NCBI GenBank assembly: GCA_014239855.1
Contig: JAAZXY010000016.1
Span: forward strand, 1-45,398
Source: Acidimicrobiales bacterium
Lineage (GTDB): Bacteria; Actinomycetota; Acidimicrobiia; Acidimicrobiales; MedAcidi-G1
Reading direction: 5' to 3'
DNA: 45,398 nucleotides
Of this stretch, positions 1 to 45,398 are shown one piece after another. Each line of letters opens with the position of its first letter. Within the stretch, counting starts at the first letter, position 1. A program made the position numbers and the translations under genes. The notes beneath the pieces are model-generated. The model was not told the origin of the DNA, made no database searches, and saw nothing but the letters and a program-made list of their open reading frames with translations.

Positions 1-459
1 GGCGGGAAGGCCGTGCTCGAGGAGGTCATCGGCCAGTTCGTCGTCGGCCCGGCGCCGCGCGGAGCGTTCTGCTGGGTCGGACAGCCCGGGGGACGCCCCG
101 ACCAGGGCGAGGGAGGCCACACACTCCGGATGCCGGACCGTCAGGCCGAGGCCGATCCGTCCGCCCATGGAGTAGCCGACCACGTGGGCCGGGCCCAGAC
201 CGTGCTGGTCGATGACCCGGGCCACGGCATCCACGGTGTGCTCGAACCCGAAGCCCTGGGCGTCGTCGTCGAGGATGCTCCGACCGTGGCCGGGAAGGTC
301 GACGGTGGCCACGCGGCGGTTGTCGGTGAGAGGCCGGGTGAGGGGCCGCATGGTCACCGACGAACCGGTGAACCCGTGCAGGGCCACCACCGGCCGACCC
401 GACGAGCCGTCATCGGGCGGGCCGTCGAACTCGACGTGAAGTCCCTCGCCGTCAGTCAC
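1..459 (-). CDS. menH: MenH-like alpha/beta hydrolase (SHCHC synthase), 3' end cut by window edge
   Basis: Only the first 153 codons are present; the gene runs off the left edge. The protein has the alpha/beta-hydrolase LHGFTGS oxyanion motif (residues 27-33), a DLPGHGRS segment (54-61) and the nucleophile elbow GYSMGG with Ser95. These fit MenH, which eliminates pyruvate from the MenD product to give SHCHC in menaquinone synthesis. The GTG start overlaps the menD stop in a GTGA tetranucleotide, so translation is coupled. Family membership is seen in the sequence; the MenH role is inferred from position directly after menD. The catalytic Asp and His would lie outside the window. Confidence 0.85.
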   Translation of the reverse strand, partial: MTDGEGLHVEFDGPPDDGSSGRPVVALHGFTGSSVTMRPLTRPLTDNRRVATVDLPGHGRSILDDDAQGFGFEHTVDAVARVIDQHGLGPAHVVGYSMGGRIGLGLTVRHPECVASLALVGASPGLSDPAERSARRRADDELADDLLEHGLPA

Positions 460-2258
460 CGGACCGCCTCCGGTCCCCGGAGGGCGCGGTCGGCCACCCG
501 GGCGGCCTCGCGGTGGAGTTCGACGTTGGTGACGGCATCGGTACGCACGTGGACGAGGTGGAGGCCCACGGCGCCCACCGACCGGGTCAGCGCGTCCTCC
601 AGTCCCGGGCGATCGGTGGGCTGGTGGAGGGTGGCGCCGGCCAGATGGGCCGCATGGCTGAGGTCCAGTCCGTGGGGGGTGTGGAAGAGGCGCCGGTGGT
701 CGACGTGGTTCCGGTCGGCTATGGGCAGGTCGGCGATCGGAAGGAACGAGAAGATGCCGCCACCGTCGTTGTCCACCACCACCACCGTCAGGTCGACGCC
801 CAGACGGCAGGCCGCCGTGAGACCTCCGAGGTCGTGGAGCACGGTGAGGTCGCCGGCCAGAAGAACCGTCGGGGGGCCGGTTCCGGTATCGGCACCGGCG
901 GCCATGCCGATGGCCGTGGCGACCTGGCCGTCGATGCCGTTGGCACCCCGGTTGCCGCGGATCGACCACTCCCGCTGATCGGTGGGGAGGAAGGCGTCGA
1001 GGTCGCGCAGCGGCATGGAGTTGCCGACCACCAGGGTGACGGCGCCCGGGAGGGCGGCGTCGAGGGCGGCCACCACGCCGGGTTCATCGAAGGGCGAGTC
1101 GGCCACCAGAGCGGCCACGGCGGCCGCTGCGGCTGCGTCGGCGTTGAGCCAGGTGCGGGTCCAGTCGCTTTCGCCGTCACGGGTCGGTTCCTCGTGGGCC
1201 AGTCGATCGGCGAGGTGAGCGGCCAGACGACCCGGCTCGGCGGTCACCCGGTCGGTGATCCGCAGTGCGGCGTCGGGGAAGCGTCCGAGGTGGTCCACGG
1301 CCACGATGCGGTCGGCGCCCACCCGGTCCAGCCACAGGCGGTAGCCCTTGCTGGTCGGCATGGCTCCCAGTTGGACCACCACATCGGGGCGGTGGTCGTC
1401 CGACCACGGAGAACGGAGCAGGTGGTCGCCGGTGGCCAGGACGGGACCGTCGGCGACGTGGGTGCCGCGACGCAGGCCCGACACCGGGTCGGCCAGGATC
1501 GGCCATCCGGTCCGGCGGGCCAACTGGGCCAGGGCGGCCCGTCCGGCGGGGGAGAGGTCCATGGGCCCGGCCACGATCAGGCCCCTCTCGGGCCGAGCGT
1601 TTCCGGCCACGAGCTCGTCGAGGCAGCCGGCCTCGAGCGGAACCCGGTCCGGAGGCAGGGGAAGGAGCCCCTGCGATGAAGTCCCGATATCGGAGGGATC
1701 GCCCGGGGGTGGTTCCAGTGGCTCACGCAGCGGCACGTTGAGATGGACGGGGCCGGGCGCCGGGCGGGTGGCCCGGACCACGGCCTGATGGGCCACCGAT
1801 GCCGCCTCGCCGGCCTGGTCGGTGCCGGCCACCGGGGTGGTGGCGGCCCAACGCACGTGGGTGCCGTAGATGCCGTGCTGGTCGATCGTCTGGGGTGCAC
1901 CGACGCCCTGCAACTCGGGAGGTCGGTCGGTGGTGAGGACGATGAGGGGCACGCCGGAATGGAAGGCCTCGACGACCGCCGGCAGGTAGTTGGCCGTGGC
2001 GGTGCCCGAGGTGCACAGCAGGGCCACGGGCCGGTTGGTGGCCCGGGCCAGGCCCAGAGCGAAGAATCCACCGGCCCGCTCGTCGAGGTGCATTGAAACC
2101 TCGAGCCCGGGCGTGCGGTCGGCGGCCACCGTCATCGGTGTGGACCGTGATCCCGGTGAGGCGGCCACGTGGGCCACCCCGCATTCCACGAGCTGGGCGA
2201 ACAGCGTCCGACACCAGGCTTGGACGGCTACCGGGTCGGCGGCCGGGAGGTGGCTCAT
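456..2258 (-). CDS. menD: 2-succinyl-5-enolpyruvyl-6-hydroxy-3-cyclohexene-1-carboxylate synthase (MenD)
   Basis: 600 residues, within the usual range of the family. MenD is a thiamin-diphosphate enzyme that joins 2-oxoglutarate and isochorismate. The N-terminal domain has the SPGSRSTP motif (about 34-41) and a conserved glutamate in HLDERAGG. The C-terminal domain has the cofactor and metal-binding segments GNRGANGIDG and LLAGDLTVLHDLGG. The ATG at 2258 overlaps the menF stop by four bases (ATGA), and the same frame continues open far upstream without similarity, so this is the supported start. It lies in the middle of a merR-menF-menD-menH operon with overlapping junctions throughout. Confidence 0.96.
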   Translation of the reverse strand: MSHLPAADPVAVQAWCRTLFAQLVECGVAHVAASPGSRSTPMTVAADRTPGLEVSMHLDERAGGFFALGLARATNRPVALLCTSGTATANYLPAVVEAFHSGVPLIVLTTDRPPELQGVGAPQTIDQHGIYGTHVRWAATTPVAGTDQAGEAASVAHQAVVRATRPAPGPVHLNVPLREPLEPPPGDPSDIGTSSQGLLPLPPDRVPLEAGCLDELVAGNARPERGLIVAGPMDLSPAGRAALAQLARRTGWPILADPVSGLRRGTHVADGPVLATGDHLLRSPWSDDHRPDVVVQLGAMPTSKGYRLWLDRVGADRIVAVDHLGRFPDAALRITDRVTAEPGRLAAHLADRLAHEEPTRDGESDWTRTWLNADAAAAAAVAALVADSPFDEPGVVAALDAALPGAVTLVVGNSMPLRDLDAFLPTDQREWSIRGNRGANGIDGQVATAIGMAAGADTGTGPPTVLLAGDLTVLHDLGGLTAACRLGVDLTVVVVDNDGGGIFSFLPIADLPIADRNHVDHRRLFHTPHGLDLSHAAHLAGATLHQPTDRPGLEDALTRSVGAVGLHLVHVRTDAVTNVELHREAARVADRALRGPEAVR

Positions 2259-3613
2259 GGCGTGGCTCCCGTTTCCCGGGGATCGGCGCCCGATGGCGGC
2301 GTGGCCAACACGAGGCCCAGAAGGGTCCGCAGTTTCACGTCGGTCTCGGCCAGCTCGCGGTCCGGATCCGAACCGGCCACCACGCCGGCACCCGCGTACA
2401 ACGTCGTGCCCGCGTCGTGCACGAGTCCGGTCCGCAGGGCCACCCGGAACTCGCCGTCGCCCGAGGCGTCCATCCAGCCGACCGGACTGGCGAACCATCC
2501 CCGTTCCATGCCCTCGTGGGCGGCCCGCAGGTCGGCGGCCTGTCCACCGGGATGACCGGCCACCGCCGGGGTGGGATGGAGGGCGCCCACCAGGTCCAGC
2601 AGGCCGACGCCCTCGGGGAGCTCGGCGTCGATGGGGGTGTGGAGATGCTGGATGCCATGGAGTGGCAACAGGGCGGGGTCCCGGGGATGCCGGTCGGCCA
2701 CCCCGAGGCCGTCCAATGCCCGGTCGACGGCTTCGACCACCACGGCGTGCTCGGCGCGTTCCTTGGGGCTGGTCAGGAGGCCCTGGCCGAGGGCGGCGTC
2801 GATGGCCGGGTCGGCGTGGCGGGGGGCGGATCCGGCCAGTGCCGCGGTGTGGAGGTGGCCGGAGTGCACGGCGGCCAGGCGTTCCGGCGTGGCTCCCAGA
2901 AACGTCGTCCCGGTACGGGCCGGTCGCACGGCCAGGGTGGCACACGCCGGGTAGGTGTCTCGGAGGGCGGCCAGCAGGGGAGCGGTGTCGGGCCGGTGGC
3001 CGACGTCGATGGACCGACACGGCACGGCCTTGGTCAGATCCCCCCGCCCGATGGCCGCCAATGCCAGGCGGACCAGTTGCCGGTAGTGCTCGCGGGCGTC
3101 CGGATCGGTATGGGCGGCGGGATCCAGGAACTCGGCCCTGCCGGGAGTCGGCGCATTGTGCAGGGGGGTGGGTCGGTCCTGGTCGTCGATCCGGGTCACC
3201 CAGGTGCGACCGGCGTGGCGTAGGACCTGGACGGCGGGCAGCACGAGGCGACCGGCTCCGAACGGCTGCCATGCAGCAGCGGCCTGCGGCAGGTCGTCGT
3301 CGAAGGCGAAGCCCGCAGCGAGTCTGGGGAGCGGAGCACCCTCAGGGGCGGTCACGTCGAGGGCGTTCCACAGGTCGGTGGCCATCTCGGCGGCGTCGAC
3401 GAATCGTCCGACTCCGGTGGCGTCGACCACGGCCGCCGAGCCGAGACCGACCCACGAGGTGTCGTCGTCGGGGACCTCCCAGAACCACGCTTCGTCGTCG
3501 ACGGGCGCCACGGCCAGCCAGGCCAGGGGGTCGGTGGCCGGCCCGGTGTGCACCTCGACGGTGGTGGCCTGCATCGCCCCGGTCGCCGGCGCGGGGTCGG
3601 CGGTCAACGCCAT
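2255..3613 (-). CDS. menF: Isochorismate synthase (MenF-type chorismate-binding enzyme)
   Basis: 452 residues. The C-terminal half is a chorismate-binding domain: a GATPERL segment, a SPKERAEHAVVVEAV helix, and GALHPTPAVAGHP followed by an ERGWFASPVGW-like region. It would convert chorismate to isochorismate, the first committed step of the menaquinone branch, and feeds the MenD encoded just downstream. Anthranilate or salicylate synthase relatives are possible from domain content alone, but the menD-menH context makes MenF the best reading. The ATG at 3613 overlaps the end of the merR gene by 10 bases; a Met at codon 14 is an alternative start. Confidence 0.92.
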   Translation of the reverse strand: MALTADPAPATGAMQATTVEVHTGPATDPLAWLAVAPVDDEAWFWEVPDDDTSWVGLGSAAVVDATGVGRFVDAAEMATDLWNALDVTAPEGAPLPRLAAGFAFDDDLPQAAAAWQPFGAGRLVLPAVQVLRHAGRTWVTRIDDQDRPTPLHNAPTPGRAEFLDPAAHTDPDAREHYRQLVRLALAAIGRGDLTKAVPCRSIDVGHRPDTAPLLAALRDTYPACATLAVRPARTGTTFLGATPERLAAVHSGHLHTAALAGSAPRHADPAIDAALGQGLLTSPKERAEHAVVVEAVDRALDGLGVADRHPRDPALLPLHGIQHLHTPIDAELPEGVGLLDLVGALHPTPAVAGHPGGQAADLRAAHEGMERGWFASPVGWMDASGDGEFRVALRTGLVHDAGTTLYAGAGVVAGSDPDRELAETDVKLRTLLGLVLATPPSGADPRETGATP

Positions 3614-4401
3614 TGGACGTCCACCTCCAGGCGATCGGTGTCGGCGGTCAGGAGGGCCTCGGCCAGTCCGGTTCCCGTGTCGGTTCCCGCCCGCTGCCGG
3701 GCCCGGGTCACCAGCGTGCGGTGGAAGTGCTGGGCCACCAGACGGGTCACGGCCGGCAGCAGTGAGCGGACCACCTCCACGAGGTCCTGTTCGCCGGTCG
3801 TCCCGTCTCCTGTAGTGCCTTCTCCGTGGTGGATGTGGCACTCGAACAGGTCGATGGCCCGGTCGACCACCTCGTCGACGTTCGCGCCATGGTCGGCGGC
3901 CAGGGCCACCAGTTCGTCGAGTGGGACGCCTGCCGCGCTGATGGCCAGCCCGGCCCGCACCATGGAGACCGCCCCCTCGTCGAACCGGGGCTCGGGGTCG
4001 GTGGTGAGGGGAGCGAGGAGTCCGTTGTCGACCAGGAGGGCGACGAGCCCTTCGGGGACCCCGGCCTGCTCGGCCACCTCGGAGCGAGAGAGGCTTCGAT
4101 CCAGGGCATCGTCGGCCAGGCGGCGAAGTTCGTCCACTGCGCCGATGGTCGACACCCCGGCACCCAGGGCGCCGATCTGGGCCAGGGTGAAACCCTCTTC
4201 GGCCAGGCGTCGGATCTCGGCCAGGCGGGCCACGTGATCGTCGGAGTACAGGGCCCGTCGGCCGCTTCGGAGCGGTGCCGGTAACAGGCCGAGGCGCTGG
4301 TAGTAGCGCACGGTGTCGATGCCCAGCCCGGCGGTCGCTGCCACCTCATCGACGGTCAGGCCGGTCGGGGAGTTCCGGTTCTGCTCATCCACGGCGGCCA
4401 C
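3604..4401 (-). CDS. MerR-family transcriptional regulator heading the men operon
   Basis: 265 residues. The N-terminal winged helix (about 14-85) shows the MerR pattern: TVDEVAATAGLGIDTVRYYQRLGLL, a basic wing with RRALYSDDHVARL, then RRLAEEGFTLAQIGAL. The rest is a helical effector region with no recognised ligand motif. A TAGAAT -10 box lies directly before an ATG at 4407, so that ATG would be outside the transcript. A GTG at 4401 is 6 nt downstream of the -10 and fits a leaderless start, so I chose it. The gene is translationally linked to menF, so it may sense a quinone or redox cue; this is inference. Confidence 0.88.
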   Translation of the reverse strand: MAAVDEQNRNSPTGLTVDEVAATAGLGIDTVRYYQRLGLLPAPLRSGRRALYSDDHVARLAEIRRLAEEGFTLAQIGALGAGVSTIGAVDELRRLADDALDRSLSRSEVAEQAGVPEGLVALLVDNGLLAPLTTDPEPRFDEGAVSMVRAGLAISAAGVPLDELVALAADHGANVDEVVDRAIDLFECHIHHGEGTTGDGTTGEQDLVEVVRSLLPAVTRLVAQHFHRTLVTRARQRAGTDTGTGLAEALLTADTDRLEVDVQWR

Positions 4402-4407
4402 GGCCAT

Positions 4408-4436
4408 ATTCTAGGAGTAATCACTCTCAGTGTCGA
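4408..4436 (-). promoter_or_regulatory. Promoter of merR-menFDH with MerR-type operator in the spacer
   Basis: Reading the minus strand, TCGACA (4431-4436) and TAGAAT (4408-4413) are separated by 17 bp, matching sigma70-type -35 and -10 elements. The spacer holds the imperfect dyad GAGTAATCACTC (4415-4426, arms GAGT/ACTC). MerR proteins characteristically bind between -35 and -10, so autoregulation of the operon is a reasonable inference. Confidence 0.6.
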
Positions 4437-4511
4437 TGCTCGTACCTTCGGATCGGATCTTCCGGTCCGCCGGATCACCGCCAACCGGGTCGTGGATGCC
4501 ACGATGAGCGG

Positions 4512-5474
4512 ATGGGAGCCCGAGCAGAGACCTCCGCGCCGATCGACTACATCGCCCTGACCCGCGATCGTTACGACGCCCTCGGCTACCCCCCGTACCA
4601 GTGGGCGGAGTTGTCGGACACACCGCCCTGGACGCCGCTGGCCCGCCCCCTCGCCGAATCGACGGTTGCCCTGATCGGCTCGGGCGGTGCCTACCGGGAA
4701 GGGCAGACGGCCTTCCACTGGAAGGACGACACCGGCGTCCGGCGGATCCCGTCGGCCGACCCGGCCACCGACATCCGGGTCACCCACTTCGCCTACGACC
4801 TCGAGCCGGCCCGGGAGGACCCGAACATCGTGTTCCCCGTGGACCGGCTGCGCGAGCTGGTCGACGAGGGCGTGATCGGTGGACTGGCCCCCACCGCGCT
4901 GGGGTGCATGGGCGGGATCTACTCGGTCCGACGGGCCACCGAGGAGCTGGCCCCGGCCGTCGTCGCCGAGGTCACGGCCATGGACGTGGACCTGGCCCTG
5001 CTGGTGCCCGTCTGACCGGTCTGCCACCAGACCGTGGGTCTGGTCGCACGGGCGTTGGAAGCCGCTGGGGTGCCGACGCTCTGCCTGACGTCGGCGTACA
5101 GCATCACGGCGTCGGTGAACCCGCCGCGGGCCGCCTTCTCGGACCTGCCGCTGGGCCACACCGTCGGTCGACCCCATGATGCGGAGTTCCAGCGAAACCT
5201 GCTGCGTCGGGCGTTGACCGCGGCGGCCGCCATGGACACCCCGGGAACCATCGCCGCCACCGGGGTGACGTGGGACGGCGACGGCTCCTGGAAGCGTCGG
5301 GCCACGCCCACCGGGATTGAGTCCGGGAAGCCGGTGTCCGGGGAGCCGGTGTCCGGGGAGCCGGTGTCCGATGCTTCGGCGGACGGTGACCGGGGCGATA
5401 CACGCAACGTCCGGGTCGACACCCCGCAGTACCAGTACGAATCCGACCGGCTGGCCGCCGAGTCGGGCACCTGA
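4512..5474 (+). CDS. GrdB/PrdB-family protein with in-frame UGA, probable selenoprotein (Sec168)
   Basis: Translated from ATG 4512, the frame runs 167 codons to TGA 5013-5015 and stays open in the same frame for another 152 codons to TGA 5472-5474. Protein similarity continues across the UGA: the upstream part ends DLALLVPV and the downstream part begins PVCHQTVGLVARALEAAG, giving a redox-like U-P-V-C motif (Sec168, Cys171). This matches the glycine/sarcosine/betaine/D-proline reductase selenoprotein B family, in which Sec or Cys occupies this position. A hairpin suited to a bacterial SECIS follows the UGA. A Ser/Pro/Glu tandem repeat lies near the C-terminus. Substrate is unknown; the partner subunits of true glycine reductase are not nearby, so it may act on another substrate. 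If the organism lacks selA/selB/selD, the gene would instead be a nonsense-mutated or misread copy. Confidence 0.8.
5013..5043 (+). promoter_or_regulatory. UGA codon plus SECIS-like hairpin
   Basis: After the UGA (5013-5015), CCAGACC (5027-5033) and GGTCTGG (5037-5043) form a perfect 7-bp stem with loop GTG (5034-5036). The loop begins 18 nt after the UGA and has G first, both within known bacterial SECIS limits. A competing stem, CGGTCTG (5017-5023) with CAGACCG (5028-5034), excludes the first. Folding is inferred by eye. Confidence 0.6.
5331..5370 (+). repeat. 15-bp tandem repeat inside the probable selenoprotein gene
   Basis: Two exact 15-bp units (5331-5345, 5346-5360) and a third partial unit (5361-5370) encode PVSGE-PVSGE-PVSD. 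The array keeps the frame and lies in a low-complexity stretch between the reductase-like domain and the C-terminus, consistent with replication slippage. Confidence 0.85.
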
Positions 5475-5512
5475 CCCCCGTTTCCCTGCCCCCTCGGTTC
5501 CGGAGTAGTTCC

Positions 5513-6469
5513 ATGTCTGTCGCCGCCGATCTTCAACCCCTGCTCGACCTCATCTCCCAGGGTCGGGACCCGGACGCCCCCATCGATCTTGAGGAACGCC
5601 GGGTGAGCTACCGGGCCATCTGTACCGGTGGCCGACATCTGGCCGCCGAGGTGGCCGAGGTGGTCGACCGGATGATCCCCGGTCCGGAGAGCGATCTGCC
5701 GGTCCGGATCTACCGGGCGGAGGGACTGGGCGACCGCTCCCCCGTGGTGCTCTATCTCCACGGTGGTGGCTGGACGATCGGTGATCTGGAGGGCTACGAC
5801 GAACAGTGCCGGGCCGTGGCCTCAACCAGTGGAGCGGTGGTGGTGGCCCTCGAGTACCGGCTCGCTCCCGAGCACCCGTTCCCGGCGGCCGTCGATGATT
5901 CCTGGGCAGCCCTCTGCTGGGTGTCGGAGCACGCTGGGGAACTCGGGGTCGATTCGGGGCGACTGGTGGTGGCCGGTGACAGCGCCGGGGGCAATCTGAG
6001 TGCGGTGCTGTCGCTACTGGCCCGTGACCGGGGCGGTCCGGCCATCGACCACCAGTTCCTGATCTATCCGGCCACCGATTTCGATTACGACTCCAGACGT
6101 TGGCCGTCGTTGGAGGAGAACGCCGTTGGGTACTTCCTGGAGCTGAGGATGATGCGGTGGTTCGCCGACAACGTCGCCGGGGGTCGGGATCTGAGCACCG
6201 AGCCGCTGGCCGCACCGATCCGTGCCGAGAATCATGCAGGCCTTCCGCCGGCCACCGTGATGGTGGGTGGCTTCGACCCCCTTCGCGACGAGGGTCTGGG
6301 GTATGCCGAGATGCTTCGATCGGCCGGCGTGCCGGTCGAGGTGATCCACCACGAGGAGCAGGTCCACGGGTACTGGATCGTCGCCCCGCTCGTTCCCTCC
6401 TCGGGTGCCGCCCGCCAGATCGACCTGGATGCTCTTCGGGCTGCCATCGAGGCTCTGCCCGTCGGCTAG
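5513..6469 (+). CDS. HSL-family alpha/beta hydrolase (esterase/lipase)
   Basis: 318 residues with the hormone-sensitive-lipase signature: oxyanion HGGGW at 83-87, the nucleophile elbow GDSAGGN with Ser157, a likely Asp in GGFDPLRDEG and a His in EQVHGYW. It should hydrolyse short-chain carboxylic esters in the cytoplasm. The start is ATG 5513, 38 nt after the selenoprotein stop on the same strand, so the two may be co-transcribed. Its stop shares a CTAG tetranucleotide with the stop of the convergent CoA-transferase gene. The substrate cannot be told from sequence. Confidence 0.93.
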   Translation: MSVAADLQPLLDLISQGRDPDAPIDLEERRVSYRAICTGGRHLAAEVAEVVDRMIPGPESDLPVRIYRAEGLGDRSPVVLYLHGGGWTIGDLEGYDEQCRAVASTSGAVVVALEYRLAPEHPFPAAVDDSWAALCWVSEHAGELGVDSGRLVVAGDSAGGNLSAVLSLLARDRGGPAIDHQFLIYPATDFDYDSRRWPSLEENAVGYFLELRMMRWFADNVAGGRDLSTEPLAAPIRAENHAGLPPATVMVGGFDPLRDEGLGYAEMLRSAGVPVEVIHHEEQVHGYWIVAPLVPSSGAARQIDLDALRAAIEALPVG

Positions 6470-7698
6470 TCGCCGGGCTCGGCCACCGCGCCCGACGCCA
6501 CCAGGGCGTCGATCTCGGCGTCGGTGCGGCCCATGGCCGCCAGGACCTCGCGGGTGTGCTGGCCGATGGACGGGGCCGTTGAACGGGCGGCCCACGGTGT
6601 GCCCCGGAAGTCCACCGGCGTGGCGACCATGGTGGTCGACGACACCGCGTCGGGGACGTCGACCAGCGCACCGGAACCGTGGAACGCCGGGTCGGCCAGC
6701 AGATCGTCGGGCGAGTTGATCGGTGCCCAGAAGAAGTCCGGTTCGGTGGCGAACACCTCGGTCCACTCGTCGAGCGTCCGGGTGGCGAAGATCTCGTCCA
6801 GCATGCCGATGAGTGCCGGCGCATTGGCTGCCCGCTCCCGAGGCCGCGCGAAGCGCTCGTCGTCGAGCCATTCGGGATGGCCGACCGCCCGGGCCAGCGG
6901 AGGCCAGTGCCGTTCGCCCTCCAGTCCGACGATCCAGAATCGGCGACCGCAGCCTGCGGTGTAGTTGTTCATGGCCGGGTTGCCCATCGACGTGCGTTCG
7001 CCGATCTCCAGGGTGGCCCCCCACATGAGCAGCAGGTTCAGGTCGAAGCTGATCGTGTAGGCGCCCTGGCGCATGAGGGACGTCTCGACCAGCTGGCCCT
7101 GACCGGTGCGTTCCCTGTCGAACAGGGCGGCCGACACCGCGGCGGCGGCCGCCAGGCCCGTCGAATGGTCGCCCATCCCGCCCCGTTGGAACGGCGGGTC
7201 ACCCCCCGGTGGGGTCAGGAGGCCCGCCACGCCGGACCGGGCCCAGAAGGCGCCGATGTCATAGGCCGCCCGGTCGGCGTCGGGCCCCTCGGAGCCATAG
7301 CCGGTGATCTGGCAGTACACCAGGCGCTCGAAGCGGTCGGCGATCGACGCATGGTCCAGGCCGAGGCGCTGCAGGGCGCCGATCCGCAGGTTGGTCACGA
7401 ACACGTCGGCCTCGGCCAGCAGGTCCATGGCGATGGCCAGGCCATCGTCGGTGCCGAGGTCCACGGCAATGCCCTTCTTGGACCGGTTGTCCATCTCGAA
7501 CACCGGGTTGGTGGGCATGTCGCCACCCAGCATCCACTGGAACATCCGGCACGGGTCGCCCGACGGGGGCTCGATCTTGACGACATCAGCCCCCCAGTCG
7601 GCCAGGATTCCCGAGGCGGCCGGGCCGGCCACCCACACGCCGAGCTCGACGACCTTCACGCCCCGCATGGGGCCGGTCGCGGTGGTGGTCTCGGTCAT
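6466..7698 (-). CDS. CaiB/BaiF (family III) CoA-transferase
   Basis: 410 residues from ATG 7698; a GTG at 7719 is an alternative adding 7 residues. The N-terminus MRGVKVVELGVWVAGPAASGILADWGADVVKIEPP is the typical family III nucleotide-type fold start, and the Asp in the AAYDIGAFWARSG region matches the catalytic aspartate of formyl-CoA transferase relatives. These enzymes move CoA between acyl-CoA and a free carboxylic acid. A TAGGTT box at 7747-7752 (minus) is a candidate -10, which would leave a short leader. The acid substrate is unknown; neighbours suggest carboxylic acid or steroid/fatty acid catabolism (inference). Confidence 0.93.
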   Translation of the reverse strand: MTETTTATGPMRGVKVVELGVWVAGPAASGILADWGADVVKIEPPSGDPCRMFQWMLGGDMPTNPVFEMDNRSKKGIAVDLGTDDGLAIAMDLLAEADVFVTNLRIGALQRLGLDHASIADRFERLVYCQITGYGSEGPDADRAAYDIGAFWARSGVAGLLTPPGGDPPFQRGGMGDHSTGLAAAAAVSAALFDRERTGQGQLVETSLMRQGAYTISFDLNLLLMWGATLEIGERTSMGNPAMNNYTAGCGRRFWIVGLEGERHWPPLARAVGHPEWLDDERFARPRERAANAPALIGMLDEIFATRTLDEWTEVFATEPDFFWAPINSPDDLLADPAFHGSGALVDVPDAVSSTTMVATPVDFRGTPWAARSTAPSIGQHTREVLAAMGRTDAEIDALVASGAVAEPGD

Positions 7699-7803
7699 GG
7701 CTGGCGCCCCCGTTGTCACTGGCGGCCCGGAGTCGAGCCCGGGGGCAACCTAGGCCGATGAGATCGGTCGGTCCCATGCGGACCTGACGGGTACCGTCGG
7801 CCG

Positions 7804-8349
7804 GTGATCCTGTTCGTGTGCACCGGCAACACCTGCCGGTCGGCCATGGCCGAGGCGGTTCTTCGGACCCGTCTGGACGAGAGAGGCGGGGCCGGGCCGG
7901 TTGTCGCCTCTGCGGGGACCGAGGTCCGTAGCGGAGCAGACGGGACCGGGGCGAACCCGTCGGCCGTCGAGGTGCTGGCCCAGCGGGGTATCGATCTCGG
8001 TGGGCACGTCAGCACCTCCCTGACTCTCGAACTGGTGGCCGGGGCCGACCTGGTGGTGGCCATGACCCGACCACATGAGGCGGCCGTCGCGGCGATCGAT
8101 CCCACGGCCCGGGCACGGACCTTTCTGGCTGGCGAGGTGGTGCGCCTCGGAGGCCAGGTCGGCCCCCGGGGGGATCGGCCGCTGGACGAGTGGATCCGGG
8201 CCCTGGACGGGGCTCGGGGTGGGCACTTCACCGCGGGACGGGTGGTCGACGAGGTGGCCGACCCGTGGGGCGAACCGCTCGAGGCCTACCGACGATGCGC
8301 CGACCGCCTGGACGGCATCTGCACCGGTCTGGCCCGTCTCTTGACCTGA
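7804..8349 (+). CDS. Low-molecular-weight phosphotyrosine phosphatase family protein
   Basis: 181 residues. The P-loop CTGNTCRS (Cys6 to Arg12) is at the extreme N-terminus and the general-acid Asp is in DPWG (Asp153), as in LMW-PTPs and YwlE/Wzb-type phosphatases. An arsenate-reductase-like activity is also possible in this fold. The GTG start lies 6 nt after TACCGT (7792-7797), a leaderless arrangement. The middle is somewhat longer than in classic 150-residue members. The stop codon lies in the first unit of a 23-bp tandem repeat. Confidence 0.9.
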   Translation: MILFVCTGNTCRSAMAEAVLRTRLDERGGAGPVVASAGTEVRSGADGTGANPSAVEVLAQRGIDLGGHVSTSLTLELVAGADLVVAMTRPHEAAVAAIDPTARARTFLAGEVVRLGGQVGPRGDRPLDEWIRALDGARGGHFTAGRVVDEVADPWGEPLEAYRRCADRLDGICTGLARLLT

Positions 8350-8399
8350 CGGAGAGCAACGCTGTGATCTGACGGAGAGCAACGCTGCGATCTGACGGA
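8346..8399 (+). repeat. 23-bp tandem repeat spanning the phosphatase stop codon
   Basis: Units at 8346-8368 and 8369-8391 differ at one base. A third unit starts with the same CTGACGGA (8392-8399) and then becomes the right arm of the operator palindrome. The first unit contains the phosphatase TGA. The repeated CTGACGGA gives three half-sites at 23-bp spacing. Confidence 0.9.
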
Positions 8400-8408
8400 C
8401 CGTCAGAT
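8390..8408 (+). promoter_or_regulatory. TetR-type operator (19-bp palindrome) upstream of acyl-CoA dehydrogenase
   Basis: ATCTGACGG and CCGTCAGAT form a perfect inverted repeat around a single central A (8399). The core CTGACGGACCGTCAG matches 13 of 15 bases of the site before the TetR gene at 15118. It overlaps the expected -35 position of the acyl-CoA dehydrogenase promoter, as expected for repression. Confidence 0.75.
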
Positions 8409-8424
8409 AGGCGGAGTGCTGGAG

Positions 8425-8430
8425 TACCGT
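8425..8430 (+). promoter_or_regulatory. -10 box of leaderless acyl-CoA dehydrogenase promoter
   Basis: TACCGT lies 6 nt before GTG 8437, the same box and spacing seen before the phosphatase at 7792-7804. It selects GTG 8437 over the in-frame GTG 8416. Confidence 0.55.
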
Positions 8431-8436
8431 CGGACC

Positions 8437-9648
8437 GTGGACTTCACCCGCACCCCGACCGAGGAGGCCTTCGCCGACGAGGTGCGCACCTGGCTCGAGG
8501 AGCACCTGGTGGGTGGGTTCGCCGAACTGCGGGGACGGGGCGGCGTCGGCCAGGAGGACGTGGCCCCCGAACGGCTCCTGGACTGGGAGCGTGAACTGGC
8601 CACCGGTGGGTGGCTCGGCATCGACTACCCGGTCCACCTGGGCGGCCGCGACGCCACCCTGGCCGAGCAGGTGATCTTCCACCAGACGTACGTCGAGGCC
8701 CGGGCGCCCGGACGCTTCCCCAACATCGGGCTGAACCTTCTCGGCCCGACCGTGGTGGCCTACGGCACCGAGGCCCAACAGGAACGCTTCGTCCGTCCCA
8801 TCCTGGCCGGCACCGAACACTGGTGTCAGGGGTACTCCGAACCCAACGCCGGCTCGGACCTGGCCAACGTGGCCACCAGGGCCCGCCTGGATGGCGACCG
8901 GTGGCTGGTCACCGGTCAGAAGATCTGGACGTCGTTGGCCCAGTTCGCCCAGTGGGCCTTCGTGGTGTGCCGGACCGATCCGACGACCGAGCGTCACGCC
9001 GGCCTCTCCTACCTGCTGGTCCCCATGGACCAGGCAGGCATCGAGGTCCGACCCATCGTCCAGATCACGGGCGGGACCGAGTTCAACGAGGTGTTCTTCG
9101 ACGACGCCGAGACCGACGCCGACCTGGTGGTCGGCGAGGTGGGCGGCGGCTGGGCGGTGGCCATGGGAACCCTCGGGTTCGAACGTGGCGCCTCGACCCT
9201 CGGCCAGCAGACCGGGTACCGGCAGGAACTCGACGCCCTCATGGATCTGGCCCGCACCAACGGCTCCATTGACGACCCGTCGCTGCGTCAGGACCTCATG
9301 CGGGCGTGGAGCGAGCTGGAGATCCTGCGTTACAACCAACTCCGGATGCTCACCGCACTGGTGGCCGACGGCGTGCCAGGGCCGGAGATGTCGATCGGCA
9401 AGCTCTACTGGGCCTCGTGGCATCGCCGCCTCGGCGAACTGGGCATGCGGGTCCGGGGGGCCAGCGGCATGGTCGGGGTGGACGCCACCTCGCCGCTCGA
9501 AGATCCCCTCGGGGCGGACTACCGGTTGGATCGCCTGCAGCGCACCTTCCTCTACAGCCGGTCACACACCATCTACGGCGGCTCCAACCAGGTGCAGCGC
9601 AACGTGCTCGGCGAACGGGTCCTCGGCCTGCCCCGCGAGCCCCGCTAG
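8437..9648 (+). CDS. Acyl-CoA dehydrogenase
   Basis: 403 residues. The protein has the full acyl-CoA dehydrogenase architecture: helical N-domain, beta-domain with GYSEPNAGSDLANVATRA and the FAD-contacting WTSLAQ, and a C-terminal helical domain with IYGGSNQVQRNVLGERVLGLP. It oxidises an acyl-CoA at C2-C3, passing electrons to ETF. GTG 8437 is preferred because a -10 box sits 6 nt upstream. A thiolase with a strong RBS follows 64 nt downstream, so the pair likely forms a beta-oxidation unit. The operator palindrome upstream links it to the TetR gene at 15161. Chain-length or steroid specificity is not readable. Confidence 0.95.
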   Translation: MDFTRTPTEEAFADEVRTWLEEHLVGGFAELRGRGGVGQEDVAPERLLDWERELATGGWLGIDYPVHLGGRDATLAEQVIFHQTYVEARAPGRFPNIGLNLLGPTVVAYGTEAQQERFVRPILAGTEHWCQGYSEPNAGSDLANVATRARLDGDRWLVTGQKIWTSLAQFAQWAFVVCRTDPTTERHAGLSYLLVPMDQAGIEVRPIVQITGGTEFNEVFFDDAETDADLVVGEVGGGWAVAMGTLGFERGASTLGQQTGYRQELDALMDLARTNGSIDDPSLRQDLMRAWSELEILRYNQLRMLTALVADGVPGPEMSIGKLYWASWHRRLGELGMRVRGASGMVGVDATSPLEDPLGADYRLDRLQRTFLYSRSHTIYGGSNQVQRNVLGERVLGLPREPR

Positions 9649-9712
9649 GCCGATCGGGCCCACCGACCCGCCGTCCCGTACGCTTTTCCCACCGACCCCA
9701 GGAGGTCACCCC

Positions 9713-10864
9713 ATGTCCGAGGCCTACATCGTCGACGCCATCCGAACGCCCACCGGGAAGAAGGGTGGCGGGCTGTCCCAGGTGCACCCCGCGGACCTGG
9801 GGGCACACGTGATCAGTGGTGTGCTGGAACGCAACGACGTGGATCCGATGGCCATCGACGACGTGGTCATGGGTTGCCTCGACAACCTCGGCCCGCAGGC
9901 CGGCGACATCGCCCGCACGGCGTGGCTGGCCGCTGGCCTGCCCGAGGCCGTCCCCGGCACGACCGTCGACCGCCAGTGCGGATCAGGCCAGCAGGCCGTG
10001 AGCTTCGCGGCGATGGGCGTCATGGCCGGCGTGCAGGACCTGGTGGTGGCCGGAGGCATGCAGAACATGAGCATGATCCCCATCGGCCTGGCCCTCGAGG
10101 CGGCCAAGCCGTTCGGTCACGAGGACCCGTTCACCGGCTCGACCGGGTGGGTGGACCGATACGGCACCCAGGAGGTGTCGCAGTTCCGGGGCGCCGAGCT
10201 GATCGCCGAGAAGTGGGACCTGTCCCGTGAGGAGATGGAGGCCTTCGCCTTCGAGAGCCACGAGCGGGCCATCCGGGCCATCGACGAGGGTCGGTTCGAC
10301 CCTGAGGTCAGTCCGCTGGCCGGTGTGGAGGCCGACGAGGGGCCGCGCCGGGGAGGCAGCCTCGAGAAGATGGCCCAACTGGCGCCGCTGGTCGAGGGCG
10401 GCCGGATCACCGCCGCGCTGGCCAGTCAGGTCAGCGACGGGGCGGCCGCCCTGCTGATCGCTTCGGAACAGGCGGTGGCTGATCACGGTCTGACCCCGCG
10501 GGCCCGGATCCACCACATGAGCGTGAGGGGCGACGATCCGATCTACATGCTCACCGGCCCCATCGCGGCGACCACCCATGCGCTCGAGAAGACGGGCATG
10601 TCGATCGACGACTTCGACCTGTTCGAGTGCAACGAGGCGTTCGCCCCGGTGCCTCTGGCGTGGATGCTCGAGCACGGTGTGCCGCACGAGAAGGTCAACG
10701 TGAACGGCGGGGCTATTGCCCTGGGGCATCCGTTGGGCTGCAGCGGCGCCAAGTTGATGACCACGCTCCTGCACGAACTGGAGCGCACCGGCGGTCGCTA
10801 CGGCTTCCAGACCATGTGCGAGGGCGGCGGCCAGGCCAACGTCACCATTATCGAAAGGCTCTGA
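9713..10864 (+). CDS. Acetyl-CoA C-acyltransferase (thiolase)
   Basis: 383 residues with all three thiolase catalytic sites: Cys89 in VDRQCGSGQQA, His339 in GGAIALGHPLGCSGA, and Cys369 in MCEGGGQANVTII. Thiolases cleave 3-ketoacyl-CoA with CoA, or run in reverse. AGGAGGT at 9700-9706 sits 6 nt before the ATG, one of the few classic Shine-Dalgarno sites here and decisive for the start. It follows the acyl-CoA dehydrogenase on the same strand, giving the first and last steps of beta-oxidation together. The stop codon lies in the loop of a small GGCTC/GAGCC hairpin (10857-10870). Confidence 0.95.
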   Translation: MSEAYIVDAIRTPTGKKGGGLSQVHPADLGAHVISGVLERNDVDPMAIDDVVMGCLDNLGPQAGDIARTAWLAAGLPEAVPGTTVDRQCGSGQQAVSFAAMGVMAGVQDLVVAGGMQNMSMIPIGLALEAAKPFGHEDPFTGSTGWVDRYGTQEVSQFRGAELIAEKWDLSREEMEAFAFESHERAIRAIDEGRFDPEVSPLAGVEADEGPRRGGSLEKMAQLAPLVEGGRITAALASQVSDGAAALLIASEQAVADHGLTPRARIHHMSVRGDDPIYMLTGPIAATTHALEKTGMSIDDFDLFECNEAFAPVPLAWMLEHGVPHEKVNVNGGAIALGHPLGCSGAKLMTTLLHELERTGGRYGFQTMCEGGGQANVTIIERL

Positions 10865-10896
10865 CGAGCCGGGGTCTGGAGCGACGCTGATCCTGG

Positions 10897-10911
10897 CGGG
10901 CCTGCGGCCCG
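10897..10911 (+). terminator. Hairpin between convergent thiolase and crotonase genes
   Basis: CGGGCC (10897-10902) and GGCCCG (10906-10911) pair perfectly around TGC in the 51-bp convergent gap. No T-tract follows, so it would be an atypical, possibly bidirectional terminator. Confidence 0.4.
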
Positions 10912-10915
10912 TAGG

Positions 10916-11923
10916 TCAGTCGATCAGGGCGTCGACCAGGCCCCAGGCCAGCGCGGTGGCGGCGTCGATGGTGGCGCCGGTCAGGCACATCCAGGCTGCG
11001 CGTTGGCGACCGATTCGCCGGGGAACGCTGACCGTCCCGCCGGCTCCGGGGATCAGTCCCATGGACACCTCGGGTAGCCGGAAGGTCGCCGCCCCGGTGG
11101 CCTCGACCTGACCGGCGAAGGCGGCCAACTCCAGGCCGGCTCCCACGGCCGGACCATGGACGGTCACCGTCAGGCGGTCGGCGAGGCGATCCAGCCACGG
11201 AGCGGCGTTGGCCGACGACCGGATCAGGTGGGCGGTCGCCGGGTCGTCGACCGTGCCGAACTCGGCCGGGTCCCCTCCACAGCAGAACGCCGACCCGGCA
11301 CCGTTCAGGTGGATCGGGCGGTCGTCGCCCGGGACGGCGAGCGGTCGGAGGGCTTCGACGAGGGCGTCGCGCATGGCGGCCGACCAGGCGTTGCGGAGGC
11401 GGGGCCGGTTCAGGGTCAGCCGAACGACGTCGCCGGTGGCGTCCACCAGGAGGGGCGGCTCGGCCTCTTCGGGGCGGACCCGTCGTCCCCGGCCGTCCAG
11501 CCAGCGGGCGAACTCCGGCCCACCCTGCAGGGTGCCGTAGGCGGCGCTTTCCAGCAGCAGCCCCGCATGGGTCGATCCACCTGCTCCTGTGCCTGCACCG
11601 TGACGGAGGACCTGGCAGCAGGTCACGGCGGCCATCGGGTTGGCCGTCACGCCCTCGACCACCGCGACAGCGTCATCGGCATCACTGACCAGCACGTCGA
11701 AGGCCGACGCCCCACTTCCCGTGGCGCCGGCCATCGGGACGATGCCAACCGACACCAGGGGGAGGTCGGACAGCACGGCGGCGGCGTCCGGTGGCAGGCG
11801 GTCGGCCTGGTCGATCACCAGTACCGGTTGGCCGCGCAGGATGCCCAGATCCATGTCGACGGTCGGGTTGGTCAGCAACCCTGCCGCCTCGGCGGCGGGC
11901 AGGATCCCGACCGGCGGATTCAC
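10916..11923 (-). CDS. Enoyl-CoA hydratase/isomerase-like protein with extra N-terminal half
   Basis: 335 residues, longer than the usual 260. The crotonase domain occupies roughly 145-335: oxyanion segment SAFCCGGDPAEFG, then GPAVGAGLELAAFAG, and LPEVSMGLIPGAGGTVSVPRRIG. The first 140 residues resemble a shortened second crotonase unit (PVLVIDQADRLP, ANPMAAVTCCQVLRHG, LLLESAAYGTLQGGPEFARWL) without an obvious active site. The GTG start overlaps the ligase stop by four bases, so the two are translationally coupled. A hydratase or isomerase in an acyl-CoA pathway is likely; whether the catalytic Glu pair is retained needs an alignment. Confidence 0.85.
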   Translation of the reverse strand: MNPPVGILPAAEAAGLLTNPTVDMDLGILRGQPVLVIDQADRLPPDAAAVLSDLPLVSVGIVPMAGATGSGASAFDVLVSDADDAVAVVEGVTANPMAAVTCCQVLRHGAGTGAGGSTHAGLLLESAAYGTLQGGPEFARWLDGRGRRVRPEEAEPPLLVDATGDVVRLTLNRPRLRNAWSAAMRDALVEALRPLAVPGDDRPIHLNGAGSAFCCGGDPAEFGTVDDPATAHLIRSSANAAPWLDRLADRLTVTVHGPAVGAGLELAAFAGQVEATGAATFRLPEVSMGLIPGAGGTVSVPRRIGRQRAAWMCLTGATIDAATALAWGLVDALID

Positions 11924-13470
11924 GGCGTCGAGCCGTCGCCGAGGTGGGCCAGGTCGGCCCGTAGGACCCGCCGGAGGAGCTTGCCCGTGTCGTTGTAGGG
12001 GAGGGCGTCCACGAAGGTCACGTGGTCCGGGGTGCGGTTGGAACGCAACTCGGCCCGTACGGCCTCCTGCAACTCGACCGCGAACTGGTCGGCGTCGGCC
12101 GTTGGTTCCCCGGAACGGACCACGGCGGCCACGATGCGTTCACCCCACTGGGTGTCGGGCAGACCGATGGCCGCCGCGTCCGAGACTCCGGGATGGGCGA
12201 CCAGCACGGCCTCGATCTCACCGGGGGAGACGTTCTGGCCGCCCTTGACGATCACGTCGTCGATCCGGCCCGAGACGTGGAGGAACCCGGCGTCGTCCAT
12301 CCAGCCGCCGTCGTGGGTGGGGAACCAGCCGTCGGGTGTGAGGCGGGGCGCCATGCCCCGGTACTCGCCGGAGACCTGTTCACCCCGCACCCAGATCTCG
12401 CCCGGCCCACCGGTGGGCACCTCGGTGCCGTCCTCGTCGCGGATCGACACCTCGATGGTGGGCAGTGGCCGGCCGGCCGAGCCGAGCCGGGCCCGGACCG
12501 ATTCGTCGTCGCTGGCCAGCGCCTCACGATGGTCCTCGGGGCCCAGCAACGCCACGGTGGAACTGGTCTCGGTCAGCCCGTAGGCGTTCACGAACGCCGT
12601 GTCGGGCAGCAACTCGAGGGCCCGCTCGATGGTCGGTCGGGGCATCTTTCCCCCGCCGTAGGACAGCGAACGCAGCGTGGGCAGGCCGACAGTCTCACCG
12701 TCGACGATCTCGGCCTCGAGGTGTTCGACGATCCGGCTCAACATGGTGGGCACGACCATGGCGCTGGTGACGCCCTCGGTTCGCACCAGATCAACCCAGG
12801 CCGCGGCATCGAAGGCGGGGAGTTGCACGATCCGGCGGCCCGCGTAGACGTTGGACAGGATGGCCGCCATGCCGGCCACGTGATATGGCGGGACGCTGAC
12901 CAGAGCCGCCTCCTCTTCGCCGGCGCCCATGAACTCCACCGAGCCGAGCACGTAGGACACGAGGTGCCGGTGGCGCAGCACGGCGGCCTTGGGCTCTCCG
13001 GTCGTACCGCTGGTGAACAGGAGGATGGCCGTGCCCTCGCCGACCATGTCCCACTCGGGAGCGGGCACCGTGGCGTCGACCAGGTCGGCCAGATCGGCAA
13101 GCAACGCGTCCCGATCCACGACCGACACGCCGTCCAGCCCGGACAGGCGTCCGATGGCTGAGGGATCCACCACGGCGATGGCCGGTGCGATGCGTCCGGC
13201 CAGCGTGGCCAGTTCATCGTCGGTGAGGCGGTAGTTGAGAGGCACGAACGGCAGGTCGGCCCACGCCGCGCCGAACAATGAGATGGGTAGGGCGGCCGAC
13301 GACACGTCGGCCATGGCCACCGCATCGGCCCCGGCCGCCCGGAAGCGGTCAGCCGAGGCGCCGGCCCGGTCGAACAACTGCTGGAAGGTCAGCCCTCCAT
13401 CGAGGGAGCCGACGGCGATCCGGTCGCCGAATCCGGCGGCTGCCATCTCCAGCAGCATCATGATGTTCAC
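11920..13470 (-). CDS. AMP-dependent acyl-CoA synthetase/ligase
   Basis: 516 residues of the ANL superfamily. The ATP-binding P-loop is LLFTSGTTGEPKAAV, followed by NAYGLTETSS, the hinge region GWFPTHDGGWMDD...SGRIDDVIVKGGQNVSP, and the C-terminal catalytic Lys in YNDTGKLLRR. It activates a carboxylic acid as acyl-AMP and then acyl-CoA. It is coupled to the crotonase downstream, and a small Cys-containing protein gene lies 49 nt upstream on the same strand, so the three probably form one operon. The acid is unknown. Confidence 0.94.
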   Translation of the reverse strand: MNIMMLLEMAAAGFGDRIAVGSLDGGLTFQQLFDRAGASADRFRAAGADAVAMADVSSAALPISLFGAAWADLPFVPLNYRLTDDELATLAGRIAPAIAVVDPSAIGRLSGLDGVSVVDRDALLADLADLVDATVPAPEWDMVGEGTAILLFTSGTTGEPKAAVLRHRHLVSYVLGSVEFMGAGEEEAALVSVPPYHVAGMAAILSNVYAGRRIVQLPAFDAAAWVDLVRTEGVTSAMVVPTMLSRIVEHLEAEIVDGETVGLPTLRSLSYGGGKMPRPTIERALELLPDTAFVNAYGLTETSSTVALLGPEDHREALASDDESVRARLGSAGRPLPTIEVSIRDEDGTEVPTGGPGEIWVRGEQVSGEYRGMAPRLTPDGWFPTHDGGWMDDAGFLHVSGRIDDVIVKGGQNVSPGEIEAVLVAHPGVSDAAAIGLPDTQWGERIVAAVVRSGEPTADADQFAVELQEAVRAELRSNRTPDHVTFVDALPYNDTGKLLRRVLRADLAHLGDGSTP

Positions 13471-13502
13471 GGAAGCATCGACTCCGGCGGTGGGTCGGTC
13501 GG

Positions 13503-13534
13503 TTCAGTCCGAGGCGGCTTCAGTCCGAAGCGGG
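13503..13534 (-). repeat. 16-bp tandem duplication including the stop codon of the small Cys protein
   Basis: TTCAGTCCGAGGCGGC (13503-13518) and TTCAGTCCGAAGCGGG (13519-13534) match at 14 of 16 bases. On the minus strand the second contains the gene's TGA and the first repeats it just downstream. Confidence 0.8.
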
Positions 13535-13825
13535 AAGTGGCTTGGCTTCCTTGAGCTCCAGCAGCGCGTCACCCAGCCCGAGCGATCCGTCGCCGGGCTT
13601 GGTGCAGAGGACCTCGATGGTCTCGTCGGCATCGACGTACCGCTTGCCCATGAGGGTGCCACCGGCGGCGTCCGGGGAGGGTGTCCCGCCACCGGAGGCG
13701 GCACCTGCGGATGCCATGGGGGCACCGCCGCATCGCAGGTCGGCCTCTCCGGCGCCCTTCACCACGATCACCTCGGTGGTGCAGACGTCGCTGGCGAACC
13801 GGCTTCCGGGCTTCAGTTCAGGCAT
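13520..13825 (-). CDS. Small three-cysteine protein next to acyl-CoA ligase (unknown function)
   Basis: 101 residues beginning MPELKPGSRFASDVCTTEV. I recall similar short proteins beside CoA ligases in actinobacteria but know no established function. Cysteines are at 15, 32 (DLRCGGAPM) and 74 (IEVLCTKPG). A Gly/Ala-rich loop (about 38-57) separates two beta-rich halves, and the C-terminus KEAKPLPASD is charged. There is no signal peptide or membrane segment. The gene lies upstream of the ligase-crotonase pair on the same strand and may supply an accessory or carrier role in that acyl-CoA pathway (inference). The Cys pattern could bind metal, but this is not shown. Confidence 0.72.
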   Translation of the reverse strand: MPELKPGSRFASDVCTTEVIVVKGAGEADLRCGGAPMASAGAASGGGTPSPDAAGGTLMGKRYVDADETIEVLCTKPGDGSLGLGDALLELKEAKPLPASD

Positions 13826-13928
13826 GGGGACTCTCAATCTCTCTGGCTGGCTCAACGAACCAGAGCATCGCCCATATCGCCGCCTCCGGGCCACCCCGGC
13901 TGGAGCGTGATCCCGGCCGATCGATGAG

Positions 13929-15092
13929 ATGACGATGGGTAGCGTCCAACCGATGTCCCGATCGACCGTCACCCCGATGCTCGAAGAGGTGCTGGGCTGG
14001 ACCGGCGAACCTCCTCGTGCGGTCGATTCCGGTTCGGCCATTCGCCGGTGGGACGAATCCGCGGCCTCCTCGTTGAGCGGCCCGGCCGATGGTCCGCCCC
14101 GACGGGTGCCCGACGGGGTGGCGAACGGCCTGGCCGTGCTGACGGCGGCGCTTCGAGAAGCCGACGGACCGATGGTGGACGGGCCGGCGCTGGTTGCCGA
14201 ACGGGCTCTGGCAGCTGGTCTCAGCCGCCGGGGGGCCACCTCGGTGGGCGGCGACGCACACCTGGTCGAGGCCGCAGACGGGTTGGTCTGTCTGAACCTG
14301 GCCCGCCCCGAGGACGTGGCCTCGCTGCCTGCCCTGCTGGAATCGGCGATGGATCCGACGGATTGGCCAGCGGTGCGTCGGGCCGTGTCCCGTCGCCCTG
14401 GTGCTGACCTGGCCGAGATGGCGGACCTGCTCGGCATGCCGCTCGGGGTGCCGGGCACCGCGCCTGATCAACCACTGGTGGTCACCCTCGGGGCTGGTCG
14501 GGTCGAGGCGGAGAGTCGGCCGCTGGTCGTCGAGTTCGGTTCACTCTGGGCGGCCCCGCTCTGCGGGGCTCTCCTGGCCCGGGCGGGCTGCCGGGTCGTG
14601 AAGGTAGAGAGCGTGCATCGTCCCGACGGGGCCCGCCGTGGCCCGGCGGCGTTCTTCAGGTCGCTCAACGATGGCAAGGAGGAGGTCAGTCTCGATCCCT
14701 CCACGGCCGACGGTCTCGAACGGATCCGGAGACTGGTCGATTCGGCCGACGTGGTGCTGGAGGCCAGTCGTCCCCGGGCGTTGGCCCACTGGGGGATCGA
14801 CGCGGCTACCGAGACGGAACGCGGGACGGTATGGGCCTCGATCACCGGGTACGGGCGGACCGGTCCCCGGTCGGGGGGAGTGGCCTTCGGCGATGATGCC
14901 GCGGTGTCCGGTGGGCTGGTGCTGGAGGACCCGCCGGGTTTTGTGGCCGATGCCATTGCCGACCCGGTCACCGGACTGCTGGCCGCCGTGGCGGTCCGGG
15001 CGGCCCTGACTGACAGGACGGGCGCCCTCCTGGACCTCTCGTTGGCCGGTACCGCCCAGTGGCTGACTGGTCCGGCTTCCGGATCCGACTGA
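13929..15092 (+). CDS. CaiB/BaiF-like CoA-transferase family protein, divergent
   Basis: 387 residues. The C-terminal part (about 180-385) has the family III fold start LVVEFGSLWAAPLCGALLARAGCRVVKVESVHRPDGAR and the segments ASITGYGRTGPRSG and FGDDAAVSGGLV, where the typical catalytic Asp would sit in GDDAA. The N-terminal 180 residues are a family-atypical region rich in Ala. The C-terminal small domain of full CoA-transferases is short or missing, so activity is uncertain. ATG 13929 and ATG 13935 are both possible starts. The gene diverges from the small Cys protein gene, with 103 bp between them, and is followed by the TetR operator. Confidence 0.8.
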   Translation: MTMGSVQPMSRSTVTPMLEEVLGWTGEPPRAVDSGSAIRRWDESAASSLSGPADGPPRRVPDGVANGLAVLTAALREADGPMVDGPALVAERALAAGLSRRGATSVGGDAHLVEAADGLVCLNLARPEDVASLPALLESAMDPTDWPAVRRAVSRRPGADLAEMADLLGMPLGVPGTAPDQPLVVTLGAGRVEAESRPLVVEFGSLWAAPLCGALLARAGCRVVKVESVHRPDGARRGPAAFFRSLNDGKEEVSLDPSTADGLERIRRLVDSADVVLEASRPRALAHWGIDAATETERGTVWASITGYGRTGPRSGGVAFGDDAAVSGGLVLEDPPGFVADAIADPVTGLLAAVAVRAALTDRTGALLDLSLAGTAQWLTGPASGSD

Positions 15093-15117
15093 TTGACCCG
15101 GTGAACTTCCCCCGTTC

Positions 15118-15153
15118 CTGACGGAGCATCAGATACCTCGTCCGGCCTACCAT
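15118..15153 (+). promoter_or_regulatory. TetR operator and leaderless promoter of the tetR gene
   Basis: CTGACGGAGCATCAG (15118-15132) is an imperfect palindrome, 13/15 identical to the perfect site at 8392-8406, and both continue ATA. The -10 box TACCAT (15148-15153) lies 7 nt before GTG 15161. The operator overlaps the -35 position, which fits autorepression. Confidence 0.68.
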
Positions 15154-15160
15154 CAGCCCT

Positions 15161-15808
15161 GTGAGCGAACAGACGACCGACGAGGTCGACTCCCAGGACC
15201 TGCGGGCCTCGGACGGACGGGTGCCCGGACGACGAGGCCTGGCCACCCGCCAGAAGATGCTGGATGCCACCGGCGCCCTGCTCGACACGGTGGCCTACCG
15301 GGACCTCAAGGTGGTCGACATCGCCCGCGAGGCCGGCACGTCGCCGGCCACCTTCTACCAGTACTTCCCCGACGTCGAGTCGGCCATGCTGGCCATGGCC
15401 GCCGATCTCGGGGACTCCTGGTACGCGGACCTCTCCAAGCTCATCACCAACCGGGACTGGGAGGGCGACCCCGACGGCTCGGCCCACCGGGTGGCCGACG
15501 GGATGCTCGAGTTCTGGACCCGCCACAAGCCGGTCCTGCGGGTACTCGACCTGGCGTCCATGGAGGGTGATCTCCGGTTCCGGGAGATCCGGACCAACCT
15601 GCTGGCCGGTGCCACCGAGGCGCTGATGGACCTGGCCGCCGAGCGGAACATCCCCGGTGATCCGATGGCGTCGGCCGGTGTGGTCGTCGGCATGCTGGCC
15701 CACGTGGCCAACCACCAGCACGGCCTCGAGCGTTGGGGTGTCTCCCACGAGGTGCTGGTCGACACGGTCGCCGGCATCATCCGCCGCACCATCCTCGGCG
15801 TCACCTGA
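15161..15808 (+). CDS. TetR-family transcriptional regulator
   Basis: 215 residues. The N-terminal TetR helix-turn-helix spans about 28-75: TRQKMLDATGALLDTVAYRDLKVVDIAREAGTSPATFYQYFPDVES. The remainder is the helical ligand domain. The likely ligand is an acyl-CoA, because the same operator stands before the acyl-CoA dehydrogenase-thiolase pair at 8437-10864; this is inference. GTG 15161 is fixed by a TACCAT box 7 nt upstream. The gene ends in three 7-bp units beginning at its stop codon. Confidence 0.93.
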   Translation: MSEQTTDEVDSQDLRASDGRVPGRRGLATRQKMLDATGALLDTVAYRDLKVVDIAREAGTSPATFYQYFPDVESAMLAMAADLGDSWYADLSKLITNRDWEGDPDGSAHRVADGMLEFWTRHKPVLRVLDLASMEGDLRFREIRTNLLAGATEALMDLAAERNIPGDPMASAGVVVGMLAHVANHQHGLERWGVSHEVLVDTVAGIIRRTILGVT

Positions 15809-15826
15809 GTCCTGATTCCTGATTCC
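15806..15826 (+). repeat. 7-bp tandem repeat starting at the tetR stop codon
   Basis: TGAGTCC, TGATTCC and TGATTCC follow one another, the first TGA being the stop codon. Confidence 0.85.
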
Positions 15827-15876
15827 GGGCGTCTGGCCCCGGAGCCACCGGACGGGCCACCGGTAGCCTCCTTCGG

Positions 15877-17217
15877 GTGACCTCCCGAGTTCGCTTCGCC
15901 CCTTCTCCCACCGGCTACCTGCACGTGGGCAGTGCCCGTACCGCGCTGTTCAACTGGCTGCACGCCCGATCGGTCGGCGGCACCTTCGTCCTCCGCATCG
16001 AGGACACCGATGCCGAGCGCAACCGCACCGACCTGACCGACAGCCTGCTGGCCGAGCTGGAATGGCTGGGCCTTGACTGGGACGAGGGCCCGTACTTCCA
16101 GTCAGAACGGCGGGACCGGCACCGTGAAGTGGTCGAGGACCTCCTCGCCCGCGGTCTGGCCTACCTGTGTGATGCCGACAATCAGGAGGTGGCGGGATCG
16201 ACGCTGGTCGACGGCCTGGCGGTCCGCTTCCGGATGCCGGCCGGAGAGACCATGGCCTTCGCCGACGTGGTCCGCGGCGACGTCTCATTCGCCACCGATG
16301 ATCTGGAGGACTTCGTCATCTGGCGGTCCAACGGGTCGCCCATGTTCCTGCTGGCCAACGCGGTGGACGATGCCGACATGGGCATCACCCATGCCATCCG
16401 GGGCGAGGACCTCCTGTCGGGCGTGCCCAAGGTGCTGCTTCTGCTCGACGCCATCGGCGTGGCTCGGCCCACCTACGCCCACCTGCCGCTGCTGGTCAAC
16501 GAACAACGCAAGAAGCTCTCCAAGCGGCGCGACGACGTGTCGATCGGCGACTACCGGGCCCGCGGCTACCTCCCGGAGGCCATGGTCAACTACCTGGCCC
16601 TGTTGGGGTGGGGGCCGCCCGACGATGTCGAGGTCCGGCCTCTGTCGGAGATCGTGGAGTTGTTCCGGATCGAGGACGTCAACAAGGCGGCGGCCTTCTT
16701 CGACCTCAAGAAGCTCGAACACGTGAACGCCTCCCACCTGCGGGCGCTGCCCAGGTCGGACTTCATGGAGCGGGTGGCGCCGTGGGTGGGCGTTGATGCC
16801 CCGTGGCCGGCCGAACGGTTCGATGGTGAGCAGTTCTCGACCATGGTCGACCTGGTGCAGGAGAAGCTCCGGACCCTCAGCGACATCCCCCGGTTCGTGG
16901 ACTTCCTGTTCCTGGAGGATCCGGTCGATGATCCCGATTCCTGGGAGAAGGTCATGGTGAAGGGCCCCTCGGCCGCCGCCATGCTCGACGGGGCCGCCGA
17001 GGCGTTGGCGAACTGCGTCTGGGACACCGAATCGGTTCTGGCCGCCGTGGCCGCGGTCGGTGAGTCCCTGGACCTCAAGCTGGGCAAGGCCCAGGCGCCG
17101 GTCCGGGTGGCTGTGACCGGTCGCACGGTCGGGCCACCGCTGTTCGAGACCATGGCCGTGTGCATGGAGCGCGACGAGGTGTTGCGGCGGATCGCCCGGG
17201 CGCGGGCCCGCTTGTAG
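15877..17217 (+). CDS. gltX: Glutamyl-tRNA synthetase
   Basis: 446 residues, class I synthetase. The HIGH-type motif is in RFAPSPTGYLHVGSARTALFNW (about residues 5-26), the FVLRIEDTDAERN segment follows, and the KMSKS-type motif is in RKKLSKRRDDVS. The C-terminal anticodon-binding domain is present. It charges tRNA-Glu, and in actinobacteria usually also mischarges tRNA-Gln for the GatCAB pathway. The GTG start sits 7 nt after TAGCCT (15864-15869), a leaderless arrangement. It is followed directly by tRNA-Gln and tRNA-Glu genes, both likely substrates. Confidence 0.97.
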   Translation: MTSRVRFAPSPTGYLHVGSARTALFNWLHARSVGGTFVLRIEDTDAERNRTDLTDSLLAELEWLGLDWDEGPYFQSERRDRHREVVEDLLARGLAYLCDADNQEVAGSTLVDGLAVRFRMPAGETMAFADVVRGDVSFATDDLEDFVIWRSNGSPMFLLANAVDDADMGITHAIRGEDLLSGVPKVLLLLDAIGVARPTYAHLPLLVNEQRKKLSKRRDDVSIGDYRARGYLPEAMVNYLALLGWGPPDDVEVRPLSEIVELFRIEDVNKAAAFFDLKKLEHVNASHLRALPRSDFMERVAPWVGVDAPWPAERFDGEQFSTMVDLVQEKLRTLSDIPRFVDFLFLEDPVDDPDSWEKVMVKGPSAAAMLDGAAEALANCVWDTESVLAAVAAVGESLDLKLGKAQAPVRVAVTGRTVGPPLFETMAVCMERDEVLRRIARARARL

Positions 17218-17236
17218 CGACCACTTGTAGCACCCG
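17211..17236 (+). repeat. 13-bp tandem duplication across the gltX stop codon
   Basis: CTTGTAGCGACCA (17211-17223) and CTTGTAGCACCCG (17224-17236) match at 10 of 13 positions; the TAG of the first is the gltX stop. Confidence 0.7.
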
Positions 17237-17263
17237 TCACCGCTGTTCCGGCGACCCGGGGCG

Positions 17264-17291
17264 TTGGTCGTCGCAGCCTCGCCGTTACGCT
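17264..17291 (+). promoter_or_regulatory. Candidate promoter of tRNA-Gln
   Basis: TTGGTC (17264-17269) and TACGCT (17286-17291) are 16 bp apart and lie 24 nt before the tRNA. A separate TACAAT box (17414-17419) precedes tRNA-Glu, so each tRNA may have its own promoter. Confidence 0.45.
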
Positions 17292-17315
17292 GACCGGGCC
17301 CTCAGGGGTCCACCT

Positions 17316-17390
17316 TCGGGGGTGGTGTAATTGGCAACACAGCTGGTTCTGGTCCAGTCGTTGGGGGTTCGAGTCCTCCCCCCCGAGCCA
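17316..17390 (+). tRNA. tRNA-Gln (CUG)
   Basis: The 5' TCGGGGG pairs with 3' CCCCCGA in the acceptor stem, followed by discriminator G and an encoded CCA. The anticodon loop TTCTGGT is closed by CTGG/CCAG and gives anticodon CTG. The T-arm contains GGTTCGAGTCC. Confidence 0.95.
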
Positions 17391-17472
17391 GAGGCGGTGT
17401 CTGACACCGTCGCTACAATGACCGCCGCTTCGACGGTTCCGATCCCCGGATCGGCGCTGAAGAGCGGTTCTG

Positions 17473-17548
17473 GCCCCGTTCGTCTAGAGGCCTAGGACGC
17501 CAGATTCTCAATCTGGTAGCACGGGTTCGAATCCCGTACGGGGTACCA
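17473..17548 (+). tRNA. tRNA-Glu (CUC)
   Basis: Acceptor GCCCCGT pairs with ACGGGGT; discriminator A and CCA are encoded. The anticodon arm CCAGA-TTCTCAA-TCTGG gives CTC, and the T-arm is CGGGTTCGAATCCCG. It stands 82 nt after tRNA-Gln. Confidence 0.96.
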
Positions 17549-17553
17549 CGCAG

Positions 17554-17586
17554 GCCGGTCCGTTCAGGGCCGGCATGTGTGCTTTT
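17554..17586 (+). terminator. Terminator after tRNA-Glu
   Basis: GCCGGTCC (17554-17561) pairs with GGGCCGGC (17567-17574), 8 bp with one wobble, loop GTTCA, then a short TTTT at 17583-17586. It separates the tRNA unit from the convergent phosphatase gene. Confidence 0.65.
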
Positions 17587-17616
17587 CAGGACCCGTTCCC
17601 CGTAGGCCTGCTGCCT

Positions 17617-18207
17617 TCAGAGCAGGTTCCGCAGGTGGGCGGTCTCGTTGATGCTGCGGAGCGTCCGGATGCCGGTCGACGATGCGGTCACCCGCGAGAT
17701 CCCGCAGTAGTCGCAGATCAGGGCGAACGGATCGTCGTGTCCGAGCAGGGTCTGCAGGTAGACGCTGGCCACCATGGAGTGGCAGAACACGGCCACCACC
17801 TGCCCCCGGTGGCCGGCCACGATGGCGTCGAAGGTGTCGCGTACCCGATCGCGGAAGACGTCGTAACCGTCGGAGAACATGAGGAGCGGATCCTCGAGGT
17901 ACTCCCGGATCACCTCGTGGTCGGATTCCATGTCCTCCATTGGCGTGTAACTGGCCCGTTGGTGGTCGGATTCCTTCAACCCTTCGAGGCGTTCGGGGCT
18001 CAGTCCGAGCCGTTCGGCGAGCGGGGCACCGGTCTCGACGGCCCGCCGCATGGTGCTGGTGACGATGGCGTCCACCGTCTCGCCGGCCAGGAAGTCGGCG
18101 GTGGCATCGGCCTGGCGGTGGCCGAGATCCGACAGCGGCGGATCGGCCGGGCCGTTGTCACGTACCTCGGCCTCGGGAAGCGCATGACGGATGATGAGGA
18201 GATCCAC
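17617..18207 (-). CDS. Histidine phosphatase (phosphoglycerate-mutase-like) family protein
   Basis: 196 residues from GTG 18207. The N-terminal catalytic motif is LLIIRHALPE, with the later His in VVAVFCHSMVASV, as in the histidine phosphatase superfamily; the acidic region DHEVIREYLED is also typical. It should remove phosphate from a small molecule or protein; the substrate is unknown. A TAGGTT box (18215-18220, minus) lies 7 nt before GTG 18207 and supports it over the upstream GTG at 18228. The stop codon sits in the loop of a CCTGCT/AGCAGG hairpin (17607-17626). Confidence 0.88.
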   Translation of the reverse strand: MDLLIIRHALPEAEVRDNGPADPPLSDLGHRQADATADFLAGETVDAIVTSTMRRAVETGAPLAERLGLSPERLEGLKESDHQRASYTPMEDMESDHEVIREYLEDPLLMFSDGYDVFRDRVRDTFDAIVAGHRGQVVAVFCHSMVASVYLQTLLGHDDPFALICDYCGISRVTASSTGIRTLRSINETAHLRNLL

Positions 18208-18250
18208 GGCCCGGAACCTACGGGTCACCGTCTCGCCGACCGGCAGTGGG

Positions 18251-18835
18251 TCAGCCGACCATCAGGACCACGCCGACCAGGCCGAGGGCGATGCTCGAGA
18301 TGCGGATGAGCCGTCGGCGCCCGGGAATCGAGAGTCGGCGGCCGATGGTTCCAGCCAGCAGAGCGAGCATGGCGTGCCAGACCGCCGAGGCCACGACGAT
18401 GCCGGCCACGAAGGGGAGCAGACCGCCGGAGGTCCGCAGCGAGTCGGGGAGGGCCAGGACCAGACCGGCCCATGAGGCCAACGCCATGGGGTTGAGGAGG
18501 TTGATGGCCAACAGCGTCGGGGCGGGGTGCCTGATTCGACCCACGGCCACCCGGGCCTCCTCGGTGCGGAGCAGGCCGACGAGGGCGATGCCGATCAGGA
18601 TCACGCCGAGGACGGCTTCGACGATGCGGATGACCATCGGGTCCAGCGCGGTGACCGCTCCGGCCGAGAGCACGGCGACCGGGAGCATGAGGAGGTCGGC
18701 CGAGGCCACGCCGCCCGCACCGGCCAGGGCGGCTCGCCGACCCCGTTCGGCGCCGATGCCCATGATGGAGAGCGAGGCCGGACCGACGGGCATGACGAAC
18801 ACGATCCCGGTGAGGAATCCGAAGACGAGAGGCAT
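18251..18835 (-). CDS. LysE/RhtB-type amino-acid exporter family membrane protein
   Basis: 194 residues with about six hydrophobic segments. The N-terminus MPLVFGFLTGIVFVMPVGPASLSIMGIGAERGRR follows the LysE/RhtB pattern (a Gly-rich GP motif in the first helix and a basic loop), and LLAINLLNPMALASW is the conserved mid-protein NP motif. It would export an amino acid or similar compound across the cytoplasmic membrane. CATACT (18842-18847, minus) lies 6 nt before the ATG. It diverges from an Lrp-type regulator, the usual arrangement for this exporter family. Confidence 0.85.
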   Translation of the reverse strand: MPLVFGFLTGIVFVMPVGPASLSIMGIGAERGRRAALAGAGGVASADLLMLPVAVLSAGAVTALDPMVIRIVEAVLGVILIGIALVGLLRTEEARVAVGRIRHPAPTLLAINLLNPMALASWAGLVLALPDSLRTSGGLLPFVAGIVVASAVWHAMLALLAGTIGRRLSIPGRRRLIRISSIALGLVGVVLMVG

Positions 18836-18871
18836 GACCGCAGTATGGAGTGATCTCTGCGGTAATGAATG

Positions 18872-18888
18872 TTGAAAACGAGGTTCAA
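18872..18888. promoter_or_regulatory. Candidate Lrp operator in the exporter/regulator gap
   Basis: TTGAA and TTCAA form a dyad with a 7-bp centre in an AT-rich 80-bp divergent region, the only such patch nearby. Lrp/AsnC proteins favour such sites; binding is inferred from position. Confidence 0.4.
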
Positions 18889-18917
18889 AAGATGGATAGA
18901 CAGTAGGATCTATGGCC

Positions 18918-19367
18918 ATGGACGTTATTGACCGACAAATCATCGGCACGCTCTTGGAGGATGGTCGGCTGTCGGTCACCGAACTCGCTGACCACGTGTC
19001 GTTGAGCCTCTCGGCGACCTCCCAGCGTCTCCGCCGGCTGGTCGACGACGGGGCGATCACCCGGTTCACCGTGGAGCTCGACCCGGAAGTGGTCGGTCGA
19101 CCCATCGACGCGTTGGTGGATGTCCGCCTGCCGGCCGGAGGCCCGTTCGCCGACCTGGATGCCGAGGTGCTGGCCATGCCCGAAGTGGTGGACGCCGTCC
19201 ACCTCACCGGACGTTTCGACTACCAGGTGCGACTGCGATGTGCCTCCATCGATGCCCTCGACGCCATCCTGCGGGACTTCAAGGAAACGCTCGGCGTGGA
19301 GGAGACGGCGACCCGGATCGTCCTCAGCACCATCACCGGCATGCCCCGCCAACCCACCCCTGCCTGA
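18918..19367 (+). CDS. Lrp/AsnC-family transcriptional regulator
   Basis: 149 residues from ATG 18918. The N-terminal helix-turn-helix is MDVIDRQIIGTLLEDGRLSVTELADHVSLSLSATSQRLRRLVDDGAI, followed by the RAM ligand domain with DAVHLTGRFDYQVRLRC. Such proteins sense amino acids. TAGGAT (18904-18909) lies 8 nt before ATG 18918, so this is preferred to ATG 18912. Divergence from the LysE-type exporter suggests that it controls that gene and itself. Confidence 0.92.
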   Translation: MDVIDRQIIGTLLEDGRLSVTELADHVSLSLSATSQRLRRLVDDGAITRFTVELDPEVVGRPIDALVDVRLPAGGPFADLDAEVLAMPEVVDAVHLTGRFDYQVRLRCASIDALDAILRDFKETLGVEETATRIVLSTITGMPRQPTPA

Positions 19368-19417
19368 GGTTTCGGGGTCGTTTCGCTGGCCGGCCCACGC
19401 GGCTACCGTCATCAGCC

Positions 19418-19705
19418 ATGTTGATGATCCTTCGTCTCCTGGTCGCTCCGGTGTGTCTTGCTGCCGCCCTGTCGGGCTGTGGTGGGGGAGGGGGATTCAC
19501 CGATGCCGATCGGGGTGAGTGGACCGACTACTGCCTCCCGGTGGCCGAGCGTCGGGCAGCCGACGGTGAGGTGGCGTCTGAGACCTGCGGATCGCTGGCT
19601 GACGACATCGCCCACCGGATTGATCAGGGCTGGGAACCTCAGTGCGCCATCCAGTACCACCGGCACGTGCTGGCTGGCGTCGAAGGCCCCATTCCCTGCG
19701 ACTGA
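19418..19705 (+). CDS. Small predicted lipoprotein, function unknown
   Basis: 95 residues. A signal peptide MLMILRLLVAPVCLAAALSGC ends in a lipobox with Cys21, followed by a Gly-rich linker. The mature part has Cys residues at YCLPVAE, ETCGSLADD, PQCAIQY and PIPCD, which could form two disulfides outside the membrane. TACCGT (19404-19409) lies 8 nt before the ATG. I recognise no family. Confidence 0.65.
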   Translation: MLMILRLLVAPVCLAAALSGCGGGGGFTDADRGEWTDYCLPVAERRAADGEVASETCGSLADDIAHRIDQGWEPQCAIQYHRHVLAGVEGPIPCD

Positions 19706-19729
19706 GCGTCGGCGACGGGCGAACGGGGG

Positions 19730-19868
19730 TCAGTCCCGGTCGAAGAGGTCGCCCATCTTCTCGAGCTGGTCGGCCAAGCGTTCCAACGGACCCTCGAGCC
19801 GTCATCACCGACGCCATCACGATGCCCCGGACGTTCAGCTTCTCGACGTTCTCGCGGAAGTCGTTCAC
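19730..19868 (-). pseudogene. Frameshifted short gene after the DUF1295 gene
   Basis: A GTG overlapping the DUF1295 stop (GTGA) starts VNDFRENVEKLNVRGIVMASVMT. The sensible continuation RLEGPLERLADQLEKMGDLFDRD and its stop (19730-19732) lie in the +1 frame, and the span is 139 bp, not a multiple of three. This looks like a small coiled-coil-type protein gene broken by one indel or an internal deletion. A sequencing indel at about 19797-19801 is equally possible. Confidence 0.55.
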
Positions 19869-20683
19869 GGCTGTCGAGGCTTTCCCTGGGAGGGCGGACG
19901 GGGCCAGAACCGGCTGGTGCGGTCCACGTACTCTGCGTAGCCGGGCTTCTCCCGCCCCAGCTTCTTCTCCAGGGTCGGCGTGCCGGTCACGCGGAGGATC
20001 ACGCGGGTGTAGAAGATCGGGCCGATGATTCCCAGGGCGGCCCACGGGGTCTGGAGGCAGACGACGAAGATCCCCCATGTCATCACGACTTCGCCGAAGT
20101 AGTTGGGGTGGCGCGTGTATCGCCAGAGTCCGTGGTCGAGGACCCGGCCCGCATTGGCCGGGTCTGACCTGAACCTTGTCAACTGTCGATCCCCGGTCAA
20201 CTCGAAGATGAATCCCACGACCCAGACGACGAGTCCTCCGAAGGCGAAGGGGCCCAGACCGTCGGGTTCCGGGGCATGGAGGCTGATCACCGGAGGGATC
20301 GACAGGAGGAACAACGTGACTCCCTGAAGTGCGAACACCTTTCGGAGCACGAGGAGGTGGAACGGTCGACCAGGGGCGACCCACGACCGGAGCCTGGTGT
20401 AGCGCGGGTCCTCGCCCTCGCCCCACTTCCGATGGGCCAGATGCCCCGAGAGTCGGACCGACCAGATGGCCAGCGGGGCCAGAACCGCCACGTCTCGGAC
20501 CGCCGGAGCCGCTCCCATCGCTCCGCCCGCCACGGCCACCGCCGCCAGGACGATGAGGCTGAACACGGAATCGATGGTCGACACGTCCTGACGCCGGATG
20601 GAGACCAGCCACAGGGTCAGGACGGCGGTAGCGGTCACTCCGAAGGCCACCCCGAGGGCCACCAGGAGGTTTGGCCAGTCCAT
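19865..20683 (-). CDS. DUF1295-family membrane protein (isoprenylcysteine methyltransferase/steroid reductase-like)
   Basis: 272 residues with at least five hydrophobic segments. The C-terminal motif LWRYTRHPNYFGEVVMTWGIF is the RHPNY.GE signature shared by DUF1295, ICMT and sterol/steroid reductase-like proteins, followed by the EKKLGREKPGYAEYVDRTSRF tail. The enzyme is expected to use a bound cofactor at the membrane, but the substrate is unknown. Its ATG overlaps the SDR stop by one base (TGATG), so it is coupled to the SDR. The adjacent SDR and the family relationship hint at lipid or steroid redox (inference). Confidence 0.85.
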   Translation of the reverse strand: MDWPNLLVALGVAFGVTATAVLTLWLVSIRRQDVSTIDSVFSLIVLAAVAVAGGAMGAAPAVRDVAVLAPLAIWSVRLSGHLAHRKWGEGEDPRYTRLRSWVAPGRPFHLLVLRKVFALQGVTLFLLSIPPVISLHAPEPDGLGPFAFGGLVVWVVGFIFELTGDRQLTRFRSDPANAGRVLDHGLWRYTRHPNYFGEVVMTWGIFVVCLQTPWAALGIIGPIFYTRVILRVTGTPTLEKKLGREKPGYAEYVDRTSRFWPRPPSQGKPRQP

Positions 20684-21603
20684 CAGGCGCGTTCCACGCT
20701 CGGGCCCCCGGGGGCCGGCGTCGGGCCGGTATCGAGTCCCAGAAGGTCCTCGAGGGCCTGGTAGGCGTTGTCAAAGGCCTGCCAACCTTGGAGGGAGGCC
20801 AGGTCGTCGACCGAGTCCAGGAAGTCCTCGTCGCTGACCGGTGCATCATCGGGGAAGGCCACGCCACGGGATTCTCCGCCGAAGTACCGTCGGAACCGGT
20901 TGCCTCCGGCGATCAGGATCTGGCCGTTGGCGGTGGTTGCCCGGTCGAGGAGGTAGAGGGCGGCCGGAACCACCCATTCGGGACGAAGGGTCCTGGCGGT
21001 GGCCTCGTCGATCATGTCCTCGGTCATCTGGGTGGTGGCGAACGGTGCGAGGACGTTGACCGTCAGTCCTCGGCCGGCGTGCTCGATGGCCAGGGTCCGG
21101 GCAAAGGCCGTGAGCGCCCCCTTGGCGGCGGCGTATGACGAGATGCCGAACTCGCCGTAGAGGCCCGCCGACGAGGAGGTGAAGAGCAGACGTCCAGCGC
21201 CCGAGGCCTCGAGGTGAGAGAGGGCGGCACGGGCGAGGGCGACCTGGGCGAAGAAGTCGACCTCCATGACGTGGCGGAACCGGTCGGGATCGGCGTTGGT
21301 GAACCGGTCGCCATCGGCAATGGCTGCATTGGCCACCACGATGTCGAGCCGCCCGAAGTGTTCGATGGCCGACGCCACGGTCGCCTCGGCCGCACCGTCC
21401 GCTTCCACGGAATGCAGGTCGGCGACCGCCCGGCCTCCGGCCGCTTCGATCTCGGCCACCGTGGAGCGGGCCGGGTCGTTTCCGTCGCGGGCCCTGTTGT
21501 TGACCACTACGGCGGCTCCACGTGCAGCCAGCGCGGTGGCGATGCACCGGCCGATGCCCTTGCCGGCACCGGTCACGATGGCGACTCGTCCATTGAAGTC
21601 CAC
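20683..21603 (-). CDS. Short-chain dehydrogenase/reductase with C-terminal extension
   Basis: 306 residues, about 50 more than a minimal SDR. The NAD(P) motif TGAGKGIG (11-18), NAAIA, the catalytic Ser in LLFTSSSAG, and the YAAAK pair are all present. A C-terminal tail with DEDFLDSVDDLASLQGWQAFDNAYQALEDLLG is an extra acidic helical region seen in 17-beta-hydroxysteroid dehydrogenase-type SDRs. It is coupled to the DUF1295 gene. The alcohol or ketone substrate is not known. Confidence 0.92.
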   Translation of the reverse strand: MDFNGRVAIVTGAGKGIGRCIATALAARGAAVVVNNRARDGNDPARSTVAEIEAAGGRAVADLHSVEADGAAEATVASAIEHFGRLDIVVANAAIADGDRFTNADPDRFRHVMEVDFFAQVALARAALSHLEASGAGRLLFTSSSAGLYGEFGISSYAAAKGALTAFARTLAIEHAGRGLTVNVLAPFATTQMTEDMIDEATARTLRPEWVVPAALYLLDRATTANGQILIAGGNRFRRYFGGESRGVAFPDDAPVSDEDFLDSVDDLASLQGWQAFDNAYQALEDLLGLDTGPTPAPGGPSVERA

Positions 21604-21668
21604 GATCGGACGTTAGGCCGAGGGTACGCCGTGGCGGAAACTGACGAAGGTGCCGAGGCGCGTCGGGC

Positions 21669-21917
21669 TCAACCGAGTACCCCGTCGGCCACCTCGCCAC
21701 CGCCACCGGGCATGGCCTCCCGGTCGGCCGCGTTCCGGGGTTGGCTGGACAGGATGAACAGGGTGAGGTTGGCCATCTTCTCGGCCGGGACGAAACCCTC
21801 GTCGTGGAGCGAGCAGGTGACCGGCCCGTAGGCCCCCATCCCGGTACGCCCCCCGTCCATGCTCTCCTGTCGGAGTGGTCCCCGGGCCCGCGTCAATGTC
21901 TGTGGCCAGTCACGCAT
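21669..21917 (-). CDS. Hypothetical 82-residue protein
   Basis: MRDWPQTLTRARG... with GAYGPVTCSLHDEGFVPAEKMANLTLFILSSQPRNAADREAMPGGGG. A GAGGGG lies about 8 nt before the ATG. No family recognised. Codon use is like neighbouring genes. It ends 65 nt beyond the SDR start, next to the tRNA-Pro attachment site. Real expression is uncertain. Confidence 0.45.
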   Translation of the reverse strand: MRDWPQTLTRARGPLRQESMDGGRTGMGAYGPVTCSLHDEGFVPAEKMANLTLFILSSQPRNAADREAMPGGGGEVADGVLG

Positions 21918-21985
21918 CGTGTTGCCCCTCGGTCCTCGGACCGACCCTACGTACCCGAACGGAGGCCGACCCGGTCGCAGGCTTC

Positions 21986-22062
21986 TGGTCGGGATGGGGA
22001 GATTTGAACTCCCGACCCCCTGCTCCCAAAGCAGGTGCGCTACCTGGCTGCGCCACATCGCT
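21986..22062 (-). pseudogene. Left attachment-site copy of tRNA-Pro(UGG), acceptor stem broken
   Basis: Identical to the right copy for 74 bp, including anticodon TGG and the 3' CCA, but residues 1 to 3 read AGC rather than CGG. Two of seven acceptor pairs (1-72 and 3-70) are lost. This marks the element-chromosome junction. Confidence 0.8.
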
Positions 22063-22116
22063 TTCCCAGTAATCCCCTCTGTTTGTCCAGTTCAGAGGTT
22101 CTTTTCGGGTGGACAG

Positions 22117-22160
22117 CCCGTCGGCACCTATTTGGTGCCATAGACGGGTTGGACGTCCAA
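22117..22160. promoter_or_regulatory. Hairpin and palindrome in the element's left end
   Basis: CCCGT-GGCACC and GGTGCC-ACGGG (22117-22148) form an 11-bp stem with a 1x4 internal loop and loop TATTT. The perfect palindrome TTGGACGTCCAA (22149-22160) follows at once, then the putative arm site. These could be protein sites or a leader structure of the integrase mRNA. Confidence 0.5.
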
Positions 22161-22161
22161 G

Positions 22162-22181
22162 TGGCGAGCAATTGGCGAGCA
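22162..22181 (+). repeat. Left putative integrase arm site
   Basis: Two TGGCGAGCA boxes (22162-22170, 22173-22181) at 11-bp spacing, about one helical turn. The same pair, with one base different between boxes, occurs at 25200-25219. Confidence 0.65.
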
Positions 22182-22209
22182 GGCCCTGGGGCCGAGAAGG
22201 ACTGGACAG

Positions 22210-23340
22210 ATGGCACGACGCACAGCGAGACGTCTTGGAGACGGCTCAATCTTCTATGACAAGGCAAGACGCAGGTGGGTGGCGATGGTCTCGCTGCCCA
22301 CAACAGACGGACCACGGCGGCGTTTACGCCGCACGTTCTCCACGAGAGGCGAAGCCGAGGCGTTCCTGGGTGAGCAGAGCGCACCGTTGTTCAGTCTGTC
22401 GGCTGAATTGACGGTGGCTGACCTGTTGGATGGCTGGCAGGACTGGGTGCGACGCAAGGCAGACGCAGGACAGTTGGCGGTGTCCACCGTCGAGCTGTAC
22501 GAGCTGTGCGTGCGCCACCTCCGAGGAGGGCTGGGTACACGGCGCGCGGTTGACGTCAGTGTCGATGAGTTGGAGCGGTTCCTAGCTTGCCAGTTGGAGC
22601 GTCTGTCAGGGCGGTATGTGGTGATGCAACGCAACGTGCTCAATCAGGCCTACAGGTGGGCGCAACGCAACCGCCTGCTGACCTGGAACCCCGCACAGTT
22701 GTCCACCAGCCCTGCACAGCTGAACCACAAGCCAGGCGTCGCGTTGACTGCCTTACAGGCTCAGCGCCTGTTGGAGGTGTCTAGGGGTGGCAGGTTGCAT
22801 GCCTTGTGGGCGGTGATGCTCGGTGTCGGGCTGCGTCCAGGTGAGGCCATGGCGTTGACATGGCCGTGCCTGGATTTGGATTCGGATCCTGGGGTGCTGC
22901 ACGTCCGCCACTATCTGCGGCGGGGTGCTGACGGGGTGTTCTTGGGTGCGCCGAAGACGGCGCAGAGCTCCCGTTCGTTGGACATGCCGACGTTCGTCAC
23001 GGATGCCCTGAGGGCACATTCAGAAGGCCCTCAGACGCTCCCTGAGGGCGTGTGGCGGGACCTGGTGTTCCACACGGGTGCAGGTACCCCGCATGGTCAC
23101 AGGAACCTGAGACGCGCGCTGAGGCGCCTATGCGAGGACGCCGATCTACCTGTTCTGACGCTGTATGACCTGCGTCGTACGGCGGGGAGTTTGTTGGTGG
23201 ACGCGGGCGTCCATTTGGAGTGTGTGGCGGACCTGTTGGGACATTCGAGCGTGGCTACGACTCGTCGGCATTACGTACGGGCGGTGCGGCCGACGGTGCC
23301 CCATGCGGTCGGGTTGGACGCTGTTCTCAGATCAGGGTGA
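22210..23340 (+). CDS. Tyrosine site-specific integrase
   Basis: 376 residues. An AP2-like arm-binding N-terminus (GDGSIFYDKARRRWVAMVS, about 10-53), a core-binding SAM-like domain (about 65-170) and the catalytic domain with Arg209 (GVGLRPGEA), Lys249 (APKTAQSSR), Arg322 (LRRTAG), His345 (LGHSS) and nucleophile Tyr355 (RRHY). Box II reads Y-D-L-R-R where most relatives have H-x-x-R, so Tyr319 replaces the usual His. It would recombine the tRNA-Pro sites that flank it. The gene starts 148 nt inside the left end. Confidence 0.95.
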   Translation: MARRTARRLGDGSIFYDKARRRWVAMVSLPTTDGPRRRLRRTFSTRGEAEAFLGEQSAPLFSLSAELTVADLLDGWQDWVRRKADAGQLAVSTVELYELCVRHLRGGLGTRRAVDVSVDELERFLACQLERLSGRYVVMQRNVLNQAYRWAQRNRLLTWNPAQLSTSPAQLNHKPGVALTALQAQRLLEVSRGGRLHALWAVMLGVGLRPGEAMALTWPCLDLDSDPGVLHVRHYLRRGADGVFLGAPKTAQSSRSLDMPTFVTDALRAHSEGPQTLPEGVWRDLVFHTGAGTPHGHRNLRRALRRLCEDADLPVLTLYDLRRTAGSLLVDAGVHLECVADLLGHSSVATTRRHYVRAVRPTVPHAVGLDAVLRSG

Positions 23341-23366
23341 GCCCCCACCCCGCAGGGGGCGGGGGC
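23341..23366 (+). terminator. GC-rich hairpin after the integrase gene
   Basis: GCCCCC-A-CCCC-gca-GGGG-gc-GGGGGC begins right after the TGA stop. It is strong, but there is no T-tract. Confidence 0.45.
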
Positions 23367-23414
23367 GACGCCAGGAGCCCTAGGTGTAGATACGCGCAGG
23401 CGGGCCTAGCCCAG

Positions 23415-25016
23415 TCACTGGTCGTTTACAGCATCGATGATCTCGCGTGCGACGCAGTCAGACGGAGAGAGCCACGGCTCATCGCTGTACAAACCGCCTC
23501 TGCGGGCGCAGGTCGCTCTCTGGAAGATGTCCTCGGTGTTGGCCTGGAGGGCGATCGCCAAATCTAGGAGGGGCACGTAGAAGAGATCTGATGTGGCGCC
23601 GCTTCCGCCGCCAGGGTGGCCATACGTCTGAATGACCGTGCCGTCCGAAAGCCGCTGTTCCTTCATGGCAACATGCATTCCGTATAGCCAGGGTCCTCCA
23701 GCCTTTTCAGTTAGGTCCTGAAACGAGTCGATGAGTTGTTGGCGGACGTTTGCAGATACGGCCGAGCCGTTTGGGCTGAAGAGTTCATAACCCCACCTGG
23801 CGATACTCTCAGGAGTGGAGACCACCCCGCAGCAGGACCAGTTGCGTCGACCCTCGGCCTCCCAATAGTCGAGGTCTCTATAGAACACAACGTCTTGGAC
23901 GTTGCCCCACCCAGGGTCGCCCCCGTAATTCGTTAGGTCGGCGTAGGTACTCGACATGTTGGTTGGGGTCTGGATATGAGGAAGAAGCCCTGCCTTAAGA
24001 GACAAGGGTTCGAAAAACTCGGTGCGGTAAAGAGTGTGGAGATCGGCGCCTCCCTTGTGTTCTGCGACAAGTCCCAATAGGAACGATGATGTTGCCGTGT
24101 AGTTATGGGTTCCTGGAGGAATTGGCGGACCGCTCACAAGAGTGAGTGCGTCCGACGGTTTCCAGTTCGGATCGAGTGACTGCAGGTACGCCTCAACGGA
24201 AGTTGTACTGAGTTCCTGAACCCCTGATGCCATTCGAAGGTGTTGCTCTACGGACGCGTCGGGAATCAGTGACTTGTTTACCGACTGATAGCCGTTGTGG
24301 TCAGCCAGAAGGACCGAGATCAAATCATCGAGTGCATAGAGTCCGCCTTCAACCTGAGAGAGGATCAGAGCACTCAAGAAGGTCTTAGACGTGCTCATGA
24401 TGGCCATTGGTGTCGAGGTTGTCATCGGCGTTGACTCGTTGGCCAAGCCAATCGCGTCCGACCAGAGCATTCCATTTTGGTATACCGCTGCAGACCAGCC
24501 CATCTTCTGGTCAAACGCCTCAAACTCATTACTCAGGGCCGTCAAGAAGGCCGACTGAAGGGACTCAGGAAACGGTGTATAAGACGTAGAGGCTGAAAAG
24601 TCTGGTGCAGACACCTTCACTATTGGGTACGTGGGTGCGGCGGTGGTGGTTGTGGGTGCTGCCGTCGTAGTGGGTGCGGCGGTTGTGGGTGCGGCGGTGG
24701 TGGTTGTGGGTGCGGTGGTGGTTGGGGCAACCGTGGTCGTCGGTACAACAGTTGTGGTTGGGGCCGCGGTGGTGGTTGGGGCCGCGGTGGTGGTTGGGGC
24801 AACCGTGGTCGTCGGTACAACAGTTGTGGTTGGGGCCGCGGTGGTGGTCGGTGCCGCAGTTGTCGTCGCGGCAACCGTGGTCGTCGGTACAACAGTTGTG
24901 GTCGGAGCCTGAGTTGGTGCAAGGAAAACCGTCGTTGTAGGCGCCGCAGTGTCTGGACTACCGCCACATCCCGAGATGATCAACAGGAACGCCAGTGCAA
25001 CCGCATACTTGCTCAT
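23415..25016 (-). CDS. Lipoprotein serine hydrolase (beta-lactamase class C/esterase-like) on a Thr/Pro/Ala tether
   Basis: 533 residues. A lipoprotein signal peptide ends at LIISGC (Cys17). Residues 24-129 are a repetitive APTTT/VPTTT linker, likely a flexible stalk through the cell envelope. The catalytic domain has SxxK at 208-211 (STSK), a Tyr in NYTATS (Tyr306) replacing the usual YxN, and a GHPGGG motif in the place of KTG/HTG near the C-terminus, as in class C beta-lactamase and EstB-like hydrolases. The linker DNA repeats are read on the minus strand. GC content is lower than in neighbours, consistent with acquisition. It is the only cargo of the element and convergent to the integrase. 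Substrate is unknown; lactamase activity is not implied. Confidence 0.9.
   Translation of the reverse strand: MSKYAVALAFLLIISGCGGSPDTAAPTTTVFLAPTQAPTTTVVPTTTVAATTTAAPTTTAAPTTTVVPTTTVAPTTTAAPTTTAAPTTTVVPTTTVAPTTTAPTTTTAAPTTAAPTTTAAPTTTTAAPTYPIVKVSAPDFSASTSYTPFPESLQSAFLTALSNEFEAFDQKMGWSAAVYQNGMLWSDAIGLANESTPMTTSTPMAIMSTSKTFLSALILSQVEGGLYALDDLISVLLADHNGYQSVNKSLIPDASVEQHLRMASGVQELSTTSVEAYLQSLDPNWKPSDALTLVSGPPIPPGTHNYTATSSFLLGLVAEHKGGADLHTLYRTEFFEPLSLKAGLLPHIQTPTNMSSTYADLTNYGGDPGWGNVQDVVFYRDLDYWEAEGRRNWSCCGVVSTPESIARWGYELFSPNGSAVSANVRQQLIDSFQDLTEKAGGPWLYGMHVAMKEQRLSDGTVIQTYGHPGGGSGATSDLFYVPLLDLAIALQANTEDIFQRATCARRGGLYSDEPWLSPSDCVAREIIDAVNDQ
24619..24948 (-). repeat. Degenerate tandem repeat encoding the Thr/Pro/Ala stalk
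   Basis: Short units coding APTTT and VPTTT are nested in larger blocks; for example a block with GGTCGTCGGTACAACAGTTG recurs at about 24740, 24810 and 24884. Such arrays change length readily by slippage. Confidence 0.85.
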
Positions 25017-25199
25017 CGCTTGAGTCTGTCACCCCCCCAGTCTTGCCCAACGCCACAACAACCCGCAGACCGAACGGTTTCGTCCTCCGTCAGCCGTTCG
25101 CTTTCCGATCAACCGAGCGTGTGCCGACAAGGTTCGGCGGACATCCGTAAGATCAGAACCGTCACGGAACCAACGAAAAGGAACGACTCAGGGGCCAAC

Positions 25200-25219
25200 T
25201 GGCGAGCAACTGGCGAGCA
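25200..25219 (+). repeat. Right putative integrase arm site
   Basis: TGGCGAGCA boxes at 25200-25208 and 25211-25219, 11 bp apart and in the same orientation as the left pair. The site ends 48 nt before the right attachment core. Confidence 0.65.
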
Positions 25220-25267
25220 TCAGCAGCACGACGAATGACCAGAATCACGCGAATGCGCTGGTCAGAT

Positions 25268-25344
25268 TGGTCGGGATGGGGAGATTTGAACTCCCGACCC
25301 CCTGCTCCCAAAGCAGGTGCGCTACCTGGCTGCGCCACATCCCG
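25268..25344 (-). tRNA. tRNA-Pro (UGG), intact copy at the element's right junction
   Basis: CGGGATG pairs fully with CATCCCG; discriminator A and CCA are encoded. The anticodon arm CCTGC-TTTGGGA-GCAGG gives TGG. A TACACT box (25356-25361, minus) lies 11 nt upstream of the 5' end. Its 3' three-quarters would be supplied by the element after integration. Confidence 0.95.
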
Positions 25345-25476
25345 GATCGGCGGCCAGTGTACGAGTCGGTCACGATTGCCCTCGGGGCGGACAGGGTCGT
25401 CCGAAGGTGACGACACCGGGCTGGTGCGCGATCCTTCTGTCTGTACGACGCTGAGATCCCGGAGGCCCCGAGCAGC

Positions 25477-27066
25477 ATGAGTGAACCGATCTACGACGCC
25501 CGGACGTTCTGGGAACTGGTCGAACGGCGGGTGGCCACCAGCCCCGACCGGGCGTTCCTGATCGACCCCGGCGGCGACGGTGCGCCGGAACGCACCGTGA
25601 CCTTCAGCGAGGCCAAGGCCTGGGCCGAGCGCACGGCGGCCGGATTCGCCGCCATGGGCATCGGTGAGGGAACCCCGGTGACCTGGGTGCTGCCCACCCG
25701 CATCGAGACCGTGGTGGCGTCGCTCGCCCTGTCCCGTCTCGGCGCCGTGCAGAATCCGATCATCCACATCTACCGGGACCGCGAGGTGGGCTTCTGCATC
25801 CGCCAGACGGCCGCCGAGGTGGTGCTCACCCCGGGGGAGTGGGGCGGTTTCGACTACCGGTCCATGGCCGAGCGAGTGACCGCCGACCTGGATGCCCCAC
25901 CAATGGTGCTGGATGCCTACGACGCCCTGCCCGAGGGTGACCCCGCCGATCTTCCCCCGGTCCCGAACGCCCCGGACGACGGGCCTGACGCTGCACCGCT
26001 GATCCGGTGGATCTACTACACGTCGGGCACCACGTCGGACCCCAAGGGCGTGCTGCACACCGACGCCAGCCTCATGGCCGGGGGCGTGGGCCTGGCCCGG
26101 GCGTTGGACATGCAGTCCACCGACGTCGGCTCGATCGCCTTTCCGTACGCCCACATCGGCGGGCCGGACTATCTGGTGTGTCTGCTGGCCAGCGGGTTCC
26201 CGGCGGTGCTGGTCGAGAAGTTCGACCTCGGTGCGGTGGTCGACGCCTACCGCCGTCACGGCGTGACCATGGCCGGCGGGAGCACCGTCTTCTACACGAT
26301 GTTCCTCGGCGTCCAGCGCCAGCAACCCGACGAGCCGATCATCCCGACGCTGCGGATGCTCTCAGGTGGCGGGGCGCCCAAGCCTCCCGAGGTGTTCTTC
26401 GAGGTGCAGGCCGAGATGGGCATTCCGGTGGCCCACGGCTACGGCATGACCGAGAGCCCCATGATCTGTCAGGGGTCGCCCGCCGATTCCGACGACCAAC
26501 TGGCCCACACCGAGGGCCACCCTGTGCATGCCGCCGAGGTGGCCATCTGCCGCCCCGACGGCTCCGAATGTGATCGCGGCGAGGAGGGTGAGGTCCGGAT
26601 CTCCGGTCCGCAGCTCTTCAAGGGTTACCGGGACGAGTCCCTCAACGCCGAGGCCTTCGACGTACAGGGGCGGTTCCGCAGCGGCGACCTGGCCGTCATG
26701 CGCGACGACGGGCACGTCACCCTCACCGGCCGCCTCAAGGACGTGATCATCCGCAAGGGCGAGAACATCGCCGCCAAGGAGGTCGAGGACGTCCTCTACG
26801 CTCACCCGGCCGTCGGGGCGGTGGCCGTCATCGGCCTCCCCGACGCCGAACGTGGTGAGCGGGTCTGCGCGGTGGTCGAAACGGCCGAAGGCGCTGAGCC
26901 GCTGACCATCGACCAGATGGTTGAAGCGTGCGGCGACGCGGGCCTGATGCGCCAGAAGGTCCCCGAGCAGCTGGTGGTGCACGACGGCCCGCTACCTCGC
27001 AACGCCACCATGAAGATCCTCAAGTACGAGTTGAAGGACGCCCTGGCCGAGATCCCCTGGCCGTAG
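25477..27066 (+). CDS. AMP-dependent acyl-CoA synthetase/ligase
   Basis: 529 residues, ANL superfamily. Motifs: IYYTSGTTSDPKGVLHT, HGYGMTESPM, GRFRSGDLAVMRDDGHVTLTGRLKDVIIRKGENI, and a terminal Lys in RNATMKILKYELKD. It most resembles ligases for cyclohexanecarboxylic or medium-chain acids. GGAGG lies about 13 nt before the ATG. It is convergent with an enoyl-CoA hydratase gene, 9 nt apart. The acid is unknown. Confidence 0.94.
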   Translation: MSEPIYDARTFWELVERRVATSPDRAFLIDPGGDGAPERTVTFSEAKAWAERTAAGFAAMGIGEGTPVTWVLPTRIETVVASLALSRLGAVQNPIIHIYRDREVGFCIRQTAAEVVLTPGEWGGFDYRSMAERVTADLDAPPMVLDAYDALPEGDPADLPPVPNAPDDGPDAAPLIRWIYYTSGTTSDPKGVLHTDASLMAGGVGLARALDMQSTDVGSIAFPYAHIGGPDYLVCLLASGFPAVLVEKFDLGAVVDAYRRHGVTMAGGSTVFYTMFLGVQRQQPDEPIIPTLRMLSGGGAPKPPEVFFEVQAEMGIPVAHGYGMTESPMICQGSPADSDDQLAHTEGHPVHAAEVAICRPDGSECDRGEEGEVRISGPQLFKGYRDESLNAEAFDVQGRFRSGDLAVMRDDGHVTLTGRLKDVIIRKGENIAAKEVEDVLYAHPAVGAVAVIGLPDAERGERVCAVVETAEGAEPLTIDQMVEACGDAGLMRQKVPEQLVVHDGPLPRNATMKILKYELKDALAEIPWP

Positions 27067-27075
27067 GGGGCCTGT

Positions 27076-27867
27076 TCAGCAGCCCTTGAAGTTACCCGGG
27101 CGGCGTTCCCGAAAGGCCGCCACGCCCTCGGCGGCATCCTCGGTGGCCGCCAGCCCGGCCTGGGTGGCTCCGAGGGCCTCGATGCAGGCCTCCTCGCCCT
27201 CGCGGATGTACCGGGCCGACGAGGCCTTGGTGGCCTGGACGGCCAACGGGGCGTTCGTGCAGATCACCTCCGCGATCTCGATGGCCCGATCCAACTGGGT
27301 GCCGGCCGGAACGACTTCCTGGACGAGACCGATGCGGTAGGCCTCGGCGGCGTCGAACTCGTCGGAGGTGAGCAGGTGGTACATGGCGTTGCCCCATCCG
27401 CCCCGGTCGACGAAACGCATCGTCGCACCGCCCGCCGCGTGGATGCCCCGCATCGGCTCGAGCTGGGAGAACCGGCAGTCATCGGCGGCCACCACGATGT
27501 CGCCGGCCAGCATGAGCTCGATGCCCAGGGTGAACGTCACGCCCTGCACGGCGGTCACGATCGGCTTGCTGCAACGGCGCCCGAGCGACATCGGGTCGAT
27601 GCGACCACTGGTGGACCGGCGTCCCTCCTTCATCCCGCCGTGGAACTTCGGAAGGTCCAGGCCAGCGGTGAAGTGGGCGCCGTGTCCGAACAGCACCCCG
27701 CACCACAGATCGTCCTCGGTCTCGAGGCGTTCGAACGCCTCGACCAACTGGCGGGCCATCTGCGGCGTGTAGCCGTTCATCTTGGCCGGCCGGTCCAGCC
27801 CGATGAGCAGGATCCGGCCACGGACCTCGGTGGTGACGCCGCCGTCGGCGGGATCGTGTTCGGTCAT
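27076..27867 (-). CDS. Enoyl-CoA hydratase/isomerase family protein
   Basis: 263 residues, normal crotonase length. The oxyanion segment is GHGAHFTAGLDLPKF, followed by AVQGVTFTLGIELMLAGDIVVAADDCRFSQLEPMRGIHAAGGATMRFVDRGGWGNA. The usual second catalytic Glu could be Glu-Pro in QLEPMRG. CGGAGG lies 8-9 nt upstream of the ATG at 27867; the frame is open further upstream but without similarity. It probably hydrates or isomerises an acyl-CoA; the substrate is not known. Confidence 0.93.
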   Translation of the reverse strand: MTEHDPADGGVTTEVRGRILLIGLDRPAKMNGYTPQMARQLVEAFERLETEDDLWCGVLFGHGAHFTAGLDLPKFHGGMKEGRRSTSGRIDPMSLGRRCSKPIVTAVQGVTFTLGIELMLAGDIVVAADDCRFSQLEPMRGIHAAGGATMRFVDRGGWGNAMYHLLTSDEFDAAEAYRIGLVQEVVPAGTQLDRAIEIAEVICTNAPLAVQATKASSARYIREGEEACIEALGATQAGLAATEDAAEGVAAFRERRPGNFKGC

Positions 27868-27931
27868 GGGGAGGGCCTCCGTGTCGTATGTCCGACCCGG
27901 AGTCTGGACGACGAGGCTGTCTCCCGACGGA

Positions 27932-28474
27932 TCAGGCGGCGGCCCGGACCGCCTCACGCTCCAGCAGTCGTTCCTTGATGGGGAGCCCGAAGGCGTAGCC
28001 CCCGAGGCTGCCGTCGGTTCGCAGGACCCGGTGGCACGGGATCAGTACCGGAATCGGGTTGGCGCCCAGAGCGGTGCCCACGGCCCGGACCGCATTGGGG
28101 CGGTGGACGGCCTTGGCCAGAGCGGCGTAGGTGCGGGTCGTACCCGCGGGAATGGCCAGACAGGCCTCCCAGACCGCGACCTGGAACGGGGTGGCTCCCC
28201 GGAGGTCGAAGGTCAGGTCGCTGCGGTCGCCGGTGTTGAAGGAGTGTTCGATGGTGTCGAACAGGTCGTCGGGCACCGCGTCGGCACGCGCCGCGCCACG
28301 GCCCGTGCGGTCGTGGTGCTCCTCGCGGAACCGGGTGAAGGTGGTGATGTTGGCGAAACTCGCCCCCGAGATGCCGTGGTCGTTCCAGGCGACCCAGAGG
28401 CCTCCGACCGGTCCGGCGATCTTGGCGATCTCGTCGACGGGCTTCCCGTCGACCTCCTCCTCGGTGCCGGTCAT
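27932..28474 (-). CDS. ogt: Methylated-DNA--protein-cysteine methyltransferase
   Basis: 180 residues. The C-terminal MGMT/Ogt domain has the acceptor motif IPCHRV with Cys147, preceded by GTTRTYAALAKAVHRPNAVRAVGTALGANP and followed by GGYAFGLPIKERLL. It removes O6-alkyl groups from guanine by suicidal transfer to the cysteine. The N-terminal part is a short companion domain. Stand-alone gene with about 100 nt upstream. Confidence 0.95.
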   Translation of the reverse strand: MTGTEEEVDGKPVDEIAKIAGPVGGLWVAWNDHGISGASFANITTFTRFREEHHDRTGRGAARADAVPDDLFDTIEHSFNTGDRSDLTFDLRGATPFQVAVWEACLAIPAGTTRTYAALAKAVHRPNAVRAVGTALGANPIPVLIPCHRVLRTDGSLGGYAFGLPIKERLLEREAVRAAA

Positions 28475-28579
28475 GCAGGTCCCCCTTCAAGGGTCGTGGA
28501 TGCGATCCACCCACTCTCGCGCAGAACCACGTGATGTGCATCCCGCTACGTCAGCGGGCTGAGTCGTCCGGCGACCGGA

Positions 28580-29044
28580 TCAGTCGGTGTCGAGGCCTGA
28601 CCGGACGATGACCAGCGGGCACGGGCTGTGGTGGGCAATGGCCTGGCTGACCGAGCCCAGTCGGAGCCCGGCGAAGCCACCACGACCCCGGTTGCCGACC
28701 ACCAGCATGGACGCGCCTTCGGCCGACGCCATCAGGGTGTCGGCCGGCCGCCCCTTCTTCAGGGTGCGGCGGATCTCGACCTCGTCGCCGTACTTCGAGG
28801 CCTCGAGGGCGGACTCGATGACCTCGCCCTGCATCTTCTCGACCTCGGTCGCCAGGTCGAACGAATCCAGCGGCACGTAGCCCAGATCGGGAGCGGCGGG
28901 CACATAGGTGGGGGAGAAGCAGGTCACCACCTCAACCGTGGCACCACGGTGATGGGCTTCCTCGATGGCCCAGATCAACGCCTCGCGGGCGTATCCCGAA
29001 CCTTCGATGCCGACGACGATGCGCCGGTCGGACCCGTCACCCAT
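28580..29044 (-). CDS. Universal stress protein (UspA family)
   Basis: 154 residues. RRIVVGIEGSGYAREALIWAIEEA at the start and the ATP-binding pattern VVGNRGRGGFAGLRLGSVS near the end (G-x2-G-x9-GS) identify an ATP-binding UspA domain. These proteins respond to starvation or stress. It lies downstream of carD on the same strand, 67 nt away. Confidence 0.93.
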   Translation of the reverse strand: MGDGSDRRIVVGIEGSGYAREALIWAIEEAHHRGATVEVVTCFSPTYVPAAPDLGYVPLDSFDLATEVEKMQGEVIESALEASKYGDEVEIRRTLKKGRPADTLMASAEGASMLVVGNRGRGGFAGLRLGSVSQAIAHHSPCPLVIVRSGLDTD

Positions 29045-29111
29045 CAGGTTTCTCTCCGTCCCTTGTCGAACCTTCGTGCTGTCCGGAGTGTAGGACAGCG
29101 TCGGGGACGGG

Positions 29112-29588
29112 TCAGGAGAGGGCTTCCTCGACCTTGGTCATGGCCTTCTCCTCCGGCGTGTTCAGTGCGAACGCCAGCTCGGAGACCAGCACGCTGAGGG
29201 CCTTGGTGTAGAGCGTCTTCTCGCCGGCCGAGAGGCCCTTGGCCTGGTCGCGCAGGGCGAGGTTCCGGACCACCTCGGCGACCTGGTACACGTCGCCGCT
29301 CTTGAGCTTCTCCTGGTGGTTCTTGAACCGCCGCGACCAGTTGGCCGGCTCGCGGATGTCCCGCTTCTGGAGCACCTCGAACAGGTCCTCCACGTCGTCC
29401 TTGTCGATCGGCCAACGCATGCCGACGTCCTCGGCCTTGTCGACGGGGACCGAGAGCGTCAACTCGCCGTGGGCCATCTCGAGCACCAGGTACTCGGTGT
29501 TCTCGCCGAAGGCCTTCTTCTTTTCCTTCTTGACGATGACCGCCGCACCGTGGTGCGGATAGACGACCTTGTCGCCGGGCTTGAACAT
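29112..29588 (-). CDS. carD: CarD-family RNA polymerase-binding regulator
   Basis: 158 residues. The N-terminal RNA polymerase-interacting Tudor-like domain is MFKPGDKVVYPHHGAAVIVKKEKKKAFGENTEYLVLEM, and the helical DNA-binding domain contains the conserved W in EPANWSRRFKNHQEKLKSGD. CarD stabilises the open promoter complex, chiefly at rRNA promoters in mycobacteria. A CGGAGG (29597-29602) lies 8 nt before the ATG, and a TATCCT box (29624-29629, minus) is a candidate -10. Confidence 0.97.
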   Translation of the reverse strand: MFKPGDKVVYPHHGAAVIVKKEKKKAFGENTEYLVLEMAHGELTLSVPVDKAEDVGMRWPIDKDDVEDLFEVLQKRDIREPANWSRRFKNHQEKLKSGDVYQVAEVVRNLALRDQAKGLSAGEKTLYTKALSVLVSELAFALNTPEEKAMTKVEEALS

Positions 29589-29686
29589 CGAACGAGCCTC
29601 CGGGGCTGCTTGGGGGAGGGTTCAGGATACCGCGGTGAAGCGGCCGCTGATCAGGGAATGGGCCGGTCGGATGCGACCGGGAGAGC

Positions 29687-30067
29687 TCAGGCGCCGAGGC
29701 GCTGGCGGGCTGCCTTGCTGCGCTCCAGCAGGTGTTCGGGCACCCCGAACTGGTTGCCGGCTGCGTCGCCGCCACCGTCGGCCTCGCCGTCGTCGGCGGA
29801 CTCCTCGGGAGCTTCGGCGGCACGCCGCTCGGCCTCGGCCCGGTCGATCCGGAAGGCGTCCCAGTCGCTGGCCAGACAGACCTGCTCATGGCCGACCTGT
29901 CCGAGTCGGACGCCGTTGTCGAAGTCGACCCAGTAGCGGTACCAGGTGACACCGTTGGACACCCGGACCTTGCCGGCCGTGCCCTCGGGGACGCCCGGGA
30001 GGTCAACGGTCGCTATGACCTTCTTGTAGCGCTTGATGGGCAGCGTGCGATCAATGGTCTTGGCCAT
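29687..30067 (-). CDS. Hypothetical protein between proS and carD
   Basis: 126 residues. The first 75 are basic and beta-rich, MAKTIDRTLPIKRYKKVIATVDLPGVPEGTAGKVRV...WYRYWVDFDNGVRLGQVGHEQVCLASDWD, with an SH3/KOW-like look (a Gly-turn pattern common to CarD and NusG-type barrels). A low-complexity acidic stretch EESADDGEADGGGDAAG (about 89-106) precedes a short helix. I recognise no named family. Position directly before carD, 98 nt away, hints at a nucleic-acid or ribosome-linked role (inference). Confidence 0.75.
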   Translation of the reverse strand: MAKTIDRTLPIKRYKKVIATVDLPGVPEGTAGKVRVSNGVTWYRYWVDFDNGVRLGQVGHEQVCLASDWDAFRIDRAEAERRAAEAPEESADDGEADGGGDAAGNQFGVPEHLLERSKAARQRLGA

Positions 30068-30133
30068 GGGATTCCCGGGAGTCTCAGGTGGGTGGTCTCA
30101 GAGGTCAGCTTCAGGAGCTGACCGGGCGCAACG

Positions 30134-31849
30134 CTAGCGGCCCGCTGAACGCCCGGTGACCACCGCGTCGACCACTCGGGCCACCACGTCGTCGACGGGC
30201 ACGTCGGACTTCTCGCCGTCGGCTCGGCTGGTGTACTCAAGCTGCCCGTTGTCCAGACCACGGGGGCCGATGGTGACCCGGAGTGGAATCCCCACCAGTT
30301 CGGAATCGGCGAACTTGACGCCCGGGCGACCGTCGCGGTCATCGAGCAGGACGTCGATGCCGGCGGTCCGCAGCTCGGCGTAGAGCCGTTCTGCGACAGC
30401 CATCGATTCCTCGTGGTCGACCTTGACCACGGTCAGGACCACCTCGTAAGGGGCGATCGACATGGGCCACACGAGGCCGTTCTCGTCGTGGTGGGTCTCA
30501 GCCACGGTGGCCATGGCCCGCCCCACCCCGATGCCGTAGGACCCCATGGTGGGCACCCGGTTCACGCCGTCGGCGTCGAGCACCGTGACGCCCATGGCGT
30601 CGGCGTACTTTCGTCCCAGCTTGAAGATGTGGCCGGCCTCGATGCAGCGGGCGATCCGCAGTGCCCCGCCACAGCTGGCACACGCTTCGCCATCGAGGAT
30701 GCCACGAAGGTCCAGCCAGTGGTCCACGGCGACGTCACGTTCCACGTCGACGCCCTCGAGGTGCTGGTCGTCGACGTTGGCGCCGGTGGTCATGCCGGAC
30801 CGACCCCGCAGGGCCTCGTCGGCGTAGATGGGCAGGTCGGTCACGCCGACGGCTCCGAGGCTGCCCGGCGAGGCGCCGAGGGCCGCCCGGATCTCGTCGG
30901 CTTCGGCGGGCACCACCTCGATGGCTCCCGTGGCGTCGGTGAACTTCTGCTCCAGGAACGGATGGTCGCCCCGCATCAGGACCAGGGTGAGCACGCCGTC
31001 GACCTTGTAGACGAGCGTCTTGATCTGATGGACCGGCGGGTGGCCGAGTTCGGCCAGCGCGGCGATGGTGCGTACGCCGGGGGTCGGGAAGGTCTCGGGT
31101 GCATCGCCCGCCGGACGATTCTCCACCGGATCGAGCGCCGCGGTGGCCCGTTCCACGTTGGCGGCGTACCCGCAGCCGCCACAGACCGCCACGTCGTCCT
31201 CGCCGGCGTCGGACTCGACCATGAACTCGACCGAGGCGCTGCCGCCCATGGCGCCCGACGACGCCTCCACCGGTCGGGCGTCGAGGTCGAGGCGTCGGAA
31301 GATCCGCTGGTACGCGTCGTGGTGGAGGTCGAAGGACCGGTCGAGGCCCTCATCGTCGAGGTCGAACGAGTACGAGTCCTTCATGGCGAACTCGCGGACC
31401 CGCAGCAGACCGGACTTGGGTCGGGGCTCGTCCCGGAATTTCCACTGGATCTGGTACCAGAGCTGCGGCAGCTCCCGGTAGGAGTTGAGCTCCTGGGAGA
31501 TGGTGGCGAACACCTCTTCGTGGGTCATGCCCAGGGCCAGGTCGGCGCCCTTGCGGTCGGTGAGGCGGAACATCTCGTCGCCCATCGACTCCCAACGGCC
31601 CGAGGCCTGCCACACCGAGGCGGGGTGCATGGCCGGCAGGAGGAACTCCTGGGCGCCGATGCCGTCCATCTCCTGTCGGATGATCTCGGCCACCTTCTGG
31701 TGGACCCGCCAGCCCAACGGGAGCATCGAGTAGTGACCGGACTGCAACTGACGCATGAAGCCGCCGCGCACCAGCAGGCGGTGGCTGACCGCCTCGGCCT
31801 CGGCCGGGGCGTCGCGCAGGGTGGGAATGAACAGGGACGACCAGCGCAC
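30134..31849 (-). CDS. proS: Prolyl-tRNA synthetase (bacterial type)
   Basis: 571 residues. MRWSSLFIPTLRDAPAEAEAVSHRLLVRGGFMRQLQSGHYSMLPLG is the typical N-terminus. Class II motifs 1-3 are in EFLLPAMHPASVWQASGRWESMG, YQIQWKFRDEPRPKSGLLRVREFAMKDSYSF, and GSYGIGVGRAMA. The YbaK-like editing insertion lies in the middle (about 225-390), as in bacterial-type ProRS. GTG 31849 with AGGAG upstream is preferred to GTG 31894. It charges tRNA-Pro, one of whose genes is in this window. Confidence 0.97.
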   Translation of the reverse strand: MRWSSLFIPTLRDAPAEAEAVSHRLLVRGGFMRQLQSGHYSMLPLGWRVHQKVAEIIRQEMDGIGAQEFLLPAMHPASVWQASGRWESMGDEMFRLTDRKGADLALGMTHEEVFATISQELNSYRELPQLWYQIQWKFRDEPRPKSGLLRVREFAMKDSYSFDLDDEGLDRSFDLHHDAYQRIFRRLDLDARPVEASSGAMGGSASVEFMVESDAGEDDVAVCGGCGYAANVERATAALDPVENRPAGDAPETFPTPGVRTIAALAELGHPPVHQIKTLVYKVDGVLTLVLMRGDHPFLEQKFTDATGAIEVVPAEADEIRAALGASPGSLGAVGVTDLPIYADEALRGRSGMTTGANVDDQHLEGVDVERDVAVDHWLDLRGILDGEACASCGGALRIARCIEAGHIFKLGRKYADAMGVTVLDADGVNRVPTMGSYGIGVGRAMATVAETHHDENGLVWPMSIAPYEVVLTVVKVDHEESMAVAERLYAELRTAGIDVLLDDRDGRPGVKFADSELVGIPLRVTIGPRGLDNGQLEYTSRADGEKSDVPVDDVVARVVDAVVTGRSAGR

Positions 31850-31987
31850 CGGCCGGCTCCTCTCCGGCCGTCGGGCCGATCGGGGTGAGGGCACACCCTA
31901 CCGATGCCCACCGGAGGCGACGGGTGTCACGCTTCGCGGGTTCGGCCGGGTGGGAATCGGTTGGCGGGCCCGTGCCAGACTCCGGCC

Positions 31988-33259
31988 ATGACCGACACCA
32001 TTGCCCCCGTGGCGGCGACCGGGACCCCTGACGAGGTCCGCGCCGAACTCGATGCCTGGCTTGCTCAGAACTGGGATCCGGACCTGACCGTCGAGGAGTG
32101 GTGGGCCCGACTGGCCGCCGCTCGCTGGGCGGCGCCGGCCATGCCGCCCGAAGCCGGAGGTCGTGGTTACGGCCGGGACCTCGCCTCGGCGGTGTCGACC
32201 GGCCTGGCCGAGGCCAACGTGGTCGGACCCCCGACGGGGCTCGGCCTGATGTTGGCTGGCCCGACGATCGGCGTGCACGGCACCCCCGAACAGATCGACC
32301 GCTGGGTGCCGTCCATCCTCGATGGCTCTGAGGCGTGGTGCCAGTTGTTCTCCGAGCCGGGCGCCGGGTCGGACCTGGCCGGCCTGCAGTGCAAGGCGAT
32401 TCGCGACGGCGACGAGTGGATCATCACCGGACAGAAGGTCTGGACGTCGGGCGGCCACATGGCCCAGAAGGGCATGCTCATCGCCCGAACCGACCCCGAA
32501 GCCCCCAAGCATCAGGGCATCAGCTACTTCGGCATCGACATGGACCAGCCGGGCATCGAGGTCCGTCCCCTCCGGGAGATGACCGGTCAGGCACTGTTCA
32601 ACGAGGTGTTCCTCGACGAGGCCCGGGTGCCCCACGACGCCGTCATCGGTGGCCTGGGTGCGGGCTGGGCGGTGGCCAACACCACCCTGGCCTTCGAGCG
32701 GGCCAGCCTCGGCGGCGGTGGGAAGCATCCGGTCTCGGTGGCTCCCGGACCGACGGCCGGCCGCCTGCAGAACCGGGTCGGCGACTACACCGAACGCGTC
32801 AACCGCGGCCCGGACGGCGAAGGTGGTCGCGGCATGGGTACGTCGGCCATGATCGATCTGGCCCGTACCGCCGGCAACGCCGACGACCCGCTCGTCCGCC
32901 AGGAGATCGTGCAGCTGCACATCCTCGGCGAGGTGAACCGACTCAACATGCTGCGGGCCAAGGCCGGCGGCAGCCGCACCGGTGCCGAGGGCAACATGGC
33001 CAAGCTGGCCATGAGCGAACTGGTCCGACGCAGCCGCGACGTGGGCAACCTGATCATCGGTGCCGACGGAATGCTGGCCCCGGCCAGTTGCGCCACCGGT
33101 GGCGTGGTCCAGGAGGTCACGGTGTTCAGCCCGGCGCCGGCCATCTACGGCGGGACCGACCAGGTACAGCGCAACATCATCGGCGAGAGAGTGCTCGGTC
33201 TGCCCAAGGAACCGGGTCCCGACAAGGGAACCCCCTTCCGGGAGCTCTTGCAGAACTAA
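31988..33259 (+). CDS. Acyl-CoA dehydrogenase family protein
   Basis: 423 residues. LFSEPGAGSDLAGLQCKAIRDGDEWIITGQKVWTSGGHMAQ covers the FAD-binding beta-domain and IYGGTDQVQRNIIGERVLGLP the C-terminus. The stretch GGGGKHPVSVAPGPTAGRLQNRVGDYTERVNRGPDGEGGRG (about 240-280) is an insertion relative to the enzyme at 8437. CAGACT (31976-31981) lies 6 nt before the ATG, a leaderless start that excludes the upstream in-frame start at 31904. Electron acceptor would be ETF; substrate unknown. Confidence 0.94.
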   Translation: MTDTIAPVAATGTPDEVRAELDAWLAQNWDPDLTVEEWWARLAAARWAAPAMPPEAGGRGYGRDLASAVSTGLAEANVVGPPTGLGLMLAGPTIGVHGTPEQIDRWVPSILDGSEAWCQLFSEPGAGSDLAGLQCKAIRDGDEWIITGQKVWTSGGHMAQKGMLIARTDPEAPKHQGISYFGIDMDQPGIEVRPLREMTGQALFNEVFLDEARVPHDAVIGGLGAGWAVANTTLAFERASLGGGGKHPVSVAPGPTAGRLQNRVGDYTERVNRGPDGEGGRGMGTSAMIDLARTAGNADDPLVRQEIVQLHILGEVNRLNMLRAKAGGSRTGAEGNMAKLAMSELVRRSRDVGNLIIGADGMLAPASCATGGVVQEVTVFSPAPAIYGGTDQVQRNIIGERVLGLPKEPGPDKGTPFRELLQN

Positions 33260-33292
33260 CCGGCAGAACCAGCCGGCAGAACTAGCCGGGAA
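33254..33292 (+). repeat. 13-bp tandem repeat between two convergent genes
   Basis: AACTAACCGGCAG (33254-33266), AACCAGCCGGCAG (33267-33279) and AACTAGCCGGGAA (33280-33292). The first holds the TAA stop of the acyl-CoA dehydrogenase, and the third holds the TAG stop (minus) of the convergent hydrolase. Confidence 0.85.
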
Positions 33293-34100
33293 ACAGGTGC
33301 CGGAGGAGGGCGGACCGAACGGCGTCCGGGTCCTCCATCATCGGAGCGTGACCCGAGGTGGCCAGTTCGACCAGCGTGCCCCGATCGCCACTCCGGCCGA
33401 GCGCGTCGACCAGCGGTTGGGCGCCCCGACGGGGCGTCATCCGATCGAGCGTCCCCAGGATCACCGTGGTCGGGCACGTGATGGCCGCCGCGGCGGCCAC
33501 CGCACCGTCGTAGGCGGCGCACAACGCCAGATCGGCGGCCAGCACCCCGGCGGGTGAGGTCTCGATGACGGCTCGGCTGGTGCCGGTCATGGACATCCCC
33601 GGGGTGGGGTTGGACCCGAACTTCTGGTCGGTTCCGTGCATCCAGCCGGCCATCAGGTCAGCGGCCAGGGGATCGTCGAGATCGGCCGCGGCCTGCAGGT
33701 CGGGATGCACGGGCATGGCCGCGCCGAGTCCCATGACGACCAGGGAGGCGACCCGTTCGCCGAGGGTGGCCGCGGCTTCCAACCCGATGAACGACCCCAT
33801 GGAGTGGCCGACCACGTGCAATGGGCCGCCGAGGGCGTCGGACGCCTCACCCAGCCAGACGGCCAGTTGGGCGATCGAGCCGAGTGCCGGGCCGTCGGAG
33901 CAACCGTGCCCGGGCAGGTCGACGGCCACGGCCCGGGTGCCGTGGTGGGCCAGCCAGCGGGTCTGGTGGGACCACACCGTCCGGTCCATGCCCGCCCCGT
34001 GGACCAGCACGACCAGCGGCGCATCGGCAACCTCGGGCCGGTCGATGTCCATGGCGCCGGTCGCCGCGTGCACGGACCGTCCGGCCACCTGGAGGTACAT
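33282..34100 (-). CDS. Alpha/beta hydrolase
   Basis: 272 residues. LVHGAGMDRTVW carries the oxyanion segment, DLPGHGCSDG the second strand turn, and GHSMGSFIG the nucleophile elbow; the catalytic Asp is likely in GTLDRMTP and the His in ATSGHAPMM. Cytoplasmic, with no signal peptide. The gene starts 10 nt after the metY stop, so it is in that operon. The substrate is unknown. Confidence 0.92.
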   Translation of the reverse strand: MYLQVAGRSVHAATGAMDIDRPEVADAPLVVLVHGAGMDRTVWSHQTRWLAHHGTRAVAVDLPGHGCSDGPALGSIAQLAVWLGEASDALGGPLHVVGHSMGSFIGLEAAATLGERVASLVVMGLGAAMPVHPDLQAAADLDDPLAADLMAGWMHGTDQKFGSNPTPGMSMTGTSRAVIETSPAGVLAADLALCAAYDGAVAAAAAITCPTTVILGTLDRMTPRRGAQPLVDALGRSGDRGTLVELATSGHAPMMEDPDAVRSALLRHLFPG

Positions 34101-34110
34101 GACCCGCCCC

Positions 34111-35406
34111 TCAGCTTCGCTGCGAGGCCCGGAGGGCCCGGGACAGGTCGGCGCAGATGTCTTCGGGGTCCTCGAGGCCGACCGACAGGCGGATGAGTTC
34201 CTCGCCGATGCCGGCAGCTGCCAGGTCCTCGGCGCTCATCTGCTGGTGGGTGGTCGACCCCGGGTGGATGACCAGCGTCTTGGCGTCGCCCACGTTGGCC
34301 AGATGCGAGGCCAACTCCACGGCCTCGATGAACCGGCGGCCCGCATCTCGCCCCCCGTGGACTCCGAAGCTCAGGATGGCGCCCGCCCCCTTCGGGTAGA
34401 GCCGGGCGGCCAGCTCGTGGTCGGGGTGACTGGGATGGGCCGGATGGCTGATCCACGACACGGCGTCATGGGCATCGAGCATCTTGATGACCCGATGGGT
34501 GTTGTCGACGTGGCGGGCCATGCGCACCGGCAGCGTCTCGACGCCCTGCAGCAGGTAGAAGGCGTTGGCCGGGCTCATGCAGCCACCGAAGTCGCGCAAC
34601 CCCTCGGCTCGGGCCCGCATGGACAGCGCCGCGGTACCGAACTCCTCGGTGAAGGTGATGCCGTGGTAGCCGTCGTAAGGCTCCGAAAGGGTGGGGAACT
34701 TTCCGTCGGCGGCCCAGTCGAATCGTCCGCCGTCGACCACCACGCCACCGATGGCCACACCGTGGCCGCCCAGGAACTTGGTCACTGAATGGATGACGAT
34801 GTCGGCGCCGTGGTCGATGGGGCGCATGAGGTAGGGCGTGGCAAACGTCGAGTCGACGGCCAACGGCAGGCCATGGGCATGGGCCACGTCGGCCACCGCG
34901 GCGACGTCGAGTACCTCGATGCCCGGGTTTCCGAGGGTTTCGGCAAAGATCAGACGTGTCTCCGGGCGGATGGCCGCCGCGAAGGCCTGCGGGTCGCGGG
35001 GGTCGACGAAGGTCGTGGTGATACCGAACCGGGGCATGGTCAGGTTCAACATGTTGTGGCTGCCGCCGTAGATGTTGCGGCTGGCCACCACGTGGTCGCC
35101 GGCGTTCAGGATGGTGGCCATGGCCAGGTGCAGGGCGGCCTGCCCGCTGGCGGTACACACCGCTCCCACGCCGCCTTCCAGGGAGGCGATCCGCTCCTCG
35201 AGGACGGCGACCGTCGGGTTGGAGATCCTCGAGTAGAGGTGTCCGCTGACCTCCAGGTTGAACAGCCCCGCCGCGTGGTCGACCGAGTCGAACACGTAGG
35301 AGGTGGTCTGGTGGATGGGCACGGCCCGCGAACCGGTGACCGGGTCGGGGCGCTGCCCGGCGTGCAGGGCGCGGGTATCGAATCGGTGGTGATCGGGTTC
35401 GACCAT
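34111..35406 (-). CDS. metY: O-acetylhomoserine aminocarboxypropyltransferase (sulfhydrylase)
   Basis: 431 residues of the Cys/Met metabolism PLP family. The PLP Lys is Lys210 in [25 protein letters not shown] and [17 protein letters not shown] are typical of MetY. It makes homocysteine (or methionine) from O-acetylhomoserine and sulfide (or methanethiol). TAGGTT (35413-35418, minus) lies 6 nt before the ATG, so it has its own leaderless promoter inside the K+ channel-metY-hydrolase run. Confidence 0.96.
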
Positions 35407-35429
35407 GGCTGGAACCTAGGCCAGCCCGG

Positions 35430-36437
35430 TCAGCAGGAGACGCGTTCGGCCAGTCGGTCCAACGCCTCGTCGGTGCCGATGGCCACGATCACGTCACCCT
35501 CGGCGAACGGCCGACCGGGCACGTCGTCGGTGTGGAACCGGGACGAGGCGTCTCGCACGCTCAGGACCACGGCGCCGGTGTCCTGGCGGATGGTCAGTTC
35601 GTCGATGGTCCGGCCCACGAAGTCGCTGCCGTCGGGCAGGCTGATCTCGCGCAGCTTGGCCTCGAAGTCGCCGTCGTGGACCACCACGTCGACGAAGTCG
35701 GCGACGTTGGGTTGGGTGGCCAGGCTGGCCATGCGACTGCCGGCGATCTCGTAGGGGTTCAGGGCCCGGTCGGCCCCCACCTGGAGCATCTTCGTCACGG
35801 CCTCGGGGTCGTCGGCGCGCGACACGATGAACAGGCCCGGGTTCATCCTGCGGGACGACAGGGTGACGTAGAGGTTGTCCACGCTGGTGCCCAGCGCGGT
35901 GATGAGGGTGTCGGCGCGTTGGATGCCGGCCGCCCGTAGCACCTCGTCGCTGGTGGCGTCGCCCACCACGTGCAGCACGTCATCGGGCAGGCGTGCCGGG
36001 TCACGGTCGACCACCACGATCTCCTGGCCGACGGATCGGACGAAGTCTTCGATGGCCCGGCCCACCCGACCGGAGCCGCAGACCACCAGGTGGCCGTCCA
36101 GATCATCGATGGTGCGTTGCATGCGATACCTCCGGAACTGGCCGCTGAGGCGGCCCTCGACGATGCTCTCGATGACCGACGTGGCGCCGTACAGCATCGA
36201 GCCGGTGCCCAACAGGATGAGCACCGATGTGTAGACCTTCCAGGCGGTGTCCGGATCGCCGTCGGCGACCTCCCGAAATCCGACCGTGGAGACGGTGATG
36301 ACGGTCTGGTAGGCGGCATCGACCAGCCCCAGCCCGAGGATGGTATAGCCCGCGGTGCCCAGGACCAGGACGCCGATGATGAGCGCCGCGGCGGTCGCCA
36401 GGTGCCCCCAGGTGTCGGGGCGGATCCGGGCGAACAT
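35430..36437 (-). CDS. Two-TM potassium channel with RCK (TrkA-N/TrkA-C) domains
   Basis: 335 residues. TM1 about 13-37, a pore loop with the filter T51-V52-G53-F54-R55 (the canonical filter is TVGYG), TM2 about 70-90, then RCK-N with VVCGSGRVGRAI and a Rossmann Asp in VVVDRDPARL, and a C-terminal RCK-C domain (SLPDGSDFVGRTIDEL). A cation channel gated by a cytoplasmic ligand is likely. TACCCT (36444-36449, minus) lies 6 nt before ATG 36437, fixing the start. The filter change makes K+ selectivity uncertain. Confidence 0.92.
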   Translation of the reverse strand: MFARIRPDTWGHLATAAALIIGVLVLGTAGYTILGLGLVDAAYQTVITVSTVGFREVADGDPDTAWKVYTSVLILLGTGSMLYGATSVIESIVEGRLSGQFRRYRMQRTIDDLDGHLVVCGSGRVGRAIEDFVRSVGQEIVVVDRDPARLPDDVLHVVGDATSDEVLRAAGIQRADTLITALGTSVDNLYVTLSSRRMNPGLFIVSRADDPEAVTKMLQVGADRALNPYEIAGSRMASLATQPNVADFVDVVVHDGDFEAKLREISLPDGSDFVGRTIDELTIRQDTGAVVLSVRDASSRFHTDDVPGRPFAEGDVIVAIGTDEALDRLAERVSC

Positions 36438-36502
36438 GGTCCGAGGGTAGGACACCGGTGCTTGCCACGCCGGGGAGGGAATCGTGTCTATTCTCCGCGG
36501 CC

Positions 36503-37513
36503 ATGTCTTCAGAAATCATGCCTCCAGATGGCAAGCGCATCGGATTCATCGGACTGGGCAATGCCGGCGGCAAGTTGGCCGGCAGCCTGCTGCGCAACGG
36601 CTACGACCTGACCGTCCGCGATCTCGATCCCGAGGTGGCCCGACCGTTCCTGGACGGCGGCGCCTCATGGGCCGACTCGCCGAGGGAGATGGCCGAGAAC
36701 TGTGACGTGGTGATCACGTGCCTGCCGTCGCCCGCCGCCTGTTCGGCGGTGATGGAAGCCGAGGACGGGATCCTGGCCGGATTCGGTTCCCGGGCCCCGT
36801 CGGACTCCGACGACCAACGGCCGATCTGGCTGGAGATGAGCACCACCGACGAGTCCGAGGTGCGACGTATCGGCGCCCTGGTGCTCGACGCAGGTGCCGA
36901 ACCGGTGGACTGTCCGGTCTCGGGGGGCTGCCACCGGGCGGCCACCGGGAACATCGCCATCTTCGCCGGATGTGAACGGTCCACCTTTGATCGGGCCCTA
37001 CCCGTGCTGACCACCATGGGGCGCCGCATCCTGCACACGGGCCCGTTGGGTTCGGCGTCCATCCTGAAGGTGTTGACCAACTACCTGGCGTCGGCCAACC
37101 TCCTGTCGGTGAGCGAGGCACTGGTGACCGCGTCGGCCGCCGGGATGGACCTCAACACCACCTACGAGGCCATCCGGATCTCGTCGGGCAACTCGTTCGT
37201 GCACGAGACCGAGGGGCAGGTCATCTTGAACGGGAGTCGGGACATCAACTTCACCATGGACCTGGTGGCCAAGGACGTCGGCCTGTTCGATGCGCTGTCC
37301 CGCAGGCTCGACGTGCCGCTGGAACTCTCGCCGCTGCTCGTCGAGGTGTTCGAGGACGGACGGACCCGCTACGGCGACCGGGAGTTCTCGCCCAACATCA
37401 TCCGACGGTTGGAGGAGGCCACGGGCCTCGACGTGCGGACGACCGGTTTTCCGGCCGAGATCGTCGACGACGAGGCGGAGGAACCTGGCTACGAGGTGGT
37501 GCCGCCGCGATGA
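36503..37513 (+). CDS. 3-hydroxyisobutyrate dehydrogenase-family (beta-hydroxyacid) oxidoreductase
   Basis: 336 residues. The Rossmann motif is IGFIGLGNAGGKLAG, followed by DCPVSGGCHRAATGNIAIFAG (substrate-binding DxPVSGG) and the catalytic Lys in SILKVLTNYLASANLLSVSEAL. It oxidises a beta-hydroxyacid with NAD(P). TATTCT (36489-36494) lies 8 nt before the ATG. The final ATGA overlap couples it to the next gene. The exact acid is not known. Confidence 0.93.
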   Translation: MSSEIMPPDGKRIGFIGLGNAGGKLAGSLLRNGYDLTVRDLDPEVARPFLDGGASWADSPREMAENCDVVITCLPSPAACSAVMEAEDGILAGFGSRAPSDSDDQRPIWLEMSTTDESEVRRIGALVLDAGAEPVDCPVSGGCHRAATGNIAIFAGCERSTFDRALPVLTTMGRRILHTGPLGSASILKVLTNYLASANLLSVSEALVTASAAGMDLNTTYEAIRISSGNSFVHETEGQVILNGSRDINFTMDLVAKDVGLFDALSRRLDVPLELSPLLVEVFEDGRTRYGDREFSPNIIRRLEEATGLDVRTTGFPAEIVDDEAEEPGYEVVPPR

Positions 37514-38652
37514 GCGTGAACACCGGGGACCTGCCGGAGGTCATGACGGCCCTCCACCTGCTGGGCAACGGCGGGCCCGAGATGCTGGAGCTGCGTCACG
37601 ACGTGCCGGTGCCGTCGCCGGCCGACGACGAGGTGCTGGTGCGGGTCCGGGCGTGCGCCATGAACAACACCGACGTGAACACCCGGGTGGGCTGGTACTC
37701 CAAGGCGGTCACCGGTGCGACGGACACCGAGGGTTTCGCGACCGATGAGTCGGTGGGTGACGTGTCCGACGACGGAACCTGGGGCGGCGACGGCCTGACC
37801 TTCCCCCGCATCCAGGGAGCCGATCCGTGCGGCGAGGTGGTGGCCGTGGGGGCGGACGCTGACGCCGGTCTGATCGGGCGACGGGTGCTGGCCGACGGTT
37901 GGATCCGTGATGCCGCCGACCCGTCCGACCGCTCGAAGGCGGGATACCTGGGGTCCGAGCGCGATGGCGGCTACGCCCAGTACTGCACCATCCCGGCGGT
38001 CAACGTGTACCCGGTGGATCCCGTGGACGGACCTCCTCTGGACCTGACCGATGCTGAGTTGGCGTCGTTCCCGTGTTCGTGGGCCACGGCCGAACACATG
38101 CTGACCCGGCCCGCGGTGGGCCCGGCCGACACGGTGGTGGTGACCGGGGCATCGGGGGGAGTGGGCTCGGCGTTGGTGCAACTGGCCCGTCTGCGGGGCG
38201 CCCGGGTGGTGGCGGTGACCAGCGCCGCCAAGCTCGATGCGGTCTCCGACATGGGTGCCGACGTCTGCGTCGACCGGGACGTCGATGACCTGGCCGGTGC
38301 GGTTCTCGAAGCGGCGGCGGGCCGGATCGACGTGCTGGCCGACGTGGTCGGAGGGCCGGACTTCGCTCCGCTGCTCGAGGTGGTGCGCCGGGGTGGTCGG
38401 TACACGACGGCCGGGGCGATCGCCGGGCCCATTGTCGACCTTGACCTGCGGACCCTCTACCTCAACGACCTGGAGCTGTTCGGCTGCACGGTCTATGAGC
38501 CGCCGGTGTTCGAGGCGCTGGTCGGCTACATCCAGCGGGGTGAGGTGCGCCCGGTGGTGGCTGCCACGTGGCCGCTGTCCGACTTCGGCGCCGCCCAGGA
38601 GGCGTTCACCGCCAAGTCCCACGTGGGGGCCATGGTCATCGAGATCCCCTGA
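37510..38652 (+). CDS. Zinc-independent MDR-superfamily oxidoreductase (quinone oxidoreductase-like)
   Basis: 380 residues, MDR fold. The N-terminal GroES-like domain has GADPCGEVVAVG, and the Rossmann domain has VVVTGASGGVGSALVQLARLRGARVVAVTS. Catalytic zinc ligands are not apparent. It is translationally coupled to the beta-hydroxyacid dehydrogenase, so the two likely act in one pathway (inference). A GACCCG/CGGGTC hairpin (38656-38677) lies after the stop. Confidence 0.92.
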   Translation: MSVNTGDLPEVMTALHLLGNGGPEMLELRHDVPVPSPADDEVLVRVRACAMNNTDVNTRVGWYSKAVTGATDTEGFATDESVGDVSDDGTWGGDGLTFPRIQGADPCGEVVAVGADADAGLIGRRVLADGWIRDAADPSDRSKAGYLGSERDGGYAQYCTIPAVNVYPVDPVDGPPLDLTDAELASFPCSWATAEHMLTRPAVGPADTVVVTGASGGVGSALVQLARLRGARVVAVTSAAKLDAVSDMGADVCVDRDVDDLAGAVLEAAAGRIDVLADVVGGPDFAPLLEVVRRGGRYTTAGAIAGPIVDLDLRTLYLNDLELFGCTVYEPPVFEALVGYIQRGEVRPVVAATWPLSDFGAAQEAFTAKSHVGAMVIEIP

Positions 38653-38691
38653 CGGGACCCGTTTCAGGCAGCGGGTCTGAGGCGAGGGGTC

Positions 38692-39795
38692 TCAGGAGAT
38701 GGGCGGGTCGTCGGCGTGGAGCGGGGCGTAGAACTCGAGGTTCTGCTGGAGCAGGTCCAATGAGGTCATGTCGGTCGGCGGTAGCTCGCCCTCGTGCACG
38801 CCCACCGGTTCGGTCCGGTCACCCCACGTCAGGGCGATCGACCCCCAGGTGACCCCGCCGCCGAACGCCGTCAGCACGACGGTGTCACCGGCCGATATCC
38901 GGCCGGCATCCAGTGCGTCGGAGAGGGCCATGGGGATGGAGGCCGCCGCGGTGTTTCCGAGGTCGGCGATGTTGATGAACACCCGCTCCTCTTCGATGCC
39001 CAGGCGTCGGGTGGCCGAATCGATGATCCGGGCGTTGGCCTGGTGGGGGACCACCAGATCGACGTCGTCAGCGGTCAGGCCGGCCCGCTCCAGTACCCGG
39101 GCCGCCGAGCCCGAGATTCCCTGCACGGCGATCTTGAACACGGCCTGACCTTCGAAATAGAGGCGGTACTTCTCGGGGTCATTGGTGGCCTGCGGTTCAC
39201 CCGCGGAGCCCATGGACCGGATGACCATGGTGCCGCCCTTGCCCCCGTCGGCCCCCAGGTCCACGGCAAGTACACCGGCGCCGTCTTCGGACGGCTCGAA
39301 CACCGCAGCGCCGGCACCGTCACCGAACAGGATGGCCGTCCCCCGGTCGCGGTAGTCCATGGCGAAGTGGAGCTTCTCGGCTCCCACCAGCAGGACCTTG
39401 TCGGCGTAGCCGGACTCGATCATCGAGGCGACGACCGAGGTGCCGTACACGAAGCCCGAACAGGCGGCGTTGAGGTCGAAGGCGGCGGCGTTGGAGGCGC
39501 CGATCCGGTCCTGGACCATGGCGGCCACGCTCGGACAGAGGATCTCCGGGGTGCAGGTGGCCACCACCACGAGGTCGATCTCGTCGGCATCCAGGCCGGA
39601 ACAGGCCAGTGCCCGGCGGGCGGCCAACTCGGCAAGGTCGGACATCTCGACATGGGAGAGCTGACGGTTCCGGATCCCGGTGCGCTCGACGATCCACTCG
39701 TCGTTGGTGTCCATGAGCGTCTCGAGGTCCGCATTGCTGAGCGAAACGGGGGGAACGCACTTACCCCACCCGGTTATCACGGCGCGTCGGGACAT
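38692..39795 (-). CDS. fabH: Beta-ketoacyl-ACP synthase III (FabH-like)
   Basis: 367 residues, about 35 more than usual at the C-terminus (from WGDRTEPVG). The catalytic triad is Cys112 (LNAACSGF), His251 (VPHQANARI) and Asn281 (NTAAAS). FabH starts fatty acid synthesis with acetyl- or branched acyl-CoA and malonyl-ACP. No ACP or other fab gene is adjacent, so a role in another ketide pathway remains possible. The minus-strand TAGGAA about 7 nt before the ATG is a weak -10 candidate. A second FabH may exist elsewhere. Confidence 0.92.
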   Translation of the reverse strand: MSRRAVITGWGKCVPPVSLSNADLETLMDTNDEWIVERTGIRNRQLSHVEMSDLAELAARRALACSGLDADEIDLVVVATCTPEILCPSVAAMVQDRIGASNAAAFDLNAACSGFVYGTSVVASMIESGYADKVLLVGAEKLHFAMDYRDRGTAILFGDGAGAAVFEPSEDGAGVLAVDLGADGGKGGTMVIRSMGSAGEPQATNDPEKYRLYFEGQAVFKIAVQGISGSAARVLERAGLTADDVDLVVPHQANARIIDSATRRLGIEEERVFINIADLGNTAAASIPMALSDALDAGRISAGDTVVLTAFGGGVTWGSIALTWGDRTEPVGVHEGELPPTDMTSLDLLQQNLEFYAPLHADDPPIS

Positions 39796-39878
39796 GGGGG
39801 ATTTCCTACCACGCGGGGATGGTGGGGATGGCCGCCGGTGCGCTGCCCGGTCGGCCATCGTGAGGCAAACTTCTGCCC

Positions 39879-40592
39879 ATGGTCGCCACCGACGAAGCCG
39901 CATTCGATGGTGCCGGCTGGGTCGTCCGACCGGTGCTGGACGGCGCCGAGGTCCGTGCGTTACGCGCCGCGGTGGCCGCCCACATCGACCGGGTGGTGGA
40001 TGGCCTCCTCGTACCTGGCCACGAGACCCACCCCGACGCCGGGCTCGATGATCGACTGGAACGCATCGCCCGCGGCGACGACCCGTCACTGGCCGCCCTG
40101 TTGGCCACCGCGGTGGGAACCGACGCCCACCGCGACCCGGCGATCGCCAGCCTGATCGATCATCCAGCGGTGGTGGCCGCCGTGCGGGACCTCACCGGAC
40201 GCGAGGTCGATGGCGGCACGGTTCGGGTGCGGTGCAACGTGCCGAGCCTTCCCAACCGACGGGAGCCCTGGCATACCGATGTGGTGGTCGACGACGGCCT
40301 GCCGTGCTCGCGGGTGCGGACCACGTGTTGGATCCCGCTGGCGGACGTCGGTTCGGGAACGGGCGGACTGGAGGTCGTGTCGGGCCGACGGGACACCGCG
40401 CCGGCCCACGAGCCGACGGGCGCCGGGCTGTCCATTCCGGAGACCGACCTCGGAGCGGGGGAACGGGCCTCCGTGGACTGTCCGGCCGGGAGTGCGGTGT
40501 TCCTGGACCGGTTCACCCCGCATCGGACGCTGGCTGCCGACCACGGGCGGGTGCGGTGGAGCGTGGTGCTCTGGCTGCGCCACGCGGTCTGA
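39879..40592 (+). CDS. Phytanoyl-CoA dioxygenase (PhyH)-like Fe(II)/2-oxoglutarate enzyme
   Basis: 237 residues. The iron ligands are H132 and D134 (WHTD) and H215 (TPHRT), with R226 (VRWSVV) as the 2-oxoglutarate-binding Arg. The jelly-roll core and the upstream GAGWVVRPVLD match PhyH. It would hydroxylate a small molecule or acyl-CoA. CAAACT (39866-39871) lies 7 nt before the ATG. The substrate is unknown. Confidence 0.9.
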   Translation: MVATDEAAFDGAGWVVRPVLDGAEVRALRAAVAAHIDRVVDGLLVPGHETHPDAGLDDRLERIARGDDPSLAALLATAVGTDAHRDPAIASLIDHPAVVAAVRDLTGREVDGGTVRVRCNVPSLPNRREPWHTDVVVDDGLPCSRVRTTCWIPLADVGSGTGGLEVVSGRRDTAPAHEPTGAGLSIPETDLGAGERASVDCPAGSAVFLDRFTPHRTLAADHGRVRWSVVLWLRHAV

Positions 40593-40662
40593 TCCACCCC
40601 GCTCGATTCCGCCCGCTCCCCGAATCCGGCGACTCTCCGGACCCCGGTAGGTTCGGCTGCCT

Positions 40663-41235
40663 ATGTCGGTCGATCAGATGAGCCTGTTCACGGCGCTCCT
40701 CGCGTTGGTCGCCGCAGCGGTGGCCGTTGCCGGGGTCATCCTGTTGGCCACCCCGGCGGGCCGGAGGGTGCTCGCCGGAATGCGGACCGATGCCCGGCGC
40801 CTCGCCTTCTCGGTGGCCGGCGTGTCGACCGCGTCCAGCCTCTGGTTCTCCGAGGTCGGCGGTTTCATCCCCTGTGAACTCTGCTGGTACCAGCGGGTGC
40901 TCATGTATCCGCTGGTCGTGGTGCTGGGCGTGGCCGTCTGGCGCCGGGACGACCTCCTGCGCTGGCGGGTCCTGCCGCTGTCGCTTCTCGGGCTGGCCGT
41001 ATCGGGCTACCACATGCAGCTCCAGTGGTTTCCCGAGCAGAGCTCATCGTGTGACGTGGCGGTGCCGTGCACCCAGCAGTGGGTCGACGAGTTCGGCTTC
41101 GTGTCCATTCCGGTGATGGCGTTCTGCGGGTTCGCCGCCATCACGGTGCTCGTGCTGGCCGCCACCGTCCGCGAAGATGCGGGTCTCCGGAACGACCGGG
41201 ACGGGGAGCCCGTCACACCAGAGGAGCAGCCGTGA
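40663..41235 (+). CDS. DsbB-family disulfide oxidoreductase (membrane)
   Basis: 190 residues with four hydrophobic segments. CELC (Cys71, Cys74, after FIP) and the second cysteine pair Cys130 and Cys136 in the periplasm-side loop SSSCDVAVPC match DsbB/BdbC. It reoxidises a thiol oxidase partner by passing electrons to quinone, which fits the menaquinone genes here. TAGGTT (40648-40653) lies 9 nt before the ATG. It is coupled to the thioredoxin-like gene by a GTGA overlap. Confidence 0.9.
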   Translation: MSVDQMSLFTALLALVAAAVAVAGVILLATPAGRRVLAGMRTDARRLAFSVAGVSTASSLWFSEVGGFIPCELCWYQRVLMYPLVVVLGVAVWRRDDLLRWRVLPLSLLGLAVSGYHMQLQWFPEQSSSCDVAVPCTQQWVDEFGFVSIPVMAFCGFAAITVLVLAATVREDAGLRNDRDGEPVTPEEQP

Positions 41236-41897
41236 CCGACGAGACGACGAAGGGTGGGGGTCCCGGCCGGACCATCGCCTATGCACTGGTGGGAGCGGTC
41301 GCCCTGGCGTTGGTGGCTGCGCTGACCCTGGGTGGCGGCGAGCCGGCGGGCGACCCCGACGGCTTGGAGACCGGCCCGGTGGTGGTGGCTGGCGAGGGGC
41401 TGCCCGAGTTCGGGGGAACGTCCGGGGATCAGGCGGTCGGGATGATGGCGCCCGACTTCGACGCCACCACGTTCGATGGTCGCGACGTCCTCATCCGACC
41501 CGGCGAGGGGTCGGGCTACGTGCTGGCCTTCTTCGCCCACTGGTGTTCCCACTGCCAGGCCGAGGTGCCCAAGCTCGTCGACTGGATCGGCAGGGGTGGC
41601 ATTCCCGACGGTGTCGAGGTGGTGGCCGTGTCGACCGCCGTGTACCTGGATCGGGGCAACCTGCCGAGAGCATGGTTGGCCGGTGAGGGTTGGCCGGCCG
41701 TTGCCGTCCGGGACGACGATGCGGGCACCGTGGCTGATGCCTTCGGGCTCCGGAGTTTCCCCTACTTCGTGGTCGTCGGTACCGACGGCCGGGTGCGTGG
41801 CCGGCTCAGCGGCGGGCTGGCTCCCGAGGACTGGAACTGGGCCCTCGACCAGGCTGGACGATCAGGCGCCGTGCTGACCGGTTCCGGCTCCGCCTGA
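41232..41897 (+). CDS. Membrane-anchored thioredoxin-like protein, likely DsbB partner
   Basis: 221 residues. One N-terminal transmembrane helix (about 14-34) with a short cytoplasmic tail, then a linker and a TlpA/thioredoxin domain with WCSHC (Cys105, Cys108) and a cis-Pro in FGLRSFPYFVVV. It faces outside. The overlap with the DsbB-like gene and the shared pathway make it the probable substrate of that membrane protein. Its stop codon is inside a strong hairpin. Confidence 0.92.
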   Translation: MTDETTKGGGPGRTIAYALVGAVALALVAALTLGGGEPAGDPDGLETGPVVVAGEGLPEFGGTSGDQAVGMMAPDFDATTFDGRDVLIRPGEGSGYVLAFFAHWCSHCQAEVPKLVDWIGRGGIPDGVEVVAVSTAVYLDRGNLPRAWLAGEGWPAVAVRDDDAGTVADAFGLRSFPYFVVVGTDGRVRGRLSGGLAPEDWNWALDQAGRSGAVLTGSGSA

Positions 41898-41906
41898 GCC
41901 GGAACC
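41880..41906 (+). terminator. 11-bp perfect hairpin across the thioredoxin stop codon
   Basis: GGTTCCGGCTC (41880-41890) and GAGCCGGAACC (41896-41906) pair fully around loop CGCCT, the TGA being 41895-41897. No T-tract, and the next gene starts 16 nt later, so it may attenuate rather than end transcription. Confidence 0.6.
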
Positions 41907-41922
41907 CGGAGAGGCCTGCGTC

Positions 41923-43941
41923 ATGGAGGATCGCTGGGGCGACGGCCCGGCCGGAGCGTCGAGCGGACCCGTTGCCGAGTGCGTGCACTGCACGCGCCTC
42001 ATCGGGTCGGATCCGTCGCTGGTTCTGCACGGCGGAGGCAACTCGTCGGTCAAGGCGCCGGTGGTCGACATCACCGGGCGGTCGGTCGACGCCATTCACG
42101 TCAAGGGCTCGGGTTGGGACATGGCGACCATCGAGGCGCCCGGCCTGGCGCCCCTGCATCTGCCCCGACTCCACGAGTTGCTGGAGCTCGACGAGCTGAG
42201 CGATCCGGACATGATGCGGGAGCTGGCGGCCGCCAAGGTCGATCCCGGGGCGCCCAATCCGTCGGTCGAGTCGCTGCTGCATGCGTTTCTCCCGCACCGG
42301 GCGGTGCAGCACAGCCACGCCGACGTGATCGTGCAACTCACCAACCTCGCCGACGGTGACGCCGTGGTGCGTGAGGTGTTCGGTGGCGACGTGGTCGTCG
42401 TGCCCTACGTGATGCCCGGGTTCGACCTGGCCCGCATGGTCCGCGACGTGTGGCCTGAGCAGGCGCACGACGGCACCACCGGCATGGTGCTGTTGAACCA
42501 CGGTCTGTTCACCTTCGGGGACGATTCGTTGACCGCCTACCGTCGCCACGTCGACCTGATCAACCGGGCCGAGGCGTGGCTGGACCGTGAGGCGCCTCCT
42601 GCGGCGGCCGATGCTGCGGTGCTTCCGCCGATACTGCCCGAGGTTCTGCTGGAGGATCTGGCCGGTCTGCGGGCCGCCATGTCCCGCCATGCCGGTGGCC
42701 CGCTGATCGTCCAGCGTCACGTCGACCCGACGGTGGCCTCGTTCGTGGGACGCCACGACCTGGAATCGCTGTCCGGTCGGGGGCCACTCACCCCTGACCA
42801 CGTGATCCGCACGAAGCGGGTGCCCATGGTCGGTCGGGATACCGCGGCGCTGGACGGCTTCGTGGCCGACTACCAGGGGTACGTCGACCAGCACCGGGAC
42901 CGGGTGCGGACCGAGTTCGTGCCCGTCGACCCGGCACCCCGGATCGTGCTGGACCCCGAACTCGGGATGCTGACCGCCGGACGGTCGGTGGCCGCGGCGT
43001 CGATCGCCGCCGACATCTACCACCACACCATGCCCGTGCTGGCCCGGGCCGAGGACCACCTCGGCGGCTACGTACCGCTGGGCGCCGAGCATCTCTTCGA
43101 CGTCGAGTACTGGGATCTCGAGCAGGCCAAGTTGGCTGCTTCCGGGCCGCCCCCGGAGCTGGGCGGGGCGGTCGCCCTGGTGACCGGAGCGGCCTCGGGG
43201 ATTGGTCGGGCGTGTGCTGACGAGTTGCTTCGGCGTGGGGCGGCGGTCATCGCCGTCGACCAGTCCGACGCGGTTCTCCGAGATACGGATGGCCAGCGCC
43301 CCAACCCCCAGTGGCCCAACCCCCAGTGGCATGGCGTGGTGGCCGACGTGACCGATCCGACGGCCATGGAGGCTGCGCTGCGATCCGGGGTGGAGGCCTT
43401 CGGAGGGATCGATGTGGTGGTGGTGGCCGCCGGAATCTTCGGACCGTCGACGCCACTGACCGAACTCGATGGCGACGACTGGCGTCGGGTCATGGCCGTC
43501 AACGTGGACAGCGTGCAGTGGCTGTTCGGACGGGTCGGACCGTTGCTGGCGGTCTCGCCGATCGGCGGGCGGGTCGTCGTGGTGGGTTCCAAGAACGTGC
43601 CGGCTCCGGGGGCGGGGGCGGCCGCCTATTCGGCGTCCAAGGCGGCGCTGCAGCAACTCTGTCGGGTGGCGGCCCTGGAATGGGCGCCCGAGGGGGTCCG
43701 GGTGAACTCGGTTCATCCGGATGCCGTGTTCGACACCGGTCTCTGGTCCGACGAGCTGGTGGCCCAGCGGGCCGCCCGGTACGGGATGACTCCCGAGGAG
43801 TACCGGACCAGGAACCTGCTGTCGACCGAGGTCACCTCGGCCCAGGTGGCCCGGTCGGTCGGGGCGTTGTGCTCCGACGACTTCGGGGCCACCACGGGCG
43901 CCCAGGTGCCGGTCGACGGGGGCAGCGACCGCGTGCTTTGA
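41923..43941 (+). CDS. Bifunctional class II aldolase/adducin and SDR protein (RhaD/alcohol dehydrogenase type)
   Basis: 672 residues. The N-terminal aldolase domain (about 20-300) has LHGGGNSSVKAP, VKGSGWDMATIEAPGL, the metal-binding HSHADVIVQL and NHGLFTFGDD. The C-terminal SDR (about 415-670) has TGAASGIG, NVDSVQW, and the YSASKAAL Tyr-Lys pair. The fused family joins rhamnulose-1-phosphate aldolase and lactaldehyde dehydrogenase-like activities. Sugar identity is unproven because no rhamnose genes are nearby. A 15-bp in-frame duplication (PNPQW repeated) is in the SDR domain at 43300-43329. The stop lies 9 nt before the next start. Confidence 0.92.
   Translation: MEDRWGDGPAGASSGPVAECVHCTRLIGSDPSLVLHGGGNSSVKAPVVDITGRSVDAIHVKGSGWDMATIEAPGLAPLHLPRLHELLELDELSDPDMMRELAAAKVDPGAPNPSVESLLHAFLPHRAVQHSHADVIVQLTNLADGDAVVREVFGGDVVVVPYVMPGFDLARMVRDVWPEQAHDGTTGMVLLNHGLFTFGDDSLTAYRRHVDLINRAEAWLDREAPPAAADAAVLPPILPEVLLEDLAGLRAAMSRHAGGPLIVQRHVDPTVASFVGRHDLESLSGRGPLTPDHVIRTKRVPMVGRDTAALDGFVADYQGYVDQHRDRVRTEFVPVDPAPRIVLDPELGMLTAGRSVAAASIAADIYHHTMPVLARAEDHLGGYVPLGAEHLFDVEYWDLEQAKLAASGPPPELGGAVALVTGAASGIGRACADELLRRGAAVIAVDQSDAVLRDTDGQRPNPQWPNPQWHGVVADVTDPTAMEAALRSGVEAFGGIDVVVVAAGIFGPSTPLTELDGDDWRRVMAVNVDSVQWLFGRVGPLLAVSPIGGRVVVVGSKNVPAPGAGAAAYSASKAALQQLCRVAALEWAPEGVRVNSVHPDAVFDTGLWSDELVAQRAARYGMTPEEYRTRNLLSTEVTSAQVARSVGALCSDDFGATTGAQVPVDGGSDRVL
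43300..43329 (+). repeat. In-frame 15-bp perfect tandem duplication
   Basis: CCCAACCCCCAGTGG occurs twice in a row (43300-43314, 43315-43329), adding a second PNPQW to the SDR domain near its cofactor-binding loop. Confidence 0.95.
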
Positions 43942-43952
43942 GGTCTGAGGTG
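43939..43952 (+). repeat. 7-bp tandem repeat across aldolase stop and next start
   Basis: TGAGGTC then TGAGGTG; the first holds the stop, the second contains the GTG 43950 of the next gene. Confidence 0.7.
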
Positions 43953-45311
43953 GCCGTCGGAATGCTGGCCCGGGCGTGGTCTCCGGCGCGACTGCTCCTG
44001 CTGGTCGGCCTGCCGTTCGGTCTGCTGGTGGCCTTCCTGCAGCCGGCATGGCTGGGCCAGGACGAGAGCGTCCACTTCCCCCGGGCGTGGCAGATGGCCG
44101 GCGGCGACCTGACCGAGGAACGCACCGACGATGGGCTGTCGTCCCGGGTGCCCATCGAGTACCTCGACGACCTCGCGGTGGTGGCGACGGCCAACGCCGA
44201 GGCCATCGGAGCCGGTCGTGGGCCGACGCTCGACGGGTACGGCCGACTGCTCGGGCACCGGGTGACCAGTGGCGACACGGTGCTGGTGTCGACGTGGGCC
44301 ACCGACATCGCCTCGCCGGTGCCGTACCTGCCGGCCGCCGTGGCCATGGCACCGTTGCGGGCCGTCGGGGCGCCGGCCATCTGGCAACTCTGGGCGGGTC
44401 GACTCGGGTCGCTGGCCGCCTACCTGGGCCTCGCCCTGGTGGCACTGCGGATCGCCGTCCGGTGGCGGTGGACGATCACCGGGATGGCCCTGTTTCCGCC
44501 GCTGCTCGTGCAGGGGGCGACGGTGGGCTACGACGCGGTGACCTTCGGCGCGCTGTTCCTCCTGGTCGGGGCGGCCAGTCGGATCGGGCGGCGGCCCGAC
44601 AGCCGGGTGATGCCGGTCCTGGCCGGGGTGGGGTTACTGCTGGCGCTCTCCAAACCGCCGTACCACCTGTTGCTGTGGGTGCTGGCGGTGGGCCTCCTGG
44701 CGACCAGCCGGGTTCGGCTCGCCGTGGCGTGCATGGTGCCGGCGGCGATCGGTCTCTTCTGGTCGGCGGTTCTGGCGCCCGGGTTCAGCGATCCGGTGGA
44801 GACGCTGGCCGGGGTGGTCGTTCCGGATCCCGACGGCCAGATCCGTCGGATGGTCCGGGATCCGCTGGGGTTCCTGTGGGACGGGGTGGGCGGGGTGCTG
44901 GTCGACCTCCCGACGGGCCACCTGCCGGACTGGATCGCCGCGCCGCCGTCCACGGCCATGACCCTGGCCGCATGGGCCGGGCTGGTCGGTCTCGTCGTGT
45001 GCTGTCTGGCCACCGAGGACGGGCCGCGTTCTTCGGGGGAACGCCTGATGGCGCTCGCCGGTGTCGGCCTGGTGCTGGCCGCCACCTGTGCCGCCGAGTT
45101 CGCCTATTTCACGCAGCCGGGACCTGCCGGGGCCCCGTCGGACTTCGGCGGGCTGACCCCGGAATGGCGCTATCTGGCACCGCTGGTCGGCCTGGCACTG
45201 TTGGCCATGCCCCGCCTACCTCGGATCCCTCCGGCCGCCGGCACGACGGTCGTCGCCGGAGCGGCCGCGTTCTCCGCCATTGTCTACATGTCGTCGTTCT
45301 CCGGGTTCTGA
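43950..45311 (+). CDS. DUF2142-family membrane protein
   Basis: 453 residues from GTG 43950 (ATG 43962 is an alternative). Multiple hydrophobic segments with DESVHFPRAWQMAGGDLTEE, the DE.xHF.RA motif after TM1 typical of DUF2142, and SKPPYHLLLWVLAVGLLA later. These proteins resemble glycosyltransferases of the GT-C type, but activity is not established here. TTGAGG lies 6 nt before the GTG. It ends 87 nt before the window edge. Confidence 0.88.
   Translation: MAVGMLARAWSPARLLLLVGLPFGLLVAFLQPAWLGQDESVHFPRAWQMAGGDLTEERTDDGLSSRVPIEYLDDLAVVATANAEAIGAGRGPTLDGYGRLLGHRVTSGDTVLVSTWATDIASPVPYLPAAVAMAPLRAVGAPAIWQLWAGRLGSLAAYLGLALVALRIAVRWRWTITGMALFPPLLVQGATVGYDAVTFGALFLLVGAASRIGRRPDSRVMPVLAGVGLLLALSKPPYHLLLWVLAVGLLATSRVRLAVACMVPAAIGLFWSAVLAPGFSDPVETLAGVVVPDPDGQIRRMVRDPLGFLWDGVGGVLVDLPTGHLPDWIAAPPSTAMTLAAWAGLVGLVVCCLATEDGPRSSGERLMALAGVGLVLAATCAAEFAYFTQPGPAGAPSDFGGLTPEWRYLAPLVGLALLAMPRLPRIPPAAGTTVVAGAAAFSAIVYMSSFSGF
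45065..45113 (+). repeat. First copy of 49-bp direct repeat (inside DUF2142 gene)
   Basis: Perfect match to 45350-45398, starting CGGCCTGGTGCTGGCCGCCA. See the second copy. Confidence 0.9.
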
Positions 45312-45349
45312 TCCCCCGGCCCGGCTCCCCGTGGGGGGGGTTGGGCTAC

Positions 45350-45398
45350 CGGCCTGGTGCTGGCCGCCACCTGTGCCGCCGAGTTCGCCTATTTCACG
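45350..45398 (+). repeat. Second copy of 49-bp direct repeat at the window edge
   Basis: It reproduces codons of the DUF2142 gene outside any gene and ends exactly at the last base. Together with an eight-G run just before it, this is best read as a contig-end artefact, though a real partial duplication is possible. Confidence 0.9.

Follow-up and report, generated by a model that had tools for sequence, protein, structure and literature searches.

The window, i.e. the complete stretch of 45,398 nucleotides that was analysed, contains at positions 4512-5474 of the forward strand a reading frame with a single internal TGA, which is flanked by genes for a divergent MerR-type regulator, an alpha/beta hydrolase and a CoA-transferase (Table 1). 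Translation with TGA read as selenocysteine (Sec, U) yields 320 residues including U168, and a second TGA at positions 5472-5474 is the terminal stop. This agrees with an earlier note on this DNA, according to which the frame is open on both sides of one UGA. As many long spurious open reading frames occur in the GC-rich window, an open frame by itself is weak evidence. The note had further claimed that family similarity continues across the UGA, and this was confirmed by profile searches. The model TIGR04483 (PrdB) matches residues 36-247 across the UGA with 146.6 bits (7.7e-43); the two halves are also matched separately, with 92.1 bits (3.6e-26) before and 38 bits (1.2e-9) after the UGA. 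The Pfam model GRDB is matched with 33.7 bits (3.2e-8) and thus above its cut-off of 22; this match covers the C-terminal part of the model alone. The proposed assignment to a GrdB/PrdB-like family is therefore sustained, and the U-x-x-C redox motif of the note was found as UPVC, formed by Sec168 and Cys171.

Table 1. Features of the selenoprotein locus in the window.
Feature	Position	Strand	Remarks
Divergent MerR-type regulator gene	3604..4407	-	Pfam MerR_1 4.3e-19; adjoins selenoprotein gene in 19/19 family neighbourhoods (all fairly close relatives)
Operator-like inverted repeat GAGT-N4-ACTC, divergent promoter region	4415..4441	.	predicted from sequence
Selenoprotein gene, PrdB-like (Pfam GRDB family), Sec168	4512..5474	+	320 residues
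UGA codon for Sec168	5013..5015	+	TGA in 30/30 family loci read; Cys in 8/21 named-genome loci
Cys171 codon, second half of UPVC motif	5022..5024	+	column at least 90% conserved in 30-row alignment; Asp in L079
Bacterial SECIS hairpin, 8-bp stem, GUG loop 5034-5036	5026..5044	+	geometry, covariation, codon constraint
Alpha/beta hydrolase (Abhydrolase_3) gene	5513..6469	+	38 bp downstream; may be co-transcribed; missing in some relatives
CoA-transferase family III gene	6466..7719	-	neighbour; link uncertain

Thirty loci of the family group to which the window belongs were read (L001 and L019-L047), and in all of them the in-frame TGA lies within the motif VPxUPVCHQ. In a scan of named genomes, 13 of 21 loci contain TGA at the position of Sec168 and eight contain a Cys codon. 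Twelve of the TGA loci are titled Acidimicrobiales, Acidimicrobiaceae or Acidimicrobiia, and one belongs to Candidatus Entotheonella; the Cys loci comprise one of Desulfobacteraceae, six titled betaproteobacterial or Proteobacteria, and one of Rhizobiaceae. The 30 family loci and the 21 named-genome loci probably overlap, as several loci have identical motif regions. The earlier note had suggested inspecting homologues for Sec or Cys at position 168 and for termination at the UGA: both residues occur, and none of the 30 family loci read ends there. A search of relatives gave a match in 42 of 61 genomes (the own genome plus 60 others), including all 37 of the own family group; some of these matches are fragments only, and oddities were a second TGA in G020, a TAA in G026, and a short fragment without a stop in G036 (residues 7-64). 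When 246 genomes were drawn evenly from the phylum, 41 had a match, mostly with one TGA; several contained more stops and four contained none.

The motif varies among more distant homologues. In one Sec homologue (L079), it reads UPLDHQ, with an Asp in place of the second Cys of UxxC. Two loci of one other actinobacterial family (L095, 1501-2178; L102, 1501-2181) have a UGA at both motif positions (UPIUHQ) and represent UxxU PrdB-like proteins; in a table of PMC13188914, PrdB is listed with a single Sec only. Furthermore, many relatives (among them L080, L081, L082 and L084) possess a second Sec-containing PrdB-like paralogue with the motif UPLCTR; no such paralogue was detected in the genome of the window (83% complete).

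Downstream of the UGA, a hairpin was identified whose GUG loop is separated from this codon by 18 nt. The bSECIS model, as given in PMC13188914, specifies a loop of 3-9 nt, a stem of 4-16 bp, a G in the first two loop positions and a distance of 16-37 nt from the UGA; with its 8-bp stem, its loop and its spacing, the hairpin at 5026-5044 agrees with all of these values. Both the spacing and the bacterial SECIS geometry had been described correctly in the earlier note. Rfam contains no named family at this site, and the hairpin was therefore judged on geometry and covariation. Folded as a single sequence, the hairpin does not stand out (z -0.77; equalled or bettered by 39 of 200 shuffles), and it was not seen in the single-sequence folds of several distant homologues, for example L077, L081, L092, L095 and L102. 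In 40 hand-picked Sec homologues, 90.3% of the stem cells are paired, compared to 76.1% after shuffling. Two-sided changes occur in six of the eight stem pairs (3.8 after shuffling; 5 of 500 shuffles as high), and the stem covariation is 0.411 compared to 0.143, a value as high being reached by none of 500 shuffles. In slid registers, pairing falls to 19-47%. The weaker pairs are the outermost (unpaired in 7 of 40 rows) and the innermost one (14 of 40). In the same register, 55 of 80 cells are paired in Cys homologues and 17 of 32 in four true PrdB genes. Within the family, the stem codons are under synonymous constraint, their mean top-codon frequency being 0.81 (6 codons) compared to 0.56 (22 codons).

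The window's own genome is a MAG of 2.35 Mb that is 83% complete. The earlier note had proposed to search it for selA, selB, selC and selD, and all four are present. The tRNA-Sec with the anticodon TCA (UCA in the RNA) scored 67.5 bits, SelB was found over its cut-off (265.6 bits) with selA adjoining selB, and SelD was found over its cut-off with one TGA (Sec-type selD). A second match of the tRNA-Sec model over the cut-off (48.6 bits) was rejected, as ARAGORN classified it as tRNA-Ser. On the evidence of these comparisons, the frame at 4512-5474 is a genuine selenoprotein gene whose UGA at 5013-5015 is read as Sec168; the conserved TGA, the Cys homologues, the covariation of the SECIS stem and the machinery in the genome uphold the central claim of the earlier note. 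COX1 was over its cut-off in the own genome, the one genome tested for it. The host therefore probably respires oxygen, in line with the aerobic setting that had been claimed.

Of 30 family loci, 26 have the pattern GAG-N6-CTC in the gap between the MerR and the selenoprotein genes, compared to a mean of 1.7 and a maximum of 5 in shuffles. With up to three mismatches allowed, the own genome has a single site for the longer repeat pattern, and a search of this genome for a wider regulon yielded the local repeat only. Accordingly, the regulator seems to be a dedicated one that acts locally. As judged from these patterns, the selenoprotein gene is probably controlled by a dedicated MerR regulator via a putative GAGT-N4-ACTC operator; some of the conservation of the neighbourhood and of the repeat may simply reflect synteny between closely related genomes. 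The idea that the regulator senses redox state through a Cys was rejected, because the Cys of the window's MerR protein is not conserved and no Cys is common to all 18 aligned MerR rows.

Of the 19 family neighbourhoods, 15 have an esterase gene downstream; L073 and L074 lack it, and in L051 and L055 the contig breaks off early. No Stickland cluster was found among the neighbours of the window gene, as the earlier note had stated for a glycine-reductase cluster. In seven of ten Cys loci (L064-L070), a glutaredoxin gene directly follows the Cys homologue; next after it comes a gene for a family III CoA-transferase in six of them (L064-L069), which in L070 is located some 3 kb further on. One of these loci, L065, belongs to Lacisediminimonas profundi, a cultured environmental bacterium. 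In L063, another Cys locus, such a CoA-transferase gene lies just upstream and a nitroreductase gene downstream. The Cys loci L063, L111 and L112 have no adjacent glutaredoxin gene, and L111 and L112 have no family III CoA-transferase gene there either. In the loci of the window family, no glutaredoxin gene of that type was found next to the selenoprotein gene. CoA-transferases are common genes, and the link to them is therefore weak. Other homologues have genes for a rhodanese, an F420-type quinone reductase, a metallo-hydrolase or an enoyl-CoA hydratase as neighbours. Going by the annotated genes, the neighbourhood points to redox and acyl metabolism and not to the fermentation of amino acids.

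In a tree of 53 rows, the window family (support 100/99) and true PrdB (100/100) form separate clades. The window family groups most closely (17 rows, 100/99) with homologues of other acidimicrobial families, the Entotheonella protein (L062) and the Cys protein L063. Addition of the Proteobacterial Cys clade, the next to branch, gives a group of 26 rows (97/96) with true PrdB outside. With 146.6 bits, the window protein does not reach the equivalog cut-off of 300 of TIGR04483, compared to 378.5 for a plasmid-borne true PrdB (L114) that has prdA and prdC annotated beside it. Window protein and PrdB are homologous over a core of about 210 residues and contain the Sec of UxxC at the same position. 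However, the motif is UGTC in the four annotated PrdB proteins read, the window protein has extra N- and C-terminal parts, and neither prdA, prdC nor prdD is among the neighbours of its gene. In the plasmid prdB locus of Peptoclostridium acidaminophilum (L113, 3935-4648), no prdA is annotated within 4 kb, the gene table being incomplete there.

PrdA (TIGR04480) was over its cut-off in none of the 61 genomes, i.e. the own one (83% complete) and 60 relatives. This absence is weakened by the fact that the PrdA and PF09338 searches gave no match in any of the 14 control genomes either; however, both models do detect two annotated PrdA proteins well above the cut-off, with 79 and 94 bits for PF09338 and 977 and 973 bits for TIGR04480. 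The pyruvoyl-subunit family PF09338 occurs in four of the 61 genomes and in two of the 37 of the own family group. The same four genomes (G011, G012, G045, G057; loci L088 and L118 are listed with them) also carry GrdA and, by this gene content, look like true glycine reductase carriers, so that such a reductase seems to occur in this order alongside relatives of the window protein. The GrdE and GrdA partners (PF09338 and PF04723) were found neither in 57 of the 61 genomes nor in the own genome, for which absences alone prove little at 83% completeness. No pyruvoyl partner was found in 35 of the 37 family genomes, whereas the query is matched in all 37; the protein therefore seems to work without a pyruvoyl subunit, the lack of which also argues against D-proline as substrate. 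Compared to GrdB (selenoprotein B of glycine, sarcosine and betaine reductase), to which the match with Pfam GRDB indicates a distant homology, the window protein is shorter, matches the C-terminal part of the model only, and lacks detectable GrdE and GrdA in its genome. Taken together, the genome comparisons support an orphan PrdB-like clade with a motif of its own that works without the PrdA/GrdE pyruvoyl subunit.

The predicted structure of the protein (pLDDT 90.8, pTM 0.89) places Sec168 between a strand (161-165) and a helix (169-184). A 15-bp tandem repeat with 3.3 copies (5321-5370) encodes GEPVS-type repeats in the C-terminal tail, a stretch that is absent from the other rows of the homologue alignment and is modelled with low confidence (residues 273-293). 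With Foldseek, no PDB entry was matched at E<=0.001, and the four PDB sequences returned by a profile search (best E 0.024) do not, by their names, include a relative; thus, no solved relative is available to guide a mechanism. The N-terminus of a helix favours a selenolate. It is plausible to assume that Sec168, inserted by the genome's own selA, selB, selC and selD products with the help of the hairpin, would attack an electrophilic small substrate as a selenolate at the helix N-terminus of the model. By analogy, the target would probably be a carbon with a leaving group, or else the sulfur of an oxidised thiol. The selenenyl intermediate may then be resolved by Cys171, a glutaredoxin- or mycoredoxin-like protein may re-reduce the enzyme, and the divergent MerR regulator would probably set expression through GAGT-N4-ACTC. 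A precedent for an attack on bonds other than C-N is FarB of the fluoroacetate reductase of Synergistota, a GrdB-type Sec protein that is proposed to attack the C-F bond of fluoroacetate (PMC10838667). In contrast to the window protein, FarB has the partner FarE and an anaerobic host, so that it is an analogy only for what such a Sec can do. Altogether, we assign a probability of about 0.6 to the reading that the protein is a real selenoprotein and a PrdB-like orphan Sec reductase without a pyruvoyl subunit, from a marine acidimicrobial lineage that has an oxygen-respiration gene, with the proposed nucleophilic mechanism and MerR-set expression.

Other explanations were weighed against this reading. 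That the UGA acts as a normal stop or stems from faulty assembly, resulting in a protein of 167 residues, has next to no probability. The hairpin of the single sequence, which 39 of 200 shuffles equalled, would be compatible with it; however, the TGA is found in 30 of 30 family loci, similarity goes on past it, distant homologues have a Cys at its position, the SECIS stem covaries, and the genome contains the complete Sec machinery. The occurrence of the same TGA in many separate genomes also argues against a sequence error. It is also very improbable that the protein is a D-proline reductase PrdB, which would reduce proline in a Stickland-type reaction together with PrdA. TIGR04483 is indeed the best named model, the identity to plasmid proteins annotated as prdB is 31-34%, and the marine literature files such sequences as PrdB (PMC1088965, PMC2398784). 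Against these points stand a score of about half the cut-off, the UPVC motif, the absence of PrdA hits over the cut-off from all 61 genomes, and the position of the clade apart from true PrdB.

An unlikely alternative of another kind is a general thiol-disulfide or peroxide-handling protein that cycles between Sec and Cys like thioredoxin-like selenoproteins and is not a substrate-specific reductase. The UxxC motif at the helix N-terminus of the predicted model and the glutaredoxin neighbours of Cys homologues are consistent with such a role, and MerR regulators are frequent responders to stress. However, no thioredoxin-fold protein is among the best 50 of 529 weak PDB matches, several homologues have CoA-transferase, nitroreductase and hydrolase genes nearby, which look metabolic, and no Cys is shared by all aligned MerR rows. 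Moreover, L079 retains Sec without a second Cys, which tells against a simple Sec-Cys cycle.

Selenoproteins of this type have been encountered before. UxxC PrdB selenoproteins were counted 42 times in Sargasso Sea data in 2005, where they were the third commonest family with D-proline reduction as the stated role (PMC1088965), and 235 PrdB sequences were found in 38 samples of the GOS data in 2008 (PMC2398784); neither of these passages reports a test of D-proline reduction. Given such abundance of UxxC Sec proteins in marine samples, the word "new" in the earlier note does not hold. As judged from the descriptions and not from compared sequences, the Sargasso and GOS sets probably include the window clade. 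The protein is thus not a member of a new selenoprotein family; added here are the evidence for an orphan clade, its own motif, the MerR neighbour, and the glutaredoxin neighbour in most Proteobacterial Cys loci seen. In a limited literature collection, no paper was found on acidimicrobial selenoproteins or on a "PrdB-like" group, and none linking the selenoprotein B family, glycine and glutaredoxin.

Tentatively, and with chances clearly below even, the PrdB-like selenoproteins found in Actinomycetota, both marine and other, may constitute a separate selenoenzyme class that occurs without a pyruvoyl subunit in oxygen respirers and cleaves the bond between carbon and a leaving group in a carboxylic or acyl substrate. 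If so, the metagenome papers would have misnamed their abundant marine "proline reductase". Should the marine PrdB-like clade be without PrdA, a selenoprotein family that is among the commonest in ocean surveys may catalyse a reaction yet to be discovered, and some of the selenium demand of the ocean would lack an explanation. For the window gene itself, a selenoprotein is confirmed whose UGA would make gene callers split the gene in two, and its function label is put in doubt.

Two minor observations concern Cys homologues. In a record labelled Rhizobiaceae (L070, 6001-6927), the homologue contains two in-frame TAA codons and may be a decayed gene, a sequence error or a case of an odd code. 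In Roseomonas haemaphysalidis (L112, 5968-8353), the Cys homologue adjoins a SelO gene.
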